64,000 nt of DNA, from positions 569,001 through 633,000 of the forward strand of contig NZ_CP019389.1 of NCBI RefSeq assembly GCF_001971785.1. The letters are read 5' to 3'. The notes under the pieces were generated by a model that saw only the letters and a program-made list of their open reading frames with translations, was not told the origin of the DNA and did not search any database. This document shows, in pieces, positions 1 through 64,000 of this stretch. Source of the DNA: Seonamhaeicola sp. S2-3 (GTDB lineage Bacteria; Bacteroidota; Bacteroidia; Flavobacteriales; Flavobacteriaceae). The number at the start of each line of letters is the position of its first letter. Within the stretch, counting starts at the first letter, position 1. The translations under genes were made by a program, and so were the position numbers.

Positions 1-1
1 T

Positions 2-2125
2 TTACTGAATCTGAGACTCTGCTCTATTGTCTTCAATTTCAGCTACAGCTTTTAAAGCATTGTATAATTTACTATTTACAGTAGCTGATTTTTGTTGCTC
101 TACTCTATTAGCCGCAGCTTGATAATTATCTAACTCTACAGCTGGTGTTATTTTGGTAACCTGTACCATGTATACACCTCTTTCGCCATCAATTAATCCA
201 GAAGTTTCTCCTTCATTTAAACCAAAAGCAGTTCCTACAACTAAAGGCTCTCTACCAGCACCAGAAATTGTTGGATTTTTCATATTTATAGCAGATGCAG
301 TTCTTACCGTAGTATTTTCAGCAGCAGCTAAATCTTCTAAAGTGGTAGCAGATATTCTCTCTCTTATTAATTCTGCTTTTTTCTCTTTTCTAATTATTGG
401 TAAAACTTTAGCGGTAGCATCTTCAACAGACATTAAACCAGCTTTATTTTTAGCTACCAATTGCGCAACCACATATCCTCCAGGAATATTAAAACGCTTA
501 ATATCTCCAACATTAGCTTCTTCTTCAAAAGCCCAACGTACAATTTGTCTTTGGTTACCCACACCAGGAATGCTTTCATCTAAAGCCTTAATACCGTTTA
601 CAGGTCTTACAGTGTAACTGCTTTCTTCAGCTAAAGTTTCAAAATCTTTATCGGCTGCAGCTATTTCAAATTTAGAAGCTTCTCTAAATATTTTAGAAGT
701 TGTTTCTTCAGATGGCTCAATTTTTCTAGCAATACTTCCTACTTTTACAGCTCTTTTTTTACTTGTTTGTCCTTCTATTTCTATTATATGGAAACCAAAA
801 ACCGTTTTAACCACACCTAAATCACCTACTTTACCTTCAAATTCAAAGTCATTAAATTCAGGAACCATAGAGTTATATGGGTGCCAATCATAACGCCCTC
901 CGTTATCAACACTTCCTCTGTCTGATGAGAATTCTTTTACCAATTCTGGGAATTTAGAGCGGTTTCTTTTAATTACAGTTAATAAACTATCGGCTTGTGC
1001 TTTAGCTTGATCTTCTGTTAAAGTAACATCGGTACCAGCACTTTGCGCTCCTATAAAAGGAATTAAAATGTGTCTTACTTTGGCTGAGTCTGGAATTTGT
1101 TTTTCTGCAATTAATTTTGAAATTTTAAAATATCCATTCTCTTTATATGGACCATAAACTTCACCTACATTAAGTTTCATTAAACTATCTGCAACTTGAG
1201 ATGCTAAACCAGATTTAAAAACAAAACGGTCATCAAATTTAATATCAGAGTTTAGGTTTATGTATTCTGCATCATTTTTAACTTTTGAAAAAGCTATTAT
1301 AGTATCTTTTCTTCCGGTTTCATCTACCAATCTACCATTTAAAAATGTTTTAAGTTCATTGATAATAGCTGTTTCATCGGCTACTGATGCTACTTCTTCA
1401 AACTCAACAAATCTAATATCTCTAGATTCTTCTACTTGAAATTCTTTTTCGTTGTCTTTAATATAACTTGAAATATCAGACTTTGATACTTTTACAATAC
1501 TATCTGGTATAGATGAATATGGCACTTGCACATATTTAATATCTACTTTATTACCTTCTAATTTGTGCTCTAATTCACCTTCAGCCAAAGTACCTGTTAA
1601 ACCAGCTTTAACTAAGTTGTAGTAGTTTTGTTGTAAGGCATTAGTAGCAATAGATTGTTCGTAATCTATCCAACTTGCATAACCTGTTGGCGAATTATCT
1701 TTAAGGTTTGCTATGTACTCATTTAACTTATTTTCGTCAAATATTCCAGCTTCATTTAAAAACTGCGGATTAGTAGCCAATGCTGTTTTTAATAAATCTC
1801 TCATTTGGTCTTTTTCAACAGAAATTCCTAAAGCTTCAAATTGAGTTTCTAAAACGTTTTGTCTCACTTCTTGATCCCAAACTCTATTCATTACTTGAGT
1901 AGTTGTGGCACTAGAACCCATTTGTCTTTGAAGATTTTCTACTTTTAATTGAAACTCTTCACGAGAAATATCTTTACCGTTAATTGACCCAATTACATTT
2001 TGAGATTTACCAGAAAAGCTTGCGCTTCCATCAAAAAGACCAGATAGTACAAATGCAAATAAAGCCATTGCTATTACAACTATTAATACTATGGTTTTTT
2101 GTCTAATCTTATTTAAAATTGCCAT
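2..2125 (-). CDS. ppiD: PpiD/SurA-like peptidylprolyl isomerase
   Basis: Membrane-anchored periplasmic foldase, probably helping outer-membrane and secreted proteins to fold. The 707-residue product has a single hydrophobic anchor at about residues 12-30 after a basic start, a SurA_N/PpiD-like chaperone region to about 200, and a parvulin domain near 345-460 recognisable by AKVRHILIPF and by GGRYDW...VFGFHIIEIEG. A second degenerate PPIase-like segment may follow. The stop codon is at the very edge of the window, so the gene is complete. It is the last of a minus-strand envelope gene run that includes lptC. Family is clear; whether it is functionally PpiD or SurA is inference. Confidence 0.9.
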   Translation of the reverse strand: MAILNKIRQKTIVLIVVIAMALFAFVLSGLFDGSASFSGKSQNVIGSINGKDISREEFQLKVENLQRQMGSSATTTQVMNRVWDQEVRQNVLETQFEALGISVEKDQMRDLLKTALATNPQFLNEAGIFDENKLNEYIANLKDNSPTGYASWIDYEQSIATNALQQNYYNLVKAGLTGTLAEGELEHKLEGNKVDIKYVQVPYSSIPDSIVKVSKSDISSYIKDNEKEFQVEESRDIRFVEFEEVASVADETAIINELKTFLNGRLVDETGRKDTIIAFSKVKNDAEYINLNSDIKFDDRFVFKSGLASQVADSLMKLNVGEVYGPYKENGYFKISKLIAEKQIPDSAKVRHILIPFIGAQSAGTDVTLTEDQAKAQADSLLTVIKRNRSKFPELVKEFSSDRGSVDNGGRYDWHPYNSMVPEFNDFEFEGKVGDLGVVKTVFGFHIIEIEGQTSKKRAVKVGSIARKIEPSEETTSKIFREASKFEIAAADKDFETLAEESSYTVRPVNGIKALDESIPGVGNQRQIVRWAFEEEANVGDIKRFNIPGGYVVAQLVAKNKAGLMSVEDATAKVLPIIRKEKKAELIRERISATTLEDLAAAENTTVRTASAINMKNPTISGAGREPLVVGTAFGLNEGETSGLIDGERGVYMVQVTKITPAVELDNYQAAANRVEQQKSATVNSKLYNALKAVAEIEDNRAESQIQ

Positions 2126-2346
2126 TTTTTATGTGTGATTTTATAAACCCTAAGGTGTTTTCAATTTAATATTAGAAATCAATCAAAACAGACTGATTGA
2201 CAAAAATATCGTGCGCGAAAATACCATTTTCTATTTAATAATAAAAGCCGAAACCATCAATAATTGAATTAAACTACTCCATTGTTGAGAGTATTTTTTT
2301 TTTAATTTAAATAAACGGCTTTAAAACTCAGTAATTATTACCCTAG

Positions 2347-3636
2347 TTAATTATCTTCTAACAACTTAAGTGTTACTAAATCTATTTTTGTGTTTGATAC
2401 TTCTTTGATAATAAATTTGAAATCCTCAATTAATACTACATCATCTTTTTCTGGAATTTCTTCAGTATGATTCACTATCAAGCCCCCTAATGTTTCGTAG
2501 TTTTCGTTTTCGGGTAAATTTAATTTATAAGTTTCATTTATATAATCTACTTCTAATCTAGCCGAAAACTTAAATGTATTTTCATCAATCCTTTCCTCTA
2601 TTAAATCAATAGTGTCATGTTCATCTTCAATTTCGCCAAATAATTCTTCAACAATATCTTCAACCGTCATAATGCCCGAAGTACCACCATACTCATCTAT
2701 TACAACAGCCATACTGCGGTGTTTTTTTGTAAGCACATTTAGCACATCTTTTATAAGAACCGTTTCTGGAACAAACTCTACGGGCAGCATCATTGATTTT
2801 ATGTTCTTGTGCTTTTTAAAGAGCTCAAAAGAATGCACATAACCTAAAATATCATCAATAGTGTCTTTATATACCAAAATTTTTGTTCGGCCTGTTTCTG
2901 TAAAGAGCGTACTTAGTGTTTTTATAGATTCATTTATTTCAACAGCAATAATTTCGGTTCTAGGAATCATTACTTCACGCGCTTTAACCTCTGAAAACTC
3001 TAATGCATTTTGAAAAATTTGAATTTCAGAATCTACCTCGTCATGCTCTTCAACAGATTCCATTTGTTCGCTTATATAATTACCCAGTTCTACTTTTGTG
3101 AAAGCTAGTTGAATTTGGTCGCCTTCAGTTTTAAAAAACGTTTTGAGTATAAAATCTGAAATCCAAATTATAAACCCAGATATTAAACTAAATAATAGAT
3201 AAAAAATATACGCTGGTACCGCTAATACTTTAACAAGGGTGTTGGCATAAATTTGAAAGAATACTTTGGGTAAAAATTCAGCAGTAATTAAAATTATAAA
3301 AGTTGAAATAACAGTTTGAGATAGTAAACTTAAATCTGTTAATACATAATTTACAAAAGAACTTGAGCTTGGTAATAACGTTTGGAACCAATTAACTAAT
3401 AAATCCCCCATAAAAAAACCATAAATAACTAATGCTATATTGTTACCAATAAGCATAGTGGTTATAAATTTTGAAGGTTTTGCAGTGAGCTTACTTAAAA
3501 CTTTTGCTAATAGGCCTTCTTGCTTTTTTTCTATTTCAATATGTATTTTATTTGAAGACACATAAGCAATCTCCATACCCGAAAAAAATGCCGAAAGCAT
3601 TAAAGACACAACAATTATTACAACATACAGTGTCAT
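2347..3636 (-). CDS. CNNM/CorC-HlyC family membrane protein (GldE-like)
   Basis: Integral membrane protein of the CNNM/CorC (hemolysin C-like) family. An N-terminal DUF21 membrane domain with about four hydrophobic segments covers residues 1-190. A CBS-domain pair follows at about 210-330 (AREVMIPRTEI, VVIDEYGGTSGIMTVEDIVEE), then a C-terminal CorC/HlyC transporter-associated domain (345-425). Members act in Mg/Co transport or tolerance, and a Bacteroidota paralogue, GldE, is linked to gliding motility; sequence alone does not say which this is. It ends 221 bases before ppiD and starts 7 bases after the small membrane gene upstream, so these are likely cotranscribed. Confidence 0.88.
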   Translation of the reverse strand: MTLYVVIIVVSLMLSAFFSGMEIAYVSSNKIHIEIEKKQEGLLAKVLSKLTAKPSKFITTMLIGNNIALVIYGFFMGDLLVNWFQTLLPSSSSFVNYVLTDLSLLSQTVISTFIILITAEFLPKVFFQIYANTLVKVLAVPAYIFYLLFSLISGFIIWISDFILKTFFKTEGDQIQLAFTKVELGNYISEQMESVEEHDEVDSEIQIFQNALEFSEVKAREVMIPRTEIIAVEINESIKTLSTLFTETGRTKILVYKDTIDDILGYVHSFELFKKHKNIKSMMLPVEFVPETVLIKDVLNVLTKKHRSMAVVIDEYGGTSGIMTVEDIVEELFGEIEDEHDTIDLIEERIDENTFKFSARLEVDYINETYKLNLPENENYETLGGLIVNHTEEIPEKDDVVLIEDFKFIIKEVSNTKIDLVTLKLLEDN

Positions 3637-3642
3637 TTAATT

Positions 3643-3831
3643 TTACTTGTTTCTGTTTTGAAACTTTTTTCTAAACTTTCGTCTGAAGAAAAACATAAAA
3701 ATTGCTAAAGCAGCAAATCCTAACGATATATAGGCACCGTTAGTTCCATTACCCCATTTAGAGATGCCATCATATAAAAACAATGCTGCAAAAACCAAAT
3801 AAACATATTGAAAAATACTTAAATATTTCAT
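3643..3831 (-). CDS. Small two-helix membrane protein, unknown function
   Basis: Not recognised beyond being a small inner-membrane protein. The 62 residues hold two hydrophobic segments (about 7-22 and 33-48) and a very basic tail (FFRRKFRKKFQNRNK), which predicts a cytoplasmic C-terminus. It sits between lptC and the CorC-like gene on the same strand, 6 bases before the latter, so it is probably part of the same transcript. Tight packing and a start directly after an A/T-rich leader support a real gene. Confidence 0.7.
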   Translation of the reverse strand: MKYLSIFQYVYLVFAALFLYDGISKWGNGTNGAYISLGFAALAIFMFFFRRKFRKKFQNRNK

Positions 3832-3885
3832 TTATATATAATTTGTGTAAAGATAGTTAAAATAGGAAAGCAATAAATAAGAAGC

Positions 3886-4437
3886 TTAATCATCTACAGC
3901 AATAATACCAGTAACTTCTAATACTTCTGCATTTGTAAAACTGCCATTAGAATCAAACCCATTACCATGAATAATATCTTGTTCAGACTCAAATGTAACT
4001 GGTACGTTAGTAAACAACCATTCTTTTTTTCTATCGAAATAAAGTTGTTCTGATTTTAAAATTCTTTTATCGTGCGTGGTTATAACTACATTTCCTTGTA
4101 AATCTATAATACTTGTTGCATCATAAATAATAGCGTAATCTGATACAATAGTGCTTTTTTTGGCATCATCATAAATGTAAAGTGTAATGCCATCTGGAAA
4201 TTCATAATAAGGAAAATCTCTATTAGAATAGTCTTTCATTGTTTTCCCTATTAAGTGTCTGGTAACCTTTCCAGAATCTGTATATTTTAAATTGATGTTT
4301 TCTGCCTCACCAATAGGTTCGTTTTCAGATATTCCTATTTTCTGAACTTCAGCATAGTTGTCTTTACATGAAAAAAACATAGTCACAGTTAAGACTGTGA
4401 CTATGTTTAATATATAATATTTAACTGTTTGTTTCAT
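3886..4437 (-). CDS. lptC: LPS export periplasmic protein LptC
   Basis: LptC links the inner-membrane LptBFG ABC transporter to the periplasmic LptA bridge that carries lipopolysaccharide to the outer membrane. The 183-residue product has an N-terminal hydrophobic segment ending in FFSC, so the Bacteroidota copy is probably a lipoprotein. The beta-rich OstA/LptC core follows, with IIDLQGNVVITTHDKRILKS and LYFDRKKEWLFTNVPV, the repeating strand pattern of the family. The neighbours, a TPR protein upstream and CorC-like/PpiD downstream, are the usual flavobacterial arrangement. Confidence 0.85.
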   Translation of the reverse strand: MKQTVKYYILNIVTVLTVTMFFSCKDNYAEVQKIGISENEPIGEAENINLKYTDSGKVTRHLIGKTMKDYSNRDFPYYEFPDGITLYIYDDAKKSTIVSDYAIIYDATSIIDLQGNVVITTHDKRILKSEQLYFDRKKEWLFTNVPVTFESEQDIIHGNGFDSNGSFTNAEVLEVTGIIAVDD

Positions 4438-4473
4438 TTATTGTTTTGAGAGTTAACTCAAACCGCAATACAT

Positions 4474-5856
4474 TTAGTTTATTGAAGGAACAGTAACTTG
4501 TCCATTTATCCAACAGCCAATTTTAATAACTTGACCTGAGTTACCAGCACTAAAATTTTCGGCTTTTTGAGGTGCTTTAGCTTTATAATTAGCTACCGAC
4601 TTAGCAGCATTTTTCTTTTGAGTAGGATCTACTCTTGCGGCTTTTTGTGCTTCTTGAGCAGCTAACCAATATACGGCTCTTTTGTTAAATGTTGTATCTC
4701 CACAGCTATTCGCGCTAGCGGCATACATAGCTGCTATTGATAAATGTGGACGACCATTTGATGGATTTAATTTTAAAGAGTTTCTAAAATATGTTCTTGC
4801 TTGACCATATCTTCCTTTCTTTTTAAGAATTAAACCAATTCTGTTAGCTAAATTAGCTTTTTTAAAGGTGTCTTCTTCTAAATCATATGATTCTTTAAAG
4901 TAACCAATTGCTTCGTTTTCTTTTCCGTTTTTAAATAAAACTGTTCCAACAAAGTATTTAGTATCTGCTGATGGTGCTGCTTCATCATAAGCTTTTACCA
5001 TTTTTTCATATAGTGGGTCGTCAGTACAATCTTTGTAGTACATTCTACTTACTGCACGTTTTAACCAAACACCATCTGTTTTGTTTTCTTCAAAATCTCT
5101 ATGGTATAAAGGAATTAAGTTCTCACAGTTTGCACGAGGCCCTAATTTACCATCAATACCTGATGAAATTTTATCATAAGCATTTAATACTTGTCCATAA
5201 TATCTTTTATACTGACCTTCTTTTTTTGTTAGCGCTGTTCCTGCATCTTCTTTAGCTACTAACTTATTTAATTTTTCTGAAGCTATTTTAATTTCATCTT
5301 CAACTTTTTCAATCACATCATCATACTTGTTAAATAAATCTTCAGCTGGTTTTTTCTTAGCATCATATAACTCAACCATTAAAGAAAAATAACTGTATAA
5401 ACTTTTTGGATTTTTAAAGTTCTTTTTATCGGCAATATAAACTTCATCAAAACATTTATATAATTCTTCAGCAGATTTACCAAGCTCTTCTCTGTTATCA
5501 TACATTAATTGGCAAGCCATAGCACCATATTTTCCTTTAGGTGTTTTACTTGCAAAATATTGAGCTCTTTGATCATAAAGTTTAATTAAATCGTTTATAA
5601 AAGCAACTTTTTCTGCTCCAGTAGTATTTTCAATCTTGTGATTTAAAATTTTCTCCCCATCTACATATATGGCATTATTAAATTTTGGGCATTTATTTCT
5701 TACTGCCATCCAAGGCTCATATGCCGCATCGTAATTTTTTGCTTTTACATACTCATGAAATATAGATAATTTAGCCATACACTCTTCATCTTGTTGTGCA
5801 AAACCAAAACTTACCGCCATGAATAATGTTAATAATAAAGTAATTCTCGTCTTCAT
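4474..5856 (-). CDS. Secreted tetratricopeptide-repeat protein
   Basis: Exported TPR protein with no assigned function. Residues 1-20 form a signal peptide (MKTRITLLLTLFMAVSFGFA then QQ). The body is helical, with several TPR-like pairs, clearest at about 300-375 (YFVGTVLFKNGKENEAIGYF, then a repeat with GRYGQARTYFRNSLKLNPSN). The C-terminus ends in a short beta-rich tail with one Cys. It lies between the outer-membrane protein gene upstream and lptC downstream, spacings 19 and 36 bases, consistent with one operon. A scaffold role in envelope assembly is likely but only inferred from the repeats and context. Confidence 0.75.
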   Translation of the reverse strand: MKTRITLLLTLFMAVSFGFAQQDEECMAKLSIFHEYVKAKNYDAAYEPWMAVRNKCPKFNNAIYVDGEKILNHKIENTTGAEKVAFINDLIKLYDQRAQYFASKTPKGKYGAMACQLMYDNREELGKSAEELYKCFDEVYIADKKNFKNPKSLYSYFSLMVELYDAKKKPAEDLFNKYDDVIEKVEDEIKIASEKLNKLVAKEDAGTALTKKEGQYKRYYGQVLNAYDKISSGIDGKLGPRANCENLIPLYHRDFEENKTDGVWLKRAVSRMYYKDCTDDPLYEKMVKAYDEAAPSADTKYFVGTVLFKNGKENEAIGYFKESYDLEEDTFKKANLANRIGLILKKKGRYGQARTYFRNSLKLNPSNGRPHLSIAAMYAASANSCGDTTFNKRAVYWLAAQEAQKAARVDPTQKKNAAKSVANYKAKAPQKAENFSAGNSGQVIKIGCWINGQVTVPSIN

Positions 5857-5875
5857 GATATAAATTGTTCTGTGT

Positions 5876-7186
5876 TTAATTATACTTTCTTTTCTGGAAC
5901 CATCTATCGCCCAAAGATAAACTTAATTGTAAATTAATAAAATTCTCTTGTATTAAATTATTATTAGTTGTTCCACGTTTACCTACTTCAAATCCTACAT
6001 TGGCACTAGATATACCTCCACTTAATGGTAACCCTACTCCAAAAGATATGCCAAACTCTTTAATTGCTTCTGAATTTATATTAAGCCCTGTATCCTCATA
6101 CCTAAAACCAGCCCTATAAACAGTTCTTTTAAAATAATTATTTAACGATCTGTAATCTGGTATAAAAAATCCTCCAACAGAAATGGTAGTGGCATCTTTG
6201 TGAGTTGGCCCATTAGGCGGCATACTTGACGATATGGGTCTTCTCAAATTACTAGTGTTTTGAAATAAGTATTCTGCCCCAACAAACCATTTTCTGGGAG
6301 CTCCAACACCTAATCCAACAGTAAATATTGATGGCAGGATTAATTCTGTTTCGGCTTGACCTAAAGATTCTAAATCTATTTCATCAGAATCATTCACATA
6401 CTCTTGCCCTGTAGTAGAAGTACTTATTGTTTCAATGGAACGATTATTTTTAGAAGTTATAGTACTTTCTGGTGAGTAGGTTGCAGTAGCAGATAATTCT
6501 AATTTATTAGTTACCATTCTCTTGTATGAAACACCAAAATTTAAATTCAATCCACTTAAATCAGACCGGTTACTTTCTCTTGATTGATATATAATTGGCA
6601 CGCCATTATCATATTGGTACTCTACAATACTATTTTGAATATTTCCAAAATTATAATGGGCATCTACACCTATGCTTAAACCATCTGCTAGTCTATATCC
6701 TAGTCCTAAAAAAACTTTGTTTACTCCTCCTTCTCCTCTAAACCTATTTTGTATATCTCCGTCATTGTTTAAAGATTCAAGCTTATATCCAACCGATGTA
6801 TTAGGCAATAATCCAAATCCAAATCCAAACCTGCCCATTGGTATAGCCAAAGCTATATAATCAAAAGTTGTAGAGCTAGCCTCTTCTGAACTAGAATCAG
6901 TTTTTAACTTAATACTATTATGGCTCCCTCCTATGGCAAATTTAACTGGTCTGCTTTCTCCATTGAAAGCTTGTAGATTTTTAGTAGCATAAGATGCTGG
7001 GTTACGTAAATTAACATGGATACTATCAATAAAAACACTTATACCACCCATACTTCGGTTTTCAACAGTGCCTTTAAATTTTTGGTTCCCTAAACCGTAA
7101 AAAGAATATGGAGATGCTGTACCCTCTTGCCCATGTATTTGATATGCAATTAAGGTAACAAAAACTATTACAAGTTTTTTTATCAT
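5876..7186 (-). CDS. Outer-membrane beta-barrel protein, FadL-like fold
   Basis: Predicted outer-membrane protein of 436 residues. It has a signal peptide (MIKKLVIVFVTLIAYQIHG) and then long alternating polar/hydrophobic strands rich in Gly and aromatic residues (FGFGFGLLPNTSVGY, SIGVDAHYNFGNIQ, YRAGFRYEDTG). It ends in an aromatic strand near the C-terminus (QLSLSLGDRWFQKRKYN), as in OmpP1/FadL/TodX-type barrels. The substrate is unknown. The start codon overlaps the coaX stop as ATGA, so the two are translationally coupled. The coupling is widespread in flavobacteria and does not by itself show a shared pathway. Confidence 0.78.
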   Translation of the reverse strand: MIKKLVIVFVTLIAYQIHGQEGTASPYSFYGLGNQKFKGTVENRSMGGISVFIDSIHVNLRNPASYATKNLQAFNGESRPVKFAIGGSHNSIKLKTDSSSEEASSTTFDYIALAIPMGRFGFGFGLLPNTSVGYKLESLNNDGDIQNRFRGEGGVNKVFLGLGYRLADGLSIGVDAHYNFGNIQNSIVEYQYDNGVPIIYQSRESNRSDLSGLNLNFGVSYKRMVTNKLELSATATYSPESTITSKNNRSIETISTSTTGQEYVNDSDEIDLESLGQAETELILPSIFTVGLGVGAPRKWFVGAEYLFQNTSNLRRPISSSMPPNGPTHKDATTISVGGFFIPDYRSLNNYFKRTVYRAGFRYEDTGLNINSEAIKEFGISFGVGLPLSGGISSANVGFEVGKRGTTNNNLIQENFINLQLSLSLGDRWFQKRKYN

Positions 7187-7914
7187 TCGTTTAAATTAGT
7201 TTGTAAAATATAGTTCAATCCTTCTAAAAGAAAATTAGAATGGGCAAATATGCTACTTTTTAATTGTTTAGACAAGAAATTAGCATCACCACCTGTTAAA
7301 ATAACTGTTAAATCTGGATATTTTTGTTTATATTCATTAATAACACCATCAATTTCATTTAAAATACCATTTACAACACCAGAATGTATCGATTCTTTAG
7401 TACTCTGCCCAATAATACTTTTTGGTCTCTCTGTCTCTAATAACGGTAAGTTGGCCGTTAAATTATTTAAAGACTTATATCTTACTCGCAACCCTGGAGA
7501 TATGCCTCCTCCTAAATATTCATTTTTGTTATTTTTGAAATCGTAAGTAATACAAGTACCCGCATCAATAATTAAAACATCTTTTTTAGGAAAACATTTT
7601 ACAGAAGCACTAACTAGTGCAATTCTATCTACTCCTAATGTTTGGGGTGTTTTGTATTTATTTTTAAAAGGAAGCTTAGTTTTAGAATCTAACACAAAAA
7701 GGTCTAATGTTTTTTTAATTTCATCAAATTGTTCCACCTCTAATTTACCAACTGAAGAAATAATTCCTTTTTTTATTGATTTGTATTTTTTTAATATTAA
7801 AACAATAGATGTGCTTAAATCATCATTTGTTACAACCATTTTCTGTTTTAACGTATTCCCACTAAAAACAGCAAGTTTCACATAAGAGTTTCCTACATCA
7901 ATAATTAAATTCAT
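7183..7914 (-). CDS. coaX: Type III pantothenate kinase
   Basis: CoaX phosphorylates pantothenate with ATP, the first step of coenzyme A synthesis, in the cytoplasm. The 243-residue product shows the ASKHA-fold motifs of the family: the N-terminal phosphate loop LIIDVGNSYVKLAVF, the GVDRIALV motif around residue 93, the LIIDAGTCITYD motif carrying the catalytic Asp, and a late VILTGGDA motif. Length matches the family. It heads the minus-strand run of envelope genes and overlaps the outer-membrane protein gene by 4 bases. Confidence 0.93.
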   Translation of the reverse strand: MNLIIDVGNSYVKLAVFSGNTLKQKMVVTNDDLSTSIVLILKKYKSIKKGIISSVGKLEVEQFDEIKKTLDLFVLDSKTKLPFKNKYKTPQTLGVDRIALVSASVKCFPKKDVLIIDAGTCITYDFKNNKNEYLGGGISPGLRVRYKSLNNLTANLPLLETERPKSIIGQSTKESIHSGVVNGILNEIDGVINEYKQKYPDLTVILTGGDANFLSKQLKSSIFAHSNFLLEGLNYILQTNLNE

Positions 7915-8026
7915 AATTTTTATTAAGCTGCAAAATTACAAAACACTGAGGATTATACTCTTAATTAAATTATAATATTGAATATCAAAATAAAATTAAA
8001 AACAGGTCTTTTTTTTTATTTTTATT

Positions 8027-8057
8027 TTGGCAAATAATAAAAATGATTTTATATTTG
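8027..8057 (+). promoter_or_regulatory. Promoter of tRNA-Phe
   Basis: TTG at 8027-8029 and TATATTTG at 8050-8057 fit the Bacteroidota -33/-7 promoter (TTG, about 20 bases, TAnnTTTG). The tRNA begins 15 bases after the -7 element. Confidence 0.75.
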
Positions 8058-8072
8058 CAACCGCTTTAGCGA

Positions 8073-8145
8073 GGTACCTTAGCTCAGTTGGTAGAGCAAA
8101 GGACTGAAAATCCTTGTGTCCCTGGTTCGATTCCTGGAGGTACCA
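8073..8145 (+). tRNA. tRNA-Phe (GAA)
   Basis: A 73-base cloverleaf. The acceptor stem GGTACCT pairs with AGGTACC (8138-8144). The D stem is GCTC/GAGC, the anticodon stem AAGGA/TCCTT with loop CTGAAAA (anticodon GAA), and the T arm CCTGG-TTCGATT-CCTGG. The discriminator is A and CCA is not encoded (CAA follows). A terminator follows at once, then an insertion sequence. Confidence 0.97.
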
Positions 8146-8148
8146 CAA

Positions 8149-8184
8149 AAAAATCCCGAAACACTAATGTTTACGGGATTTTTT
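8149..8184 (+). terminator. Rho-independent terminator of tRNA-Phe
   Basis: AAAAATCCCG (8149-8158) pairs with CGGGATTTTT, and inner AAACA/TGTTT extends the stem around a CTAA loop. A T-run ends it, 3 bases after the tRNA. Confidence 0.88.
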
Positions 8185-8246
8185 GTTTATAATGGGACAA
8201 CATGGGATCATGACGGATCAAGTCCAAAATCTGGGTTTTTACCATT

Positions 8247-9182
8247 TTAAGAATATAATTTAATCAAGCGATATAAGAAGTATTCCGTATTCCTGACTCC
8301 CCTAAATTGAGATCTAAAAGCCTTTACTTTGGCATTAAAGGATTCAGCTGAAGCATTAGTACTTCTGTTTATAAAATAGTTGAGTACAGAGCGGTAATTT
8401 AAAGTAATACTATTGGCTACCGTTTGGAAGCTCTTAAATCCTGACTCCTCTACATCTTTGTACCAGTGGGCTAGTTTGGTGTAAGCTACTTTAATATCTA
8501 TGGCTTGGTTAAAAATATTCCTCAAGCCTTGAACAAGTCCATAAGCTTTCTTTAATTCTGGGTATTCATTAAACAATATCTGTCCCCTCTCTTTCTGATT
8601 TGGAGTCCATTTATCTGGGGATTTATACAGTAGATATCTACTCCTGGCCAGGAGTTGTTTTGAGCTATCACCATTAGAAAAAGTTACAGGTTTAAATTCT
8701 TTGTCGGCAGCTCTAGATAGCTTTATCTGTTCATTTTCTTGATCCAAAGCTTCCCATCGGTATTTGATACGAAGATCTTGGAGCGCCTCTATTGCCAGCT
8801 TCTGTACATGGAACCTGTCTGTTACTTGGATGGCTTTCGGGAAACATTTAGTGGAGATTGTTTTCATAGAGTTAGCCATGTCTAAGGTAATCTCTTTCAC
8901 TTTAGCACGCTTCTTTGCTGGGATCTTCAAGAGTTGTTCGATAATAGGCTCCACTTTAGTTCCGTGGAATATCCCAACTAAAGCCCCTTTCTTTCCTTTG
9001 GCCTTCTTATTGGTAATGATGGTATAGAGCTCTCCCTTGGACAGCGCTGTCTCATCAATGGATAAATAAGAACCTAAGTTTTCAGGGAAAACAAGCCACT
9101 GTTTAGCATGACTCTTATGCTCCCATTGCTTAAAATCACTTAAGTGATCCTTATAATGTCTTTGAAGCCTTTTTCCGGACAT
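8247..9182 (-). CDS. ISL3-like transposase, catalytic part
   Basis: DDE transposase of the ISL3 type. Catalytic acidic residues are seen in LSIDETALSKGE (first Asp), ITLDMANSM...VTDRFHVQKL (second Asp region) and STNASAESFNAKVKAFRSQF (Glu, with the typical ESFN-K-R signature). The frame stays open upstream of this ATG for about 16 more codons (...LSSQQLGHQYGM, HTH-like). It therefore probably continues from the 128-codon ORF by a shift in frame, or starts within the overlap. Length of 311 residues plus the N-terminal part equals a full ISL3 transposase. No internal stop. Confidence 0.85.
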   Translation of the reverse strand: MSGKRLQRHYKDHLSDFKQWEHKSHAKQWLVFPENLGSYLSIDETALSKGELYTIITNKKAKGKKGALVGIFHGTKVEPIIEQLLKIPAKKRAKVKEITLDMANSMKTISTKCFPKAIQVTDRFHVQKLAIEALQDLRIKYRWEALDQENEQIKLSRAADKEFKPVTFSNGDSSKQLLARSRYLLYKSPDKWTPNQKERGQILFNEYPELKKAYGLVQGLRNIFNQAIDIKVAYTKLAHWYKDVEESGFKSFQTVANSITLNYRSVLNYFINRSTNASAESFNAKVKAFRSQFRGVRNTEYFLYRLIKLYS

Positions 9183-9225
9183 ACCATACTGGTGCCCAAG
9201 TTGTTGGCTGCTCAGAGCAGTATTA

Positions 9226-9612
9226 TCAGTCGATTTCTTTTAAAAAAGCAGCAAACTCTTTTGATATTCGAGTTCCCTGTGCAATAAATTCATCCCATTC
9301 ACGACTTACTTTAATCCTCTTTTTATCAAGTAGAACGTCCCAACGCCTTCGTTTAAGATTTAATGATAGTAGATTGTCTCGAACGGGATAATCCTCGATT
9401 ATTCGAGGCTCCATGAAGCCACTGGCTTTATACTTGCAATCCTTGTACTTAGATGGTATTTGTTTTTTCTCCTCCAAATATATCGTTAGACGGTTCTCAT
9501 ATAAAACATGCTTTATAGGCTTCTTATCGAATCCAACAATATCAAAATACTCTAATATTCCTTCTGGTAATATTAAACTTAACAAGGATAACTCAGTGTC
9601 TTTATTCATCAA
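9226..9612 (-). CDS. ISL3-like transposase, N-terminal part
   Basis: Encodes 128 residues corresponding to the N-terminal region of this transposase group (..CKYKASGFMEPRIIEDYPVRD..RRWDVLLDKKRIKV). Transposases of this family usually carry zinc-ribbon-like Cys pairs here; only a single Cys is visible. Its stop overlaps the open stretch of the downstream catalytic frame by about 12 bases, in the +1 relation (430 bases between starts). The ribosome would have to shift +1 (or -2), or re-initiate, to make a full transposase. Confidence 0.78.
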   Translation of the reverse strand: MMNKDTELSLLSLILPEGILEYFDIVGFDKKPIKHVLYENRLTIYLEEKKQIPSKYKDCKYKASGFMEPRIIEDYPVRDNLLSLNLKRRRWDVLLDKKRIKVSREWDEFIAQGTRISKEFAAFLKEID

Positions 9613-9738
9613 TATAATTTAAAGTACAAAGAAAATTATTTTTCTCTTTAGACCCAACTTTTGAGATTGATCCCAAATAACTTAAGGTCTCATTTGAACC
9701 TTAATATGAAAATTCATAACTTGTATTGACAACAGCAA

Positions 9739-9768
9739 AAAACCAGTGAATTTGAATTCACTGGTTTT
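9739..9768 (-). terminator. Terminator of the hemL operon
   Basis: A perfect 12-bp stem AAAACCAGTGAA/TTCACTGGTTTT (9739-9750, 9757-9768) with a 6-base loop. Read on the minus strand it ends in a T-run, so it serves the hemL transcript; it could also act on the other strand. Confidence 0.8.
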
Positions 9769-9816
9769 AATCTAATTTTTATTAAAAAAACTGTCAACCT
9801 ATTTTTAGGACGACTC

Positions 9817-11103
9817 TTATAAATCTTTAGCTACTTTATTAACAGCATTTATTGTAAAATCTAAATCTTTGTAAGTTAACGCATCTGTTATAAACCAAGT
9901 TTCAAAAGCACTTGGAGCAATATAAACACCTTCATTAAGTAATCCGTGAAAAAACTTTTTAAAAGTATTGTTGTTTCCTTTAGCTGCCGAATCAAAATCT
10001 ACTACCGCATGTTCATAAAAATGAACAGAAATCATAGAACCAACTCTATTTACAGTATTCACAACGTTATTTTCTTTCAATACTTTACTAATTCCTTCAT
10101 GTAAATATTTCGTTTTTTCTTCTAATCTATTAAAAATATCGGCATCATTATTTAACGCTTTTAACATTGCTAAACCAGCAGCCATAGCAAGCGGATTTCC
10201 ACTTAAAGTTCCTGCTTGGTACACAGGGCCCAATGGTGCTAAATGATTCATAATTTCGTTTCTTGATGCAAATGCCCCAACAGGCAAACCACCTCCAATT
10301 ACTTTTCCAAAGCAAACAATATCTGCTTTAATATTAAAGCGTTCTTGCGCACCACCTTTTGACAACCTAAACCCCGTCATTACTTCATCAAAAATTAGTA
10401 ATATATTATTAGCATCACAAACCTGCCTTAGCTCTTGCAAAAATCCATCTTTTGGAGGAATACACCCCATATTTCCAGCTACAGGTTCTATAATTACACA
10501 AGCAACTTCTCCTTTATTAGCCTCTATAAGTGCTTTAACATTATCAATATCATTATACTTTGCTAACAAGGTATCTTTAGCGGTACCTTGTGTTACTCCT
10601 GGGCTGTTTGGTGTGCCAAAAGTACTAGCACCACTACCCGCTTGTATTAAAAAAGAATCGCTATGACCGTGATAGCAACCTGCAAATTTGATGACTTTGT
10701 CTTTACCTGTAAAGCCTCTCGCTAACCTTACAGCACTCATACAGGCTTCGGTTCCAGAATTTACAAATCTTATTTTATCAATATTAGGTACCATTGAAAC
10801 CGCTAATTCGGCTATTTTAGTTTCAATTTCTGTTGGCATTCCAAAAGATGTTCCTTTTTGAGCCTTATCAATTACGGCATCAACCACTGGTTTGTAGGCA
10901 TGCCCTAAAATCATGGGTCCCCATGAATTGATATAATCTATCAATCGGTTTCCGTCTTCATCATATAAATAAGCACCTTTGGCTTCTTTAACAAAAATGG
11001 GAGTTCCTCCTACTCCTTTAAAGGCTCTTACTGGCGAATTTACACCTCCTGGAATAACTTTTTCTGCTTCGGCAAACAAAGCACTGCTTCTTTGGTAAAT
11101 CAT
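9817..11103 (-). CDS. hemL: Glutamate-1-semialdehyde 2,1-aminomutase
   Basis: HemL converts glutamate-1-semialdehyde to 5-aminolevulinate in the C5 pathway of haem synthesis, with PLP as cofactor. The 428 residues show the N-terminal [11 protein letters not shown], the cofactor region [17 protein letters not shown], the [10 protein letters not shown] motif, the FDEVMTGFR Asp that binds the PLP ring nitrogen, and the PLP lysine in [14 protein letters not shown]. Length is normal. It is the last gene of a minus-strand run and is followed by a terminator. A sequence resembling an IS3 end sits right after its stop codon. Confidence 0.97.
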
Positions 11104-11109
11104 TAAATA

Positions 11110-11904
11110 TTAGTTTTCTAAAGATGGTTCTACTTTTAAAACCTGCCCTATACTTAAGGTGGTTCCGTTTATACCATTTATTTTTTGAAGTTCTTTTACT
11201 GAAATATTATATCTTTTTGAAATGGAGTAAAGCGTATCTCCTTTAACAACTACATAGGTTTCTGGCACCTTGTTTGGTGTTTCTATTGGTTTATATGAAT
11301 CTCCTAAAACCTCCCTATCATATTCATATAATTTATAGCGTTCTATTAATGAAATTAGCTTTTGCGGATATTTTCTATCGGTAGCATAACCCGCAGCTCT
11401 TAAGCCTTTTGCCCATGCTTTATAATCGCTTTTTTTAAGTTTGAATAAACCAGCGTATCGTTTTCTATCTGTTAAAAACAAAGAATGGTCTCTAAACGAA
11501 TATTTAGCATCTTTATATTTTCTAAAACATTCGCCTTTTTTATCATCATCATGATAAATTTTAGCTCCTGTCCATCCGTGGCATTTAATTCCAAAATGAT
11601 TATTTGCCTTAACCGATAACCTACCTTTTCCTGAGCCAGACTCTAATATACCTTGAGCTAGAGTAATACTTGCTGGTATGTTATACAATTGCATTTCATT
11701 TTGAGCAATGGTTTTGTATGTATCAATATATTTTTCGGTATCATTGGCATATACCTTTTTAGGTTTAACTACTTCTGTTGGCTTTTCTTCTGTTTTTACA
11801 ACTACCTTTGTTTTAGGTTTTTCTGGTTTAGAACTTTCTATTTTTCTTGTTTTACAACTAAACACAAAACAACCTAAACATAATATAATTAGTACTCTCT
11901 TCAT
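11110..11904 (-). CDS. Lipoprotein glucosaminidase with LysM domain
   Basis: Cell-wall hydrolase predicted to cut peptidoglycan glycan strands. Residues 1-17 are a lipoprotein signal ending at CFVFSC. A Lys/Pro/Val-rich linker follows (20-50). Then comes a mannosyl-glycoprotein endo-beta-N-acetylglucosaminidase domain (GH73-like) at about 55-195, with the catalytic Glu in ITLAQGILESGSGKGRLS and NNHFGIKCHG. A LysM peptidoglycan-binding repeat lies at about 215-260 (YVVVKGDTLYSISKRYNISV). It ends 6 bases before hemL and overlaps the upstream PLP enzyme by 4 bases. Confidence 0.9.
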   Translation of the reverse strand: MKRVLIILCLGCFVFSCKTRKIESSKPEKPKTKVVVKTEEKPTEVVKPKKVYANDTEKYIDTYKTIAQNEMQLYNIPASITLAQGILESGSGKGRLSVKANNHFGIKCHGWTGAKIYHDDDKKGECFRKYKDAKYSFRDHSLFLTDRKRYAGLFKLKKSDYKAWAKGLRAAGYATDRKYPQKLISLIERYKLYEYDREVLGDSYKPIETPNKVPETYVVVKGDTLYSISKRYNISVKELQKINGINGTTLSIGQVLKVEPSLEN

Positions 11905-12815
11905 GTATTTAATAATGGTAAATTTTTCTTTTTTAAAACTGAATTCATTCCGTTAATTCCCTGCAAACCACCTGTGTGAATTGCTAAAATTTTTGTGCCT
12001 TTTTTAAAAAAACCTTTGTTAATTAAATCAACAATACCAAACATCATTTTTCCAGTATAAACGGGATCTAAGGGAATGTTATTCTGAACTTTAAAGTTAT
12101 TTATAAACGTTATTAATTCTGAATTTATTTTTGCATACCCCCCAAAATGGTAATTGGTGATTAAGCTCCAATTTGTTTTAGTTACAAATTTACTAATATC
12201 TTCTTTTAAAAAGTCACCTTTTAATGCTGGAAAGCCTAAAACTTGTTGACTAGGTTTTGAACAATTTATAAGTCCGGAAACGGTACCTCCTGTTCCCACC
12301 GCAGAACAAACGTAGTTAAAACAAGCATCTTCATTGGTTAAAATTTCCTCGCACCCTTTTACTGCTAATTCATTAGTTCCTCCTTCTGGAACCAAATAAA
12401 AATCACCAAAAAATTCACTTAAATTATTTAAAAATACTTTGTCGGTTTTCTTTCGGTATAACGCTCTTGATACAAATTCAAATTGCATACCGTTAGATTT
12501 GGCAAAAGAAAGTGTTTCATTATCATCAATTTTATTCTTTAGCTCATCACCTCTAATAATACCTATAGTTTTAAAATTATACATTTTACCTGCATAAGCT
12601 ACAGCTACTATATGATTAGAGTAGGCACCGCCAAAAGTTAAAAGCGTATCATGACCTAATGATTTTGCTTTTAAAAGATTGTATTTTAACTTTCTGTACT
12701 TATTACCAGAAACAAAAGAATGAATTTTGTCTTCTCTTTTTATCCAAAGTTCTACCCCGCTATCGGGATTTAAGACAACAGGCTGATTAATGCTATTTTC
12801 TAACTTAAAATTCAT
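11901..12815 (-). CDS. ACC deaminase / D-cysteine desulfhydrase family PLP enzyme
   Basis: Fold-type II PLP enzyme of the 1-aminocyclopropane-1-carboxylate deaminase / D-cysteine desulfhydrase family, which splits its substrate into a keto acid and ammonia (and sulfide). The PLP lysine is in SGNKYRKLKYNL; TFGGAYSNHIVAVAYA and the glycine loop SAVGTGGTVSGL are also visible. The start at 12815 is preferred because it makes an ATGA overlap with the stop of the upstream gene and gives the usual N-terminus MNFKLENSINQPV; a longer form from 12845 would add ten residues. Substrate cannot be told from sequence alone. Confidence 0.87.
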   Translation of the reverse strand: MNFKLENSINQPVVLNPDSGVELWIKREDKIHSFVSGNKYRKLKYNLLKAKSLGHDTLLTFGGAYSNHIVAVAYAGKMYNFKTIGIIRGDELKNKIDDNETLSFAKSNGMQFEFVSRALYRKKTDKVFLNNLSEFFGDFYLVPEGGTNELAVKGCEEILTNEDACFNYVCSAVGTGGTVSGLINCSKPSQQVLGFPALKGDFLKEDISKFVTKTNWSLITNYHFGGYAKINSELITFINNFKVQNNIPLDPVYTGKMMFGIVDLINKGFFKKGTKILAIHTGGLQGINGMNSVLKKKNLPLLNT

Positions 12816-13144
12816 TTTTTGCGAAGATACTTTAAAAACGCCCAAAATGATCTGTTTTTTAAATAATCTAAATCATATTCTTTACTAAAAGCTTCTCTTT
12901 CAAAAGAAATATTTCTGTATGCCAAGTGCCATTTTTTATATTGAATTAGCCGTACACTAAACTCTAAAACATAAATTAAATAAAATGGTATTATTACTAA
13001 TTCTAATTGCTGACGAAGGTGTATTCTTTCGTGATTTATAAGCACTTTATTAAGTTTTAAATGCGATGCTTTTAAAAACACAAACGGAAATAAAGTTAAT
13101 CCTAAATACCCTTTGGGCACCAAATATTTTGAAATTAAAATCAT
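12812..13144 (-). CDS. Membrane-associated protein with HExxH-like motif, unknown function
   Basis: Function not known. About 110 residues with a hydrophobic N-terminus, a motif resembling a zinc-peptidase helix (NHERIHLRQQLELVI, about 45-60) running into a membrane segment (IIPFYLIYVLEFSV), then a basic, aromatic tail (SFEREAFSKEYDLDYL). The pattern recalls a minimal M48/M56-like metallopeptidase core, but a third ligand is not obvious. I prefer the start at 13144: a -7-like element (13159-13166, minus strand) lies just before it, which leaves the longer start at 13168 upstream of the transcript. It overlaps the next gene by 4 bases. Confidence 0.62.
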   Translation of the reverse strand: MILISKYLVPKGYLGLTLFPFVFLKASHLKLNKVLINHERIHLRQQLELVIIPFYLIYVLEFSVRLIQYKKWHLAYRNISFEREAFSKEYDLDYLKNRSFWAFLKYLRKK

Positions 13145-13193
13145 TGCCTTTTGTAACTCAAAAATCAATCCAATTTAATTTATCTTTGCCTAA

Positions 13194-13358
13194 ATGAAAA
13201 AAATAATTCCAATAGAAGAAGGCGATTACTACTTAACTCCTGAAGGTTATCGCTGTTTTACAGAGCAATATCATTTAAAAAGAGGTTATTGTTGTGAAAG
13301 TGGTTGCAGGCATTGCCCGTATGGTTATAATACTTCTACAAAAAGAGTTAAAAAATAA
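13194..13358 (+). CDS. DUF5522 small cysteine-rich protein
   Basis: A 54-residue protein of the DUF5522 family, whose function is unknown. The diagnostic block YHLKRGYCCESGCRHCPYG lies at residues 26-44, with four cysteines that probably bind a metal or a cluster, preceded by YYLTPEGYRCFT. A -7 element TATCTTTG at 13181-13188 ends only 5 bases before the ATG, so the mRNA should be almost leaderless. It is divergent from the HExxH-like membrane gene and followed by about 150 non-coding bases. Confidence 0.85.
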   Translation: MKKIIPIEEGDYYLTPEGYRCFTEQYHLKRGYCCESGCRHCPYGYNTSTKRVKK

Positions 13359-13514
13359 GCACCATTTAATTTAGATTTTATTGGTACAATTCTTGATGCT
13401 ATTAAACCTAGTAACATTATTTACTAAAAGCTTTATTTGTTAAAATGAGTGCTAAACCTAACACAGTTAATAATTGTTTTATAAATTTACTATAACCGTT
13501 AAAAATTTTGCATT

Positions 13515-14060
13515 ATGAAAACATTCTTTAGAATTTTACCACTATTAGCCATTCTATTTATGGTTACATCTTGTTCCTCTGTGAGGGTTGCAGCAGACTA
13601 TGATAAAAACGTAAGTTTTGAAGACTACAAAACTTTTGCTTTTTTTAAAACAGGAATTGATAAAGCTGAAATTAGCGACTTAGATAAACGACGAATTCTT
13701 AGAGCTATTGAAGCAGAATTACTTGCTAAAGGATACACAAAATCTGATAATCCAGACTTATTAGTTAGCCTATTTACAAAATCTCAACAACGCGTTGATG
13801 TTTACAATAATGCTTGGGGTTATGGTGCTTGGGGCTGGGGTCCAGGATGGGGACCTGGTTGGGGATGGAGTCAGCCATCTGTTACAACAAGTACTCAAGG
13901 CACCTTATATATAGATTTAATAGATGCCAACAAAAAAGAATTGATTTGGCAAGGTATGGGAACAGGTTATTTAAGTAGAAACTTAGAAAAAAAAGAAGAG
14001 CGTATTAAAGAGTTTGTTACTAAAATAATGGAAAAATATCCTCCAGGAGCAACTCAATAA
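13515..14060 (+). CDS. DUF4136 lipoprotein
   Basis: Envelope lipoprotein of the DUF4136 family, function unknown. The signal peptide ends in a lipobox (MVTSC, Cys about residue 20), followed by SSVRVAADYDKN, the usual N-terminus of the family. The core continues with FEDYKTFAFFKTG and RRILRAIEAELLAKGY. A Gly/Trp-rich low-complexity stretch (WGYGAWGWGPGWGPGWGW) at about 102-119 is typical of many family members. The end LIDANKKELIWQGMGTGYL fits too. It stands alone between DUF5522 and phenylalanine hydroxylase and has its own terminator. Confidence 0.88.
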   Translation: MKTFFRILPLLAILFMVTSCSSVRVAADYDKNVSFEDYKTFAFFKTGIDKAEISDLDKRRILRAIEAELLAKGYTKSDNPDLLVSLFTKSQQRVDVYNNAWGYGAWGWGPGWGPGWGWSQPSVTTSTQGTLYIDLIDANKKELIWQGMGTGYLSRNLEKKEERIKEFVTKIMEKYPPGATQ

Positions 14061-14063
14061 AAT

Positions 14064-14092
14064 AAAAGAGCCACTTTAAAGTGGCTTTTTTT
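14064..14092 (+). terminator. Terminator of the DUF4136 gene
   Basis: GCCACTTTAAAGTGGC (14070-14085) is a perfect palindrome flanked by A and T runs, 4 bases after the stop codon. Confidence 0.88.
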
Positions 14093-14340
14093 ATGAGAAA
14101 TATTATTCAACATATCCGTATCAACTAAACAGTGATTAACATCTACCCTCTCCCTTCATTTATTTTTGCTTTATAATGATACTGAAGCGATAGTTTTAAA
14201 AATGAAATTGTATTAAATATACGCAACTCTTTCAAATTAAATAATATTTACATATACCCCATTTTTGTTAAATAAAAACCAAAATAAATTTATTTTTATA
14301 AGAATTTATTATTTTTATATAATTACTAGCTGCATCTTAC

Positions 14341-16101
14341 ATGAAAAGTTTAATTGAATTAAATCCCGTTTTACAAAAATTACCCGAACATTTAAGGCAA
14401 TTTATAAAACCTCAAAACTATGAGGAATACTCTGCTATAGACCAAGCTGTTTGGCGTTATGTAATGCGAAAAAATGTAAATTTTTTAAGTAAGGTAGCTC
14501 ATAAATCTTATTTAGAAGGATTGCAAAAAACAGGAATTTCTATTGATAGCATCCCAAACATGTATGGTATGAACCGCATTTTAAAAGATATTGGGTGGGC
14601 TGCTGTAGCTGTAGATGGGTTTATTCCTCCTAATGCTTTTATGGAATTTCAGGCTTATAATGTGTTAGTTATTGCTAGCGATATTAGACAATTAGAACAT
14701 ATTGAATACACGCCCGCACCAGATATTATTCATGAAGGCGCAGGACACGCCCCCATAATAGCAAATCCAGAGTACGCTGAGTATTTAAGACGCTTTGGTG
14801 AAATTGGGTGTAAAGCTATATCTTCTGCTAAAGATTACGAATTATATGAAGCTGTTAGGCATTTATCAATTATTAAAGAAGCGCCAAATACATCTAAAAA
14901 CGATATCGCTTCCGCAGAAAAAAAGGTTGAAGAGCTTCAAGAAAATATGGGAATGCCTAGTGAAATGGCACTTATTAGAAATTTACATTGGTGGACGGTT
15001 GAATACGGACTTATAGGTTCTGTTGAAAATCCAAAAATTTATGGTGCAGGCTTACTATCCTCTATTGGAGAAAGTGAATGGTGCATGACCAACGCTGTTA
15101 AAAAACTACCATATACCATTGAAGCTACTTACCAAAATTTTGATATTACCAAGCCGCAACCTCAACTTTTTGTTACACCTGATTTTGCTCATTTAAGTTT
15201 AGTTTTAGAAGAATTTGCCAATACTATGGCGGTTAGAAAAGGAGGCCTTTCTGGAGTTAATAAACTCATTAACTCAAAAGCTTTAGGAACTGTTGAATTG
15301 AGCACAGGCATTCAGATTTCAGGTGTTTTTACTAGTGTTATTGAAAATGAAGACAATCCTATTTACATACAAACTACTGGAAAAACAGCTTTGGCTTATA
15401 GAGAAAAAGAACTCGTTGGTCATGGCTGTGAAACGCACCCTAAAGGTTTTGGTTGCCCTATAGGAAAACTTAAAGGTATTAATATAGCTATAGAAGATAT
15501 GAGCCCGCGCGATTTGGCTGCTTATAACATTTACGAAGAACAAATTGTGACTCTTGAATTTGAAGGAGGTATTACTGTTTCTGGTGAAATAATTACCGGA
15601 AAACGCAACCTGCAAGGAAAAATTATTTTAATCAGTTTTAAAAATTGTACGGTAAGTTATAACAACAAAATCTTATTTAAACCTAGTTGGGGCATTTATG
15701 ATATGGCTGTTGGAAAAGATATTGTTTCTGCTTTTTCTGGACCTGCAGATTTAAATAGTTTTAATTTAGTTACACATATTCCATCTGAAAAAACGATACA
15801 TATAAAAAAATCTGAAGAACAACTTAAATTAGAAACTTTATACCAACAAATAAGAGACTACAGAGTTGGTAAAAACACAATCATTTCTAGAACAAAAGTA
15901 TTAGAAAATCTTATAGAAAATCATCCAAAAGATTGGTTATTACCTATAGAAATTTATGAATTAGCTTATACCAGTAATGAAGAAAACCTTTGTAAAGGTA
16001 TTCTAAATCATTTAGAAAAGATAAAACAAAACAGACCTGAAGTTGGTAAGCTAATTGATGATGGATTAAAAATTATTCAAAATAAAATGGTTTACAATTA
16101 G
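14341..16101 (+). CDS. Aromatic amino acid hydroxylase (phenylalanine 4-monooxygenase)
   Basis: Non-haem iron, pterin-dependent hydroxylase, most likely converting phenylalanine to tyrosine. The catalytic domain lies in residues 1-330. The iron-binding motif is in PAPDIIHEGAGHAPII (the two His of HEGAGH), and the third ligand Glu is expected in the following 45 residues (about residue 185). LIEL...QFIKPQNYEEYSAIDQAVWRYV is the family N-terminus. The C-terminal 250 residues are an extension common in the roughly 585-residue Bacteroidota type and absent from short proteobacterial PhhA. The gene converges on the enoyl-CoA hydratase gene with a 4-base overlap of the stops. About 280 bases of A/T-rich DNA precede it. 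Confidence 0.92.
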   Translation: MKSLIELNPVLQKLPEHLRQFIKPQNYEEYSAIDQAVWRYVMRKNVNFLSKVAHKSYLEGLQKTGISIDSIPNMYGMNRILKDIGWAAVAVDGFIPPNAFMEFQAYNVLVIASDIRQLEHIEYTPAPDIIHEGAGHAPIIANPEYAEYLRRFGEIGCKAISSAKDYELYEAVRHLSIIKEAPNTSKNDIASAEKKVEELQENMGMPSEMALIRNLHWWTVEYGLIGSVENPKIYGAGLLSSIGESEWCMTNAVKKLPYTIEATYQNFDITKPQPQLFVTPDFAHLSLVLEEFANTMAVRKGGLSGVNKLINSKALGTVELSTGIQISGVFTSVIENEDNPIYIQTTGKTALAYREKELVGHGCETHPKGFGCPIGKLKGINIAIEDMSPRDLAAYNIYEEQIVTLEFEGGITVSGEIITGKRNLQGKIILISFKNCTVSYNNKILFKPSWGIYDMAVGKDIVSAFSGPADLNSFNLVTHIPSEKTIHIKKSEEQLKLETLYQQIRDYRVGKNTIISRTKVLENLIENHPKDWLLPIEIYELAYTSNEENLCKGILNHLEKIKQNRPEVGKLIDDGLKIIQNKMVYN

Positions 16102-16856
16102 TCTTTTCTAAAACGCTTTAATGTTTTTTTGGTAAATTCACTTAACACCAATTTCCCACTAATAGCGGCACGTTCTTTTAATAAAACATCCCAATTATCG
16201 GTACCTTCCCAAAAAACTTTTTTCATTTCTTTTAAGGCTTCGGGGTTATAAGAACTTAAGTTTTTAGCTAATGCGTTTACAGCATCATCAAGTTCTTCGG
16301 TTGTTTCAAATACTTCTGCAAACAAACCTTTTTCTTTTGCCCAATTAGCAGAATAAAATGTTTCTGCACTAATAGTCATTTGAGACATGGCTGTTTTACC
16401 AATTTTTCTAGATACAGCTGGCTCTATAACAAAAGGACCAATACCTATACTCAATTCACTTAATTTAACAGATGCATACTGAGTTGCTAAACAATAATCT
16501 GTTGCAGCAGCCAAACCTACCCCTCCTCCAACAGTTTTTCCTTGTACCCTTCCTATAATTAATTTTGGGCAATTGCGCATAGCATTTATAACATTGGCAA
16601 ACCCAGAGAAAAATTGTTTACCTGTTTCTGCGTTTTCAATAGCTATCAATTCATTAAAACTAGCCCCAGCACAAAATGTTCTATTGCCACCACTTTTAAG
16701 AATTAACACTTTTATGACTTCATTATTTCCTGCATCTATGATGGTTTGCTCTAATTTATGCAAAACATCACTGGGCATTGAGTTTCTGTTGGGGTGAAAA
16801 AACTCAATAACTCCTACTTTATCTTCAATTGTTAAATTAACATACGGTTGTATCAT
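16098..16856 (-). CDS. Enoyl-CoA hydratase/isomerase family protein
   Basis: Crotonase-fold enzyme of 252 residues. The oxyanion-hole motif is in NRTFCAGASFNEL, and the second active-site segment is GRVQGKTVGGGVGLAAATDYCLA. SELSIGIGPFVIEPAVSRKIG follows, where a catalytic Glu is often found; here SELSIGIGPF keeps the usual context. It could be a fatty-acid beta-oxidation hydratase or a methylglutaconyl-CoA hydratase of leucine breakdown; sequence alone does not decide. It lies 25 bases after the serine/threonine dehydratase-like gene on the same strand, so the two may be cotranscribed for amino-acid catabolism. Confidence 0.88.
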   Translation of the reverse strand: MIQPYVNLTIEDKVGVIEFFHPNRNSMPSDVLHKLEQTIIDAGNNEVIKVLILKSGGNRTFCAGASFNELIAIENAETGKQFFSGFANVINAMRNCPKLIIGRVQGKTVGGGVGLAAATDYCLATQYASVKLSELSIGIGPFVIEPAVSRKIGKTAMSQMTISAETFYSANWAKEKGLFAEVFETTEELDDAVNALAKNLSSYNPEALKEMKKVFWEGTDNWDVLLKERAAISGKLVLSEFTKKTLKRFRKD

Positions 16857-16881
16857 AACTGCAAATTACTATATTTCTAAT

Positions 16882-17817
16882 TTAAAAGGGTAAGTTTGAA
16901 ATGTCAACATTTCCACCAGAAAGAATCACTCCAACCTTTTTTCCTTTAATATTTTTTTTATGCTTTAAAACTGCCGCTAAAGCCACAGCGCTAGATGGTT
17001 CTACAATTATTTTCATGCGCTCCCAAATTAGTTTCATGACTTCTATTATTTCGTTTTCTTCAACTAAAATAATACGTTCAACACCTGTTTTTATAATAGG
17101 AAAATTTTTATCTCCTAAATTTGTTCTTAAACCATCTGCTATAGTATTGGTGGTTTGGTTAAATTCAATTTTACCAGAAATTAAAGATCTATAAGCATCA
17201 TCAGCATTGGCGGGCTCTCCTGCAATTACTTTACAGCTATTAGAAAATGCATTAGCTGCCAAAATAGTACCAGCTAACAATCCGCCGCCGCCCACTGAAG
17301 CAAACATATAATCTAATTCAGGATAATCTTCTAGTAACTCCATAGCAGCAGTTCCCTGACCATAAATAACATTAATGTCGTTTGAAGGATGAATAAACGT
17401 AGCCCCTGTTTCTTTTTGAATTTTATTGGCTTCTGCTTCTCTTGCCAATGTATTGGGTTCACACTCCCTTATAATACCTCCATAACCTAAAACAGCATTT
17501 TTTTTTACTTGAGGAGCATTTTTTGGCATTGCTATATATGCTTTAACACCTATACTTTTTGCAGCTAATGATAAAGCTTGTGCAAAATTTCCAGATGAAT
17601 GTGTAACTACTCCTTTACTCTGTTGCTCTTTGGTTAAATTTAAAATAGCATTGGTGGCTCCCCGCATTTTAAAAGCACCCATTTTTTGAAAGTTTTCGCA
17701 TTTAAAAAACAACTTTACTTGGCTAATTTCATTCAATAATTGTGAAGTTAACACGGGAGTTCTGTGTACATAAGGTTTAATTTGATTATAAACACTTTGT
17801 AAATGAGACTTGTTCAT
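16882..17817 (-). CDS. Threonine/serine dehydratase-like PLP enzyme
   Basis: Fold-type II PLP enzyme of the threonine ammonia-lyase / serine racemase group, 311 residues without a C-terminal ACT regulatory domain, so the catabolic type. The PLP lysine is in FQKMGAFKMRGATNAI, the substrate loop is SSGNFAQALS, and the phosphate-binding glycine loop is SVGGGGLLAGT. It would deaminate threonine or serine to the 2-oxo acid. The neighbouring enoyl-CoA hydratase suggests amino-acid breakdown. It is divergent from the rhodanese gene. Confidence 0.9.
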   Translation of the reverse strand: MNKSHLQSVYNQIKPYVHRTPVLTSQLLNEISQVKLFFKCENFQKMGAFKMRGATNAILNLTKEQQSKGVVTHSSGNFAQALSLAAKSIGVKAYIAMPKNAPQVKKNAVLGYGGIIRECEPNTLAREAEANKIQKETGATFIHPSNDINVIYGQGTAAMELLEDYPELDYMFASVGGGGLLAGTILAANAFSNSCKVIAGEPANADDAYRSLISGKIEFNQTTNTIADGLRTNLGDKNFPIIKTGVERIILVEENEIIEVMKLIWERMKIIVEPSSAVALAAVLKHKKNIKGKKVGVILSGGNVDISNLPF

Positions 17818-17866
17818 TTGGTAAACCTATTACAAATATTTTTGTTGAATATACTAAAATTACATG

Positions 17867-17910
17867 GTAACTGATGTTACATAACTTTAATAAATTAATA
17901 AGGATATTTG
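17867..17910 (+). promoter_or_regulatory. CRP/FNR-type operator and promoter of the rhodanese gene
   Basis: GTAACTGATGTTAC (17867-17880) is a perfect inverted repeat of GTAAC with a 4-base spacer. Exactly 22 bases later comes a -7-like element GATATTTG (17903-17910). With the usual start about 12 bases from the first base of the -7 element, the operator centre is near -41.5, as for a class II activator. The same arrangement recurs four times in the 44.8-52.2 kb cluster. Confidence 0.8.
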
Positions 17911-17925
17911 CCTAAAATTAGAAAA

Positions 17926-18231
17926 ATGGGACTACTTGATTCTTTATTTGGGAATAAAAAAAATATGATTGAAGATTTTAAAAACAGAGGTGCTATAATA
18001 GTTGATGTTAGAACACCTGATGAATTTCAACAAGGCGCCATTGCAGGGTCTAAAAATATTCCGTTACAAACATTAAACTCTAAAATTGATGAGCTTAGAA
18101 AACTGAACAAACCTGTAATTGCTTGTTGCGCTAGCGGTATGCGCTCTGGTACTGCATGCAGTATTTTAAGACCTCATGGTATTGAAGTTATTAATGGTGG
18201 TGGTTGGCAAAGTTTATCTAGAAAATTATAG
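17926..18231 (+). CDS. Rhodanese-like domain protein
   Basis: Single rhodanese domain, a sulfur-carrier or sulfurtransferase fold. The visible motifs are IIVDVRTPDEFQQGAIAGSKNIPLQ (family entry, seen as two pieces) and the active loop IACCASGMRSG, whose second Cys is the persulfide site. The ATG at 17926 is chosen over a TTG at 17908 because it gives the usual start MGLLDSLFG and lies downstream of the promoter. The stop overlaps that of the DUF4230 gene by 6 bases. The operator shared with the redox cluster suggests a role in sulfur or redox metabolism at low oxygen. Confidence 0.9.
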   Translation: MGLLDSLFGNKKNMIEDFKNRGAIIVDVRTPDEFQQGAIAGSKNIPLQTLNSKIDELRKLNKPVIACCASGMRSGTACSILRPHGIEVINGGGWQSLSRKL

Positions 18232-18840
18232 TTTTAAGTTTTGAAGAGATTCTAAAGAAGTCATGGGTGTTTCATTATATTGAAGTGTCCACCCAAAAGA
18301 ATTGGTTAAAATGTAAAACTTTGAAAGTTCACTAATTAATCGGTTTTTAGCATTCTTTTTTAAATCGGAAGCTTCAATTTTTTTTGCTAAAGAAGCATTA
18401 ACAGCATGTTTTATATTGTTATAATCTTTGGCTTCAAATGGATTAAAAAAATCTGATTGTACATCATAATATTCTAAATCTGGGTTGATGTTAACCTCCT
18501 CTTTTGGAATATTTAAAATATGAAGCGTTTTATTGGTTTCATCAACTTTAAATTTAATTTTACTTAAATCATAAGCTATAGAAACGCTTGCATTTACAAC
18601 AACCAATGCTTTTTTTTCTGAAGTAAAATATTCACTAAAAATTTCTTTTGAATTTTTATAATTGAATACTTCGCTAAAATGACCTTCTGTAACAATAAGT
18701 TTACCCACATTTTTAATTTGCTCTTGAATTAGGGCAGAACTTTCTTGAAGTACTATTTTGTCTTCTCTTTTATCATTGCAATACTTAAAAGTAAATAGAA
18801 TAACCAAGGTTATAATAACACCAAATAGAATTTTTCGCAT
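18226..18840 (-). CDS. DUF4230 family protein
   Basis: DUF4230 protein of 204 residues, function unknown. A single N-terminal hydrophobic segment (about 5-20) makes it an inner-membrane-anchored or exported protein. The family core runs from VGKLIVTEGHFSEVF through KALVVVNASVSIAYDLSKIK to the C-terminal NSFGWTLQYNE. It is the only gene of its unit, convergent with the rhodanese gene, and 156 bases separate it from the response-regulator gene. Confidence 0.85.
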   Translation of the reverse strand: MRKILFGVIITLVILFTFKYCNDKREDKIVLQESSALIQEQIKNVGKLIVTEGHFSEVFNYKNSKEIFSEYFTSEKKALVVVNASVSIAYDLSKIKFKVDETNKTLHILNIPKEEVNINPDLEYYDVQSDFFNPFEAKDYNNIKHAVNASLAKKIEASDLKKNAKNRLISELSKFYILTNSFGWTLQYNETPMTSLESLQNLKL

Positions 18841-18996
18841 ATGCTAATTTAGGTAACTTTTTAGAGCAAAAAAAAACATTAGTTTCCTTCGACATAAGAA
18901 GTCTAACCAATGCATTTTATATAATAAAAATTTACACTACAAAGATATGCGAGATAGTTGTGTTTTAGTTTACCAAAATGTTAACGAAAGTTTAGT

Positions 18997-19647
18997 TTAT
19001 ATTAAGTTATTTTTTTTAGCTTTTTGTACAGCCTCTAGTTTATTATGCACTTGTAATTTTCTGTAAATATTTTCAATGTGCTTTCTTATTGTACCCGTTG
19101 AAAGGATTAAATTTTCTGCTATAGCATTATAACTTAGCCCCTTACTTAATTGCTCTAACACATCAACTTCACGGTTGGTTAATGTTATTTCTTCTGTGTT
19201 ATTAGAATTTTCAAATTTAACTGGCTGCCTAAGTAGCTTTAAGGTTTTTAATGCAATAGAAGGTGTCATAGCTGCGCCTCCATTTAGGGTTTCTTTTATG
19301 CCATTATATAAATTTTTAGGGCTTACTTCTTTAAGTAAATACCCATCTGCTCCTGCTTTTATGGCATTAAAAATATTTTCATCGTCATCAAAAACGGTTA
19401 ACATAATAATTTTAATTTGCGGATACTTTTGCTTTACCTTTTCTGTAGCTTCAACACCATTTTTTATTGGCATTTCTATATCCATTAAAATTAAATCTAG
19501 ATTATGATTTTCCTCTAATTTTTCAAGTAAATCATTACCGTTAACAGCCGTAAAACTCACTTTTATATCATCAAAAAAAGACAGTTTTTCTTTTACAGCG
19601 TTAATTAAAAAACTATTATCATCTGTTATAGCTACTTTAATAGTCAT
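18997..19647 (-). CDS. NarL/LuxR-type response regulator
   Basis: Two-component response regulator. Receiver domain at residues 1-120: acidic pocket DD near residue 9, phospho-acceptor Asp in LDLILMDIEMPIKNG, Thr in MLTVFDD, Lys in YLLKEVSP. LuxR-type helix-turn-helix at about 148-210 (LTNREVDVLEQLSKGLSYNA, then TIRKHIENIYRKL). Its start overlaps the end of the histidine kinase gene by 11 bases, so the two proteins are almost certainly partners. The regulated genes are not evident from the window. Confidence 0.93.
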   Translation of the reverse strand: MTIKVAITDDNSFLINAVKEKLSFFDDIKVSFTAVNGNDLLEKLEENHNLDLILMDIEMPIKNGVEATEKVKQKYPQIKIIMLTVFDDDENIFNAIKAGADGYLLKEVSPKNLYNGIKETLNGGAAMTPSIALKTLKLLRQPVKFENSNNTEEITLTNREVDVLEQLSKGLSYNAIAENLILSTGTIRKHIENIYRKLQVHNKLEAVQKAKKNNLI

Positions 19648-21595
19648 GCTTTAGGGTTAAAATTATTTCGGTTCCTTTTTCTTTTTTACTTAGGTAGGTT
19701 ATTTCAGCTTCAATATCTGCGGCTCGTTTTTTCATATTTGTTAGTCCGTTACCTTCTTCAATATTATTTATTTCAAACCCATTACCATCATCTTTAATTT
19801 TGAATATTATGGTGTGCTTGGTATTTTCAATTTGAACATTAATATTGGATGCCTTTGCGTGTTTTATGGCATTATTTACAGCTTCTTGGATAATTCTGTA
19901 AATGTTCATGCCTTTAACCGAGCTAAAAACTAAATGCCTTGAAAGCGACTCTGCTACATTAATATTAAAGTTTATACTAACTGCGGATGCATTAGCTTTA
20001 TCTATAAAATTAGAAACTCGTGCTTGTAAATCATCAAGTGTTATTTGGTTTTTATTCATTGCCCAAATAGTATCTCTTAATTCATAAATGGTTTCTTTTG
20101 TAAAAGTGCTAATATCTGTTAGTTTGTGCTTTAACTTATCATTCGTGATATTAAATCCGTACTGTAAATTTTCTATTGAAGAAATTATAAAAGTTAATTG
20201 TGCACCAATATTATCGTGCAAGTCTCTTGAAATTCTTAAACGTTGCTCTTGTAGTTTATTATGGGTTTCTATTTTAGATAGGGCTTGCTTAAGTTCATTC
20301 TCTTTTTGTAATTGACGATTTTTTAATTTTTGCTGATTATAAAGTAAATACCCTAAAACAAATAAGACTAAAGTAAGCACTACAAGCCCTCCAATTTGGG
20401 TGTTTTTTCTGTTTAATTTAAGCTCTTTTTCGGCAATTTTGGCGCGTTGGGTTTGTATTTCTTTTTCTTTTTGTGCTGTATTATATTTCTCTTGAATTTC
20501 GGCAACTTCTTTTGTTATTCTTGTATTATAAATAGAATCGTTTAAAATTTTAAATAAATTTCTATAGTGCATTACACTATCTGGATTTTTTCTGTAAGTG
20601 TAATAAATAGCCATTTTATCATAAGCATCTATTTTTAACTCATTAAGGTTATACTTTTCTGCCAAATCCAGACCAGGGTACAAATAGTTCTCTGCTTTTT
20701 TAAAATTCTTTAAATCTATATATAATCCTGCAAGACGCAAAGTTGAACTGGTAATGCCATAATTATCTTTTAAGGCTTCTCTTAATTTTAAGGCTTTTAT
20801 ATTATAGTTAACAGACTTGTTATAGTCTTGCATATCACGTAGCAAACCTCCGTAATTATTATAAAGTGTTGCCAACTCTTTTGTATAGTTATTTGTTTTG
20901 GCTATATCTATGCTTTTTAAATAATATACCTCACTTTGAACAGTATCTTTTAAATGCAAGTAGGCATTAGCGATATTGTTATAGCTTCTAGTAAGACCCA
21001 AATTATCATTTGTACTTTTGTTTACTTCTGCAATTTCAAGATGCGTATCTAATGCTTTTTTATACTGTTTTAAACCTCTATAAATATTAGCAATATTAGA
21101 TTTTATATAAGATACATACCGTGTATTATTTTTAGACTCATATATTTTTAAAGCTTTAGTGGCATAAAAAATAGCAGAATCTAACTTGAAGGTATTTTGG
21201 TGTACAAGCCCTATTTTGTTATAAAGGGCTGCTAAACCTAAAGTATCATTTAATGTGTTTCTAATTTTTAATGAGGCATCATAAAACTTTAAAGCTTCAT
21301 TATAATTTGCCAAGTCATAATGCAGTATTCCTATATCATTATACGCTTGAGCTTCTCCTACTTTACTATGAGTTTCTTTTGAAATTTTTAAGGCTAACGC
21401 TCCATATTTAAACGCAGAATCTGATGATATTGATCTATAATACCAACATAAATCTCCGTAAGCTTTAATTTTAAGTGAATCTGAAGGTTTGTTTGCTATT
21501 ATCTTTTTAAGGCTGTCAATTATTTTTGTATTATCTTGAGAAGAACAAAATGAAACAACTAACAAAAAAGTAAGTGAGAGTAACTTTCTTTTCAT
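19637..21595 (-). CDS. TPR-containing sensor histidine kinase
   Basis: Sensor kinase of 652 residues typical of Bacteroidota. It has a signal peptide (1-19), then about six or seven TPR repeats forming a periplasmic sensing region (70-340), a coiled stretch, one membrane helix (IGGLVVLTLVLFVLGYLLY, near 402), and a cytoplasmic HisKA_3 dimerisation domain with the phospho-His in LRISRDLHDNIGAQL. A HATPase_c domain closes it (N box NNAIKHAKAS, G1 box KDDGNGFEI, G2 GNGLTNMKKRA). It phosphorylates the overlapping NarL-type regulator. The signal sensed is unknown. Confidence 0.92.
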   Translation of the reverse strand: MKRKLLSLTFLLVVSFCSSQDNTKIIDSLKKIIANKPSDSLKIKAYGDLCWYYRSISSDSAFKYGALALKISKETHSKVGEAQAYNDIGILHYDLANYNEALKFYDASLKIRNTLNDTLGLAALYNKIGLVHQNTFKLDSAIFYATKALKIYESKNNTRYVSYIKSNIANIYRGLKQYKKALDTHLEIAEVNKSTNDNLGLTRSYNNIANAYLHLKDTVQSEVYYLKSIDIAKTNNYTKELATLYNNYGGLLRDMQDYNKSVNYNIKALKLREALKDNYGITSSTLRLAGLYIDLKNFKKAENYLYPGLDLAEKYNLNELKIDAYDKMAIYYTYRKNPDSVMHYRNLFKILNDSIYNTRITKEVAEIQEKYNTAQKEKEIQTQRAKIAEKELKLNRKNTQIGGLVVLTLVLFVLGYLLYNQQKLKNRQLQKENELKQALSKIETHNKLQEQRLRISRDLHDNIGAQLTFIISSIENLQYGFNITNDKLKHKLTDISTFTKETIYELRDTIWAMNKNQITLDDLQARVSNFIDKANASAVSINFNINVAESLSRHLVFSSVKGMNIYRIIQEAVNNAIKHAKASNINVQIENTKHTIIFKIKDDGNGFEINNIEEGNGLTNMKKRAADIEAEITYLSKKEKGTEIILTLKHDY

Positions 21596-21605
21596 AAAAA
21601 ACTTA

Positions 21606-21893
21606 TTAATGTTCCTCTAATATAGTCTTTTGAAGTAAAAGGAGTTGTTTGATAATTTCAAAAAAATTCAAAAAAACTGTTTCATTAATTTCTTCTACAA
21701 GAATATTTTTTTGATTTAACAACTCACTTTTATTCTTAGCTAGTTTCAATTTAATTTTCAATTCTTTATTGATTAAATAAGCTTTATTCTCTGCTATTAA
21801 AGTATTTCTATAGGTTATTACAATATAAATTAACAGCCCTAAAATGCTCAGGTAAATTACTATTTCAAAAACCAAATTAAAATCTATACTCAT
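21606..21893 (-). CDS. Small membrane-anchored coiled-coil protein
   Basis: Not recognised. The 95 residues have one N-terminal membrane helix (LVFEIVIYLSILGLLIYIVI) and then a Lys/Asn/Leu-rich helix that looks like a coiled coil (KELKIKLKLAKNKSELLNQK). It ends 10 bases before the TPR histidine kinase gene on the same strand, so it is probably the first gene of that operon and could be an accessory to the sensor; this is inference from position only. Confidence 0.6.
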   Translation of the reverse strand: MSIDFNLVFEIVIYLSILGLLIYIVITYRNTLIAENKAYLINKELKIKLKLAKNKSELLNQKNILVEEINETVFLNFFEIIKQLLLLQKTILEEH

Positions 21894-22126
21894 CTGCTTT
21901 TGATTTTAATAAGGTTGACAATAATCATAAAAAAAACATCAACCGCATATCTTTTATAATAAGATTTATACAATTGATGTTTTTGATATGAACTGATTAA
22001 TAGCATTTTAAATCTACAACTATATGTTAAATGTTAAATAAATTATCGATTAACTGTTATTAAAAAAGATTAAGCGCAATAAAATAATTTACTACGCCCA
22101 ATCATACAAATCTCAACAACAAGATT

Positions 22127-23980
22127 TTACTTATTTAAATTGTAAGCACTTACATTGTTGCTTTTATCTTTAAAATAAAGAAACCCAGCATAATCATCAA
22201 CCTCATACATAGGTTTTTTATCTTCTATAACTATTTCATTCATAGTCTCTCCAGAGTCTTTATCTACTTTTACTAGGGCAACACCTTCATCAACCTTAGT
22301 TAAAATAAACGATGCGTTTGCCGTAGCTTTAGTTGCTTTAAAACGCTTCATCATTTCCTGAAAAGATGCATCGGCAATATCACTAAACATATCTGCTGCT
22401 GCCTCTTCTCTTTGTAATACTGAATTATAAGAGGGCACACCAGCTCCTTTCATAGCCCCCGCTCTATATGAATGAGCCGATGCCATGGTCATTGAAGCTG
22501 CAGTTAAAGCTCCCATTACAATGGCTCCAAAAGCACTTTTACCTGGAGCTCTTTTATAAGTATGCCATTTAGAATCTCCTTGAAAATCTAACATTTCTAA
22601 ATTTTGTGATGCTGTAAGCAATATTCCTGTTTCTCTTACATCAATACCTGTTGGGTCTTCTTTTCCTTCAAACTTAGTTCCTTTAGCTATTAAGTTATAT
22701 TCTCCATTATTACCATCTACTTCATAAACACCATCTTTACAAGTAATTAAAAAACGATCTCTTATTTGATCATAGGCAGAAGCTACTGCCGCCGAACGCT
22801 TATATTTGATAGCTTTACCAAAAACCGACTCACCACTTGTCATATCAATAATATCGGCATCGGTTTCAGAAATATATAATAAGCCTTTAGGAACTGTAGC
22901 CATAATTTGAATACCAGGGCCTGTTTTTAAAGGTTTTTTCCATCGTGGTGTGCCATCAAAAGCAATTTTATTAATTCCTCCATCTGATACACCGAAAATT
23001 ATACCATCGTCTTCAATATAAAAATGATTAATAATACCTTTAGTTTTAGGAGATTTATCCCATAAATCTGCCCCAGAATTTAAGTCTAACAAATACACTT
23101 TTGAAGTACCAGAGCCTTTTAATTTACTAGCTAATTTACTTCCGCCACTTAAAATGTTTGTTACTATAGCTAAACCATGTTTAGTAAATTCTATAGTAGA
23201 AATAACCCCTTTAATTTTATTACCTTCTGGCCATAAAGAAGCTCCATTATCTGCATTAACTTTATAAACCACGGTGTTATCGCCTTTAGAACGGAAGGCA
23301 TATACTTCTTTAGAATCTTCATTTGTAACTATTTGAGTGGCATTTTTAACATTAGCAGTCCATTTTACAGCACCAGAATTAATATCATAACACTCCACAT
23401 TTTTTAATCCAGGAATAATAATATTATCTCCCATAATATCTGGCTTTCCTGTCATAGGGTTTGATGGCTTTCGTTCAAAAATTCTAACAAGTTTTCCAGT
23501 TTTTAAATCGTACAAACCTACACCAGCTTTATATTGACCAAGTCCCTCTTCTTTATGCATACCGTTAACAACAAACATCATTTCTGGGGCTAAAAAATGT
23601 CGGCTAGTTACACCATTTTGCCATTTTTCGGCTTTAGAATCAAATACAATTTTTCCTTTTACTACATCAACTACAACCGTATGTGTAAACATACCACGTG
23701 GTTTAACTATTAAGTAAGGTGTGTTTGGAACAAACTCTAAATTTTCTTCTTTTACACGTTTTAGGCGCTCTAATTTAAATGACACTTCACTACTATTAGG
23801 ACGAATGCCTGCCAAGGCCTCTCCTGTTGAAGCTAATAAAGTTCCTGACTCATGAAGCATTAACCATTTTACTTGACCATTAAAAGCATATTGATAATCT
23901 GGGGTGGTTTTTTGAGTCCATCCGGCGTGAGCTAATAACAAAACCGCTACAAGTATCACTATTTGTTTTAAATTTCTCAT
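22127..23980 (-). CDS. Exported PQQ-like beta-propeller protein
   Basis: Exported protein of 617 residues. After a signal peptide (MRNLKQIVILVAVLLLAHAG) it carries repeated PQQ-enzyme-like beta-propeller strands, each with a GxxxW or GAxxW-like core (INSGAVKWTANV, NADNGASLWPEGN, LNSGADLWDKSP, FDGTPRWKKPL). No catalytic dehydrogenase residues were recognised, so it is probably a binding scaffold like the propeller proteins annotated PQQ-binding-like. An Ala-rich insertion lies near 490-530. The gene is followed by about 230 non-coding bases before the small coiled-coil gene, so it forms its own unit with or without the lipoprotein upstream. Confidence 0.75.
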   Translation of the reverse strand: MRNLKQIVILVAVLLLAHAGWTQKTTPDYQYAFNGQVKWLMLHESGTLLASTGEALAGIRPNSSEVSFKLERLKRVKEENLEFVPNTPYLIVKPRGMFTHTVVVDVVKGKIVFDSKAEKWQNGVTSRHFLAPEMMFVVNGMHKEEGLGQYKAGVGLYDLKTGKLVRIFERKPSNPMTGKPDIMGDNIIIPGLKNVECYDINSGAVKWTANVKNATQIVTNEDSKEVYAFRSKGDNTVVYKVNADNGASLWPEGNKIKGVISTIEFTKHGLAIVTNILSGGSKLASKLKGSGTSKVYLLDLNSGADLWDKSPKTKGIINHFYIEDDGIIFGVSDGGINKIAFDGTPRWKKPLKTGPGIQIMATVPKGLLYISETDADIIDMTSGESVFGKAIKYKRSAAVASAYDQIRDRFLITCKDGVYEVDGNNGEYNLIAKGTKFEGKEDPTGIDVRETGILLTASQNLEMLDFQGDSKWHTYKRAPGKSAFGAIVMGALTAASMTMASAHSYRAGAMKGAGVPSYNSVLQREEAAADMFSDIADASFQEMMKRFKATKATANASFILTKVDEGVALVKVDKDSGETMNEIVIEDKKPMYEVDDYAGFLYFKDKSNNVSAYNLNK

Positions 23981-24002
23981 TGTTGAATTTTGTTTAGTTG
24001 TA

Positions 24003-24545
24003 TTATGTGGTTTGTTTTTTTAGGTTAAAAGAACCTTCTGTTATATTTTTAATTGAACCATCTCCGTTAACATTTTTTGCTTTAAAACTAAAAGTTCCAA
24101 TAACGTTGGTATCTGTTTCTTCACTTATTGAAATGGTTCCTACCAAAGTATCATCATAAGGTGCTTGCCAAAGCTCTGTTGTTGAAGCTGTAGGGTTACT
24201 TAAATTAACATCTGTTTCTGAATAAGATGCCACATTAGTTATTGCTAAATTAGCTCCGGTAAACTCATACGTTCCTGCTCCTTCATAACCAAAAATGGTC
24301 ATTGAAAATGCATTGCCATCACTATTTGTAGCTATTATTAACAAGCTTTTGGTAGAAGCTGTATTTGTAATAGTAGCAGACGATGATAGCTCAAAAGATT
24401 TAAAAGACTCGCCATCTACTTTTGCAATTAACAATCCTGAGGGTGCATTACCTCCATCACCTCCATCGTCACTGCTAGAGCATGAGGAAAAAGTTACTAA
24501 TGACATTGTTACAAGCAAAAGCAAGAATAAATTTAATTTTTTCAT
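24003..24545 (-). CDS. Lipoprotein, DUF6252-like
   Basis: A 180-residue lipoprotein: signal peptide with lipobox TFSSC, then the acidic SSSDDGGDGG spacer typical of surface-exposed Bacteroidota lipoproteins (lipoprotein export signal), then a beta-rich domain (LLIAKVDGESFKSFELS, AFSMTIFGYEGAGTYEFTG, GTFSFKAKNVNGDGSIKNI) like that of DUF6252 proteins. Function unknown. It precedes the propeller gene by 22 bases on the same strand, so they may be cotranscribed. Confidence 0.72.
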   Translation of the reverse strand: MKKLNLFLLLLVTMSLVTFSSCSSSDDGGDGGNAPSGLLIAKVDGESFKSFELSSSATITNTASTKSLLIIATNSDGNAFSMTIFGYEGAGTYEFTGANLAITNVASYSETDVNLSNPTASTTELWQAPYDDTLVGTISISEETDTNVIGTFSFKAKNVNGDGSIKNITEGSFNLKKQTT

Positions 24546-24625
24546 TGTTGAATTATTTTATGATTAATAGCATCACAAAACTGCAACAACTGAGGAGTTA
24601 AATCAATACGATGAATTGCGTATAT

Positions 24626-25576
24626 TTAGAATACGATGTGTGGAACTTTTAAGCTTAATTGAGCTTTCTTTTTTTCTAATTTTTGAAGAAACTGAAGATG
24701 TGCTTCTGAATTTGGATTGAAAGGTTTATGTTGTAATCCTTTTTGAATAACATCTACCTCATCCATGATTTTATATACCTCTTCTGTAAACCAAACAAGT
24801 TTGAACTTTTCCCAAATATAATTTATAGCTGTAGGGTTAGGGTGAATCATATCTTCGTTATAAAAACGATAGTCTCGTAATTCATCCATCATAATTTCAT
24901 AAGAAGGAAAATAGTGAAGATTTTTTCTTGCTTCTATTACTTGGTGAATAGCCGAAATAAGAAGTGATTTACTTAGCGTATTTTCAACAAAACCATCTTT
25001 TAAATGACGTACAGGAGATACTGTAAATATAATTGACGCATTAGTATTTACACTTCTAATTAAGTCTACTATATTTTGTAAAGAGTCTGAAATTGTGTCT
25101 ATTAACAACAACTCTTTCTTAAATTCTTTTTGCGGTACTTTATGGCAATTAGCTACAACAGCCTTTGTTTTAATATGCCTATATACCCAAGCAGTTCCTA
25201 AGGTAATGACAACATGTGTAGATTCGTGAATGTGTTGATTAGTTAATTTGATTTGCTCATTCAAACATTTCAATAATTCATCTTTTGAAACATTACTTAA
25301 TTTAGAATGCGCATCAAAACTATGCCATTGTTCATTATTAAAAAAGATATTATTATTTGAGTAAACGTTACCTTTTACAGCATTTGAAACTAAACTTTCA
25401 ATAGCTTTTGGGTGAAATAAAATTCCAAAGGGATTTACACTAGACTGAAATTTAAAATACTCTAACTTACTACCAATATGCTCTGTAAAACAAGAACCTA
25501 ACAAAAGTATTTTAGACTTGTAATCTATTAGATTATGAGGTTGCTTGCTTAATGATATTTTGGTTTGAAAGTTCAT
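24626..25576 (-). CDS. GSCFA domain protein
   Basis: GSCFA family protein (316 residues), an SGNH-hydrolase-like fold found mostly in Bacteroidota. The family signature LLLGSCFTEHIGSKLEYFKF is at residues 29-48. Further blocks are VNPFGILFHPKAIE, VVITLGTAWVYRH and IIFTVSPVRHLKDGF, with a late DMIHPNPTAINYIWEKF carrying the His of the catalytic set. The substrate is unknown. It lies downstream of alaS on the same strand behind a strong hairpin, so readthrough would be partial. Confidence 0.92.
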   Translation of the reverse strand: MNFQTKISLSKQPHNLIDYKSKILLLGSCFTEHIGSKLEYFKFQSSVNPFGILFHPKAIESLVSNAVKGNVYSNNNIFFNNEQWHSFDAHSKLSNVSKDELLKCLNEQIKLTNQHIHESTHVVITLGTAWVYRHIKTKAVVANCHKVPQKEFKKELLLIDTISDSLQNIVDLIRSVNTNASIIFTVSPVRHLKDGFVENTLSKSLLISAIHQVIEARKNLHYFPSYEIMMDELRDYRFYNEDMIHPNPTAINYIWEKFKLVWFTEEVYKIMDEVDVIQKGLQHKPFNPNSEAHLQFLQKLEKKKAQLSLKVPHIVF

Positions 25577-25591
25577 TTAAAATGAGTAAAA

Positions 25592-25613
25592 ATCCCGAAA
25601 CAAGTTTCGGGAT
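25592..25613 (-). terminator. Terminator after alaS
   Basis: A perfect 10-bp stem ATCCCGAAAC/GTTTCGGGAT with a 2-base centre, followed on the minus strand by a short T-run. It lies between alaS and the GSCFA gene. Confidence 0.8.
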
Positions 25614-25622
25614 GATAAATTG

Positions 25623-28235
25623 TTAACTCAAATATTCTTTAGCAGCTTTTAAAGCTTCATTTATTCCACTAGGGTTCTTCCCTCCAGCCGTTGCAAAGAA
25701 TGGTTGTCCGCCTCCGCCACCTTGAATGTGTTTTCCTAGTTCGCGCACAACTTGTCCTGCATTTAAATTTTTGCTTGCCACTAATTCTTTAGAAATATAA
25801 CAAGACAATAAAGCTTTTCCGTTTTGCTCTGCCCCTAGTAATAAGAATAAATTATCAAACTGACTTCCTAATTCAAAAGCTACATCTTTTATTCCTGCTG
25901 CATCTAAATCTACTTTTTTAGCTAAAAATTGAATGCCGTTTATTTCTGTCAATTCACTTTTTAATTCGCCTTTTATATTTTTAGCTTTATCTTTTAAAAG
26001 AGATTCTATTTGCTTTTTTAATTTAGCATTTTCTTCTTGTAAATTCTGAAGTGCTTTAACTGGTTCTTTTGCGTTGTTAAGCAAATCTTTCATTTCAAAG
26101 TAAGCTCTATTATTTTCATGATAAAACTCCTTAACAGCATCATTGGTTATAGCCTCAATACGCCTTATTCCTGCAGCTACGGCTCCTTCAGAAATAATTT
26201 TAAAATGCCAAATGTCGGCAGTGTTTTTTACGTGAGTACCACCACACAACTCAATAGATTGCCCAAAACGAACTGCTCTTACGGTATCGCCATATTTTTC
26301 ACCAAAAAGAGCCATTGCGCCTTCGGCTATGGCTTCTTCCATTGGGATATTTCGTTTTTCTTCTAGAGGTAATTTCCCATCAATCCTAGCATTTACAAAG
26401 TTTTCTACATCGCGTAACTCTTCAACAGTTAGTTTTGAAAAATGAGAAAAATCAAAGCGTAAATACTTTGAGTGTACCGCACTACCTTTTTGCTCTACAT
26501 GGGTTCCTAAAACTTCTCTTAATGCTTGGTGCAGTAAATGCGTTGCAGTGTGATTACACTCTGTACGGTAACGTTGTTTGGCATCAACAACCGCTTTAAA
26601 GGTCGCTTCAACATTTTTAGGTAAATTTTTAGCAAAGTGAATGATTACGTTATTTTCCTTTTTAGTATCTAAAATATAAACAACATCACCGTTTACATCT
26701 TCTAAATATCCTTTATCTCCTACTTGCCCTCCACCTTCGGCATAAAATGGTGTTAAGTTAAAAACTAGTTGATACATTTCACCTCCTTTTTTAGAGGTTA
26801 CTTTACGGTATCGTGTAATTTTTACATTAGCTTCTAAGGTATCATAACCTATAAATTCTTGGTCGGCATCATCAACTAAAACCGTCCAATCATCGGTTGA
26901 CATTTCACTTGCAGCCCTAGAGCGTTCTTTTTGCTTTTGCAGTTCTTTTTCAAATCCAGCTTCATCTAATTTTAAACCTTTTTCATTTAAAATTAACGAG
27001 GTTAAATCTATTGGAAAACCATAGGTATCATACAATTCAAAGGCTTTTGCGCCAGAAACGGTTTCGCCTTTAGTTTCTTCAACAATTCTATTTAAAAGAA
27101 TTAAACCTTGCTCTAGTGTTCTTAAAAAAGAATTTTCTTCTTCTTTAATAACATTTTCTATAAGTTGTTTTTGAGATTTCAATTCAGGAAAAGCTTTTCC
27201 CATTTTTTTGCTCAAAACATCAACCAAACGATATATAAATGGTTCTTTTTTGTCTAAAAATGTAAAACCATATCTCACAGCTCTACGTAAAATTCTTCGT
27301 ATTACATAACCTGCTCCATTATTGCTTGGTAATTGTCCATCTGCTATAGAGAATGCTACAGCACGTACATGGTCTGAAATAACTCTAATAGCTACATCAA
27401 TTTTTTCATCTTTACCATAATCTTTATGAGTAATAGCTTCAACCTCCCTGATTAGCGGCGTAAAAACATCGGTATCATAATTACTTTGAACGCCTTGTAA
27501 AACCATACATAAACGCTCAAAGCCCATACCAGTATCTATATGCTTATTTGGTAAAGGCTCTAATGAACCATTGGCTTTACGGTTGTATTGCATAAAAACC
27601 AAGTTCCAGATTTCTACAACTTGCGGATGGTCCATATTCACTAAATCTTTACCATCTACTTTAGCTTTTTCTTCGGCAGAACGGATATCTACGTGAATTT
27701 CACTACAGGGGCCACAGGGACCTTGGTCTCCCATTTCCCAAAAGTTATCTTTTTTATTTCCTTTTAAAATTCGGTCTTCAGAAATGTGTTTTTTCCAAAA
27801 ATCATACGCCTCGGTATCCATAGGTAGTTTATCATCTTCATCACCTTCAAAAACAGTAACGTATAAAATATCTTTATCTATACCAAAGACCTCTGTTAGC
27901 AACTCCCATGCCCAAGCTATGGCTTCTTCTTTAAAATAATCTCCAAAACTCCAATTCCCCAACATTTCAAAAAGGGTGTGGTGGTAAGTATCATAACCAA
28001 CCTCCTCTAAATCATTATGTTTACCAGAAACACGTAAACATTTTTGGCTATCTGCTATCCTACTGCTTTTGGGTTGTGAATTGCCTAAAAAATATTCTTT
28101 AAAAGGCACCATACCCGCATTTACAAACATTAAAGTAGGATCATCTTTTAACACCATAGGTGCAGATGGAACAATACTATGCTTTTTATTTTCAAAAAAA
28201 CTTAAAAATTTAGATCGAATCTCTTGTGACTTCAC
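25623..28235 (-). CDS. alaS: Alanine--tRNA ligase
   Basis: AlaS charges tRNA-Ala and edits mischarged Ser and Gly. The 870-residue product has the class II catalytic core at 1-250 (motif 2 region [36 protein letters not shown] as motif 3). A tRNA-binding domain follows, then an editing domain at about 550-715 with zinc ligands in [10 protein letters not shown] and [13 protein letters not shown]-terminal Gly-rich DHHA1 domain ends it ([19 protein letters not shown]). Length and order are normal. Confidence 0.97.
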
Positions 28236-28447
28236 ACGTATAAATTTTATTAATTGTATAAATTGTAAAACAATTTTTATCTTTACTCACCAAATTCTAT
28301 TTTTAAATTTTGGTGTTTGCTAAGCTTATTATATTTAATAGGTTATCAACAAACATCAAAATAATAATTATCAAGTTTGGTCGTTAAGCATAAAACTCAA
28401 GTTTTGGGCTTGAAATTATTAGATGCAAAAATAGTATAAATAACGTA

Positions 28448-29419
28448 ATGAGTAAGGTAAAATATTACTACGATCCAGAATCGCTTTCTTACCGAAAAAT
28501 TGAGCGCAAAAAAAGACGAACACTAAAGTACATAACAGTGTTTCTTTTAGCCTCGGCTTTATTTGGGTTTGGATTTGTTTTTATTGCTAGCCAATACATA
28601 GAATCTCCTAAAGAAAAAGCTTTAAAACGTGAATTGCAAAATATGCAATTACAATATGATATATTAAACAAAAAAATGTCTGAGGCCGAAGCTGTTTTAG
28701 CTAGTGTTGCCGAGAGAGACAATAATATTTATCGTGTTTATTTTGAAGCCAACCCCATACCCGAAGCTCAAAGAAAAGCTGGATTTGGAGGAATTAACAG
28801 ATATAAAAACTTAGAAGGTTTTGATAACTCTGAATTAATTATTGAAACTAATAAACGTTTAGATATTCTTCAAAAGCAAATTGTGGTACAATCTAAATCG
28901 CTTGATGAAATTGCTGCTCTTGCCGAAGAAAAAGAAAAATTATTGGCTGCAATTCCTGCCATACAACCTGTTAGTAATGAAGATTTAACTAGAATGGCAT
29001 CTGGTTTTGGTATGCGTACAGACCCCTTTACTAAAGTTAGAAAAATGCACTGGGGTATGGATTTTACAGCTCCTAGAGGCACCCCTGTTTATGCTAGTGG
29101 TGATGGCAAAGTAGTTAGAGCAGACTCTAGAGCCAGTGGTTATGGTAAACACATAAGAATAGATCATGGCTTTGGTTATGTTAGCTTATACGCACACCTT
29201 TACAAATACAACGTACGTAAAAACCAAAAGGTAAAACGTGGCGATTTAATAGGGTTTGTTGGTAGCACAGGTAGATCTCAAGGGCCTCATTTACACTATG
29301 AAATTTTTAAAGATGGTAAACGAATTAACCCTATTAACTTCTATTACGGAAGTTTAACTGCCGAAGAATTTAGTAAATTGCTAGAACACGCATCCTTAGA
29401 AAATCAATCTTTAGATTAA
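28448..29419 (+). CDS. M23 family metallopeptidase, membrane-anchored
   Basis: Peptidoglycan endopeptidase or regulator of the M23 (LytM) family. The 323 residues comprise a basic N-terminus, one membrane helix (about 27-47), a periplasmic coiled coil (about 55-90), and a C-terminal M23 domain (195-300). Zinc ligands are visible: the first His and Asp in MHWGMDFTAPRG, and the HxH motif in GPHLHYEIFKDG. Flavobacterial members of this type are often essential for cell shape. The stop overlaps the start of the MerR-type gene (TAATG), so the two are translationally coupled. Confidence 0.92.
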   Translation: MSKVKYYYDPESLSYRKIERKKRRTLKYITVFLLASALFGFGFVFIASQYIESPKEKALKRELQNMQLQYDILNKKMSEAEAVLASVAERDNNIYRVYFEANPIPEAQRKAGFGGINRYKNLEGFDNSELIIETNKRLDILQKQIVVQSKSLDEIAALAEEKEKLLAAIPAIQPVSNEDLTRMASGFGMRTDPFTKVRKMHWGMDFTAPRGTPVYASGDGKVVRADSRASGYGKHIRIDHGFGYVSLYAHLYKYNVRKNQKVKRGDLIGFVGSTGRSQGPHLHYEIFKDGKRINPINFYYGSLTAEEFSKLLEHASLENQSLD

Positions 29420-29748
29420 TGCATATAGACTTACCAGAAAGACGATATTACGGTATTGGCGAAGTTGCCAAAGCATTTGGTGTTAATACCTCATTAATTC
29501 GTTTTTGGGAAAAAGAGTTTGATATACTTAAGCCTAAAAAAAATGCAAAAGGTAACCGTAAGTTTACACCAGAAGACATAAAAAATCTTAAATTTATTTA
29601 CCATTTAGTTAAAGAGCGTGGTTTTACTTTAGAAGGCGCTAAAATTCATTTAAAAGAAGAAAAAAAAGAAGCGCTCAGCAACTTTGAAATTGTAAGCAAA
29701 TTAGAAGAAATAAAAGTACAATTAATAAAAATTAAAGAACACCTTTAG
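29419..29748 (+). CDS. MerR-type transcriptional regulator, short
   Basis: Winged HTH regulator of the MerR superfamily, 109 residues. The DNA-binding domain covers residues 8-78 (YYGIGEVAKAFGVNTSLIRF, then WEKEFDILKPKKNAKGNR and FTPEDIKNLKFIYHLVKERG). A short helix completes the dimerisation arm, and there is no effector domain. Overlaps the M23 gene by one base. The pairing is common in flavobacteria. Target unknown. Confidence 0.88.
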   Translation: MHIDLPERRYYGIGEVAKAFGVNTSLIRFWEKEFDILKPKKNAKGNRKFTPEDIKNLKFIYHLVKERGFTLEGAKIHLKEEKKEALSNFEIVSKLEEIKVQLIKIKEHL

Positions 29749-29845
29749 CTTTTATAAACTTAAAAAGAGCTTTTATTTTTGTAACTTTTTTTAAAATTAA
29801 GTGTCATATCTATTAACCATTAACAAATTATATAAATAACTTATC

Positions 29846-30442
29846 ATGAAAAAATTTTTACCATGGATTATTGTTGGAATAGTAGTTATAGGACTGTATT
29901 CTTGGGGAAAAGGATTTAATAATACGGCTGTTCAACTTGACGAAACCGTTAAAGAAGCTTGGGGAAATGTTCAAACCTCCTACCAACGAAGAAATGATTT
30001 AATAGGAAACCTAGTAAACACAGTAAAAAGTGCTGCAAACTTTGAAAAAGGTACTCTTGAGGCTGTTATAAACGCCCGTGCTAAGGCTACCTCTATTACT
30101 ATAGATCCTTCAAAAGTTACACCTGAACAATTAGCTCAATACAACCAAGTTCAAGGTGGCTTAAGTGGTGCTCTTAAAAGTTTATTAGTTACTGTTGAAA
30201 GATATCCTGAATTAAAAACGAATCAAAACTTCTTAAAACTTCAGGACGAGTTAACAAGTACTGAAAACACAATACAAACTGCTAGAACCAGATTTAACGA
30301 AGCTATACGTCCATACAACAATCATGTAAGACAGTTTCCTGGAAGTATTCTAGCTGGTATTTTAAATTTTGATGAAAAACCATACTTTGATGCTGAAGTT
30401 GGTGCCGAAAAACCTGTTGAAGTTGAAGAAATGGAATTTTAA
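29846..30442 (+). CDS. lemA: LemA family protein
   Basis: LemA protein (198 residues): N-terminal membrane helix (IIVGIVVIGLYSW) and then a long three-helix bundle with the family block VQTSYQRRNDLIGNLVNTVK and NFLKLQDELTSTENTIQTAR. Its role is unknown; the topology is cytoplasmic or periplasmic bundle anchored in the inner membrane. It is followed at 11 bases by two TPM-domain genes, the widely conserved LemA-TPM arrangement. A TTATTTTTG promoter-like box lies at about 29773-29781. Confidence 0.93.
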   Translation: MKKFLPWIIVGIVVIGLYSWGKGFNNTAVQLDETVKEAWGNVQTSYQRRNDLIGNLVNTVKSAANFEKGTLEAVINARAKATSITIDPSKVTPEQLAQYNQVQGGLSGALKSLLVTVERYPELKTNQNFLKLQDELTSTENTIQTARTRFNEAIRPYNNHVRQFPGSILAGILNFDEKPYFDAEVGAEKPVEVEEMEF

Positions 30443-30453
30443 TACATTACTAT

Positions 30454-30891
30454 ATGTCTAAAATTGAAAATTTTCTTTCTGCATCTGAAGAAGAGGAAAT
30501 TGTTGAAGCCATTAGAGAAGCAGAGTTAAATACCTCTGGTGAAATACGTGTTCATATTGAAAAAACTGCTAACGGTGATGCTACAAACAGAGCACTAGAA
30601 GTGTTTCACTCTTTAAAAATGGACAATACCAAAGATTTAAATGGGGTGTTAATTTATGTAGCTGTTGAAGACAAAAACTTTGTTATTTATGGAGACAAAG
30701 GCATTAACGATGTGGTATCTGATGATTTTTGGGATAGCACCAAAGACATCATTCAAAAACATTTTAAAACAGGTAATTTTAAACAAGGCTTGGTTGAAGG
30801 CATCTTAATGTCTGGCGAACAATTAAAAAAATATTTCCCATACACCGATTCTGACACTAACGAACTGTCAAACGAAATTTCAAAAGGTTAA
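30454..30891 (+). CDS. TPM domain protein, soluble
   Basis: A 145-residue TPM (TLP18.3/Psb32/MOLO-1) domain without signal peptide or membrane helix. Family blocks: ELNTSGEIRVHIEKTA, then LNGVLIYVAVEDKNFVIYGD, KGINDVV and a late GNFKQGLVEGILMSGEQLKK. Probably works with LemA and the larger TPM protein that follows at 44 bases. Biochemical role unknown; some relatives show acid-phosphatase activity or photosystem repair roles. Confidence 0.88.
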   Translation: MSKIENFLSASEEEEIVEAIREAELNTSGEIRVHIEKTANGDATNRALEVFHSLKMDNTKDLNGVLIYVAVEDKNFVIYGDKGINDVVSDDFWDSTKDIIQKHFKTGNFKQGLVEGILMSGEQLKKYFPYTDSDTNELSNEISKG

Positions 30892-30935
30892 AAATCAGTA
30901 TGCATTTATCTATATTCAGCAAACAGTATTTTAAA

Positions 30936-31739
30936 ATGAAATCTATTTCTTTTACTTCAATACTTTGCTTTGCTCTTTTTTCTTTTAATCTATCTTTTGC
31001 ACAGTTTGATATTCCTGATACACCAAAATTTCAAACTAGTGTTTATGATTATATTAATTTATTAACCCCTACTCAAAAAAGCAGTTTAGAACAAAAATTA
31101 ATTAAATATTCTGACACTACTTCAACCCAAATTGTTGTAGCTATAATAAAAACAACACAAGGAGAAAACATAGGTTTACTTACACCAAGGTGGGCTCATA
31201 AATGGGGTATTGGACAAGAAAAAGAAGATAACGGTGTATTTGTATTACTTGCAAGAGATGATAGACAAATATGGATATCACCAGGCTATGGTGTAGAGCA
31301 TAAATTAACCGCAGGTATTACGGGAGAATTAATAAGAAATGTTATAATTCCTGAATTTAAAAAAGGGGATTATTATTCTGGCTTAGATAAAGGTAGTGAT
31401 GCCATTTTTAAAGTATTAAATGGCGAGTATCAAGGTAGCAGAAAATCTAATAATAATGATTTCCCTGTGGGATTCTTTATACTGTTCATTTTTATTTTCT
31501 TTATTATTCTAATTTCTATCTCAAAACGACACGGTGGAGGATCTGGTGGAAATAGAGGAAACAGGACTAATAGCACCAGTATCTTAGAAGCTATAATTCT
31601 AAGTAACATGGGGCGCTCGTCAAGCAGTGGCAGAAGTGGTTGGGGTAGCTCTGGAGGCGGATGGTCTTCTGGTGGCGGCTTTGGCGGTGGCTTCGGTGGC
31701 GGCGGTTTTTCTGGTGGTGGCGCTGGCGGAAGCTGGTAA
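30936..31739 (+). CDS. TPM domain membrane protein with Gly/Ser-rich tail
   Basis: The ATG at 30936 gives a proper signal peptide (MKSISFTSILCFALFSFNLS) ending at FAQ; an ATG at 30900 would add twelve poorly fitting residues. A TPM domain follows (about 30-160, VYDYINLLTPTQKSSLEQKL, GVFVLLARDDRQIWISPGYG), then one membrane helix (FFILFIFIFFIILISI) and a tail of Gly, Ser and Trp repeats ending GGSGGSW-like, as in the YgcG family. With lemA and the small TPM gene it forms a three-gene unit. It converges on der with 8 bases between the stops. Confidence 0.9.
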   Translation: MKSISFTSILCFALFSFNLSFAQFDIPDTPKFQTSVYDYINLLTPTQKSSLEQKLIKYSDTTSTQIVVAIIKTTQGENIGLLTPRWAHKWGIGQEKEDNGVFVLLARDDRQIWISPGYGVEHKLTAGITGELIRNVIIPEFKKGDYYSGLDKGSDAIFKVLNGEYQGSRKSNNNDFPVGFFILFIFIFFIILISISKRHGGGSGGNRGNRTNSTSILEAIILSNMGRSSSSGRSGWGSSGGGWSSGGGFGGGFGGGGFSGGGAGGSW

Positions 31740-31747
31740 ATTACAAC

Positions 31748-33052
31748 TTATTTCTTACGCATATAAACACTAACAGGTACTCCTGTAAAGTTAAAATGTT
31801 CTCTAAGTTTATTTTCAAGAAAACGCTTATACGGGTCTTTTACATACTGTGGTAAGTTACAAAAGAATGCAAATTGTGGTTGTGGTGTAGGCAACTGCAT
31901 AACGTATTTTATTTTTACAAACTTACCTTTATATGCTGGTGGCGGATAACTTTCTATTATTGGTAACAGCACATCGTTTAGAGTACTTGTTTTTATTTTT
32001 TTAGATCGGTTTTTATATACATCAACTGCCGTTTCAATTGCTTTATAAATACGTTGTTTTGTTAAGGCTGAAATAAACACAATGGGTACATCTGTAAAGG
32101 GTTCTATTTGCTTGCGAATAAATTTTTCATACTCTTTAACAGACTTATGGTCTTTATCAACCAAATCCCATTTATTAACAAGAATAACAATACCTTTTCT
32201 ATTACGTTCTGCTAACCAGAAAATGTTTTGCACTTGCCCATCAAAATTTCTAGTAGCATCAACAACAAGTAAACAAACATCGGCATGCTCAATAGCACGA
32301 ACACTACGCATAACCGAATAAAACTCTAAATCTTCTTTAACTTTGGATTTACGACGAATACCCGCGGTGTCTACTAGATTAAATTCAAATCCAAAACGAT
32401 TGTATTTGGTATCTATAGCATCTCTTGTAGTTCCAGCAATATCGGTAACTATGTATCTATCTTCTCCTATTAAAGCATTTATAAACGAAGATTTACCAGC
32501 GTTAGGACGACCAACAACTGCAAACCTTGGTAGCTCCTCTTCTTCAACTTCTTCTTTTTCTGGTAAAGCCTCAACTAAGGCATCTAACAATTCTCCTGTT
32601 CCACTACCGTTAATGCTGGCAATAGTATAATAATCTCCTAACCCTAATGAATAAAACTCAACAGCATCTTCGGCTCTTTTAGCATTATCAACTTTGTTTA
32701 CTACTAAAAATACTGGTTTGTTTACCCTTCGTAGCAGTTTCGCAACATCTTCATCCATTCCTGTAACCCCTGTTTCCACATCTACCATAAAAATAATGGC
32801 ATCGGCTTCATCAATAGCTAATTCTACTTGCTTATCAATTTCGGCTTCAAAAATATCATCGCTACCAACAACATATCCTCCAGTATCAATTAAAGAAAAT
32901 TCTTTTCCGTTCCAATCACTTTTACCATAATGACGGTCTCTAGTAACCCCACTTACAGCATCAACAATGGCTTCACGTCTTTGGATTAAACGATTAAAAA
33001 ATGTTGATTTCCCTACATTTGGTCTTCCTACAATTGCTACTATATTACTCAT
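31748..33052 (-). CDS. der: Ribosome biogenesis GTPase Der
   Basis: Der (EngA) is a double GTPase needed for 50S subunit assembly. The 434 residues have two G domains: G1 [13 protein letters not shown] at residue 8 and [14 protein letters not shown] at about 180, each with DTGG or DTAG (G3) and NKVD or NKWD (G4) motifs. A C-terminal KH-like domain ends with [13 protein letters not shown]. Length is standard. It is separated from era by one hypothetical gene on the other strand. Confidence 0.97.
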
Positions 33053-33166
33053 ATACTTAAAAGATTTGAGTTTCTGTTTGAAACATTTTGCAAAAGTACA
33101 TCTTTTTAGAGACTATTACTGTTTAAATAAAAAATAGTACTTTAACAATATTAAACTACCAACTAA

Positions 33167-33688
33167 ATGCCAACCAGTAACAACATAGTTTTACGCCCTA
33201 GATTTAAAAAAAAACTTAATAAAAATAACGAAGTTCTATTAAAAGCTTTTGAAAATGCTAAAAAAGAATATTCTGAATTTGTTGTTACTAGATTAGATAA
33301 TCATGTTTTTATAAAATTTCCTAAAAAAGACCAACAGTTTTGGACACCTCAACTTCATTTAGAAATTGATGAAATAGATAATAACACAAGTCTTTTATAC
33401 GGATTGTTTGGTCCTAACCCAACAGTTTGGACTATGTTTATGTTTTTACACTTTATTGTAGCATGTTTATTTATTGGGTTTGGTATTTGGGCATATACCA
33501 ATTGGAAACTAGATAGTGATTATATAATACAAATTTGTATTATGGTTTTAATGGTAGTTATTTGGTTTACCCTATACTTTGCAGGAAGCATTGGTAAAAA
33601 CTCTAATAAAAATGAAATGCATAAACTTAATGATTTTATGAACCAGATACTAAAAAAAGAAAAAGCCTTAACTAAAGAACTTAACTAA
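33167..33688 (+). CDS. Hypothetical two-helix membrane protein
   Basis: Not recognised. The 173 residues start with a basic stretch and a soluble half (about 1-80). Two membrane helices follow at about 92-112 (MFMFLHFIVACLFIGFGIWA) and 122-140, and a Lys/Glu-rich tail. Codon use is like its neighbours. It lies between der and era, convergent with era. Confidence 0.7.
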   Translation: MPTSNNIVLRPRFKKKLNKNNEVLLKAFENAKKEYSEFVVTRLDNHVFIKFPKKDQQFWTPQLHLEIDEIDNNTSLLYGLFGPNPTVWTMFMFLHFIVACLFIGFGIWAYTNWKLDSDYIIQICIMVLMVVIWFTLYFAGSIGKNSNKNEMHKLNDFMNQILKKEKALTKELN

Positions 33689-33801
33689 GACTTTTTATAA
33701 CTAAACTAACTAACTCAAAAAGCTTAACAAATTTTGATGGTACAAATGTATTTTACAAATGTAAAGTTACAGTTACTTAAACATAAAGTAATGATTAGCT
33801 T

Positions 33802-34686
33802 TTAGTTGTTATTGTAACCAAAACGTTTTAGTTGGTTTTGGTTACTACGCCAGTTCTTATTTACTTTTACATAGAGCTCTAAGTGAATTTGTTTCCCGAA
33901 GAATTTTTCTAAATCTTTTCTAGCTTCAACCCCTACACGTTTTAAAGCACTTCCTTTATGACCTATGATAATTCCTTTTTGTGTTTCGCGTTCAACCATA
34001 ATAACTGACCGAATTCTAATAATATTTTCTTCTTCATGAAACTCTTCGGTCTCTACCTCAACAGCATAAGGTATTTCTTTTTTATAGTGAAGTAGAATTT
34101 TTTCTCTTATGCTTTCGTTTATAAAAAAACGCTCTGGTTTATCTGTTAATTGATCTTTTGGGTAAAATGGAGGCGACTCTGGAAGCAACTCTATAATTCT
34201 ATTAAATACTTCTTTTACATTAAAGCCAGTTAATGCTGAAATTGGAAAAAACTCTGCATTTGGTACTTTTTTTTGCCACAATTCGGCTTGTTCTTCTAGT
34301 TGTTCTTGATTAGAGTTATCAATTTTATTAAGCAGTAATAGAACAGGTATTTTTGAATTAGTTATTTTCTTAAAAAATGCTTCGTCTTTAAGTTCTTTTT
34401 CTCCAATTTCAACCATATAAATTAATATATCGGCATCTTCAAAAGCAGATTTAACAAAGTCCATCATAGAGGCCTGCAACTCATAGGCTGGTTTTATAAT
34501 TCCTGGGGTATCACTTATTAATACTTGAAAATCATCGCCATTTACAATACCTAAAATACGATGTCTGGTAGTTTGAGCTTTAGATGTTATTATTGATAAT
34601 TTTTCACCAACAAAAGCATTCATTAATGTTGATTTACCAACATTTGGGTTGCCTATAATATTTACAAAACCTGCTTTATGACTCAT
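33802..34686 (-). CDS. era: GTPase Era
   Basis: Era binds 16S rRNA and aids 30S subunit maturation. The 294 residues comprise a G domain (G1 GNPNVGKSTLMNAFVG; G3 SDTPGI; G4 NKID) and a C-terminal KH domain (about 200-285) with the GIIIGHKGSALKRVGVEARK loop. Length is normal. Confidence 0.97.
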   Translation of the reverse strand: MSHKAGFVNIIGNPNVGKSTLMNAFVGEKLSIITSKAQTTRHRILGIVNGDDFQVLISDTPGIIKPAYELQASMMDFVKSAFEDADILIYMVEIGEKELKDEAFFKKITNSKIPVLLLLNKIDNSNQEQLEEQAELWQKKVPNAEFFPISALTGFNVKEVFNRIIELLPESPPFYPKDQLTDKPERFFINESIREKILLHYKKEIPYAVEVETEEFHEEENIIRIRSVIMVERETQKGIIIGHKGSALKRVGVEARKDLEKFFGKQIHLELYVKVNKNWRSNQNQLKRFGYNNN

Positions 34687-34749
34687 GTTTATATTTTTTG
34701 CAAAGTTACAACCTTGATTACTTTATTACACTATAATAGCACAAACAAA

Positions 34750-34777
34750 AAAAGCAGGAAGAAAACTTCCTGCTTTT
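34750..34777 (-). terminator. Terminator of the FKBP gene
   Basis: AAAAGCAGGAAG/CTTCCTGCTTTT, a perfect 12-bp stem with an AAAA loop and a T-run on the minus strand. Confidence 0.88.
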
Positions 34778-34798
34778 AAAAATTTATTTTGAATAGTT

Positions 34799-35530
34799 TT
34801 ATTTAACTATTTCTAATAATTCTACTTCAAACACTAATGGAGAGAATGGTTTAATGTGTTGTCCTTTTTGTTGATAACCGTATGCTAATTCTTGTGGGAT
34901 AAAGAATTTATATTTAGACCCTACAGACATTAACTGTAAACCTTCTGTCCATCCTTTAATTACTTGCCCCACTCCAAATGTAGCTGGTTCACCTCTATCA
35001 ACAGAGCTATCAAACACAGTACCATCAAATAATGTACCGTGGTAGTGTACTTTAACTCTATCTGTAGGTGTTGGTTTTTCACCATCTCCTTCTTTTAAAA
35101 CAATATATTGTAAACCACTTTCTGTAGTTTGCACACCTTCTTTAGAAATATTTTCTGCCATTAATTTTTCTCCAGCGGCTTTTAAATCTCCATATTGCTC
35201 TTCTGCTTTTTGTTTAGCTTCAGCTTGTTGTTTTTCAAACTGTTCTTGTTGTTTTTTCTGCATGTAAGTTCTAATAATACCTTGAACTGCTGCTTGATCT
35301 ATTTTAACTTCTGCTGAATCAATAACATTTCTGTAACCTTGAAAGAAAAGATCATGATCAAACTCATTGGCATCAAAACTAACACCAACATTTCTAGCTA
35401 CATCCATACCAATGGCATAACTTAGCGAATCTGCTTGTGTTTTTAAAGGCTTATTTTGTGCTCCATTTTGATTACATGATACTACTAATAAAGCCAATGC
35501 AAAAAGGCTTAAAACTTTTTCTATTTTCAT
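34799..35530 (-). CDS. FKBP-type peptidyl-prolyl isomerase lipoprotein
   Basis: FkpA/Mip-like periplasmic or outer-membrane PPIase, 243 residues. Lipobox ALLVVSC near residue 19; N-terminal helical dimerisation domain (about 35-125, [17 protein letters not shown] and a Gln/Glu/Lys-rich helix); FKBP domain at about 150-243 ([51 protein letters not shown]). Active-site Tyr, Asp and Trp residues of the family are present. Single-gene unit with its own terminator. Confidence 0.93.
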
Positions 35531-35585
35531 TATTTAAATTGTTTGATGTTTTATGTGATGCGAATTAACGAATTTATGTTCAGAA

Positions 35586-35619
35586 TAAAAAAAAAGAGCC
35601 CCAATAAATTGAGGCTCTT
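35586..35619 (-). terminator. Terminator of the kdgK-eda unit
   Basis: AAGAGCC...GGCTCTT stem (35594-35619) with inner CAA/TTG pairs and one mismatch; an uninterrupted T-run follows on the minus strand. It lies just after the aldolase stop. Confidence 0.82.
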
Positions 35620-35640
35620 GTTAATCAAACCATATGTATG

Positions 35641-36306
35641 CTACCTAACAGATTTTACAATTGCTAAAGCATTTCTAACATCTTGTTCTAATTTAGCATA
35701 GTCTTTATTTGCAATAATTTCTTTAGAAATTAATTTAGACCCCATACCTACACAGGTTACTCCAGCATCAAACCAAGCTTTTAGGTTTTCTTCTGTTGGA
35801 GCAACACCGCCTGTTGGCATAATAGATGTCCATTGTTGTGGTCCTTTTATACCTTTAACAAATTGTGGTCCGTAAATATCACCAGGGAATAATTTTACAA
35901 TTTCACACCCTAACTCTTCAGCTCTTGTAATTTCGGTTAATGTACCACAACCTGGAGACCAAAGTACTTTTCTTCTGTTACAAACAATTGCAATATCTTC
36001 TCTTAATACTGGAGTTACTATAAAGTTAGCTCCTAAAGCCATATATAGTGATGCTTGTGCTGCATCTGTTACAGAACCTACCCCCATAATCATACCAGGT
36101 AATTCTGCTATGGCATATTTGGTTAACTCACCAAAAACTTCATGAGCAAAATCGCCACGAGCGGTAAATTCCATTAAGCGTGCACCACCATCATAACATG
36201 CTTTTAATACTTTTTTGCTTAATTCTATATCATTGTGGAAAAATAAAGGAATCATTCCTGTATCTTTCATTGCCTGAGCAACTTCTAATCTTGTAAATTG
36301 TGCCAT
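35641..36306 (-). CDS. eda: KDPG/KHG aldolase
   Basis: Splits 2-keto-3-deoxy-6-phosphogluconate to pyruvate and glyceraldehyde 3-phosphate, the last step of KDG use. The 221 residues show the class I aldolase (beta/alpha)8 pattern: EFTARG with the catalytic Glu/Arg region, GVGSVTDAAQASLYMALGA, FIVTPVLRED, the Schiff-base Lys in CEIVKLFPGDIYGP, and PTGGV near the phosphate site. It follows the KDG kinase at 82 bases on the same strand, and the kinase promoter carries a LacI-type operator, so the pair is one induced unit. Confidence 0.93.
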   Translation of the reverse strand: MAQFTRLEVAQAMKDTGMIPLFFHNDIELSKKVLKACYDGGARLMEFTARGDFAHEVFGELTKYAIAELPGMIMGVGSVTDAAQASLYMALGANFIVTPVLREDIAIVCNRRKVLWSPGCGTLTEITRAEELGCEIVKLFPGDIYGPQFVKGIKGPQQWTSIMPTGGVAPTEENLKAWFDAGVTCVGMGSKLISKEIIANKDYAKLEQDVRNALAIVKSVR

Positions 36307-36388
36307 TTTTTTAATATTTATTCGTTTATTTTTTTAACTGTTGAATCGATTACACAAATCAACAATTAAAGGTTTAAACATTTTATAA

Positions 36389-37435
36389 TTATCTAGCTAC
36401 ACGCCCTGAAGCGTCACCACCCATTAATTTTTCAACTTCTGCAACAGTTACTAAGTTAGCATCACCCTTAATTGTGTGTTTTAAACAAGAAGCAGCTACA
36501 GCAAAATCTAATGCATTTTGATCATCTTCTGGGTATTTTAATAATCCGTAAATTAATCCTCCCATAAAAGAATCTCCACCACCTACTCTATCAACAATAT
36601 CGGTAATTTGGTATTGGCGTGTTTCGTATAATTTTTTACCATCATATAAAACACCAGCCCATGTGTTATGAGAAGCAGAAATAGAACCTCTTAAAGTTGT
36701 AATAACCTTTTTAGCTCTTGGGAATTTCTCCATCATTTGTTGACAAACAGATAAAAATGCTTCGGCTTTCACATTATGTCCTTCTGTTTGCACACTAATT
36801 CCTTCTGGCTTAATACCAAAGTGCATTTCTGCATCTTCTTCGTTCCCTAAAACAATATCACAGTAAGATGTTAACTCTGTCATGATAGCTTCTCTATGAG
36901 CAGCATCACAATATTTCCAAAGTTTTGCACGGTAATTTAAATCTGTAGAAATGGTAATACCTTTAGCACTAGCAGCTTTTACAGCTTCTAAACAAACATC
37001 TGCAGCTCCTTGTGAAATTGCTGGTGTAATACCTGTCCAGTGAAACCATTCAACACCTTCAAAAACAGCATCCCAATCAATCATTCCAGACTCAATTTCA
37101 GACATTGCAGAATGTGCTCTATCATATACAACTTTACTACCACGAGATACGGCACCAGTTTCTAAAAAGTAAATACCTAAACGGTCTCCACCCCAAACAA
37201 TTTTATCTACACCAACACCTCTTTTACGCATTTCCATCATAGCACACTCACCAATATCATTTTTTGGTAAACGTGTTACAAAATCTACATCTACACCATA
37301 GTTAGCTAAAGAAACAGCTACGTTAGACTCACCTCCACCATAAACAACATCAAAATTATTTGCTTGTGAAAATCTTAAAAACCCTTGTGGAGCTAATCTT
37401 AACATGATTTCTCCAAATGTGACTACTTTACTCAT
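36389..37435 (-). CDS. kdgK: 2-dehydro-3-deoxygluconokinase (PfkB family)
   Basis: KDG kinase, which phosphorylates KDG to KDPG before aldolase cleavage. The 348 residues belong to the PfkB/ribokinase family: first signature GGGESNVAVSLANYGVDVDF, second signature with catalytic Asp VDRVGGGDSFMGGLIYGL at about 280-297. Assignment to KDG rather than fructose rests on the following KDPG aldolase gene and on the kduI/kduD genes nearby. A perfect LacI-type palindrome lies 31 bases before the start. Confidence 0.9.
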   Translation of the reverse strand: MSKVVTFGEIMLRLAPQGFLRFSQANNFDVVYGGGESNVAVSLANYGVDVDFVTRLPKNDIGECAMMEMRKRGVGVDKIVWGGDRLGIYFLETGAVSRGSKVVYDRAHSAMSEIESGMIDWDAVFEGVEWFHWTGITPAISQGAADVCLEAVKAASAKGITISTDLNYRAKLWKYCDAAHREAIMTELTSYCDIVLGNEEDAEMHFGIKPEGISVQTEGHNVKAEAFLSVCQQMMEKFPRAKKVITTLRGSISASHNTWAGVLYDGKKLYETRQYQITDIVDRVGGGDSFMGGLIYGLLKYPEDDQNALDFAVAASCLKHTIKGDANLVTVAEVEKLMGGDASGRVAR

Positions 37436-37466
37436 TTTTTAATTCTTATTTTAACATTAATTAGTT

Positions 37467-37498
37467 TGCTTAAACGTTTAAGCAGTATTTTAAAAATA
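37467..37498 (-). promoter_or_regulatory. LacI-type operator and promoter of kdgK-eda
   Basis: TGCTTAAACGTTTAAGCA (37467-37484) is a perfect 18-bp palindrome with the central CG usual for LacI-family operators. On the minus strand a -7-like TATTTTTA (37491-37498) precedes it, so the operator covers the transcription start. A related copy lies in front of the divergent lacI-type gene. Confidence 0.82.
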
Positions 37499-37550
37499 AA
37501 TCAAAACACAATATATAGATAAGGGGTTTTGATTATAGGTAGCAATACAA

Positions 37551-37576
37551 TATATTTGCTTAATCGTTTAAGCAAA
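37551..37576 (+). promoter_or_regulatory. Promoter and operator of the first LacI-type gene
   Basis: -7 element TATATTTG (37551-37558) overlaps the near-palindrome TTTGCTTAATCGTTTAAGCA (37555-37574, extended to 37576). It differs from the kdgK operator in one central base. Binding there would block the regulator's own promoter, so autorepression is likely. Confidence 0.78.
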
Positions 37577-37587
37577 TATATAAAAAA

Positions 37588-38619
37588 TTGGCAAACAAAA
37601 AAAAAGCTACTATAAAAGATATTGCAAATGTATTAAATATCTCTCCTGCTGCAGTTTCTAAAGCACTTCATGACGATTCCAGAATTAGTGAAAAAACTAA
37701 GAAAGCCGTTAAGCAGGTTGCTAAAAATTTAAACTATCAGCCCAATCATTTAGCTAGTGCTTTAAGAAAAGGAAAAAGCAATTTGGTTGGTGTTATTGTT
37801 CCTAGAACCAATAGTAATTTTTTTTCATCGGTCATTCAAAGTATTGAGGAGGTTTTAAATAAAGAAGGGTATAATATTATTATTACCCAATCAAACGAAT
37901 CTTATAAAAAAGAATGTGATAATATAGATGCTTTGCTATTTACACAGGTTGATGGTATAATTGCTTCTATGGCCAATGAAACGGTTAAGTTAGATTATTA
38001 CAAAAAGGTTAAATCTAAAGGTATTCCGCTTATTTTATTTGACCGTGGTGAAAACGATTTGAACGTAGATTACATAGGTATTAATGACTATGAAAGTAGC
38101 CACATGATTATTGAACATTTGGTCAATCAAGGTTGTAAAAGAATTGCCCATATTGGCGGGTTTAAACGTACTAGAATTTTTAACAACAGAATTAAAGGCT
38201 ACATTGATGCTATTAAAAAACATAACCTACCGCTAGAAGATGAATTGTTGATTGAAAGTAGCTTAACTATTGAAGACGGAAGAGCTAAAATGCAACAACT
38301 TTTAAACTTAAAAAATAAACCAGATGCCGTATATGTTGCTGGTGATTATGCAGCTTTAGGAGCTTTACAAGTATTAAATGAAAATAAAATTAATATCCCA
38401 CAAGAAATGGCATTGGTTGGTTTTGGAGACGAACCTTTTACAGCTCTAATTAAGCCTTCTATTTCGAGCATAAACCAGCATAGTAAAGAAATAGGAAGAC
38501 TTGCGGCCTTAACTTTTTTAGAACACATGAAAAAAGATGTTGTAAAACAATCTCTTAACAAGAAAATTTTAGATGCTAAATTGGTTGTAAGAGATTCGTC
38601 TGCTATATCTAACAACTAA
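37588..38619 (+). CDS. LacI-family transcriptional regulator (uronate genes)
   Basis: LacI/GalR regulator of 343 residues. N-terminal HTH and hinge helix at 1-60 (TIKDIANVLNISPAAVSKAL, NYQPNHLASALRKGKS), then a periplasmic-binding-protein-like sensor domain (IGINDYESSHMIIEHLVNQG, VALVGFGDEPF pattern near 275). The start is a TTG, with no ATG possible before the HTH. It is divergent from kdgK-eda; matching palindromes in both promoters make it the likely repressor of both. The effector is presumably a KDG-pathway intermediate. Confidence 0.92.
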   Translation: MANKKKATIKDIANVLNISPAAVSKALHDDSRISEKTKKAVKQVAKNLNYQPNHLASALRKGKSNLVGVIVPRTNSNFFSSVIQSIEEVLNKEGYNIIITQSNESYKKECDNIDALLFTQVDGIIASMANETVKLDYYKKVKSKGIPLILFDRGENDLNVDYIGINDYESSHMIIEHLVNQGCKRIAHIGGFKRTRIFNNRIKGYIDAIKKHNLPLEDELLIESSLTIEDGRAKMQQLLNLKNKPDAVYVAGDYAALGALQVLNENKINIPQEMALVGFGDEPFTALIKPSISSINQHSKEIGRLAALTFLEHMKKDVVKQSLNKKILDAKLVVRDSSAISNN

Positions 38620-38649
38620 GAGTATTTATCTCTATTTTATCAAGTTGAA

Positions 38650-39858
38650 TTACACTTCTGGTGCTGTAGCCTTAAAAATTATAGCTGAAGATTTAGCTGT
38701 TATAACATACTTACAGCTAGCTAAAATTAAAGCAGATTTTCCTTTACTTAAGCTAATAACATTCTCTTTTTCTTCAGACAACTCAACACCTCCTTCTAAA
38801 ACCATTAAAATTTGTGCACTGCTTGATGTTGAAGTATAAACATCATTGTTTGAAAGCTTTATTTGACTCAACTCAAAATCTGGTGCGGGACTTTTATATA
38901 TGCGTTCTAGACCGTCAGATTGCGCTTCTCCTTTTAATATATTTGGGACTGTAGCTTCAAAAGTTACGTGCTTTAATAATTCAGGCACATCAACATGTTT
39001 TGGTGTTAAACCACCTCTTAATACATTATCAGAATTAGCCATAAGCTCCATATTCTGTCCTTCTAAATAAGCATGTGGAATTCCTGCATCTTGAAACACC
39101 GCTTCCCCTTTTTCAACTTTAACAATATTAAAGAAGTAAATAGAGTAAATTCCTTTATCGATAGCTTCGTCATCACTTGTATATATAGCTTTTGCTGCCC
39201 AATAAGCTGGATCTGATTTACTTAATTCGCCTTTTTTATAAAGCGGTAATATTCTATCTACCAAAGGTTTTAAAATTCTGTTAGTCTCTTCTTCTGTTTG
39301 CTCCATTACTGTACGGTACAGACCTAAATAACCCTCGGTATCAAAAACTGGTAAAAACTCAGTAAATTCAGGTACAGAATTAAGCACCTTTCTTAATTTA
39401 TCTTCAGTTAAAAAACCATGAAGCAACCAAAACTCACTTAAAGCTACCATAATTTCAGGTTTATGGTTATCATCTTTATAGTTTCTGTGAGGAGCTGTTA
39501 GTGGAATTCCTAGTTCATTTTCGCGTTTAAATCCTTTTTCGGCTTCCGCTTTAGTTGGGTGTACTTGTATGGATAACATATCATTTACATCAAGTACTTT
39601 AAACAAAAATGGGAGTCTGCCAAATTGGTTTGCAACCTTTGTACCTAAACTTTCTTCTAGGTTATTATTTAAAAAAGTATCTAAATTAACTGAACCCGTT
39701 TCACTCTTTACAACTGAGGGCGCATTTACATGAGCTCCCAACCAATATTCAGCATATGGTTTATTTTCTGGTGTTATTCCTAATAAATTTGGAATATATT
39801 GTTTACCTCCCCATGCATAATTTTGAATCTTCCCTTTTAGAGCAAAAATCTTTGTCAT
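38650..39858 (-). CDS. manA: Class I mannose-6-phosphate isomerase
   Basis: Interconverts mannose 6-phosphate and fructose 6-phosphate with Zn. The 402 residues begin with the typical LKGKIQNYAWGGKQYIPNLL. They carry the zinc-ligand motifs IQVHPTKAEAEKGF and DDNHKPEIMVAL, and the later GIPHAYLEGQNMELMANSDN with the NVLRGGLTPKHVD signature. Length is normal for class I. It converges on the LacI-type gene. Its place inside the uronate region and next to a GH3 remnant suggests it served a sugar-utilisation locus. Confidence 0.95.
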   Translation of the reverse strand: MTKIFALKGKIQNYAWGGKQYIPNLLGITPENKPYAEYWLGAHVNAPSVVKSETGSVNLDTFLNNNLEESLGTKVANQFGRLPFLFKVLDVNDMLSIQVHPTKAEAEKGFKRENELGIPLTAPHRNYKDDNHKPEIMVALSEFWLLHGFLTEDKLRKVLNSVPEFTEFLPVFDTEGYLGLYRTVMEQTEEETNRILKPLVDRILPLYKKGELSKSDPAYWAAKAIYTSDDEAIDKGIYSIYFFNIVKVEKGEAVFQDAGIPHAYLEGQNMELMANSDNVLRGGLTPKHVDVPELLKHVTFEATVPNILKGEAQSDGLERIYKSPAPDFELSQIKLSNNDVYTSTSSSAQILMVLEGGVELSEEKENVISLSKGKSALILASCKYVITAKSSAIIFKATAPEV

Positions 39859-39900
39859 AATTGTTAATTATTTTACTTTTTAAATGTTTAATAAGTTAGT

Positions 39901-40160
39901 CTATTTATCTACGGCTACCACTTCAAAGCGCTTTTTAAGTTTTATATCTTTGGAAGAACTTCCTACTAAAACCTCAAAAAAACCGGGTTCAACCGTCCAA
40001 TTCATATTTTTGTCAAAAATAGCTAAATCGTCTGGGTGAAGTGTAAAATTAATAGTTTTTGTTTCACCAGGTTTTAAAGGCACTCTTTCAAAACCTCTAA
40101 GTACAGATTCATAACAATTTCATTATCAGCTCTATTACCTGTGTTTTCTTACATATTATA
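39901..40160 (-). pseudogene. Remnant of a GH3 beta-glucosidase (C-terminal end)
   Basis: A 60-codon open stretch (39901-40083) encodes the C-terminal fibronectin-III-like end of family 3 glycoside hydrolases: LKPGETKTINFTLHPDDLAI and NMNWTVEPGFFEVLVGSSS. The same strand upstream still reads ESVLRGFERV in frame, then, after a frameshift and a small deletion, NTGNRADNEIV, also GH3-like. A stop codon precedes that. Nothing of the catalytic domains remains, since the next 220 bases show no similarity. The parent enzyme was lost; manA beside it is intact. Confidence 0.8.
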
Positions 40161-40379
40161 GGTTAGCATTCCTCAAATACTCCTTCTATTATTAATTACT
40201 ATTGGTTGATCTATTACTTGACATTAATAAAGGAGACTCAATGATTATTTAGAATATTACGTAACCAAGTTCTCGATGTTAATCATACAAGCTTTATTTA
40301 ACAGACTTAAATTAACAAAAAATAGAACTATTATGATGAGATTTTAAAAAATTCTGTGAAAGCTAAAGTTTGATTATTA
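40161..40379. other. Non-coding stretch without recognisable content
   Basis: About 220 A/T-rich bases between the GH3 remnant and the second LacI-type gene. No ORF, hairpin or promoter was recognised; probably further decayed DNA of the former GH3 locus. Confidence 0.5.
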
Positions 40380-41414
40380 CTATAAAAATCTAGCCACTGT
40401 TTTTTTTGACGAATTTCTTTCTATTAAGCTTGTAGCCAAGGTAATGGTTTGCCCTTTATCTGGTATTTCTTTTTTCACAATGTATTCTAATAATAAACGT
40501 GTTGCTATTTCACCAATTTCAAAACCAGACTGGTCTATAGTTGTTAATGATGGCTCTATAACGGTTGAAATAGGTTCATTACTAAAACCTACAATAGCAA
40601 TATCTTCTGGTATGCTAATTTTTTGCTCTTTAATACATTTCATAGCCCCAATAGCTGCTACATCATTTGCAGAAAAAACCCCATCTATAGCTTGTTTACT
40701 ACTTAAAATATTTTGCATATTATTATAACCATCTTGCTCCATTAACCTAGAGGTAACAACCAATTCTTTTTTAAATGGAATATTGTGTTTTTCAAGTGCA
40801 GCTTTATAACCGTTAAATCTGTTTCTATAAATCTCTAATTCTTGAGGCCCCGAAAAATGCACAATATTTCTACAACCTTTAATTATTAAATGTTCTGTGG
40901 CATCAAATCCTCCCTTAAAATCATCAATAAGCACATTACTATACCCTGGGATATCACAATGCCTATCAAAAAACACAAGCGGAATATTGCTTTTTTTTGC
41001 TACTTCTAAATGATTATAGTTTAAAGTTTCCATTGAAACCGAAATTAACAACCCATCTACCCTATTTGCTACCAACCCATCAATTATTTTTTTTTCGCGT
41101 TCAAATTGTTCTAAAGATTGACAGATTATAACATTATAACCAGCCAAATAAGCAGTTTCTTCAATACCTTGAATTGCTGATGAAAAAAAATGCCGTGATA
41201 TTCTAGGAACCACCACCCCTATAGTATTAGTTACATTTTTTCGCAAATTAGAAGCCAGCATATTACGCTGATATCCTAATTCTTGAGCCTTTGCCAAAAT
41301 TTTAGCTTTAGTACTTTTTGTTACTCGCGGACTATCATTTAAAGCTCTAGAAACTGTAGAACTATTAATACCTAAAACTTTAGCAATGTCGTGTATTGTT
41401 GGCTTATTATTCAA
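40380..41414 (-). CDS. LacI-family transcriptional regulator (next to kduI)
   Basis: LacI/GalR regulator of 344 residues: HTH at 1-25 (TIHDIAKVLGINSSTVSRAL), hinge (QRNMLASNLRKNVTNTIGVV), sensor domain with VLIDDFKGGFDATEHLI and IAIVGFSNEPISTVIEPSL. It starts with TTG (41412-41414). Divergent from kduI, with one 20-bp palindrome between them, so it most likely controls kduI-kduD-DUF4861 and itself. It is a paralogue of the other regulator but faces a different operator sequence. Confidence 0.92.
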   Translation of the reverse strand: MNNKPTIHDIAKVLGINSSTVSRALNDSPRVTKSTKAKILAKAQELGYQRNMLASNLRKNVTNTIGVVVPRISRHFFSSAIQGIEETAYLAGYNVIICQSLEQFEREKKIIDGLVANRVDGLLISVSMETLNYNHLEVAKKSNIPLVFFDRHCDIPGYSNVLIDDFKGGFDATEHLIIKGCRNIVHFSGPQELEIYRNRFNGYKAALEKHNIPFKKELVVTSRLMEQDGYNNMQNILSSKQAIDGVFSANDVAAIGAMKCIKEQKISIPEDIAIVGFSNEPISTVIEPSLTTIDQSGFEIGEIATRLLLEYIVKKEIPDKGQTITLATSLIERNSSKKTVARFL

Positions 41415-41446
41415 AATTCAAGTTAAAAAGTTTAGTTTTATGCTTA

Positions 41447-41498
41447 CAAATATAACAAAATACAATCGATTGTATTTAAATATTTTTTCATATATTTA
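41447..41498. promoter_or_regulatory. Divergent kduI / lacI promoter region with operator
   Basis: AAATACAATCGATTGTATTT (41458-41477) is a perfect 20-bp palindrome with central CG. On the minus strand the regulator's -7 TATATTTG is at 41447-41454; on the plus strand the kduI -7 TATATTTA is at 41491-41498. The palindrome overlaps the -33 region of both promoters, so one bound repressor could silence both. Confidence 0.82.
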
Positions 41499-41551
41499 CA
41501 CAGTTTTTTTCTTATCAAAATTTGAATTAAAATTTATAAAAGTTAAATATC

Positions 41552-42394
41552 ATGAAAAACAATTATGAAGTAAGATACGCAGCATCACCGCAAGATGTTA
41601 AATCATACGACACAACTAGATTAAGAGACGAATTTTTAATCGATAACCTTATGGAACCAGACCAAGTAAACTTGGTTTATTCTCATTACGACCGTTTTAT
41701 TACTGGCAGCGCGGTTCCTACAAAATCTTCTTTAAAATTAGAAGCTATTGATCCGCTAAAAGCAGATTACTTTCTTGAAAGACGTGAATTAGGTATTATA
41801 AACATTGGAGGGTCTGGTACAGTTACTGTTGATGGTACTGAGTATGAACTAGACAACAGAGAAGCTTTATATGTTGGTAGAGGTAATAAAGAAGTTACTT
41901 TTTCTAGCAAATCGGCTAACGAGCCTGCGTTGTTTTACTTAAACTCTACACCTGCTCATAAAGAATACCCTAATAAAAAAATAGGAATTAATGACGTTGA
42001 AGTTGTTCAATTAGGAGCGCCAGAAACTGCAAACGCAAGAACCCTAAGAAAATATATTGTAAACAGCGTTGTAGATGTTTGCCAATTACAAATGGGTATG
42101 ACAGAATTAAAAACTGGAAGCGTATGGAACACCATGCCAGCACACGTGCATGACAGAAGAATGGAAGTATATTTCTATTTTGATGTACCAGAAGATCAAG
42201 CTGTATGTCATTTTATGGGGCAACCTCAAGAAACCAGACATATCTGGATGCAAAACCATCAAGCTGTAATTTCTCCAGCATGGTCTATACACTCTGGTTC
42301 TGGTACCAGCAACTATACCTTTATCTGGGGAATGGCCGGTGAAAACTTAGACTACGGCGATATGGATCATTGTAAAATAAACGAACTAAAATAA
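41552..42394 (+). CDS. kduI: 5-dehydro-4-deoxy-D-glucuronate isomerase
   Basis: KduI isomerises the open-chain unsaturated uronate product (DKI) to 2,5-diketo-3-deoxygluconate. The 280 residues are the complete two-cupin protein: N-terminal [20 protein letters not shown], and the metal-binding motif [19 protein letters not shown] with the His ligands, then [20 protein letters not shown] with the last His. It is 8 bases from kduD; the products of pectin-, ulvan- or hyaluronate-type lyases pass through this step. Confidence 0.96.
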
Positions 42395-42402
42395 TAAAAA
42401 TT

Positions 42403-43197
42403 ATGTCTATTAATTTATTTGATTTAACAGGTAAAGTAGCTCTTGTAACTGGTGGCACCCACGGTTTAGGACAAGCCATGGCTACTGGTTTAGGAAATGC
42501 TGGAGCTACCTTGGTTATAAATGGGGCTTCTTCTCAGGAAAAATTAGACAAAGCCGTAGCACACTACCAATCTTTGGGCATTAAAGCTTCTGGATATCTT
42601 TTCGATGTTACTAACGAAGAACAGGTTATTAAAAATATCGCAGCTATAGAAAAAGAAGTTGGAAACATTGACATTCTTGTAAACAATGCCGGAATCATCA
42701 AAAGGATTCCTCTTGAGGACATGGAAGTGGCCGACTTTGAGCAAGTTATTAAGGTCGATTTGGTAAGCCCTTTTATTATGTCTAAACATGTTGTTAAAGG
42801 CATGATAAAAAGAAAAGCTGGCAAAATTATTAACATCTGCTCTATGATGAGTGAATTGGGAAGAAACACCGTTGGTGCCTATGCCGCAGCAAAGGGTGGT
42901 CTAAAAATGCTTACCCAAAACATGGCTACAGAATGGGCAAAACACAATATACAAATCAATGGTATTGGTCCTGGTTACTTTGCTACCAGCCAAACGGCTC
43001 CTATTCGTGTAGATGGCCATCCATTTAACGATTTTATTATTAACAGAACTCCTGCTGCTCGTTGGGGAGACCCTAACGATTTACAAGGTGCTGCCGTATT
43101 TTTAAGTTCAAAAGCAAGCGACTTTGTTAACGGACAAGTAATATATGTAGATGGTGGTATTCTTGCAACTATTGGAAAACCTTCAAACGAAGACTAA
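42403..43197 (+). CDS. kduD: 2-dehydro-3-deoxy-D-gluconate 5-dehydrogenase
   Basis: KduD reduces 2,5-diketo-3-deoxygluconate to KDG with NADH. The 264 residues form a classical short-chain dehydrogenase: NAD loop TGGTHGLGQAMA near residue 17, NNAG, catalytic Ser in ICSMMSELG, YAAAKGG with Tyr and Lys, and YVDGGI at the end. Directly downstream of kduI; KDG then goes to KdgK and Eda encoded 5 kb away. Confidence 0.95.
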   Translation: MSINLFDLTGKVALVTGGTHGLGQAMATGLGNAGATLVINGASSQEKLDKAVAHYQSLGIKASGYLFDVTNEEQVIKNIAAIEKEVGNIDILVNNAGIIKRIPLEDMEVADFEQVIKVDLVSPFIMSKHVVKGMIKRKAGKIINICSMMSELGRNTVGAYAAAKGGLKMLTQNMATEWAKHNIQINGIGPGYFATSQTAPIRVDGHPFNDFIINRTPAARWGDPNDLQGAAVFLSSKASDFVNGQVIYVDGGILATIGKPSNED

Positions 43198-43213
43198 TTA
43201 AATTCAATATATT

Positions 43214-44389
43214 ATGAATAAAACCTTATGGGTAGCATGCCTAATGTGTGCCGTATTTTTTTCTTCTTGTAATCAAAAAGAAAATTTAAAATCTATTGTA
43301 GTTAAAAATACCCTAGATTTTGAAAGAACTTCTGAAACTGTTGAGTTAACTAAATCGTTTTTAAAGGTTGAAGACCTAAACACTATTGGCATTAAAGATG
43401 CTGAAAGTGGCGAATTACAAGTTACTCAAACTGTAGATAATGATGGCGATGGCATTATGGATGAAATTTTATTTCAACCTGTAATTGCTGCTAATTCTGA
43501 AAAAACTTTCAACATAGTAACAATTACTGAAGCCCAAAAGCCAAAAGCCGATACGCTTTGTTATTCTAGGTTTGTACCAGAACGTACAGATGATTATACT
43601 TGGGAAAACAACAAAGTAGCTTTTCGTGTTTATGGCCCTGTAGCTCAAAAAATGGTTGAAGATGGCACACCTGGAGGCACACTATCTAGCGGTGTTGATG
43701 CTTGGTTAAAAAAAGTAGAATACCCTATTATAAATAATTGGTATAAAAAAAATAGCGAAAAACCAGGTGCTTACCATAAGCCTTCACCTGAAGGTTTAGA
43801 TAATTTCCACGTAGGAATTAGTAGAGGCGTTGGCGGCATTGCTGTAAAGCAAGACACTACTTATTATTTCTCTAAAAATTATACCAAATGGCGTACCATT
43901 ACAACTGGTCCTATTCGTACCAGTTTTTATTTAGAATACGCATCTTGGGATGCTGGTGGTAAAACCATTAAAGAATCTAAAGTTATTAGTTTAGATTTAG
44001 GTAGTAATCTATCTAAGTTTACTACTCATATTGAAGGCACAGATACTATTTCGGCTGGATTAACTTTACACGAAAAAGATGGCAATATTACAGGTAATAA
44101 AGAAAACGGTTGGGTTAGCTATTGGCAACCACATGCCGACTCTGAATTAGGAACTGCCATTGTTGCACCAGAACATACCTTTATAGATTTTGAAACTTAT
44201 AATACCAATGCAAAAGATTTAAGCAATGCATATGCTCATTTAAAAGTTAACAATAATGAGGTTATATACTATGCTGGTTTTGCTTGGAAAGAAGCTAATC
44301 AATATACAACACCTACTGAATGGGAGAACTACTTAAATAAGTTCTCTAAGCAAATAAACAACCCATTAAAAGTTAGTTTAAATGAGTAG
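43214..44389 (+). CDS. DUF4861 lipoprotein of the uronate operon
   Basis: Lipoprotein (lipobox VFFSSC, residue 19 or so) of the DUF4861 family, 391 residues, beta-rich. Family blocks: VDNDGDGIMDEILFQPVI, WENNKVAFRVYGPVAQKM, GGTLSSGVDAWLKKVEYPII and HKPSPEGLDNFHVGISRG. It follows kduD at 16 bases, so it is made with the uronate enzymes. The family recurs in polysaccharide-utilisation loci, and a carbohydrate-binding or lyase role has been guessed, but no catalytic residues can be assigned here. Its Asp-rich loop DNDGDGIMDE could bind Ca2+. Confidence 0.85.
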   Translation: MNKTLWVACLMCAVFFSSCNQKENLKSIVVKNTLDFERTSETVELTKSFLKVEDLNTIGIKDAESGELQVTQTVDNDGDGIMDEILFQPVIAANSEKTFNIVTITEAQKPKADTLCYSRFVPERTDDYTWENNKVAFRVYGPVAQKMVEDGTPGGTLSSGVDAWLKKVEYPIINNWYKKNSEKPGAYHKPSPEGLDNFHVGISRGVGGIAVKQDTTYYFSKNYTKWRTITTGPIRTSFYLEYASWDAGGKTIKESKVISLDLGSNLSKFTTHIEGTDTISAGLTLHEKDGNITGNKENGWVSYWQPHADSELGTAIVAPEHTFIDFETYNTNAKDLSNAYAHLKVNNNEVIYYAGFAWKEANQYTTPTEWENYLNKFSKQINNPLKVSLNE

Positions 44390-44414
44390 ATTTAAGCTAT
44401 AAATTTAATAAACA

Positions 44415-44452
44415 AAAAACCAAGATTGAAATTATTCAATCTTGGTTTTTTT
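44415..44452 (+). terminator. Terminator of the kduI-kduD-DUF4861 operon
   Basis: A perfect stem AAAAACCAAGATTGAA/TTCAATCTTGGTTTTT (44415-44430, 44435-44450) with a 4-base loop and eight T. Confidence 0.92.
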
Positions 44453-44850
44453 TAGTACTAATTTTTATTATACAAATTGTAAGCTAAAGTTAGTAATAAA
44501 AGCATTAGTTATATCATAAGATTTTATTAACTAATTCAAACAAACCACAAACTCCTACATCAGCAGCCGACGCATCTTTTTGCCTCTTGAAATTTAAGAA
44601 GTATCAAATACCTACTTCTGCTAACTTCCTACAGTAACCAACTAATTTTAAAAGGCTTCTAAATAATGCTTTATTAATTGTTTCTCTGTAAACCTTATAG
44701 TTCAAAACTCACTATCAAATTAAAACCTATAAAATCTCACTTTATGTAACCTTCTTTCTTTAGAATTCATTGGAAAGCCATCAACTATTCTCGATGGTTT
44801 TGTAAATTCTTTTACTTTAGTAACCGCAGCTGTTTTTTTATATCATCTCT
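44453..44850. other. Non-coding stretch with a possible gene remnant
   Basis: About 400 bases without a credible gene. On the minus strand 44720-44843 stays open without a start codon and reads KVKEFTKPSRIVDGFPMNSK followed by ERRLHKVRFYRF and a stop. The composition looks protein-like, but I do not recognise the family; it may be the C-terminal end of a lost gene. The rest shows nothing recognisable. Confidence 0.4.
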
Positions 44851-44855
44851 TAAAT

Positions 44856-44899
44856 GTAACCCAAGTCACTTTTAGTTAATTACTTTTATTATAATTTTA
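44856..44899 (+). promoter_or_regulatory. CRP/FNR-type operator and promoter of the cytochrome c-DUF3365 unit
   Basis: GTAACCCAAGTCAC (44856-44869), one mismatch from GTAAC-N4-GTTAC. Exactly 22 bases on is TAATTTTA (44892-44899), a TAnnTTTR -7 element. The gene starts 64 bases later. Confidence 0.7.
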
Positions 44900-44963
44900 A
44901 AAATTATTACCTTATTAAACACTAATTAATTGAATTAAATAATTCAAAAAGCATCATTTTTAA

Positions 44964-45368
44964 ATGAATAAATTATTTACAATACTATTATTTACAGGAT
45001 TAATTTTCAGTTGTAACAACTCAAAAAAAGAGAAACCATCGGCTTTTGATACTCAAAATAAGGCTAATAATCACCCTGGAAAAAAACTAATGGAAACCAA
45101 CTGCTATTTATGTCACAACCCCACAGCTAGCAACCAAGATAGAGTTGGACCTCCTATGATTGCAATTAAAGAACAATACAAGGTAAATAATATTTCTAAA
45201 GAAGATTTTATAAAATCTATTCAAGATTGGGTAAAAAACCCTATTTCAGAAAATGCTAAAATGCCTAATGAGGTAAAACGTTTTGGGGTGATGCCTAAAC
45301 AATATTATCCAGAAAAAACCATAGCACAAATAGCCGAATATTTGTATGATTGTATTATACTGAAATAG
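44964..45368 (+). pseudogene. Cytochrome c-DUF3365 protein, 5' fragment (split by IS3)
   Basis: N-terminal half of an exported haem protein. Lipobox LIFSC near residue 17, then a class I cytochrome c domain with the haem motif CYLCH and a distal Met candidate in ENAKMPNEVKRFGVMPKQYY. The native reading ends at AEYLYD..., where the family usually continues into EQP-W. The last three codons (CTG AAA TAG) come from the IS3 end at 45361. The remaining gene continues after the element at 46755. Expected full product: cytochrome c joined to a DUF3365/Tll0287-like haem-binding domain. A truncated cytochrome could still be made from this fragment. Confidence 0.85.
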
Positions 45369-45457
45369 GTTGACTTTTTTTGGTTCATATTTAGCTGTTC
45401 AAAAGATTTTTTTTAGCCGTTTAGAAGGCAAAAAAATAGTTTGAACTAGGTTTGTTC

Positions 45458-46237
45458 TTAAATTGTAAGTTCAGGTAAATTTACATTATTTTTTCTATAG
45501 GATTTGTATTTGATGTTTGGATTTAAATGTACTTCAGCAGGTTTTCTTAGGTCCAGACTAAAATGGGTTCTCAAATTGTTATAAATATATACAGCTTGCT
45601 CCGTCATTTTTTGAGCTAAATCGGTGTTTTTAATAGTTTGTTTTAAGCCGTATTCGTATTTAAGTGTTCTATTAATACGTTCAGCAACAGCGTTTTCATA
45701 AGGGTCGTATTGTTCAGCCATACTCATTGTTATTCCGTTGCTTTCGGCAAACTCGGTATATTTAGGATTGCAGTATTGAAACCCTCTATCTGAGTGATGA
45801 ATAAGCTTTTGTTTAGGATATTTTCTATTTTTAATAGCCATAGCAAGCGCCTCTGTACAAAGCGATGTTCTCATATGATTATCGAGTTTATAGCCCATAA
45901 TTTGCTTAGAATAGGCGTCTGTGACTAAAGCTAGATAGTTGTGCCCATTTTCTGTTTTAATGTATGTTATATCGCTAACCCAAAGTTGTTCTGGTCGAGT
46001 AGGAACGTGGTCTTTTACCAGGTTCTTATATTTTTTGTACATATGGTTTGAGTTTGTAGTTGTGATGTAATTTTTAGTTTTAGGAATCAAAAGATTATTT
46101 AGCCTAAGGAAGCGATAGAACTTGTCTCTACCAATTTTAATATCAGCGTTTATAAAGTCCTGTTTTAGTTCTTTATGTAGCTTAATTCCACCAGTTTTAG
46201 AGCCTACTTTTTTACGGTAGTCCTTGACCATTTTCAT
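45458..46237 (-). CDS. IS3-family transposase OrfB
   Basis: Integrase core of the transposase. The DDE triad is visible: Asp in LWVSDITYIK, Asp in KLIHHSDRGFQYCN, Glu in DPYENAVAERINRTLKYEYG. An HTH_21 segment lies at the N-terminus (TGGIKLHKELKQDFINADIK). The frame stays open upstream of this ATG (GCFGISKQAFYKRLK) and overlaps orfA, so the working protein is an OrfAB fusion made by -1 frameshifting. Confidence 0.93.
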   Translation of the reverse strand: MKMVKDYRKKVGSKTGGIKLHKELKQDFINADIKIGRDKFYRFLRLNNLLIPKTKNYITTTNSNHMYKKYKNLVKDHVPTRPEQLWVSDITYIKTENGHNYLALVTDAYSKQIMGYKLDNHMRTSLCTEALAMAIKNRKYPKQKLIHHSDRGFQYCNPKYTEFAESNGITMSMAEQYDPYENAVAERINRTLKYEYGLKQTIKNTDLAQKMTEQAVYIYNNLRTHFSLDLRKPAEVHLNPNIKYKSYRKNNVNLPELTI

Positions 46238-46251
46238 TAGCTTCTGATGGT

Positions 46252-46710
46252 CTACTTCTTGTTTTTGTTGGGTTTTGAGTCTTTTGTAAAAGGCTTGTTT
46301 AGATATCCCAAAACATCCATAGAGCCATTTTCTTTTATACGCTGTTTTTTCTTTAGCTCTATCTCTTTTGCTAATGTTTTGGGCAATGACTTTTTTGACA
46401 TATCAACGCCTGTAATAAGTTCCATATCCGCGATAATGTCTTGTTGGAAGTCTTTTTGAAACTCAAGTTCTTCAATCTTTTCCTTTAACTTTTTAATTTC
46501 ATCGTTTTTACTCATACCTGTATTTTGTTGTACTAAGGTACTGTATTTTCTTAACCAATAGGAAATGGTTGTTCTGGGGACGTCGTATTTTTTAGAAGCT
46601 TGGTTGTTGGATAGTTGACCGTTTAGGATTTGGTCAACGACTAAAAGTTTGGTTTCTAAAGTGGCTTTTTGGTAACTTTTTTTTCGCCAGTGCTCATTTT
46701 GTGTTTTCAT
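46252..46710 (-). CDS. IS3-family transposase OrfA
   Basis: HTH protein of 152 residues that binds the element ends: TLETKLLVVDQILNGQLSNN and RTTISYWLRKYS form the helix-turn-helix, followed by a leucine-zipper-like helix (DEIKKLKEKIEELEFQKDFQ). The A6 run on the coding strand (T6 at 46345-46350) lies inside the overlap with the OrfB frame and is the likely slip site. The ends of orfA and the OrfB frame differ by -1 (473 bases between starts). Confidence 0.9.
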   Translation of the reverse strand: MKTQNEHWRKKSYQKATLETKLLVVDQILNGQLSNNQASKKYDVPRTTISYWLRKYSTLVQQNTGMSKNDEIKKLKEKIEELEFQKDFQQDIIADMELITGVDMSKKSLPKTLAKEIELKKKQRIKENGSMDVLGYLNKPFTKDSKPNKNKK

Positions 46711-46754
46711 AAGTGACTATAATTAATGGTTTAATTTTTAGTCAACCTATTTCA

Positions 46755-47337
46755 GGAAAGTTCAGATTTTGAAATTGAACAACCTAATTGGTATAAAAAC
46801 AACAATAAAAATAATACGCAAAAACAACCAACAACAACCAATTTTAAAGATTTACCATATGCCGATAGAGGATTAAAATATGCACTTACTACTAAAGCTG
46901 TTTTAGGCAAAAACTTAATGGGTAACATACAAAAAAAAGGTACTATTGAAGCGCTATCGTTTTGTAATGAAAGCGCCTATCCTTTAACCGATAGTATGGC
47001 AATAGTACATCAAGCCAATATAAAACGAGTTTCTGACAAACCCAGAAACCCTAACAACAAAGCTAGTTTAGAAGAATTAAATTACATTAATACTTTTAAA
47101 CAAGTAATTGCTAAAAACAATGAACCCCAACCCATAGTTAAAGAAACAGAAAATAATGTACATGTATATTACCCTATAATCACAAACAATATGTGTTTAC
47201 AATGCCACGGAAAACCAAATGAAACTATAGAAAAAGCTACCTTAAACAAAATCAACGATTTATACCCAAATGATAAAGCCATTGGGTATAATATCAATGA
47301 GGTAAGAGGTATTTGGAGTATTACTTTTGAAAAATAA
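46755..47337 (+). pseudogene. Cytochrome c-DUF3365 protein, 3' fragment
   Basis: After the IS3 end the plus strand reads SDFEIEQPNWYKNN, the joint that normally follows AEYLYD in these proteins, then a Gln/Asn/Thr-rich linker and a DUF3365 (Tll0287-like) domain: GTIEALSFCNESAYPLTDSM and the haem-type motif NNMCLQCHGKP near the end, followed by DKAIGYNINEVRGIWSITFE. An internal ATG at 46918 opens a 139-codon frame, but it lacks a signal peptide, so no useful product is expected. It overlaps or abuts the thioredoxin gene downstream. Confidence 0.85.
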
Positions 47338-47350
47338 AATCAAGTCAGGT

Positions 47351-47647
47351 ATGAGCAAATTTTCTGAAATAATAAATCAAGACAAACCCGTTTTAGTAGA
47401 TTTTTTTGCTGAATGGTGTGGACCATGCAAAATGATGAGTCCTATTTTAAAACAAGTTAAAGATAGTTTAGGAGACCGTGTTTCCATCATTAAAATAGAT
47501 GTAGACAAAAACCAAATCTTAGCCACAAAATATCAAATAAGAGGCGTACCAACACTCATGCTCTTTAAAAAAGGCAAACAAGTTTGGAGACAATCTGGTG
47601 TACTTCAAAAAGATGATATTTTAAACGTAATCACCTCCAATTTATAA
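47351..47647 (+). CDS. trxA: Thioredoxin
   Basis: Thioredoxin of 98 residues with the active site in FFAEWCGPCKMMSPIL and the cis-Pro in QIRGVPTLMLFKKGK. The ATG at 47351 is used: it gives the normal N-terminus, while the upstream TTG at 47327 lies inside the preceding reading frame. No signal peptide, so cytoplasmic. It follows the split cytochrome gene and would have been read from the operator-bearing promoter at 44856, now cut off by IS3. Confidence 0.92.
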   Translation: MSKFSEIINQDKPVLVDFFAEWCGPCKMMSPILKQVKDSLGDRVSIIKIDVDKNQILATKYQIRGVPTLMLFKKGKQVWRQSGVLQKDDILNVITSNL

Positions 47648-47839
47648 TGAATTTATCAGAAAATTTTGGGAGCAACAATAAGCAAAACAATGAAATGGCT
47701 GGGTTTTAGGAGAAGTCCCCTAAAAGCACATATTAACCAATTATATAATTTTTTTAATTCCGGATGATGGCAATACTACTTGTATAACCATGGTTTAAAT
47801 ACACTTTTTATAGAAGACTCTCCCAACTTAAAAAATTAA
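47647..47839 (+). pseudogene. Decayed small gene after thioredoxin
   Basis: The ATG overlaps the trxA stop (TAATG) and reads MNLSENFGSNNKQNNEMAGF before a stop. One base out of frame, the sequence MKWLGFRRSPLKAHINQLYN, then FFNSG, stop (TGA at 47765), WQYYLYNHGLNTLFIEDSPN and LKN continues to a stop at 47837. The coupled start and the protein-like composition of two consecutive segments suggest one former gene of about 63 codons with a one-base indel and a nonsense change. The family is not recognised. Confidence 0.5.
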
Positions 47840-47888
47840 CCTTATTCAGAATTTAATCATAAATTTCTTTTGAAAAAGCTACTTTACG
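47840..47888. other. Short A/T-rich gap before the peroxiredoxin promoter
   Basis: Nothing recognised here. With the decayed gene before it, the stretch from trxA to the peroxiredoxin gene holds no intact gene. Confidence 0.5.
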
Positions 47889-47932
47889 GTAACACATGTT
47901 ACATTGATATTTACTATTAACAACTACATTTA
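47889..47932 (+). promoter_or_regulatory. CRP/FNR-type operator and promoter of the peroxiredoxin gene
   Basis: GTAACACATGTTAC (47889-47902) is a perfect palindrome of the GTAAC-N4-GTTAC type. Exactly 22 bases later TACATTTA (47925-47932) is the -7 element. The ATG follows 28 bases on. Confidence 0.82.
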
Positions 47933-47960
47933 CCATAAATTAATTTAATAGTAATGTATC

Positions 47961-48683
47961 ATGAATAATTCAGAAACAACAAAAGAAACCGTATTTTCAA
48001 TGCCTAAAATTGGTGATAAAGCACCAGAATTTAAAGCAGTAACTACACAAGGAGAAATTAACTTCCCTTCAGATTATAAAGGTGAATGGACTATTTTATT
48101 TAGTCACCCTGCTGATTTTACACCAGTTTGTACTTCAGAGTTTATGACCTTTGCTCATCTTGAAGAAAAATTCAAAAAAGCCAATTGCAAATTAGTTGGC
48201 TTATCTGTTGATGGGTTATATAGCCATATTGCTTGGTTAAGAACCATAAAAGACAAAATTAAGTTCAACGGCATGGAAAATATTGAAGTTAAATTCCCTT
48301 TAATTGAAGATATAACCATGGAAGTTGCCAAAAAATATGGCATGATTCAACCAGGTGAACACCAAACACAAGCTGTAAGAGCCGTGTTTTTTATAGATCC
48401 CAACAGTATTGTTAGAGCCATTATTTACTATCCTTTAAGCTTAGGACGTAATTTTGACGAAATTTACAGAGCCTTAATTGCAATGCAAACCTCAGATAAA
48501 TTTAACGTAGCTACCCCTGCCGATTGGGAACCCGGAAAAGACGTTATAATATCTCCTGCTGGCTCTTGTGGTGTTGCTGAAGAACGAATGGAAGGTACAG
48601 ACGATTTAGAATGTGAAGACTGGTTTTTCTGCACTAAAAAACTAGATAAAGACTTGGTTTTAGGCGAAGTTTTAAAAAATTAA
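47961..48683 (+). CDS. Peroxiredoxin (Prx6-type)
   Basis: Thiol peroxidase of 240 residues, Prx6/AhpC-TSA family with C-terminal 1-Cys-Prx domain. Peroxidatic Cys in SHPADFTPVCTSEFMTFA; VKFPLIEDITMEVAKKYGM and VRAVFFIDPNSIVRAIIYYP are family blocks. The C-terminal tail has extra Cys (GSCGVAEER and DLECEDWFFCTKK), so a resolving Cys is possible. It detoxifies peroxides in the cytoplasm. Own operator-bearing promoter and own terminator. Confidence 0.93.
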   Translation: MNNSETTKETVFSMPKIGDKAPEFKAVTTQGEINFPSDYKGEWTILFSHPADFTPVCTSEFMTFAHLEEKFKKANCKLVGLSVDGLYSHIAWLRTIKDKIKFNGMENIEVKFPLIEDITMEVAKKYGMIQPGEHQTQAVRAVFFIDPNSIVRAIIYYPLSLGRNFDEIYRALIAMQTSDKFNVATPADWEPGKDVIISPAGSCGVAEERMEGTDDLECEDWFFCTKKLDKDLVLGEVLKN

Positions 48684-48705
48684 AACTTACATAATTTAGA
48701 TATTA

Positions 48706-48733
48706 AAGAGGCTGTTAATAATAACAGCCTCTT
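48706..48733 (+). terminator. Terminator of the peroxiredoxin gene
   Basis: AGAGGCTGTTA/TAACAGCCTCT, an 11-bp perfect stem (48707-48717, 48722-48732) with an ATAA loop. It abuts the operator of the next gene, 3 bases on. Confidence 0.85.
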
Positions 48734-48735
48734 CT

Positions 48736-48779
48736 GTAATATTTGTTACAAGCAATCTCAATAAAAGGCAATAATTTTG
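48736..48779 (+). promoter_or_regulatory. CRP/FNR-type operator and promoter of the osmC-cydAB unit
   Basis: GTAATATTTGTTAC (48736-48749), one mismatch from the consensus. Exactly 22 bases later TAATTTTG (48772-48779), a fitting -7 element. The OsmC ATG follows 22 bases on. Confidence 0.72.
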
Positions 48780-48801
48780 CTACATCAATAAAAACAATAA
48801 T

Positions 48802-49239
48802 ATGGCTACAGAACATTACTACCAAGTAAATGTAAATTGGAACAAAAACCGAAACGGCATTCTTACATCCAATAATTTAGACGAAAAAATAACCATTGCA
48901 ACGCCTCCAGAATTCCCTAAAGGCGAAGCCAATATTTGGTCTCCAGAGCATTACTTTGTTGCTGCAATAAACGGTTGTTTAATGACCACTTTTTTAGCTG
49001 TAGCTGAAAATTTTAAACTTGATTTTATTGATTTTGAATCGAATGCTGTTGGTAAGTTAGAAATGATAGATAGAAAGTTCGTAATGAGTGAAGTTATTTT
49101 AAACCCCGTAGTAACAATTTCTAATGAAGACCAAAAAGCACTGGCTATTAAAGTTCTAGAAAAATCTGAAAAAGCTTGCTTAATAACAAACTCTGTTAAA
49201 TCTAACATTAAAATGAATATTACTATAAAAGTAGTATAA
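48802..49239 (+). CDS. OsmC family protein
   Basis: OsmC/Ohr-fold protein of 145 residues. The first catalytic-Cys position is in AAINGCLMTTFLAVAEN, and the second Cys is in SEKACLITNSVKSNI. LKMDRK-type strand FVMSEVILNPVVTI lies between. Members reduce organic hydroperoxides or handle sulfur species; the exact substrate is unknown. It is 98 bases before cydA, with no terminator or new operator recognised in between, so the three may be cotranscribed. Confidence 0.9.
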   Translation: MATEHYYQVNVNWNKNRNGILTSNNLDEKITIATPPEFPKGEANIWSPEHYFVAAINGCLMTTFLAVAENFKLDFIDFESNAVGKLEMIDRKFVMSEVILNPVVTISNEDQKALAIKVLEKSEKACLITNSVKSNIKMNITIKVV

Positions 49240-49337
49240 AAAACTAATGTTTAAAATAGTCTATAAATACTAAATCTTGTATTTTTATATACTATAAACA
49301 CAACAAACAATTTACAAAAAACTAAAAAGGTTTTTTT

Positions 49338-50672
49338 ATGGAAGATATGCTCTTTTATGATAGAATGCAGTTTGCATTTACTATCACTTTTCACTACTTA
49401 TTTCCACAATTAACCATGGGGTTATCATTGATGATAGTCTATTTTAAATGGAAATTTTTACAATCTAAAGTCGAAAAGTATAACGATGCAGCAAAATTTT
49501 GGATGAAAATTTTCGCCCTTAATTTTGCTATGGGTGTTGTAACAGGCATCCCAATGGAATTTCAATTTGGTACCAATTGGGCTAAATTTTCAGAGTTAAC
49601 TGGTGGTGTAATAGGTCAAACATTGGCTATGGAGGGCATGTTTTCTTTCTTTTTAGAATCATCCTTTTTAGGACTCTTTTTATTTGGCGAAAAACTATTG
49701 GGTCATAAACTTCATTTTGTTACTGGTTTTCTAGTATTTTTAGGTTCATGGGCCAGTGGCTATTTAATTATTGCCACCCATTCATGGATGCAATACCCTG
49801 TTGGTTATGAAATAGTTGAAAACGGAAAGTTTGTTCTAAATAATTTTGGAGCACTCTTTTCAAACCCTTGGTTGTTACCTGCTTATTTACACAACCAGTT
49901 TGCCTCTATTATTACATCTTCATTTGTAGTTGCCGCCATTGGCGCCTTTTATATTTTAAACAATAAACACAGTGAATTTGGTAAACTTTTTGTAAAAACT
50001 GGAGTTATTTTTGGTTTAATATCTAGTGTACTTGTTGCTTTTCCAACTGGAGATTGGACTGCTAAAAATGTAGCTAAACACCAACCCGTAACCTTTGCCG
50101 CTATGGAAGGCATTTTTGAAACGGAAGATGGAGGCTCTGAAATTGTTCTTATTGGGCAACCTAACATTCTAGAAAAGAAACTAGATAACAAAATTGCTGT
50201 TCCTAATATTTTAAGTTTTTTAACTCATAAAGATTGGAATGCAGAAATTAAAGGTTTAAATGAATTTGATGAAAAAAATTACCCCACTAATATTCCTGGT
50301 TTATATTATTCATACCACATCATGGTAGGCTTAGGAACCATTTTTATTGGGCTAATGCTATTAGCTGCAATTCAACTTTACAGAAAAAAACTCTATAAAA
50401 CTAAATGGATTTTATGGGTACTAATGTTTATGTTACCATTCCCTTATATAGCAAATACAACAGGTTGGTACACCGCAGAATTAGGCAGACAGCCCTGGCT
50501 AGTTTATAATTTACTACGCACATCTGAAGGTGCTTCACCAACAGTATCCTCTGGTAATACATTATTTACTTTACTTGGTTTTATAGGTTTGTACTTACTT
50601 TTAGGTTTACTATTTTTAATGTTAGCAGGAAAAATAATTAACAAAGGCCCACAACTAAATCAACAACACTAA
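49338..50672 (+). CDS. cydA: Cytochrome bd ubiquinol oxidase subunit I
   Basis: Haem-bearing subunit of the high-affinity terminal oxidase in the inner membrane. 444 residues, about nine membrane helices. His ligand near the N-terminus in FHYLFPQLTMGLSL, QFGTNWAKFSELTG and MEGMFSFFLES next, the quinol-side signature AELGRQPWLVYNLLRT near 380, and a short Q-loop, as in the non-proteobacterial type. It supports respiration at low oxygen, in line with the redox genes around it. The cydB start follows 2 bases after the stop. Confidence 0.96.
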   Translation: MEDMLFYDRMQFAFTITFHYLFPQLTMGLSLMIVYFKWKFLQSKVEKYNDAAKFWMKIFALNFAMGVVTGIPMEFQFGTNWAKFSELTGGVIGQTLAMEGMFSFFLESSFLGLFLFGEKLLGHKLHFVTGFLVFLGSWASGYLIIATHSWMQYPVGYEIVENGKFVLNNFGALFSNPWLLPAYLHNQFASIITSSFVVAAIGAFYILNNKHSEFGKLFVKTGVIFGLISSVLVAFPTGDWTAKNVAKHQPVTFAAMEGIFETEDGGSEIVLIGQPNILEKKLDNKIAVPNILSFLTHKDWNAEIKGLNEFDEKNYPTNIPGLYYSYHIMVGLGTIFIGLMLLAAIQLYRKKLYKTKWILWVLMFMLPFPYIANTTGWYTAELGRQPWLVYNLLRTSEGASPTVSSGNTLFTLLGFIGLYLLLGLLFLMLAGKIINKGPQLNQQH

Positions 50673-50674
50673 TT

Positions 50675-51751
50675 ATGGAATTATTTTGGTATATCGTTTT
50701 AATGACCATGCTAGCCATTTATGTAATTTTAGATGGTTACGATTTTGGTGCAGGCATTATTCACTTGTTTTTTGCAAAAAAAGAAAAAGATAAAAAGGCC
50801 ATTACAAATGCTATAGGCCCCTTTTGGGATGCCAACGAAGTATGGCTAATTGCTGCTGGTGGCGTCTTATTTTTTGCATTCCCTACGTTATACGCTTCCT
50901 CTTTTAGCGGATTTTATTTACCCCTAATTATGATTTTATGGCTACTCATTTTTAGAGCTATTGGATTAGAATTAAGAGGACAAATACACAATAAAATGTG
51001 GACTAGCATTTGGGATAAAGCCTTTGGAATTTCTAGTTTATTACTTGCTTTATTTTTTGGTGTTGCCTTAGGTAATGTTGTTAGAGGTGTTAATTTAGGT
51101 AATGTTGTAAATGGTGTTTCTACACAAGAAGCGCACTATTTCTTTTTACCATTATGGAACCCTACTTTTAGTCCGCAAACCGAACAATTAGGTATCATAG
51201 ACTGGTTTACACTATTATTAGGTATTATTGGTGTTATTGCACTAACCATACATGGTGCTAATTGGATTATTTTTAAAACAAACTCAAGCTTAAATGAAAA
51301 ACTTAAAAAAGTAGTCTTCACTCTTAGTTTTGTTCTATTAGTATTAGTTATTATTTCTCTTTTCATTTGGCATATTATAGAACCTAAACCTTTTCATAAC
51401 TTCATTCAAAACCCTTGGTTATGGATTTTTCCTATCATCACCTTTACTGGTTTATTTGGGTTGTTTAGAGTGAGATCATTTAAAAAACATGGAAAAGGAT
51501 TCTTATTTTCATCTTTGTTTTTATTTGGAGGATTAACCTCTACGGTAGCTTCAATTTTCCCTAAAGTTTTACCATCAACAAATAATGTTAATCCAGACCT
51601 AACATTATACAATGTTGCTGCAGATGATTACGGATTATCTGTTGGTATTTCTTGGTTTGTTATTGCAGTTATTTTGGTAATTGCATATTTCACCATTCAA
51701 TACCGTGTTTTTAAAGGTAAGATGGATGATGTTGGCTACGGAGAACATTAA
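50675..51751 (+). CDS. cydB: Cytochrome bd ubiquinol oxidase subunit II
   Basis: 358 residues, about eight to nine membrane helices. Family blocks: VILDGYDFGAGIIHLFFAKK, AIGPFWDANEVWLIAAGGVL and ALTIHGANWIIFKTN. It pairs with CydA to form the oxidase. Length is normal. Confidence 0.96.
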   Translation: MELFWYIVLMTMLAIYVILDGYDFGAGIIHLFFAKKEKDKKAITNAIGPFWDANEVWLIAAGGVLFFAFPTLYASSFSGFYLPLIMILWLLIFRAIGLELRGQIHNKMWTSIWDKAFGISSLLLALFFGVALGNVVRGVNLGNVVNGVSTQEAHYFFLPLWNPTFSPQTEQLGIIDWFTLLLGIIGVIALTIHGANWIIFKTNSSLNEKLKKVVFTLSFVLLVLVIISLFIWHIIEPKPFHNFIQNPWLWIFPIITFTGLFGLFRVRSFKKHGKGFLFSSLFLFGGLTSTVASIFPKVLPSTNNVNPDLTLYNVAADDYGLSVGISWFVIAVILVIAYFTIQYRVFKGKMDDVGYGEH

Positions 51752-51769
51752 TTAAAAACTTACTAAATT

Positions 51770-52069
51770 ATGACAGGCACTTTAATTTCTTTAATAAGTG
51801 TTTTTGTAGGTATTATTGGTGCAAATTTAACAGGTTATTTCAAAAGAAAATATTCTTTTGGCCTTACAGGAAATACCTTAGTAGGTGTTTTTGGCAGCAT
51901 TTTATTAATTAAAACTTTTGGAAGATTAGGTTTTAATCCTTGGTCAATTATGAACAATGGAGATTTTAATGGTTTACGGTTAACTATCAATATCATTGTA
52001 TCTGCTTTAGGAGGTATATTAGGGCTTATAGCTGCTAAAAAAGTATACTTTAAAATGAATAAAGAATAA
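51770..52069 (+). CDS. Small three-helix membrane protein, GlsB/YeaQ-like
   Basis: 99 residues with about three membrane helices and Gly-rich turns (LVGVFGSILLIK, IIVSALGGILGLIAAKKVYF). The layout resembles the GlsB/YeaQ/YmgE transglycosylase-associated membrane proteins but is longer, and the match is weak. It is 18 bases after cydB on the same strand, so it is probably made with the oxidase and might be an accessory subunit; that is inference. Confidence 0.65.
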   Translation: MTGTLISLISVFVGIIGANLTGYFKRKYSFGLTGNTLVGVFGSILLIKTFGRLGFNPWSIMNNGDFNGLRLTINIIVSALGGILGLIAAKKVYFKMNKE

Positions 52070-52093
52070 CACTTGCTAAAGCCCTCTTCTTGT

Positions 52094-52137
52094 GTAACCT
52101 AAGTTACTAGTAACTATAAAAAAGCTAAGTACCTTTA
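52094..52137 (+). promoter_or_regulatory. CRP/FNR-type operator and promoter of the SQR-like gene
   Basis: GTAACCTAAGTTAC (52094-52107) is a perfect GTAAC-N4-GTTAC palindrome; 22 bases later TACCTTTA (52130-52137) is the -7 element. The ATG follows 15 bases on. Confidence 0.82.
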
Positions 52138-52152
52138 ATAAAAATTAAGGTC

Positions 52153-53610
52153 ATGGCTAAAATTGTCATTCTAGGCGCAGGTATTTCAGGACACGTAGCT
52201 GCTACACATTTACGTAGAAAACTCCCTAAAAAACACGAAGTTGTTGTTGTTTCTCCTAACAGTAATTATCAATGGATTCCATCAAATATTTGGGTAGGAA
52301 TTGGTAGAATGAAGTCCAAAAAAATACTATTTCCGCTTGCTCCACTTTACAAAAAAAAGGGCATTAACTACAAACAAGCCAAAGCGGTAACATTTTACCC
52401 AGAAGGAGACAAAAAAGAACAAAAACCCTACATTGTATCCGAATATGTTACTGGCGAAAAAAAAGGACAACAAGAAAAAGTAACATATGACTACCTAATT
52501 AATGCCACAGGACCAAAACTTAATTTTGAAGCTACAGAAGGCTTAATTCCTGGTAAAAACAAAACTTACTCCGTTTGCACATATACACATGCTAATCATG
52601 CTTGGGAAGGATTAAGTGCCTTAATTGAAAGCATGAAAAAAGGCAAAAAAGCCAAAATACTAATTGGTACAGGACATGCAAAATCTACATGCCAAGGAGC
52701 TGCTTTTGAATATATTTTAAACGTAGAAAAAGAATTGAAACGTCATAAAGTACGTGATATGGCCGAAATTACCTGGATTTCTAACGAGTACAGCCTTGGT
52801 GATTTTGGAATGGATGGTATGTTAATGAGCTACGGGGATATGATTATGAAATCTAGCGAGCTAGTAGAAATGATTTTTGAAGACAGAGGTATAAAATGGA
52901 TTTTAGGAGCTGGAGTAAATAAAATTGAAGATGGTATAGCTTATTATGAAAATTTAGAAGGCGAACATAAAGTAGAAACTTATGACTTCGCCATGTTAAT
53001 TCCAGCATTTTCAGGACATGGTTTTAAAGCCTATGATAAAAACAATCAAGATATTACTAATAAGCTTTTTAAGGGTTTCATGATTGTAGATGCAGATTAC
53101 ACACCAAAACCTTATGAAGAATGGACCGTTCAAGATTGGCCAGAAACCTATCAAAACCCTAACTATAAAAACATTTTTGCTCCAGGTATAGCATTTGCGC
53201 CACCACACACCATCTCAAAACCTAGAAAAAGTAAAAACGGAACTGATATTTTTCCTGCACCTCCTAGAACGGGTATGCCTTCAGGAATTACCTCCAAATT
53301 AGTAGCCGATAATATAATTGATGCCATTAAAAAAGGAGATAACAGTTTGCAGCATAAAGGCTCTATGGGTAATATGGGAGCTGCTTGTATTGCTTCTGCA
53401 GGATTTGGTTTTTGGAGTGGTAGCGGAGTAAGCATCACAACGTTTCCTATTGTTCCAGATTTTGTGAAATATCCAGATAGTCATGGGCGCCATTTAGGAA
53501 AAACCTTTGGCTCTATTGGGCTAGCAGGTCATTGGCTTAAATTAATGCTACATCATGCCTTTTTGTGGAAAGCAAAAATGAGACCTTTTTGGTGGCTAAT
53601 TCCTGAGTAA
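52153..53610 (+). CDS. SQR-like FAD-dependent NAD(P)/sulfide oxidoreductase
   Basis: Flavoprotein of 485 residues. FAD-binding GxGxxG in IVILGAGISGHVAATHLRRK at the N-terminus, then HEVVVVSPNSNYQWIPSNIW, as in sulfide:quinone oxidoreductases. A second dinucleotide region lies near 170-190 (KILIGTGHAKSTCQG) and a C-terminal amphipathic region with GIAFAPPHTISKPRK. Two Cys that could form the active disulfide are in GHAKSTCQGAAFEY and GAACIASAGFG. It probably passes electrons to quinone at the membrane; sulfide as donor is likely but not proven. Own operator; followed by a 44-residue protein gene. Confidence 0.85.
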   Translation: MAKIVILGAGISGHVAATHLRRKLPKKHEVVVVSPNSNYQWIPSNIWVGIGRMKSKKILFPLAPLYKKKGINYKQAKAVTFYPEGDKKEQKPYIVSEYVTGEKKGQQEKVTYDYLINATGPKLNFEATEGLIPGKNKTYSVCTYTHANHAWEGLSALIESMKKGKKAKILIGTGHAKSTCQGAAFEYILNVEKELKRHKVRDMAEITWISNEYSLGDFGMDGMLMSYGDMIMKSSELVEMIFEDRGIKWILGAGVNKIEDGIAYYENLEGEHKVETYDFAMLIPAFSGHGFKAYDKNNQDITNKLFKGFMIVDADYTPKPYEEWTVQDWPETYQNPNYKNIFAPGIAFAPPHTISKPRKSKNGTDIFPAPPRTGMPSGITSKLVADNIIDAIKKGDNSLQHKGSMGNMGAACIASAGFGFWSGSGVSITTFPIVPDFVKYPDSHGRHLGKTFGSIGLAGHWLKLMLHHAFLWKAKMRPFWWLIPE

Positions 53611-53631
53611 TAATATTAAATAGAAAAGAAC

Positions 53632-53766
53632 ATGAAAAGAATATCTCCTAGAATGCGGTTTAGAATGATGAATCCGGTACTTCAGTTTTTTAAATTTATA
53701 ATTTTAAGTATTAAAATTATGGTTATTGTAGCTGGAGGACATGGCGGCACTAGAAAAGTAAACTGA
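53632..53766 (+). CDS. 44-residue membrane-active protein after the SQR-like gene
   Basis: A short ORF 21 bases after the SQR-like stop. Basic N-terminus (MKRISPRMRFRMMNP), one hydrophobic segment (VLQFFKFIILSIKIMVIVAG), and a Gly/His-rich end GGHGGTRKVN. It could anchor the peripheral flavoprotein to the membrane or bind a metal through GGHGG. The family is not recognised. It is followed at 33 bases by a terminator that would close the SQR unit. Confidence 0.6.
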   Translation: MKRISPRMRFRMMNPVLQFFKFIILSIKIMVIVAGGHGGTRKVN

Positions 53767-53799
53767 TGTAGTTATCAGTGTTTTTGGTTGGTTTTTAAG

Positions 53800-53840
53800 A
53801 AAGTCGTCTAAAAAGCAATTTTTAGGCGATTTTCTTTTTT
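53800..53840 (+). terminator. Terminator of the SQR-like unit
   Basis: TCGTCTAAAAA (53804-53814) pairs with TTTTTAGGCGA (53819-53829) with one G-T pair and a GCAA loop; a T-rich tail follows. Confidence 0.82.
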
Positions 53841-53868
53841 AGTAGCGGGAACTAGACTCAAACCAGTG

Positions 53869-53883
53869 TCCGCCTTAGGCGGA
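53869..53883. repeat. REP-like palindrome TCCGCCTTAGGCGGA
   Basis: A perfect G+C-rich palindrome around 53870-53882 in a strongly A/T-rich intergenic spot. Such CCGCC/GGCGG palindromes occur dispersed in Bacteroidota genomes. Only one copy was seen here. Confidence 0.55.
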
Positions 53884-53988
53884 TAAGATTTGTTTACTAA
53901 TTAAAAAACTTAGAAACTAAACAAAATTAAATAATTCATATTGTTCAAAAAACACATTTAAAATCTGTTCTAGATAATTGATATCCAA

Positions 53989-55074
53989 TTAAAATTCAAC
54001 CGTTTTTATAAACTCATTACCTACATTATAATCTATTTTTTTAAGATGTTGTAATCTACCTATAATACAAGCTGGATGTGTTTTGAATTTTTTAGCATAA
54101 AAAACAATGTCTTCAACAAACAATTCGTCATTACTTAATATTTCAGCTTCTTCTTGTTTAGATAATAACCATTTAGCTGCAAAATCATCAGCTTCTTTTT
54201 CATATTCTTTTAATTCTCCTTCTATCTCAATGTTCTCAATAGAAATATATTTTTTACCATGTAACAGAATATGGCCAATTTCATGAAAGAATGTAAACCA
54301 AAAACTATCATTCCTTTTATAACGCCCGCTTAATTGAATTAGAGGCGTATCACCAATCCATCTGGTTGAACCATGTATTGGGGCTTTAGGCAGGCATGGA
54401 GTATAAACAAGTTTAACACCAACATTGGCACAAATAGCTCGTAATTCTGAAAAGAAATTATCAGGTTGATTCACCATTAATTCTTTGATTTTTGGTAAAC
54501 TTTTTTTCAAAGCACTTTGACTGTATTTAGCTACTGTCATATTTTGTGCTTGAATTTCTCCATGACGTAACCACGAAGCAATTGCTAAAGCATTGTCTTG
54601 ATTTTTCAAAGAAATTCTAAAAGCTACTTGAGTTTTTTGATTAAAATAATAATCTTCAAATGCCTTTAAGGATGCTATACCAAAATACTCAAATAGATTA
54701 ATTACTTTTTCTTCAATTTTTCTAGTTGCCGCTACCCAACCATGATTTGCCATTTTAGCATAGGGAAACGCTTTAGCCCATTCTTTTGCTGAATCGATAT
54801 TCTTTTGAAACTCAATTCTAGCCTTATATTCATCATAGTTCTTTTGAGCTTCCATCCAGAAGTGAGCAGGCACTTTCAAAACCTGTTCAAATAGAATTGC
54901 CATTTCTGATGTTATGGCACTTTTCCCTTTGAGCACAGCAGAAATTGTTTTTTCAGGTTTCCCTGTTTTTACCGCAAATTCTTTTGCTCCCATTTGTTTC
55001 TCTTCCAATATTTCTTTAAGAAACTCTGATGGATGTGTTACCGATTCGGGATAATATTCATTAACCGATGCCAT
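53989..55074 (-). CDS. higA: HigA-type antitoxin fused to ImmA/IrrE metallopeptidase
   Basis: 361-residue fusion. Residues 10-80 are an XRE-type HTH of HigA antitoxins (HPSEFLKEILEEKQMGAKEF, ISAVLKGKSAITSEMAILFE). Residues 200-320 form an ImmA/IrrE-like zinc peptidase domain with the HExxH in FTFFHEIGHILLHGKKY and a further acidic ligand region EKEADDFAAKWLLSK. It lies downstream of the toxin gene in higB-higA order, 15 bases apart. The peptidase may cleave the antitoxin or another protein; this is inference from ImmA/IrrE. Neither half is truncated. Confidence 0.9.
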   Translation of the reverse strand: MASVNEYYPESVTHPSEFLKEILEEKQMGAKEFAVKTGKPEKTISAVLKGKSAITSEMAILFEQVLKVPAHFWMEAQKNYDEYKARIEFQKNIDSAKEWAKAFPYAKMANHGWVAATRKIEEKVINLFEYFGIASLKAFEDYYFNQKTQVAFRISLKNQDNALAIASWLRHGEIQAQNMTVAKYSQSALKKSLPKIKELMVNQPDNFFSELRAICANVGVKLVYTPCLPKAPIHGSTRWIGDTPLIQLSGRYKRNDSFWFTFFHEIGHILLHGKKYISIENIEIEGELKEYEKEADDFAAKWLLSKQEEAEILSNDELFVEDIVFYAKKFKTHPACIIGRLQHLKKIDYNVGNEFIKTVEF

Positions 55075-55089
55075 GTTGTTTGTGTGTTT

Positions 55090-55422
55090 TTAGTGATAAT
55101 CTGCAATTTCAATAATATCTACACCTAGTATTTCAACCCAAATATATTTACCATTACCATCTGTAGGGATAGGATCTTCGCGTGGTTTAAAAATCAATCT
55201 GTATGGATGGTCTAAATCGCAAGCCCATTGTCCTTTTCTATCTCCTGTTAATTCATGAAATCTACCGGGTTGATATCTAACATCTTCTAAGGTCATTGAA
55301 GCTCTTAGTTGATCTAACCTCTTTTTGTACTTCTTATGCCTTAATGCTCCTAAGTTTTTAACCCCTTGATCATCATTATTGGCATATTTTTTTAACTTAC
55401 TATTACTGAAACTAATATTCAC
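55090..55422 (-). CDS. higB: HigB/RelE-type toxin
   Basis: mRNA interferase of the RelE/ParE superfamily, HigB type: NISFSNSKLKKYANNDD, LDQLRASMTLEDVRYQPGRF, HELTGDRKGQWACDLDHPYR, LIFKP and a C-terminal EILGVDIIEIADYH. The GTG at 55422 is preferred over the ATG at 55461, because a good promoter (TTG 55461-55459, TATTTTTG 55440-55433) overlaps the upstream ATG. That leaves an almost leaderless mRNA. The product is then about 110 residues, the normal size. It acts with the following HigA. Confidence 0.85.
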   Translation of the reverse strand: MNISFSNSKLKKYANNDDQGVKNLGALRHKKYKKRLDQLRASMTLEDVRYQPGRFHELTGDRKGQWACDLDHPYRLIFKPREDPIPTDGNGKYIWVEILGVDIIEIADYH

Positions 55423-55424
55423 CG

Positions 55425-55461
55425 CAAATATACAAAAATAATTTACACTTAGTATTAACAA
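55425..55461 (-). promoter_or_regulatory. Promoter of higBA
   Basis: On the minus strand TTG (55461-55459), 18 bases, then TATTTTTG (55440-55433). A second -7-like TATATTTG (55432-55425) follows directly. The GTG start of higB lies 3-11 bases beyond, so a leader of only a few bases is expected. Confidence 0.6.
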
Positions 55462-55594
55462 AAATTAAATATTATTCAAACTATACTTGTCTCCATCAAT
55501 ATCTAAAAACAAAATGTTTTGCATACTATTTTACTTTGGTCTCAATATTACAACTGAATATCCCGCGTTAGTTATGGATATTATCAATCCAAAA

Positions 55595-56839
55595 TTAATC
55601 TTCCAATAGTTTTAAAATTTTGTTTCCAATTTGGATATCCAAATTACCAAATTCATCCAAAACCGAAACAAATCCCATTTTGCATTGATGCTCTATCCTT
55701 CCAATTTCTGTGTTATCTTGTTTTGAATAATCATCGGTATTATATGTTTTAAATTCATTTTCTATTTCATTGCCTGGATATAGTAAAACAGCCTTTTTTG
55801 CATCCCAAAAACGGCAATATGTATACATTTGTCGTAAATCACCTACCGAAGCAGAACTGTTTGATGGTCTCTTCCATTTTGTATCAATAATTAAGGTATT
55901 GCTACCAATTCTCAACACTATATCAGGCCTTAATAAATTGCTTCCCCAAAATAATTTTGATTCTTGCCCAGAAACGTGAATATCATTATTCAGACAGGTT
56001 CTTTGTAGTTGTTTTAAGATGTATTCTTCCCACAATTGATTCATATCGAAAAGAAGAGATAACATTTTTTCTTTACCGCTTGAAATGTCTGGTGAAAAAT
56101 TTAAAATAATTAATCTTGCCAACTCTAAAGCATATGAATAATCTTTAGTTTTTCTATTCAGCTTTATATTCTCTAATTGACTTTTAGTAATATTTGAATT
56201 TGAGACTTCAGGAAAATTTAATTGAACTCTTTTTAAATAATCATGCAATCGTGTTCCTTTCGTAAAATAACTTACAATTGTCAATGCTTTACACAGCACT
56301 TGGTGTAGTAAATGATTCTCATCATATACTTGATGTGTGGTATAAAATCGTTCTTTATGAATTATATTTTTTTGAAGATGGCCCGCAAACTCTAATTTAC
56401 CTTTTAGACTATACACATTTTTTGTTTCCTTACGGTATTTTTTAACTAATCCTTTTCTAAGTAAGCCATCTATTTCTTGTAAGTACAACTCAAAATAAAC
56501 TTCTAAGAGATTTAAATTTTTACGATTAACATGAGCCACTCCCACCGAACTCGCTTTAAGTTTGCCACAAGCTTTTAACATATTCAGCAAAACACCACTC
56601 CATCTACTATCGTCATCATCCTTATCTGCCTTTGGGTGAATTTGAATAACTAAACCATCTACTTGAATAATACCTACGTATTGATTAAACTTTAATCCCT
56701 TTGCAATTGGTTCAAAATATTTTCCTTCATGATACTCATTAAGTTTTAATAAAGCATCGAGATGTTCTTGTTTAAAACCATTTGTACCAACTAATAAACG
56801 TTGATGTTCAAAAACTGATATTTGTTTAATTTTCTTCAA
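55595..56839 (-). CDS. mcrC: McrC-like nuclease subunit
   Basis: McrBC-type restriction subunit carrying the nuclease. 414 residues. The C-terminal PD-(D/E)xK fold is seen in NLLRPDIVLRIG and TLIIDTKWKRPS (Asp, Asp, Lys). N-terminal domain with ISVFEHQRLLVG and YVGIIQVDGLVIQIHPKADK is typical for McrC. It overlaps mcrB by 14 bases, so the two are translationally coupled. With McrB it would cleave modified DNA; the modification recognised cannot be read from the sequence. Confidence 0.93.
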   Translation of the reverse strand: MKKIKQISVFEHQRLLVGTNGFKQEHLDALLKLNEYHEGKYFEPIAKGLKFNQYVGIIQVDGLVIQIHPKADKDDDDSRWSGVLLNMLKACGKLKASSVGVAHVNRKNLNLLEVYFELYLQEIDGLLRKGLVKKYRKETKNVYSLKGKLEFAGHLQKNIIHKERFYTTHQVYDENHLLHQVLCKALTIVSYFTKGTRLHDYLKRVQLNFPEVSNSNITKSQLENIKLNRKTKDYSYALELARLIILNFSPDISSGKEKMLSLLFDMNQLWEEYILKQLQRTCLNNDIHVSGQESKLFWGSNLLRPDIVLRIGSNTLIIDTKWKRPSNSSASVGDLRQMYTYCRFWDAKKAVLLYPGNEIENEFKTYNTDDYSKQDNTEIGRIEHQCKMGFVSVLDEFGNLDIQIGNKILKLLED

Positions 56840-59063
56840 CAGACTTATTTAGTAATTGACTTAAAGCTTCATGAATATTATTTGTATTAACAGCCTTTAA
56901 ACTATAACTATCTACTTTAAAATCTTCTTGATTCTCATAGCCAAAATCAGCAAAATTAATTTTATCATTCTTAATTCTTTCTACAAACCCTTTCCCTAAA
57001 ACAAGACCTATTTTTCCATAATCCCCATAAAAATATTCTTGTAGCAATGGTATAATCTTATTGTTAAAAGCCATAACTAAGTCATCAAGCGTATTTACAT
57101 TGAAAAAGTATGAATGCCCTATTGTATGGTCTCTATCTATTAACAATTCTATTCTTTGATTAATTGTTTGTAGTATTTCTGCTAAAGAGAAACCTTCAAC
57201 TGAAAAATCTTTTATAATTTCATAATTTGGCATCATTTCTTTAAACTCAAACCGACGACGTAATGCCGTATCAAGAGCTTCAACAGAACGGTCTGCTGTA
57301 TTCATGGTTCCATAAATATCTAAATTTGACGGCACAGAAAACGCTTCTTTAGAATATGGCAGTCTAACACTCATTTCATTAATTTCTCCTTGACGCTTAT
57401 CGGTTTCTATAAGCGTAATTAATTCTCCAAAAATAGCAGACACATTACCTCTATTTATTTCGTCTATAAAAATGGCATACCTATTATCTGGATCATTTTT
57501 TGCGCGTAAACATAAACGCTTAAACACACCATCTTCAACCGTATAACCTAAATTGGAAGATTCTTCTTCGTTTTCTGAAAAAACAGGCTTAATACCTTCT
57601 ATAAAATCTTCATAAGCAAAAGATTGATGAAATGTAACAAAATCGTAATGTCTAATGGACTTTACTGGACTAACCTTAAAGTTATCCACCTCATCCTTAA
57701 TTTTAAATATTTCTGGTGCTTGTTCTTTAAGCTCCGCATCAAGTAACACCCAAGATTTATCTTCGGTTTTATCAAAAATAAGCGGTGCTTGTCTCTGTTT
57801 ATAATTTACGCTTGTAGATTCTTCAATTGTATGCATTTGTAAAGTACCCCAAATAGTTGCTCTTACATTTTTAGACACACTCAAGTTTGCTTTAGTTGCA
57901 ACCCATCTATTATCTAAAACATCACTCACTTTTGATTTCCCTTCTTCTAGCAATGCTAAAGTAATGGCTTGCCACCAAGTAATATTTGACACTACTTCTT
58001 CAAAATATTTCTCCTTAGATATTGCTTGCTCTTTTAATGTGTATTTCTCGAATAATGTATCCTTTAAGAAATGTGTTTTTCCAGTACCTGGTGGACCGTA
58101 GAGTATTTGGTTTATGGGTTTTGATTGCAGTTGTTTAAAATTACGATTATATATTTCTTTTGTCTCTTTAATTTCAGTAAGTGGTTCTTGATTTAAAAAT
58201 TGTATATATGCTTTTATTGCTGCTGAATAAAAACCTTTTTCACCATAAGATTTTTTATGATAAGCGTATTTTCCTTTAGGGTCTTTTTGATTAAGTTTAA
58301 GATCTTCGTAAAGTTCATGAAGTACATTAATATCTTCTTCTGTATAAACAGCTATTTTAAATTCATTAATTAATATTTTTATAGCTCTTAAATAAGAACT
58401 GGCTTTGCTACTACCAACCTCTGCATTTTTCTCTAACCATTCCTTGAATTGGGTTTCTTTAGAGTTATAATTGCCATAATGTTCCCACAACTTCTTTGTG
58501 AAAGAAAAGTAATCTTCTTCGTTTTTGTAAGAAAGTATAAAACTGTTTAAATCTCCATATCTAGTTGGAGTTATATTATTTGGATACAAAGAGTTTGCTA
58601 TAAATCTTAAAGCTTCACTTTTAAAAATATTTATTACTTTATAATCACTGTATAAAAAAGCTATTTTACACTTATATGCATCACCTAAATCTATATTTTC
58701 AATTGGATTAAGATTATTTTCACTAGCTAATTCAGCTATATTTATTATTATTTTTTTTATAGAATTAAATGCTTCAAAAGAGGTATTTCCATATTTAGTA
58801 TGCCACGCATAAATACCATCATTAGTTCTATTTGATGCTGGTTCTGTTTTAGAATCCTCACTCATTTTATAAATGCCAAATTTATAAGAACTCCCTCCAG
58901 ATATGCTTCCTAAGTCTCTAGTAATATGTTCTAACCAATAGCAAAATGAGTTTTCTCTTTTTGTATCTGTATACTGCTCTAAAGTCATGACTTTTAGTTT
59001 CTCTATGGGCCATGTCTTTAAAAATTCTTCTTTTAATTTATGTAGTTTTTCATTCATATTCAC
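56826..59063 (-). CDS. mcrB: McrB-like AAA+ GTPase
   Basis: Motor subunit of a McrBC-type system, 745 residues. The AAA+ domain is in the C-terminal half: Walker A QILYGPPGTGKTHFL near 335, Walker B YAIFIDEINRGNVSAIF, sensor-like DIYGTMNTADRSVEAL with the McrB NTADRS motif, then RRRFEFKEMMP. The first 300 residues form a separate recognition region unlike the E. coli McrB N-terminus: YWLEHITRDLGSISGGSSY plus a helical part reading SKASSYLRAIKILINEFK, rather like an integrase SAM-like domain. Start overlaps the 43-codon ORF by 14 bases. Confidence 0.92.
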   Translation of the reverse strand: MNMNEKLHKLKEEFLKTWPIEKLKVMTLEQYTDTKRENSFCYWLEHITRDLGSISGGSSYKFGIYKMSEDSKTEPASNRTNDGIYAWHTKYGNTSFEAFNSIKKIIINIAELASENNLNPIENIDLGDAYKCKIAFLYSDYKVINIFKSEALRFIANSLYPNNITPTRYGDLNSFILSYKNEEDYFSFTKKLWEHYGNYNSKETQFKEWLEKNAEVGSSKASSYLRAIKILINEFKIAVYTEEDINVLHELYEDLKLNQKDPKGKYAYHKKSYGEKGFYSAAIKAYIQFLNQEPLTEIKETKEIYNRNFKQLQSKPINQILYGPPGTGKTHFLKDTLFEKYTLKEQAISKEKYFEEVVSNITWWQAITLALLEEGKSKVSDVLDNRWVATKANLSVSKNVRATIWGTLQMHTIEESTSVNYKQRQAPLIFDKTEDKSWVLLDAELKEQAPEIFKIKDEVDNFKVSPVKSIRHYDFVTFHQSFAYEDFIEGIKPVFSENEEESSNLGYTVEDGVFKRLCLRAKNDPDNRYAIFIDEINRGNVSAIFGELITLIETDKRQGEINEMSVRLPYSKEAFSVPSNLDIYGTMNTADRSVEALDTALRRRFEFKEMMPNYEIIKDFSVEGFSLAEILQTINQRIELLIDRDHTIGHSYFFNVNTLDDLVMAFNNKIIPLLQEYFYGDYGKIGLVLGKGFVERIKNDKINFADFGYENQEDFKVDSYSLKAVNTNNIHEALSQLLNKSVEEN

Positions 59064-59181
59064 TGTTCTTTGGTGTGGTATTTAATAAATCTTTACTCCC
59101 AATAGTTCCTTTGTTTTGAACAATTCGTTCGCCTAATCTTCTTATGTCTCCTCCTGTATATGTTAAATTATTACTCTCCAT
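59050..59181 (-). CDS. 43-residue ORF linking hsdS and mcrB
   Basis: A small ORF whose ATG (59181) overlaps the hsdS stop by 11 bases and whose stop overlaps the mcrB start by 14 bases. The peptide is hydrophilic: ESNNLTYTGGDIRRLGERIV followed by QNKGTIGSKDLLNTTPKN and SEYE. No family recognised. The double overlap suggests translational coupling from the type I genes to McrBC. A longer reading frame (start 59247) would run inside hsdS and is less likely. Confidence 0.6.
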   Translation of the reverse strand: MESNNLTYTGGDIRRLGERIVQNKGTIGSKDLLNTTPKNSEYE

Positions 59182-60472
59182 ATTTCTCTCCTTCTTCCGC
59201 AACCATACCCAACTGCTCTTTTGCCTCACCAACGGTAACCTGCCCATTCATAAGCATTGGTAACAACCAATCGCGTAACTCGGCGAGTTTTTGGTTTTGT
59301 TTATTTAGAAGAACTTGTTTGTCCAAAATTGGTTTCAATTTTTCATCTAATTTTTTAATTACTTCTAATGATGGAATTATAATTCTTGATTGTTTTAAAT
59401 GGTCTCTTGTTATATGTCCCATCGTAGTTTTTCTTAAATCAGCTACCATCTTAAAATGCTGTAAATAATTAAGCAATTCAAAATAATAGAAGCTCTTTGG
59501 AAACTTTTTAGAAGTGACTTTAAATATATGTTGATTTAATCCACCATCACCACCAGACCACAACATCACCTCTAATGAAGCTGACCAAGAAAACAATACA
59601 TCTCCATCAAAGACCTTTACTTTTTCTGGAATATCAATTTTTACTTTTTCTGTATTTGCAGTTATCCCGTCTCTCATTTCCCTAATTTTGATAACAGGTA
59701 AAAACTCATCTGAATCTGGTCTGTATTTTTGACAAGCAATCCCATTTGTATAGGTAGCTATATCCACTAATGAACCATCTTCCCACCCCTCAGGAATCTC
59801 ACGTTTCAACTGCTCGTTATACACCATTTTACCGCCAGAAGATTTGTAGGGCTTGCCGTTCTTATCTGGCTTGCCCTGAGCGAAGTCGAAGGGAAAATCG
59901 AACTGGACAAACCAATAGTCGTAAATGGTTTTGGCGAGTGCCTCTAACTCCGCATTGATCTTGTTGTTGACTTCTATTTTGGCATCTAAATCGGATAAGA
60001 CTTTGGCGATTTGTTTTTGTTCATCAATTGATTCAGGGATTTCCAATTCCATTAATTCAAATGAAGCCAAATTAATTGTATTAAATACAGAACCTTGACT
60101 ACGTTTAATAATATTTCTAACGTAATTCTTTAATGAATAATAAAGGAAATCATTATCAACTATCCCATCTTTACCTCTTATCCCAAAACAAGACTGATTG
60201 AAACACATTGGCTTACCTATTTGAGCCAACGCCCCAACTGTGCCTCTCGCAGAAATTATTATATCACCTCTGTTTAGATACTTTGTATTACTTTTTTCAA
60301 CACCTAATTCTGTAATTTTCTTTTCAGAGTCGTAGACATATCTATTATCATTATTGAAATCATTAACAGACAACCAACCTACTGTTCCACCTTTCCAATA
60401 TTCTTCAATAGTTGTTTTTGGTGTTCCGCCACTTATTATATCTATAATATCATTCAGAATAACTTTAATCAT
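59171..60472 (-). CDS. hsdS: Type I restriction specificity subunit HsdS
   Basis: DNA-specificity subunit shared by the methylase and the nuclease. 433 residues with two target-recognition domains (about 1-150 and 225-385, e.g. WLSVNDFNNDN and EFLPVIKIREMRDG) and two conserved helical regions (IDEQKQIAKVLSDLDAKIEV; LLNKQNQKLAELRDWLLPML). Both TRDs are intact. A REP-like repeat lies inside the first spacer (59874-59893), read in frame. Overlaps hsdM by 8 bases at its start. Confidence 0.93.
   Translation of the reverse strand: MIKVILNDIIDIISGGTPKTTIEEYWKGGTVGWLSVNDFNNDNRYVYDSEKKITELGVEKSNTKYLNRGDIIISARGTVGALAQIGKPMCFNQSCFGIRGKDGIVDNDFLYYSLKNYVRNIIKRSQGSVFNTINLASFELMELEIPESIDEQKQIAKVLSDLDAKIEVNNKINAELEALAKTIYDYWFVQFDFPFDFAQGKPDKNGKPYKSSGGKMVYNEQLKREIPEGWEDGSLVDIATYTNGIACQKYRPDSDEFLPVIKIREMRDGITANTEKVKIDIPEKVKVFDGDVLFSWSASLEVMLWSGGDGGLNQHIFKVTSKKFPKSFYYFELLNYLQHFKMVADLRKTTMGHITRDHLKQSRIIIPSLEVIKKLDEKLKPILDKQVLLNKQNQKLAELRDWLLPMLMNGQVTVGEAKEQLGMVAEEGEKYGE
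59874..59893. repeat. REP-like repeat CCCTGAGC...GAAGGG inside hsdS
   Basis: CCCTGAGCGAAGTCGAAGGG, an imperfect palindrome of the dispersed type frequent in Bacteroidota. On the coding strand it is translated in frame as FDFAQGK. Related to the copy at 62081-62097. Confidence 0.7.
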
Positions 60473-62116
60473 ATTTCAACTGCTTCAAATTTTCTTGAAT
60501 ATCCTTTTCCAACGTATCACTTTCCGCAAACAACTGTTCTAAATTGCTTTCAAAACCTTTTAATTTGGCATTAAACTCTTCCGCAGTAATATCTATATAT
60601 TCAATTTTTACTTCAAAATACTGCCCTGCACTTAGGCTGTAGTTTTTCGCTTTTATATCGTCATACTTAACTACTACCGAGAAATCTTCTACTTCGGTCT
60701 TGTTGGTAAAGGTTTCTATAATCTGGTTTTCTTCGGCTTCGCTTAATAGCGTTTTTTGGTTTTTACCTTCTTTTACGGTGGTTCCTAATTTGGAGGCATC
60801 TATCAATACCACATCTTCCTTGTTTTCCTTATCTAAAAACACAATAGACACGTTGGTACCTGTGGTAGCAAATATGTTAGACGGCATACTTACCACACCT
60901 GCCAGCATTTTGTTGTCTACCAGTTTTTGGCGTATTTTTTTATCGATACCACTTTGTGCGGTAATAAAACCTGTGGGTACTACAATGGCGGCTTTTCCTG
61001 TGTCATTTAGGCTGTGCATAATGTGTTGTAAAAACAAGGTGTAAATCGCCATTTTGTCTTTCGCCTTTTTAGGCACATTGGGCACACCTGCAAAAAAGCG
61101 GTCTTTGTTTTCCTTTTTCTTTAGATTTTCTACATCGTCACTAAAATCGAGCTTAAATGGTGGGTTACTAACTATATAATCAAACTGGCGCAGCTTACCA
61201 TCTTTTTTATGATATGGGTCGGTCATCGTGTTCCCTTGTATCACATTTTCTATACTGTGCACCAAATTGTTCAGTACCAAATTTAAACGCAATAGGTTAG
61301 ACGATTTTTGAGAGATGTCTTGCGAGTACACCGTGCATTTATCGTTGCCTATAGCGTGTGCCAAATTCATTAACAAGGTACCCGAACCAGCACTTGGATC
61401 ATAAATGGTTTTGTTGCTCACGGGTTCTGGCACCAAGATATTGGCAATAATTTTAGATACGGCGTGTGGCGTGTAGTATTCGGCATACTTACCACCAGCA
61501 TCGCTGTTGTAGTCTTTAATTAGGTATTCAAAAATAGTAGAGAAAAAGTCAAAACCTTCCCCATGATGTTTTCAAAATTGAAAATGGTAAGTTTATTAAA
61601 CAAGGCTTTGGCAAAGGCATCGCGTTTGCTACTTACAAACTCTGTAATACGGTCAAAAAGGCGTATTTTTTGTCCGTCTTCGGTTTTTACGGCAAACAAA
61701 TCATTATTAGTTGCCGCAATATCCATTAAGGTATCGTCTACGGTTTTGGCAAAATCAGGTTCGTTTTGGCGTTCAAACAAATTGGGTATTAATTGGTGTG
61801 GTAATAAAAACGCGGTGCTATCGCTCATTTGATAGCGTAGCATTTGGTATTCATTGTCGGGCATTTTTGCCAATTCCTTTTCCCAGTTTTCTGTGTTTGC
61901 CAATTCAGGTTTCACCTGTTTAACTTCGTAAGCGAATTTGTCGTTTAAAAATTTGTATAAAAATATCTGGCTAATGATTTTAAACTCATTACCATCGTTA
62001 CCCAAACCATAACTGGCACAAACGGCTTTAAGCTCGTCTATTAGCGTTTTGGTTTTTATTACAAAGGGTTGGTTGTCCTGCCCTGAGCTTGTCGAAGAGT
62101 TGATGTCTTTTGTCAT
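60465..62116 (-). pseudogene. hsdM: Type I DNA methylase HsdM, frameshifted
   Basis: N6-adenine methyltransferase of about 550 residues split by one missing base. The N-terminal frame (61520-62116) runs HsdM_N as far as FNFENIMG and then leaves the family. The C-terminal frame (60465 to about 61560) contains the SAM motif YDPSAGSGTLLMNLAHA and the catalytic YIVSNPPFKLDF. At 61559-61562 the coding strand has GGGG where GGGGG would restore NIMGEGFDFFSTIFEY. If genuine, the type I system lacks methylase, and HsdR must also be inactive or regulated; a sequencing or assembly error in the G-run is the main alternative. The N-terminus carries a repeat-derived segment, SSTSSGQD. Confidence 0.88.
62081..62097. 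repeat. REP-like repeat CCCTGAGCTTGTCGAAG inside hsdM
   Basis: Second copy of the CCCTGAGC family, at the start of hsdM. It is translated in frame as SSTSSGQ, six residues from the N-terminus. Confidence 0.7.
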
Positions 62117-62119
62117 AGT

Positions 62120-64000
62120 TTATGCGGTTCTTCCGTAATATTCGTTTAAATATTCTTCTACGATAATGTTTTTTATAAATTCTACGGTTTCTACATCCAT
62201 AGAAACCTTTTGTTTGCTAAATTCTTGAAATACCAAACGTGCTACCAATTGCCCAAAGTAGTGTTCGTTGTTTAAACTATCGGCACGGTTAAGCACTGCT
62301 ATATCAGTTTCTTCTTTTATATGCTGCAAGGCTTCAATAATCACCGTTTTTAATTTTGAAGGTTTACCTATTTCGACCAAGCGTTTTTGAACGCGAGCAT
62401 ATTTGACATCGCCTTGATATTTGTCTTTTAACAACTCATTTTTACGATTCAGTTCTTTTATTTTTTCGTGAATTTGTTTTAGCGAGGTCATATTGGCTTC
62501 CATTTCCTCACGTGAGACTTCACTTAAATTTTTATTATCGAACAAGCGACGTAACTCATCATACAACGAAACCCATTCTGGGTCTTTAGTATCGAAATTT
62601 CCACCAAGTGCTTCGCGTGTTTTTTTAAGTAAGTCTTTAAGTTCGTCTGCCAATACCAATTCAGCCTCACCTACTTTTTTGAACATAAAGAGTACGTCCT
62701 CTAAAGCCACATTCAGTAAGTTGCCAATTTCTTCGTTGGTTTCCAAGGCATTTTTGGCATTCATCAAGGCCAAATGGTTTTCGGCTTCAATGCGTAAGGT
62801 GTTTAGTTTTCTAAAGTCGATTTTATCTAATAATTCGTATTCCCCCACCAAACGGATGATGTTGTACAATGAACGAGCGTCATCCAATGCTTTTCTAATT
62901 TGAAGCATTTCGGAATGGTCATCGATTTGTGAAATTTGTTGCTGAAATTTCTCAGCATTCTTTAGGTCGAAATCAGCCAATTTCTCTTTTATCTCCAAAA
63001 TGGTTTCTTCCATTTCTTCACGAGACATAAAGAGGTTGGAATAGCTTTCCATTTCGTCGCCCAACACCTCTTGAAGCTCATCAAAATAGGCCTTATTGGT
63101 TTTGTTAAACTCCTTAGAAATATCTGCGAAGTCCACCACATAACCATAGCGATAGTTTTTATAGGTTCGGTTAACACGCGTTAAGGCTTGTAATAAGTTA
63201 TGGGCTTTAATAATACGACCTAAATAGATTTTCTTTAAGCGTTTGGCATCAAAACCAGTAAGCAACATATTGTACACGAACAAGATATCAATCTTTCCTG
63301 CCTTGAAATCATCACGCCATTTTTCCAATTCTTCTTTAGAACCACTATCATATAAAATTAAGGCTGCTTTTTTAACCTTGTAGCTTTCCTTTTGTTTGAT
63401 TAAGTATTCGCTAGTTTCTTCAGCAGCTTGTGGCAAAGAAGATTCTTTGCTTTCATCTTCTTTGTAGCTATTGAAGATTTTAAACATTTCACGTGCTTGT
63501 TCGCTACTGTCGCAAATTACCATTCCACCTGTGGTAGCATCATCATTACGTTGTCTAAAGAGTTCTAAATCCTTAACAATATAATCGAGCATGGGTGCTA
63601 CAAACGATGGATGGGCATAGGCTATCTTTTTATCCAAATCGCCTTTAAGTACATCAATACTATCTAAAGCCTGTTTCAGTAATACCTTGTATTCCGTTGC
63701 TATTTCCTCACGGATTAACTTTAAGGTATATCCATCGGCAATGGATTTGTTGTAGTAGTATTTATGAATATAGTTACCAAATAAGTCTTTAGACTTTAAG
63801 TTTTTACCAATTAAAGGCGTGCCTGTTAGTCCAATTTTTATGGCGTTTTTATCGGATTGCTCCAAGTTTGCCAAGAAACTACCTTTAGGGTTATAGCTAC
63901 GGTGAACTTCATCTAAAAAGTACACGCGTTGTATGTTGATGTTGTAATCCGTTTCTCTACTAACATCGGTATCGTCCTTAAATTTGTGAATGTTAACTAC
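62120..64000 (-). CDS. hsdR: Type I restriction endonuclease HsdR (5' end beyond window)
   Basis: Translocase/nuclease subunit; at least 627 residues are in the window and the frame is open to the edge, so the N-terminal nuclease domain and Walker A lie outside. Visible: DEAH-type Walker B RVYFLDEVHRSYNPKG, motif III IGLTGTPLIG, a helicase C-terminal half (VYNMLLTGFDAKRLKKIYLG, ALTRVNRTYKNYRYG), and the helical C-terminal domain that docks on HsdM. The stop lies 3 bases before the hsdM start. Here and in hsdM the G+C content looks higher than in the surrounding genes, suggesting horizontal transfer. Confidence 0.93.
   Translation of the reverse strand, partial: VVNIHKFKDDTDVSRETDYNINIQRVYFLDEVHRSYNPKGSFLANLEQSDKNAIKIGLTGTPLIGKNLKSKDLFGNYIHKYYYNKSIADGYTLKLIREEIATEYKVLLKQALDSIDVLKGDLDKKIAYAHPSFVAPMLDYIVKDLELFRQRNDDATTGGMVICDSSEQAREMFKIFNSYKEDESKESSLPQAAEETSEYLIKQKESYKVKKAALILYDSGSKEELEKWRDDFKAGKIDILFVYNMLLTGFDAKRLKKIYLGRIIKAHNLLQALTRVNRTYKNYRYGYVVDFADISKEFNKTNKAYFDELQEVLGDEMESYSNLFMSREEMEETILEIKEKLADFDLKNAEKFQQQISQIDDHSEMLQIRKALDDARSLYNIIRLVGEYELLDKIDFRKLNTLRIEAENHLALMNAKNALETNEEIGNLLNVALEDVLFMFKKVGEAELVLADELKDLLKKTREALGGNFDTKDPEWVSLYDELRRLFDNKNLSEVSREEMEANMTSLKQIHEKIKELNRKNELLKDKYQGDVKYARVQKRLVEIGKPSKLKTVIIEALQHIKEETDIAVLNRADSLNNEHYFGQLVARLVFQEFSKQKVSMDVETVEFIKNIIVEEYLNEYYGRTA

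Follow-up and report, generated by a model that had tools for sequence, protein, structure and literature searches.

The genome carries about 12 candidate promoters that share a palindromic operator at a near-fixed distance from the -7 box, and together they probably form a reactive-sulfur regulon under a Crp/Fnr-family class II activator encoded outside the window, with persulfide or polysulfide as the probable signal. The window is the whole stretch of DNA analysed, 64,000 nt in length (Table 1). The initial annotation had named five such promoters as a redox regulon; the palindrome can be read in the window sequence at every one of them, and the set has proved larger, with 12 candidates in the genome.

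A shared promoter arrangement

Nine matches to GTAACNNNNGTTAC with at most one mismatch occur in the window, compared with a mean of 1.81 after shuffling, and nine or more were reached in 0 of 100 shuffles. A TAnnTTTR box lies exactly 22 bases past the palindrome in four promoters (44856, 47889, 48736 and 52094), and at 17867 the sequence GATATTTG is found at that distance instead. With 22 bases between palindrome and -7 box in all five, as the initial annotation had reported, the operator centre falls at -41.5. This is where class II activators usually sit, and the promoters share that layout, with the putative activator site close to -41.5 and a -7/-10 element at a fixed distance, the position being deduced from the box. 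The remaining four of the nine matches (10583, 13411, 32763 and 32943) have no box at 21-22 bases on either strand.

Table 1. Operators in the window and the genes behind them (window coordinates)
Feature	Position	Strand	Remarks
Operator GTAACTGATGTTAC, rhodanese promoter	17867..17880	+	-7 box GATATTTG at 17903-17910
Rhodanese gene	17926..18231	+	Pfam Rhodanese
Operator GTAACCCAAGTCAC, cytochrome c-Tll0287 promoter	44856..44869	+	-7 box TAATTTTA at 44892-44899
Cytochrome c part of cytochrome c-Tll0287 gene	44964..45368	+	Cytochrom_C; frame runs into insertion sequence
Insertion sequence	45360..46755	-	16-base inverted ends, two transposase frames (HTH, rve); from sequence
Tll0287-like (DUF3365) part	46918..47337	+	family match; parted from its promoter by the insertion
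Thioredoxin	47327..47647	+	family match
Operator GTAACACATGTTAC, peroxiredoxin promoter	47889..47902	+	-7 box TACATTTA at 47925-47932
Peroxiredoxin	47961..48683	+	AhpC-TSA plus 1-cysPrx_C
Operator GTAATATTTGTTAC, OsmC promoter	48736..48749	+	-7 box TAATTTTG at 48772-48779
OsmC-like protein	48802..49239	+	family match
Cytochrome bd oxidase subunit I (cydA)	49338..50672	+	family match
Cytochrome bd oxidase subunit II (cydB)	50675..51751	+	family match
99-aa protein downstream of cydB	51770..52069	+	no family above cut-off
Operator GTAACCTAAGTTAC, SQR-like promoter	52094..52107	+	-7 box TACCTTTA at 52130-52137
SQR-like flavoprotein	52153..53610	+	resembles solved sulfide:quinone reductases (3sz0, E 6.7e-33)

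Exact searches of the whole genome with GTRAC-N4-GTYAC (GTRACNNNNGTYAC) gave 11 places, which have the strict box at 22 bases in seven cases, at 21 bases in three and GATATTTG at 22 bases in one (rhodanese). The OsmC promoter, with one mismatch in its half-site GTAAT, is the twelfth candidate beside them. The spacing is thus 21-22 bases across the genome rather than exactly 22 in every unit as first proposed, and the exact sites found by this pattern scan, the genome-wide check suggested in the initial annotation, do not lie at random places with random spacing. At the background box frequency of the window the probability of at least 10 of 11 sites having a box is about 2e-19, an optimistic figure because intergenic DNA is more AT-rich. 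The exact palindrome is no more frequent in the genome than its reversed form (11 versus 12), and the same is seen for GTAACNNNNGTTAC with one mismatch (153 versus 173), so that it stands out by its position alone. When two mismatches are allowed, the composite pattern has 24 matches versus 15 for the reversed control; weak matches are therefore mostly chance, and those with two mismatches, one of which (904911) starts within a coding frame, were not counted as sites. Across the named loci from relatives (1.49 Mb), the 36 instances of TAnnTTTG at 21 or 22 bases past an exact GTAAC-N4-GTTAC contrast with a mean of 0.07 for the other distances. The reversed control also peaks there, at distance 30 (15 of the 173 strand-places), and we guess that this reflects a conserved coding stretch.

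Two of the gene models need correction. The listed rhodanese frame begins at TTG 17908, inside the -7 box, and translation more likely begins at ATG 17926. The intact cytochrome c-DUF3365-thioredoxin unit of the initial annotation does not stand, as the cytochrome c-Tll0287 gene is interrupted by an insertion sequence, presumably IS3-like; the two parts form a single open frame in six relatives. The SQR-like protein reaches 59.5 bits against a curated SQR cut-off of 525, and so falls far short of it.

The candidate regulator and its conservation

No regulator is encoded in the window, as had been noted, and the best candidate gene lies elsewhere in the genome (2,642,512-2,643,147, minus strand), encoding a 211-aa Crp/Fnr protein. 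An operator abuts its stop codon, upstream of a Sulf_transp-DUF6691-TauE operon, and a second is found about 1.8 kb further on, upstream of a persulfide dioxygenase-rhodanese gene. It is very probable that the shared promoter tag is read by an activator of the Crp/Fnr family whose gene lies outside the window.

Scores of 35 bits for cNMP_binding (cut-off 27.5) and 33.1 bits for HTH_Crp_2 (cut-off 27) place the candidate in the Crp/Fnr superfamily. Its orthologues in the named loci are the best 80 of 589 relatives, on which all named-locus counts here rest. The recognition helix is SRVV[IV]SR in 80/80 of these, and the place of CRP Glu181 is taken by Val in all 80, as in NtcA. Loss of Glu181 is associated with GTAAC sites in the available text of Rodionov et al. 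(2005; PMC1274295). In a comparison of helix-motif co-evolution limited to two Glu181-keeping relatives (L235 and L242), no palindrome with a box was found in either. The residues Glu72 and Arg82, which form the phosphate pocket of a cAMP-dependent CRP, are absent, the alignment having Met80 and Lys90 in their places. There is no cysteine before C78 in its sequence, and the ligands of the N-terminal [4Fe-4S] cluster of FNR are therefore missing.

Three cysteines of the effector domain are conserved: C78 in 80/80 named regulators and the C84-C85 pair in 78/80, with the other two lacking one cysteine of the pair. In family genome G119 the regulator (L229) has neither C84 nor C85, yet the TolC gene retains its site (L199), which speaks against those cysteines being needed everywhere. 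The predicted structure of one orthologue (L103) has a Crp fold (mean pLDDT 89.3), with C78 just ahead of helix 80-85 and C84-C85 at its end, although few parts of the model are less certain than residues 81-90 (block mean 71). A fold search with this model found likeness to many Crp-type structures.

The pairing of site and regulator gene recurs across species. A site follows the regulator gene in 25/30 family loci, own locus included (up to two mismatches, spacing 20-23), and in 55/80 named loci (up to one mismatch, spacing 21-22), leaving 25/80 with no such site; the reversed motif is found there in 0/80. Ahead of the dioxygenase a site is present in 52 of the 67 named loci whose match has 55% identity or more and reaches near the start, and under the same limits (up to one mismatch, spacing 21-22) absent in 15/67, a count made without a reversed-motif control. 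Searches centred on SQR rather than on the regulator gave a regulator match in 21/21 genomes with an SQR of at least 79% identity (four more distant copies, at 56-59%, were excluded). In this set a site lies directly ahead of SQR in 9/21 genomes and is absent directly upstream in 12/21, and all 13 TolC-type genes within reach have a site ahead of them. Species may recur between these sets, which are not independent. The 117 genomes in which the regulator has a strong match contain 1.93 motifs per Mb, and the 32 where the match is weak or missing contain 0.76 (2.83 versus 2.19 for the reversed motif), the relatedness of the genomes being uncorrected in this test; the 32 comprise 15 of the 132 matching genomes, classed by hand as weak because their best E fell short of about 1e-45, and 17 genomes with no match. 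Together, these comparisons argue strongly for a regulator-site pairing across species.

A proposed sulfide/persulfide regulon and its rivals

A tally of targets covered 81 of 91 exact sites, 10 being excluded because an ATG frame of 60 aa or more was absent from the adjoining 200 bases. Those most conserved are persulfide dioxygenase, YeeE/YedE, TauE and SQR-like genes, and judged by sequence alone the set has the SQR, persulfide dioxygenase and sulfur transporters of a sulfide regulon. Targets with no clear sulfur role also occur, namely an efflux pair, DUF983, an ArsR-ArsP operon and a 35-aa protein. Sites, spacing, gene content and the pairing of site and regulator gene are read directly from the genomes; that the genes are activated, what the signal is, how the cysteines react and what each enzyme does are inferred. 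A dimer of the regulator would bind GTRAC-N4-RTYAC, with the centre of the site at -41.5 or -40.5, and would activate, in the class II manner, primary-sigma promoters that have a TAnnTTTG-type -7 box. The SQR-like enzyme would convert sulfide to persulfide, thioredoxin and rhodanese would transfer sulfane sulfur, and the persulfide dioxygenase-rhodanese would oxidise it. TauE and YeeE/YedE proteins may transport the products, and cytochrome bd, being sulfide-resistant, would sustain respiration. Persulfide or polysulfide is the most likely signal and may be sensed directly via C78, C84 and C85, in the region that holds the cAMP phosphate in CRP. At slightly under an even chance, we suggest that a Crp/Fnr protein has turned into a direct persulfide or polysulfide sensor, giving up its cyclic-nucleotide pocket for a C78-C84-C85 triad in which C84 and C85 end the short pocket helix, and that sulfide defence in Flavobacteriaceae, and in some other Bacteroidota, is activated mainly by this protein.

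Low oxygen, sulfide and peroxide had all been offered as the stimulus. The gene content favours sulfide and reactive sulfur over low oxygen or peroxide as such. An FNR-like regulon, in which cytochromes bd and c rise as oxygen falls and sulfur genes join since sulfide occurs at low oxygen, would account for the sites at cydAB and cytochrome c genes and for a CRP/FNR-type operator. It is nevertheless unlikely, given that the best-conserved targets are the sulfur genes listed above, that persulfide dioxygenase uses oxygen, and that the FNR ligands are missing. A peroxide or general thiol-redox regulon, with the sulfur genes as one part only, appears quite improbable: the peroxiredoxin, OsmC and thioredoxin genes of the window carry or follow sites, and the conserved cysteines might equally react with peroxide, but the peroxiredoxin site is kept in only 3/11 other copies, far from the conservation at the dioxygenase.

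Support for one regulon with a CRP/FNR-type operator has come with a more specific consensus, as GTAACnnnnGTTAC is that of HcpR2, published in 2005 for nitrosative stress (Rodionov et al., 2005; PMC1274295, available text). HcpR2 is likewise a Crp/Fnr regulator that has lost Glu181; however, in that text it has Pro at 181 and occurs with hcp. The regulator described here has Val and sulfur-gene targets, and no Prismane (hcp) gene was found in the genome by a search that finds one in 5/14 control genomes. The solved Porphyromonas HcpR ranks only 36 by fold, with 15% identity. HcpR2 membership was considered for the identical motif and set aside on the missing hcp and the Val at 181; a nitrosative-stress regulon of this type is very unlikely. 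That a repressor binds the palindrome, or that promoter sequence has come into this arrangement by chance, would fit genome-wide counts no higher than the reversed pattern, but the spacing peak, the conservation and a centre typical of class II activators make this highly doubtful. The least probable reading is that another Crp/Fnr protein reads the sites, such as the one at genome 2,839,727-2,840,398, which like HcpR2 has Pro at the Glu181 place (helix SRPTLNI); it was set aside as it has matches in only 47/149 family genomes, none in three that have TolC sites (G001, G011 and G028), and no GTRAC-N4-GTYAC site in the surrounding 8 kb.

Comparison with known systems

CsoR-, ArsR- and MarR-type repressors, sigma54 activators and peroxide sensors are the regulators of sulfide and persulfide responses mentioned in the available text of PMC8148161 and PMC9774590 and among the papers listed by a literature search. 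Among the matches listed by an open-access search, none described a Crp/Fnr protein as a sulfide or persulfide regulator, and none concerned sulfide regulation in Flavobacteriaceae. If the reactive-sulfur reading is correct, Crp/Fnr would be an additional regulator family in sulfide sensing, and the promoters would be a well-conserved case of class II activation where the -7 box is of the Bacteroidota type. In many species the regulator gene adjoins a promoter that it would itself control, so that DNA binding, the signal and what the cysteines do are directly testable.

Among solved structures the best sequence match is the Eubacterium rectale Crp/Fnr protein 3dv8 (E 9.9e-23), which has cysteines at two of the candidate's three places but differs in retaining Glu181 (helix SHREVITR). 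NtcA, the cyanobacterial global nitrogen regulator, is also among the nearest solved relatives (E 8.2e-14) and, like the candidate, has Arg-Val at the CRP Arg180-Glu181 places. Its site, GTA-N8-TAC, is contained within GTAAC-N4-GTTAC, but its targets are nitrogen genes, and the candidate scores 44 bits against the NtcA equivalog cut-off of 244.95 (NCBIfam). The dioxygenase-rhodanese matches the solved structure 3r2u (E 2.9e-55), which we take to be a staphylococcal persulfide dioxygenase-rhodanese-type protein. The CstR regulon of Staphylococcus aureus likewise includes a sulfurtransferase, persulfide dioxygenase and SQR, and CstR senses persulfide via cysteines, although it is a CsoR-family repressor, unlike the Crp/Fnr candidate (PMC8148161, PMC9774590, available text). 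In Acinetobacter baumannii, the available text of PMC7315123 assigns SQR, persulfide dioxygenase, TauE and YeeE/YedE to FisR and BigR, a sigma54 activator and an ArsR-type repressor in place of the Crp/Fnr candidate here; this same enzyme set responds to sulfide, which also raises cytochrome bd.

Placement of the palindrome and its -7 box

The genome was scanned as a single contig of 3,752,836 bases, in which the window is bases 569,001-633,000. Within the window GTAAC-N4-GTTAC with up to one mismatch occurs in nine places, against 1.81 expected. The initial annotation had described five of these as promoters with a fixed gap of 22 bases; all five are present in the sequence, with TAnnTTTR at exactly 22 bases in four and GATATTTG in the fifth, and the remaining four palindromes have no box at 21-22 bases. 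Genome-wide, the exact form GTRACNNNNGTYAC (0 mismatches) is found in 11 places. Counting boxes on either one strand, TAnnTTTR stands at 22 bases in seven of these, as had been proposed, and at 21 in three, so the spacing is less rigid than claimed; the rhodanese promoter, also among the 11, has GATATTTG at 22. The probability of at least 10 of 11 sites having a box by chance is about 2e-19 from the background frequency of the box in the window, a figure which is optimistic because promoters are AT-rich.

The palindrome is no commoner genome-wide than its reversed form (11 vs 12 for exact matches; 153 vs 173 for GTAACNNNNGTTAC with one mismatch), and therefore the signal resides in placement. 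Across 1.49 Mb of loci from the best 80 of 589 relatives of the candidate regulator (hereafter the named loci), TAnnTTTG follows the exact palindrome at 21 or 22 bases 36 times; the average over other distances is 0.07. In the same loci the reversed motif, allowing one mismatch at most, has this box at 21-22 in 0 of 173 strand-places, and a wider reversed pattern once in 692; the reversed control shows its own peak at distance 30. TAnnTTTG has been placed at -12 to -5 in a published flavobacterial start-site map (PMC9723704), which would put the centre of the 14-base palindrome at -41.5 (22 bases upstream) or -40.5 (21). An operator centre at -41.5 suggests that the regulator activates transcription.

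Candidate promoters and the candidate regulator gene

Twelve candidate promoters were found in the genome, counting that of OsmC.

Candidate promoters and associated features (L-numbers denote fetched loci)
Feature	Position	Strand	Remarks
Rhodanese promoter	window 17867		mechanical frame starts TTG inside -7 box (window 17908-17928)
Cytochrome c-Tll0287 promoter	window 44856		
Peroxiredoxin promoter	window 47889		
OsmC-cydAB promoter	window 48736		one-mismatch site
SQR-like promoter	window 52094		
Outer-membrane efflux and membrane-fusion pair promoter	genome 527,360		outside window
Second cytochrome c promoter	genome 528,013		outside window
DUF983 protein promoter	genome 657,922		outside window
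ArsR-thioredoxin-OsmC-ArsP row promoter	genome 1,945,927 down (L066 1395-3441)		operator GTGAC-N4-GTCAC
35-aa membrane-type frame promoter	genome 2,583,544 on (L067 6545-6960)		GTGAC-N4-GTCAC, -7 box at 22
Metallo-beta-lactamase-rhodanese protein promoter	genome 2,640,661		outside window
Sulf_transp-DUF6691-TauE row promoter	genome 2,642,498		outside window
Candidate regulator gene	genome 2,642,512-2,643,147	minus	211 aa, Crp helix-turn-helix family match
Insertion sequence	window 45360-46755		16-base inverted ends, two transposase frames

For the rhodanese, ATG at 17926 is a likelier start than the TTG. The cytochrome c-DUF3365-thioredoxin unit had been taken as intact; the insertion sequence splits the cytochrome c-Tll0287 gene, a single open frame in six relatives, and parts the promoter from Tll0287 and thioredoxin, so this promoter may no longer drive the downstream thioredoxin. 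Two genes adjoin the redox cluster, one combining a helix-turn-helix with an M78 peptidase (IrrE-type; window 53989-55074), the other coding for a large AAA protein (window 56826-59063); neither is preceded by a palindrome site. Behind the operator at 1,945,927 come genes for an ArsR-type regulator and a thioredoxin-like protein, another frame that looks OsmC-like, and an ArsP permease. Control of the ArsR-type regulator from a Crp-type site could add a second regulatory tier. The 35-aa frame has a cobalamin riboswitch on its 3' side, then a 623-aa frame that is TonB-receptor-like judged from its start.

The Crp helix-turn-helix family has four matches in the genome. The candidate regulator gene among them lies outside the window, as the initial annotation had stated of the regulator, and its closest named orthologue (best 80 of 589 relatives) is from a Seonamhaeicola MAG (Flavobacteriaceae; 89% identity). 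The Sulf_transp operon operator directly abuts the 3' end of this gene, and that of the dioxygenase-like gene is found ~1.8 kb beyond. Allowing up to two mismatches and a spacing of 20-23, a site occurs close 3' of the regulator gene in 25 of 30 family loci, its own included. With at most one mismatch and a spacing of 21 or 22, 55 of the 80 named loci have a site within 420 bases past the regulator stop (reversed motif, 0 of 80) and a third have no recognisable site there; 52 of 67 have one 5' of the dioxygenase gene. Operator and -7 box stand directly 5' of the regulator gene itself in two loci (L145 9947 and L168 9937), which would mean autoregulation in some species. In Tenacibaculum (L149, L169, L172) and Polaribacter (L143, L146, L175) the genes behind the regulator are those of the window cluster: cytochrome c-Tll0287 and thioredoxin come directly, followed by cydAB in L169 and L172 and also SQR in L172.

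DNA recognition and distribution

The regulator helix SRVV[IV]SR is present in all 80 named orthologues (best 80 of 589 relatives). By alignment, the arginines at 180 and 185 (CRP numbering) are retained and Glu181 is replaced by Val, as in NtcA, whose site GTA-N8-TAC fits inside GTAAC-N4-GTTAC. The third base seems loosely read, since it is G in 21 of the 52 sites before dioxygenase genes in the named loci. HcpR2 differs in having Pro at position 181, a change to which its operator GTAACnnnnGTTAC has been tied (Rodionov et al. 2005, PMC1274295).

Searches away from the regulator identified SQR orthologues in 21 other family genomes at an identity of 79% or more, all 21 with a regulator match. 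A site lies directly 5' of SQR in nine, and five of those lacking one have cydB-like genes upstream of SQR. TolC-type genes within reach have a site in 13 of 13 cases; of 11 other peroxiredoxin copies, only three have one directly upstream. Motif density is 1.93/Mb in genomes with a strong regulator match (n=117) vs 0.76/Mb in those with none or a weak one (n=32); the reversed motif gives 2.83 and 2.19/Mb. The sites could instead be read by another Crp-type protein, one that has Pro where CRP has Glu181, but only 47 of 149 genomes have a match to it, including 1 of 17 genomes without the regulator. Relatives of the Val-type regulator occur in 109 of 296 sampled genomes of the phylum (E 1e-30 or better); among 30 loci fetched from this sample, the helix is SRVV[IV]SR in 27, SREVISR in two and not picked up by the search pattern in one, and 13 have a site.

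Targets, proposed signal and known systems

The best-conserved targets are the persulfide dioxygenase-rhodanese, near solved 3tp9 (E 4.2e-63) and 3r2u (E 2.9e-55), and the YeeE/YedE-type and TauE transporters. Further targets include rhodanese, thioredoxin, cytochrome bd and the SQR-like flavoprotein, which has two cysteines aligning with a solved SQR (E 6.7e-33) and scores 59.5 bits where its curated family cut-off is 525. In the named loci, which are centred on the regulator, 79 of 81 genes behind exact sites resemble proteins of a query set taken from the genome of the window; one of the other two, an NrfD/4Fe-4S polysulfide-reductase-type protein (L140 11712-13405, with an exact operator), is another sulfur-linked target. 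For some targets a role in sulfur handling is not evident. In Acinetobacter, SQR, PDO, TauE and YeeE/YedE respond to sulfide under FisR and BigR, with a rise in CydAB as well (PMC7315123). From this likeness and the target set, we read the regulon as a probable defence against sulfide and reactive sulfur.

The regulator may sense persulfide through its conserved cysteines, a tentative proposal that we consider almost evenly balanced and that is hinted at anatomically by the triad C78, C84 and C85. C78 is found in 80 and the C84-C85 pair in 78 of the 80 named orthologues (best 80 of 589 relatives). By alignment the triad falls in the stretch holding the cAMP phosphate in CRP, whose Glu72 and Arg82 are absent here. 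A structure predicted for an orthologue places C78 immediately ahead of the short helix 80-85 and the C84-C85 pair at its end, in a lower-confidence stretch. No cysteine precedes C78, and the regulator is therefore without the N-terminal cluster of FNR. One family genome (G119) encodes a homologue (L229), beside YeeE and DUF6691 genes, with an intact helix and with C84 and C85 replaced. This genome still has a site 5' of its TolC gene (L199), which makes the cysteine reading slightly less likely; L229 is a natural test case for that reading.

Among the open-access papers listed, mostly by title and the beginning of the abstract, no Crp/Fnr protein for sulfide was found. The sensors of sulfide and sulfane sulfur described there are of the CsoR, ArsR, sigma54, MarR, OxyR and PerR kinds, and HcpR appears as a sensor for NO. 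None of the three components, the DNA motif, the Crp/Fnr family or the enzyme set, is new in itself; their combination is possibly new, although this is no proof of novelty.
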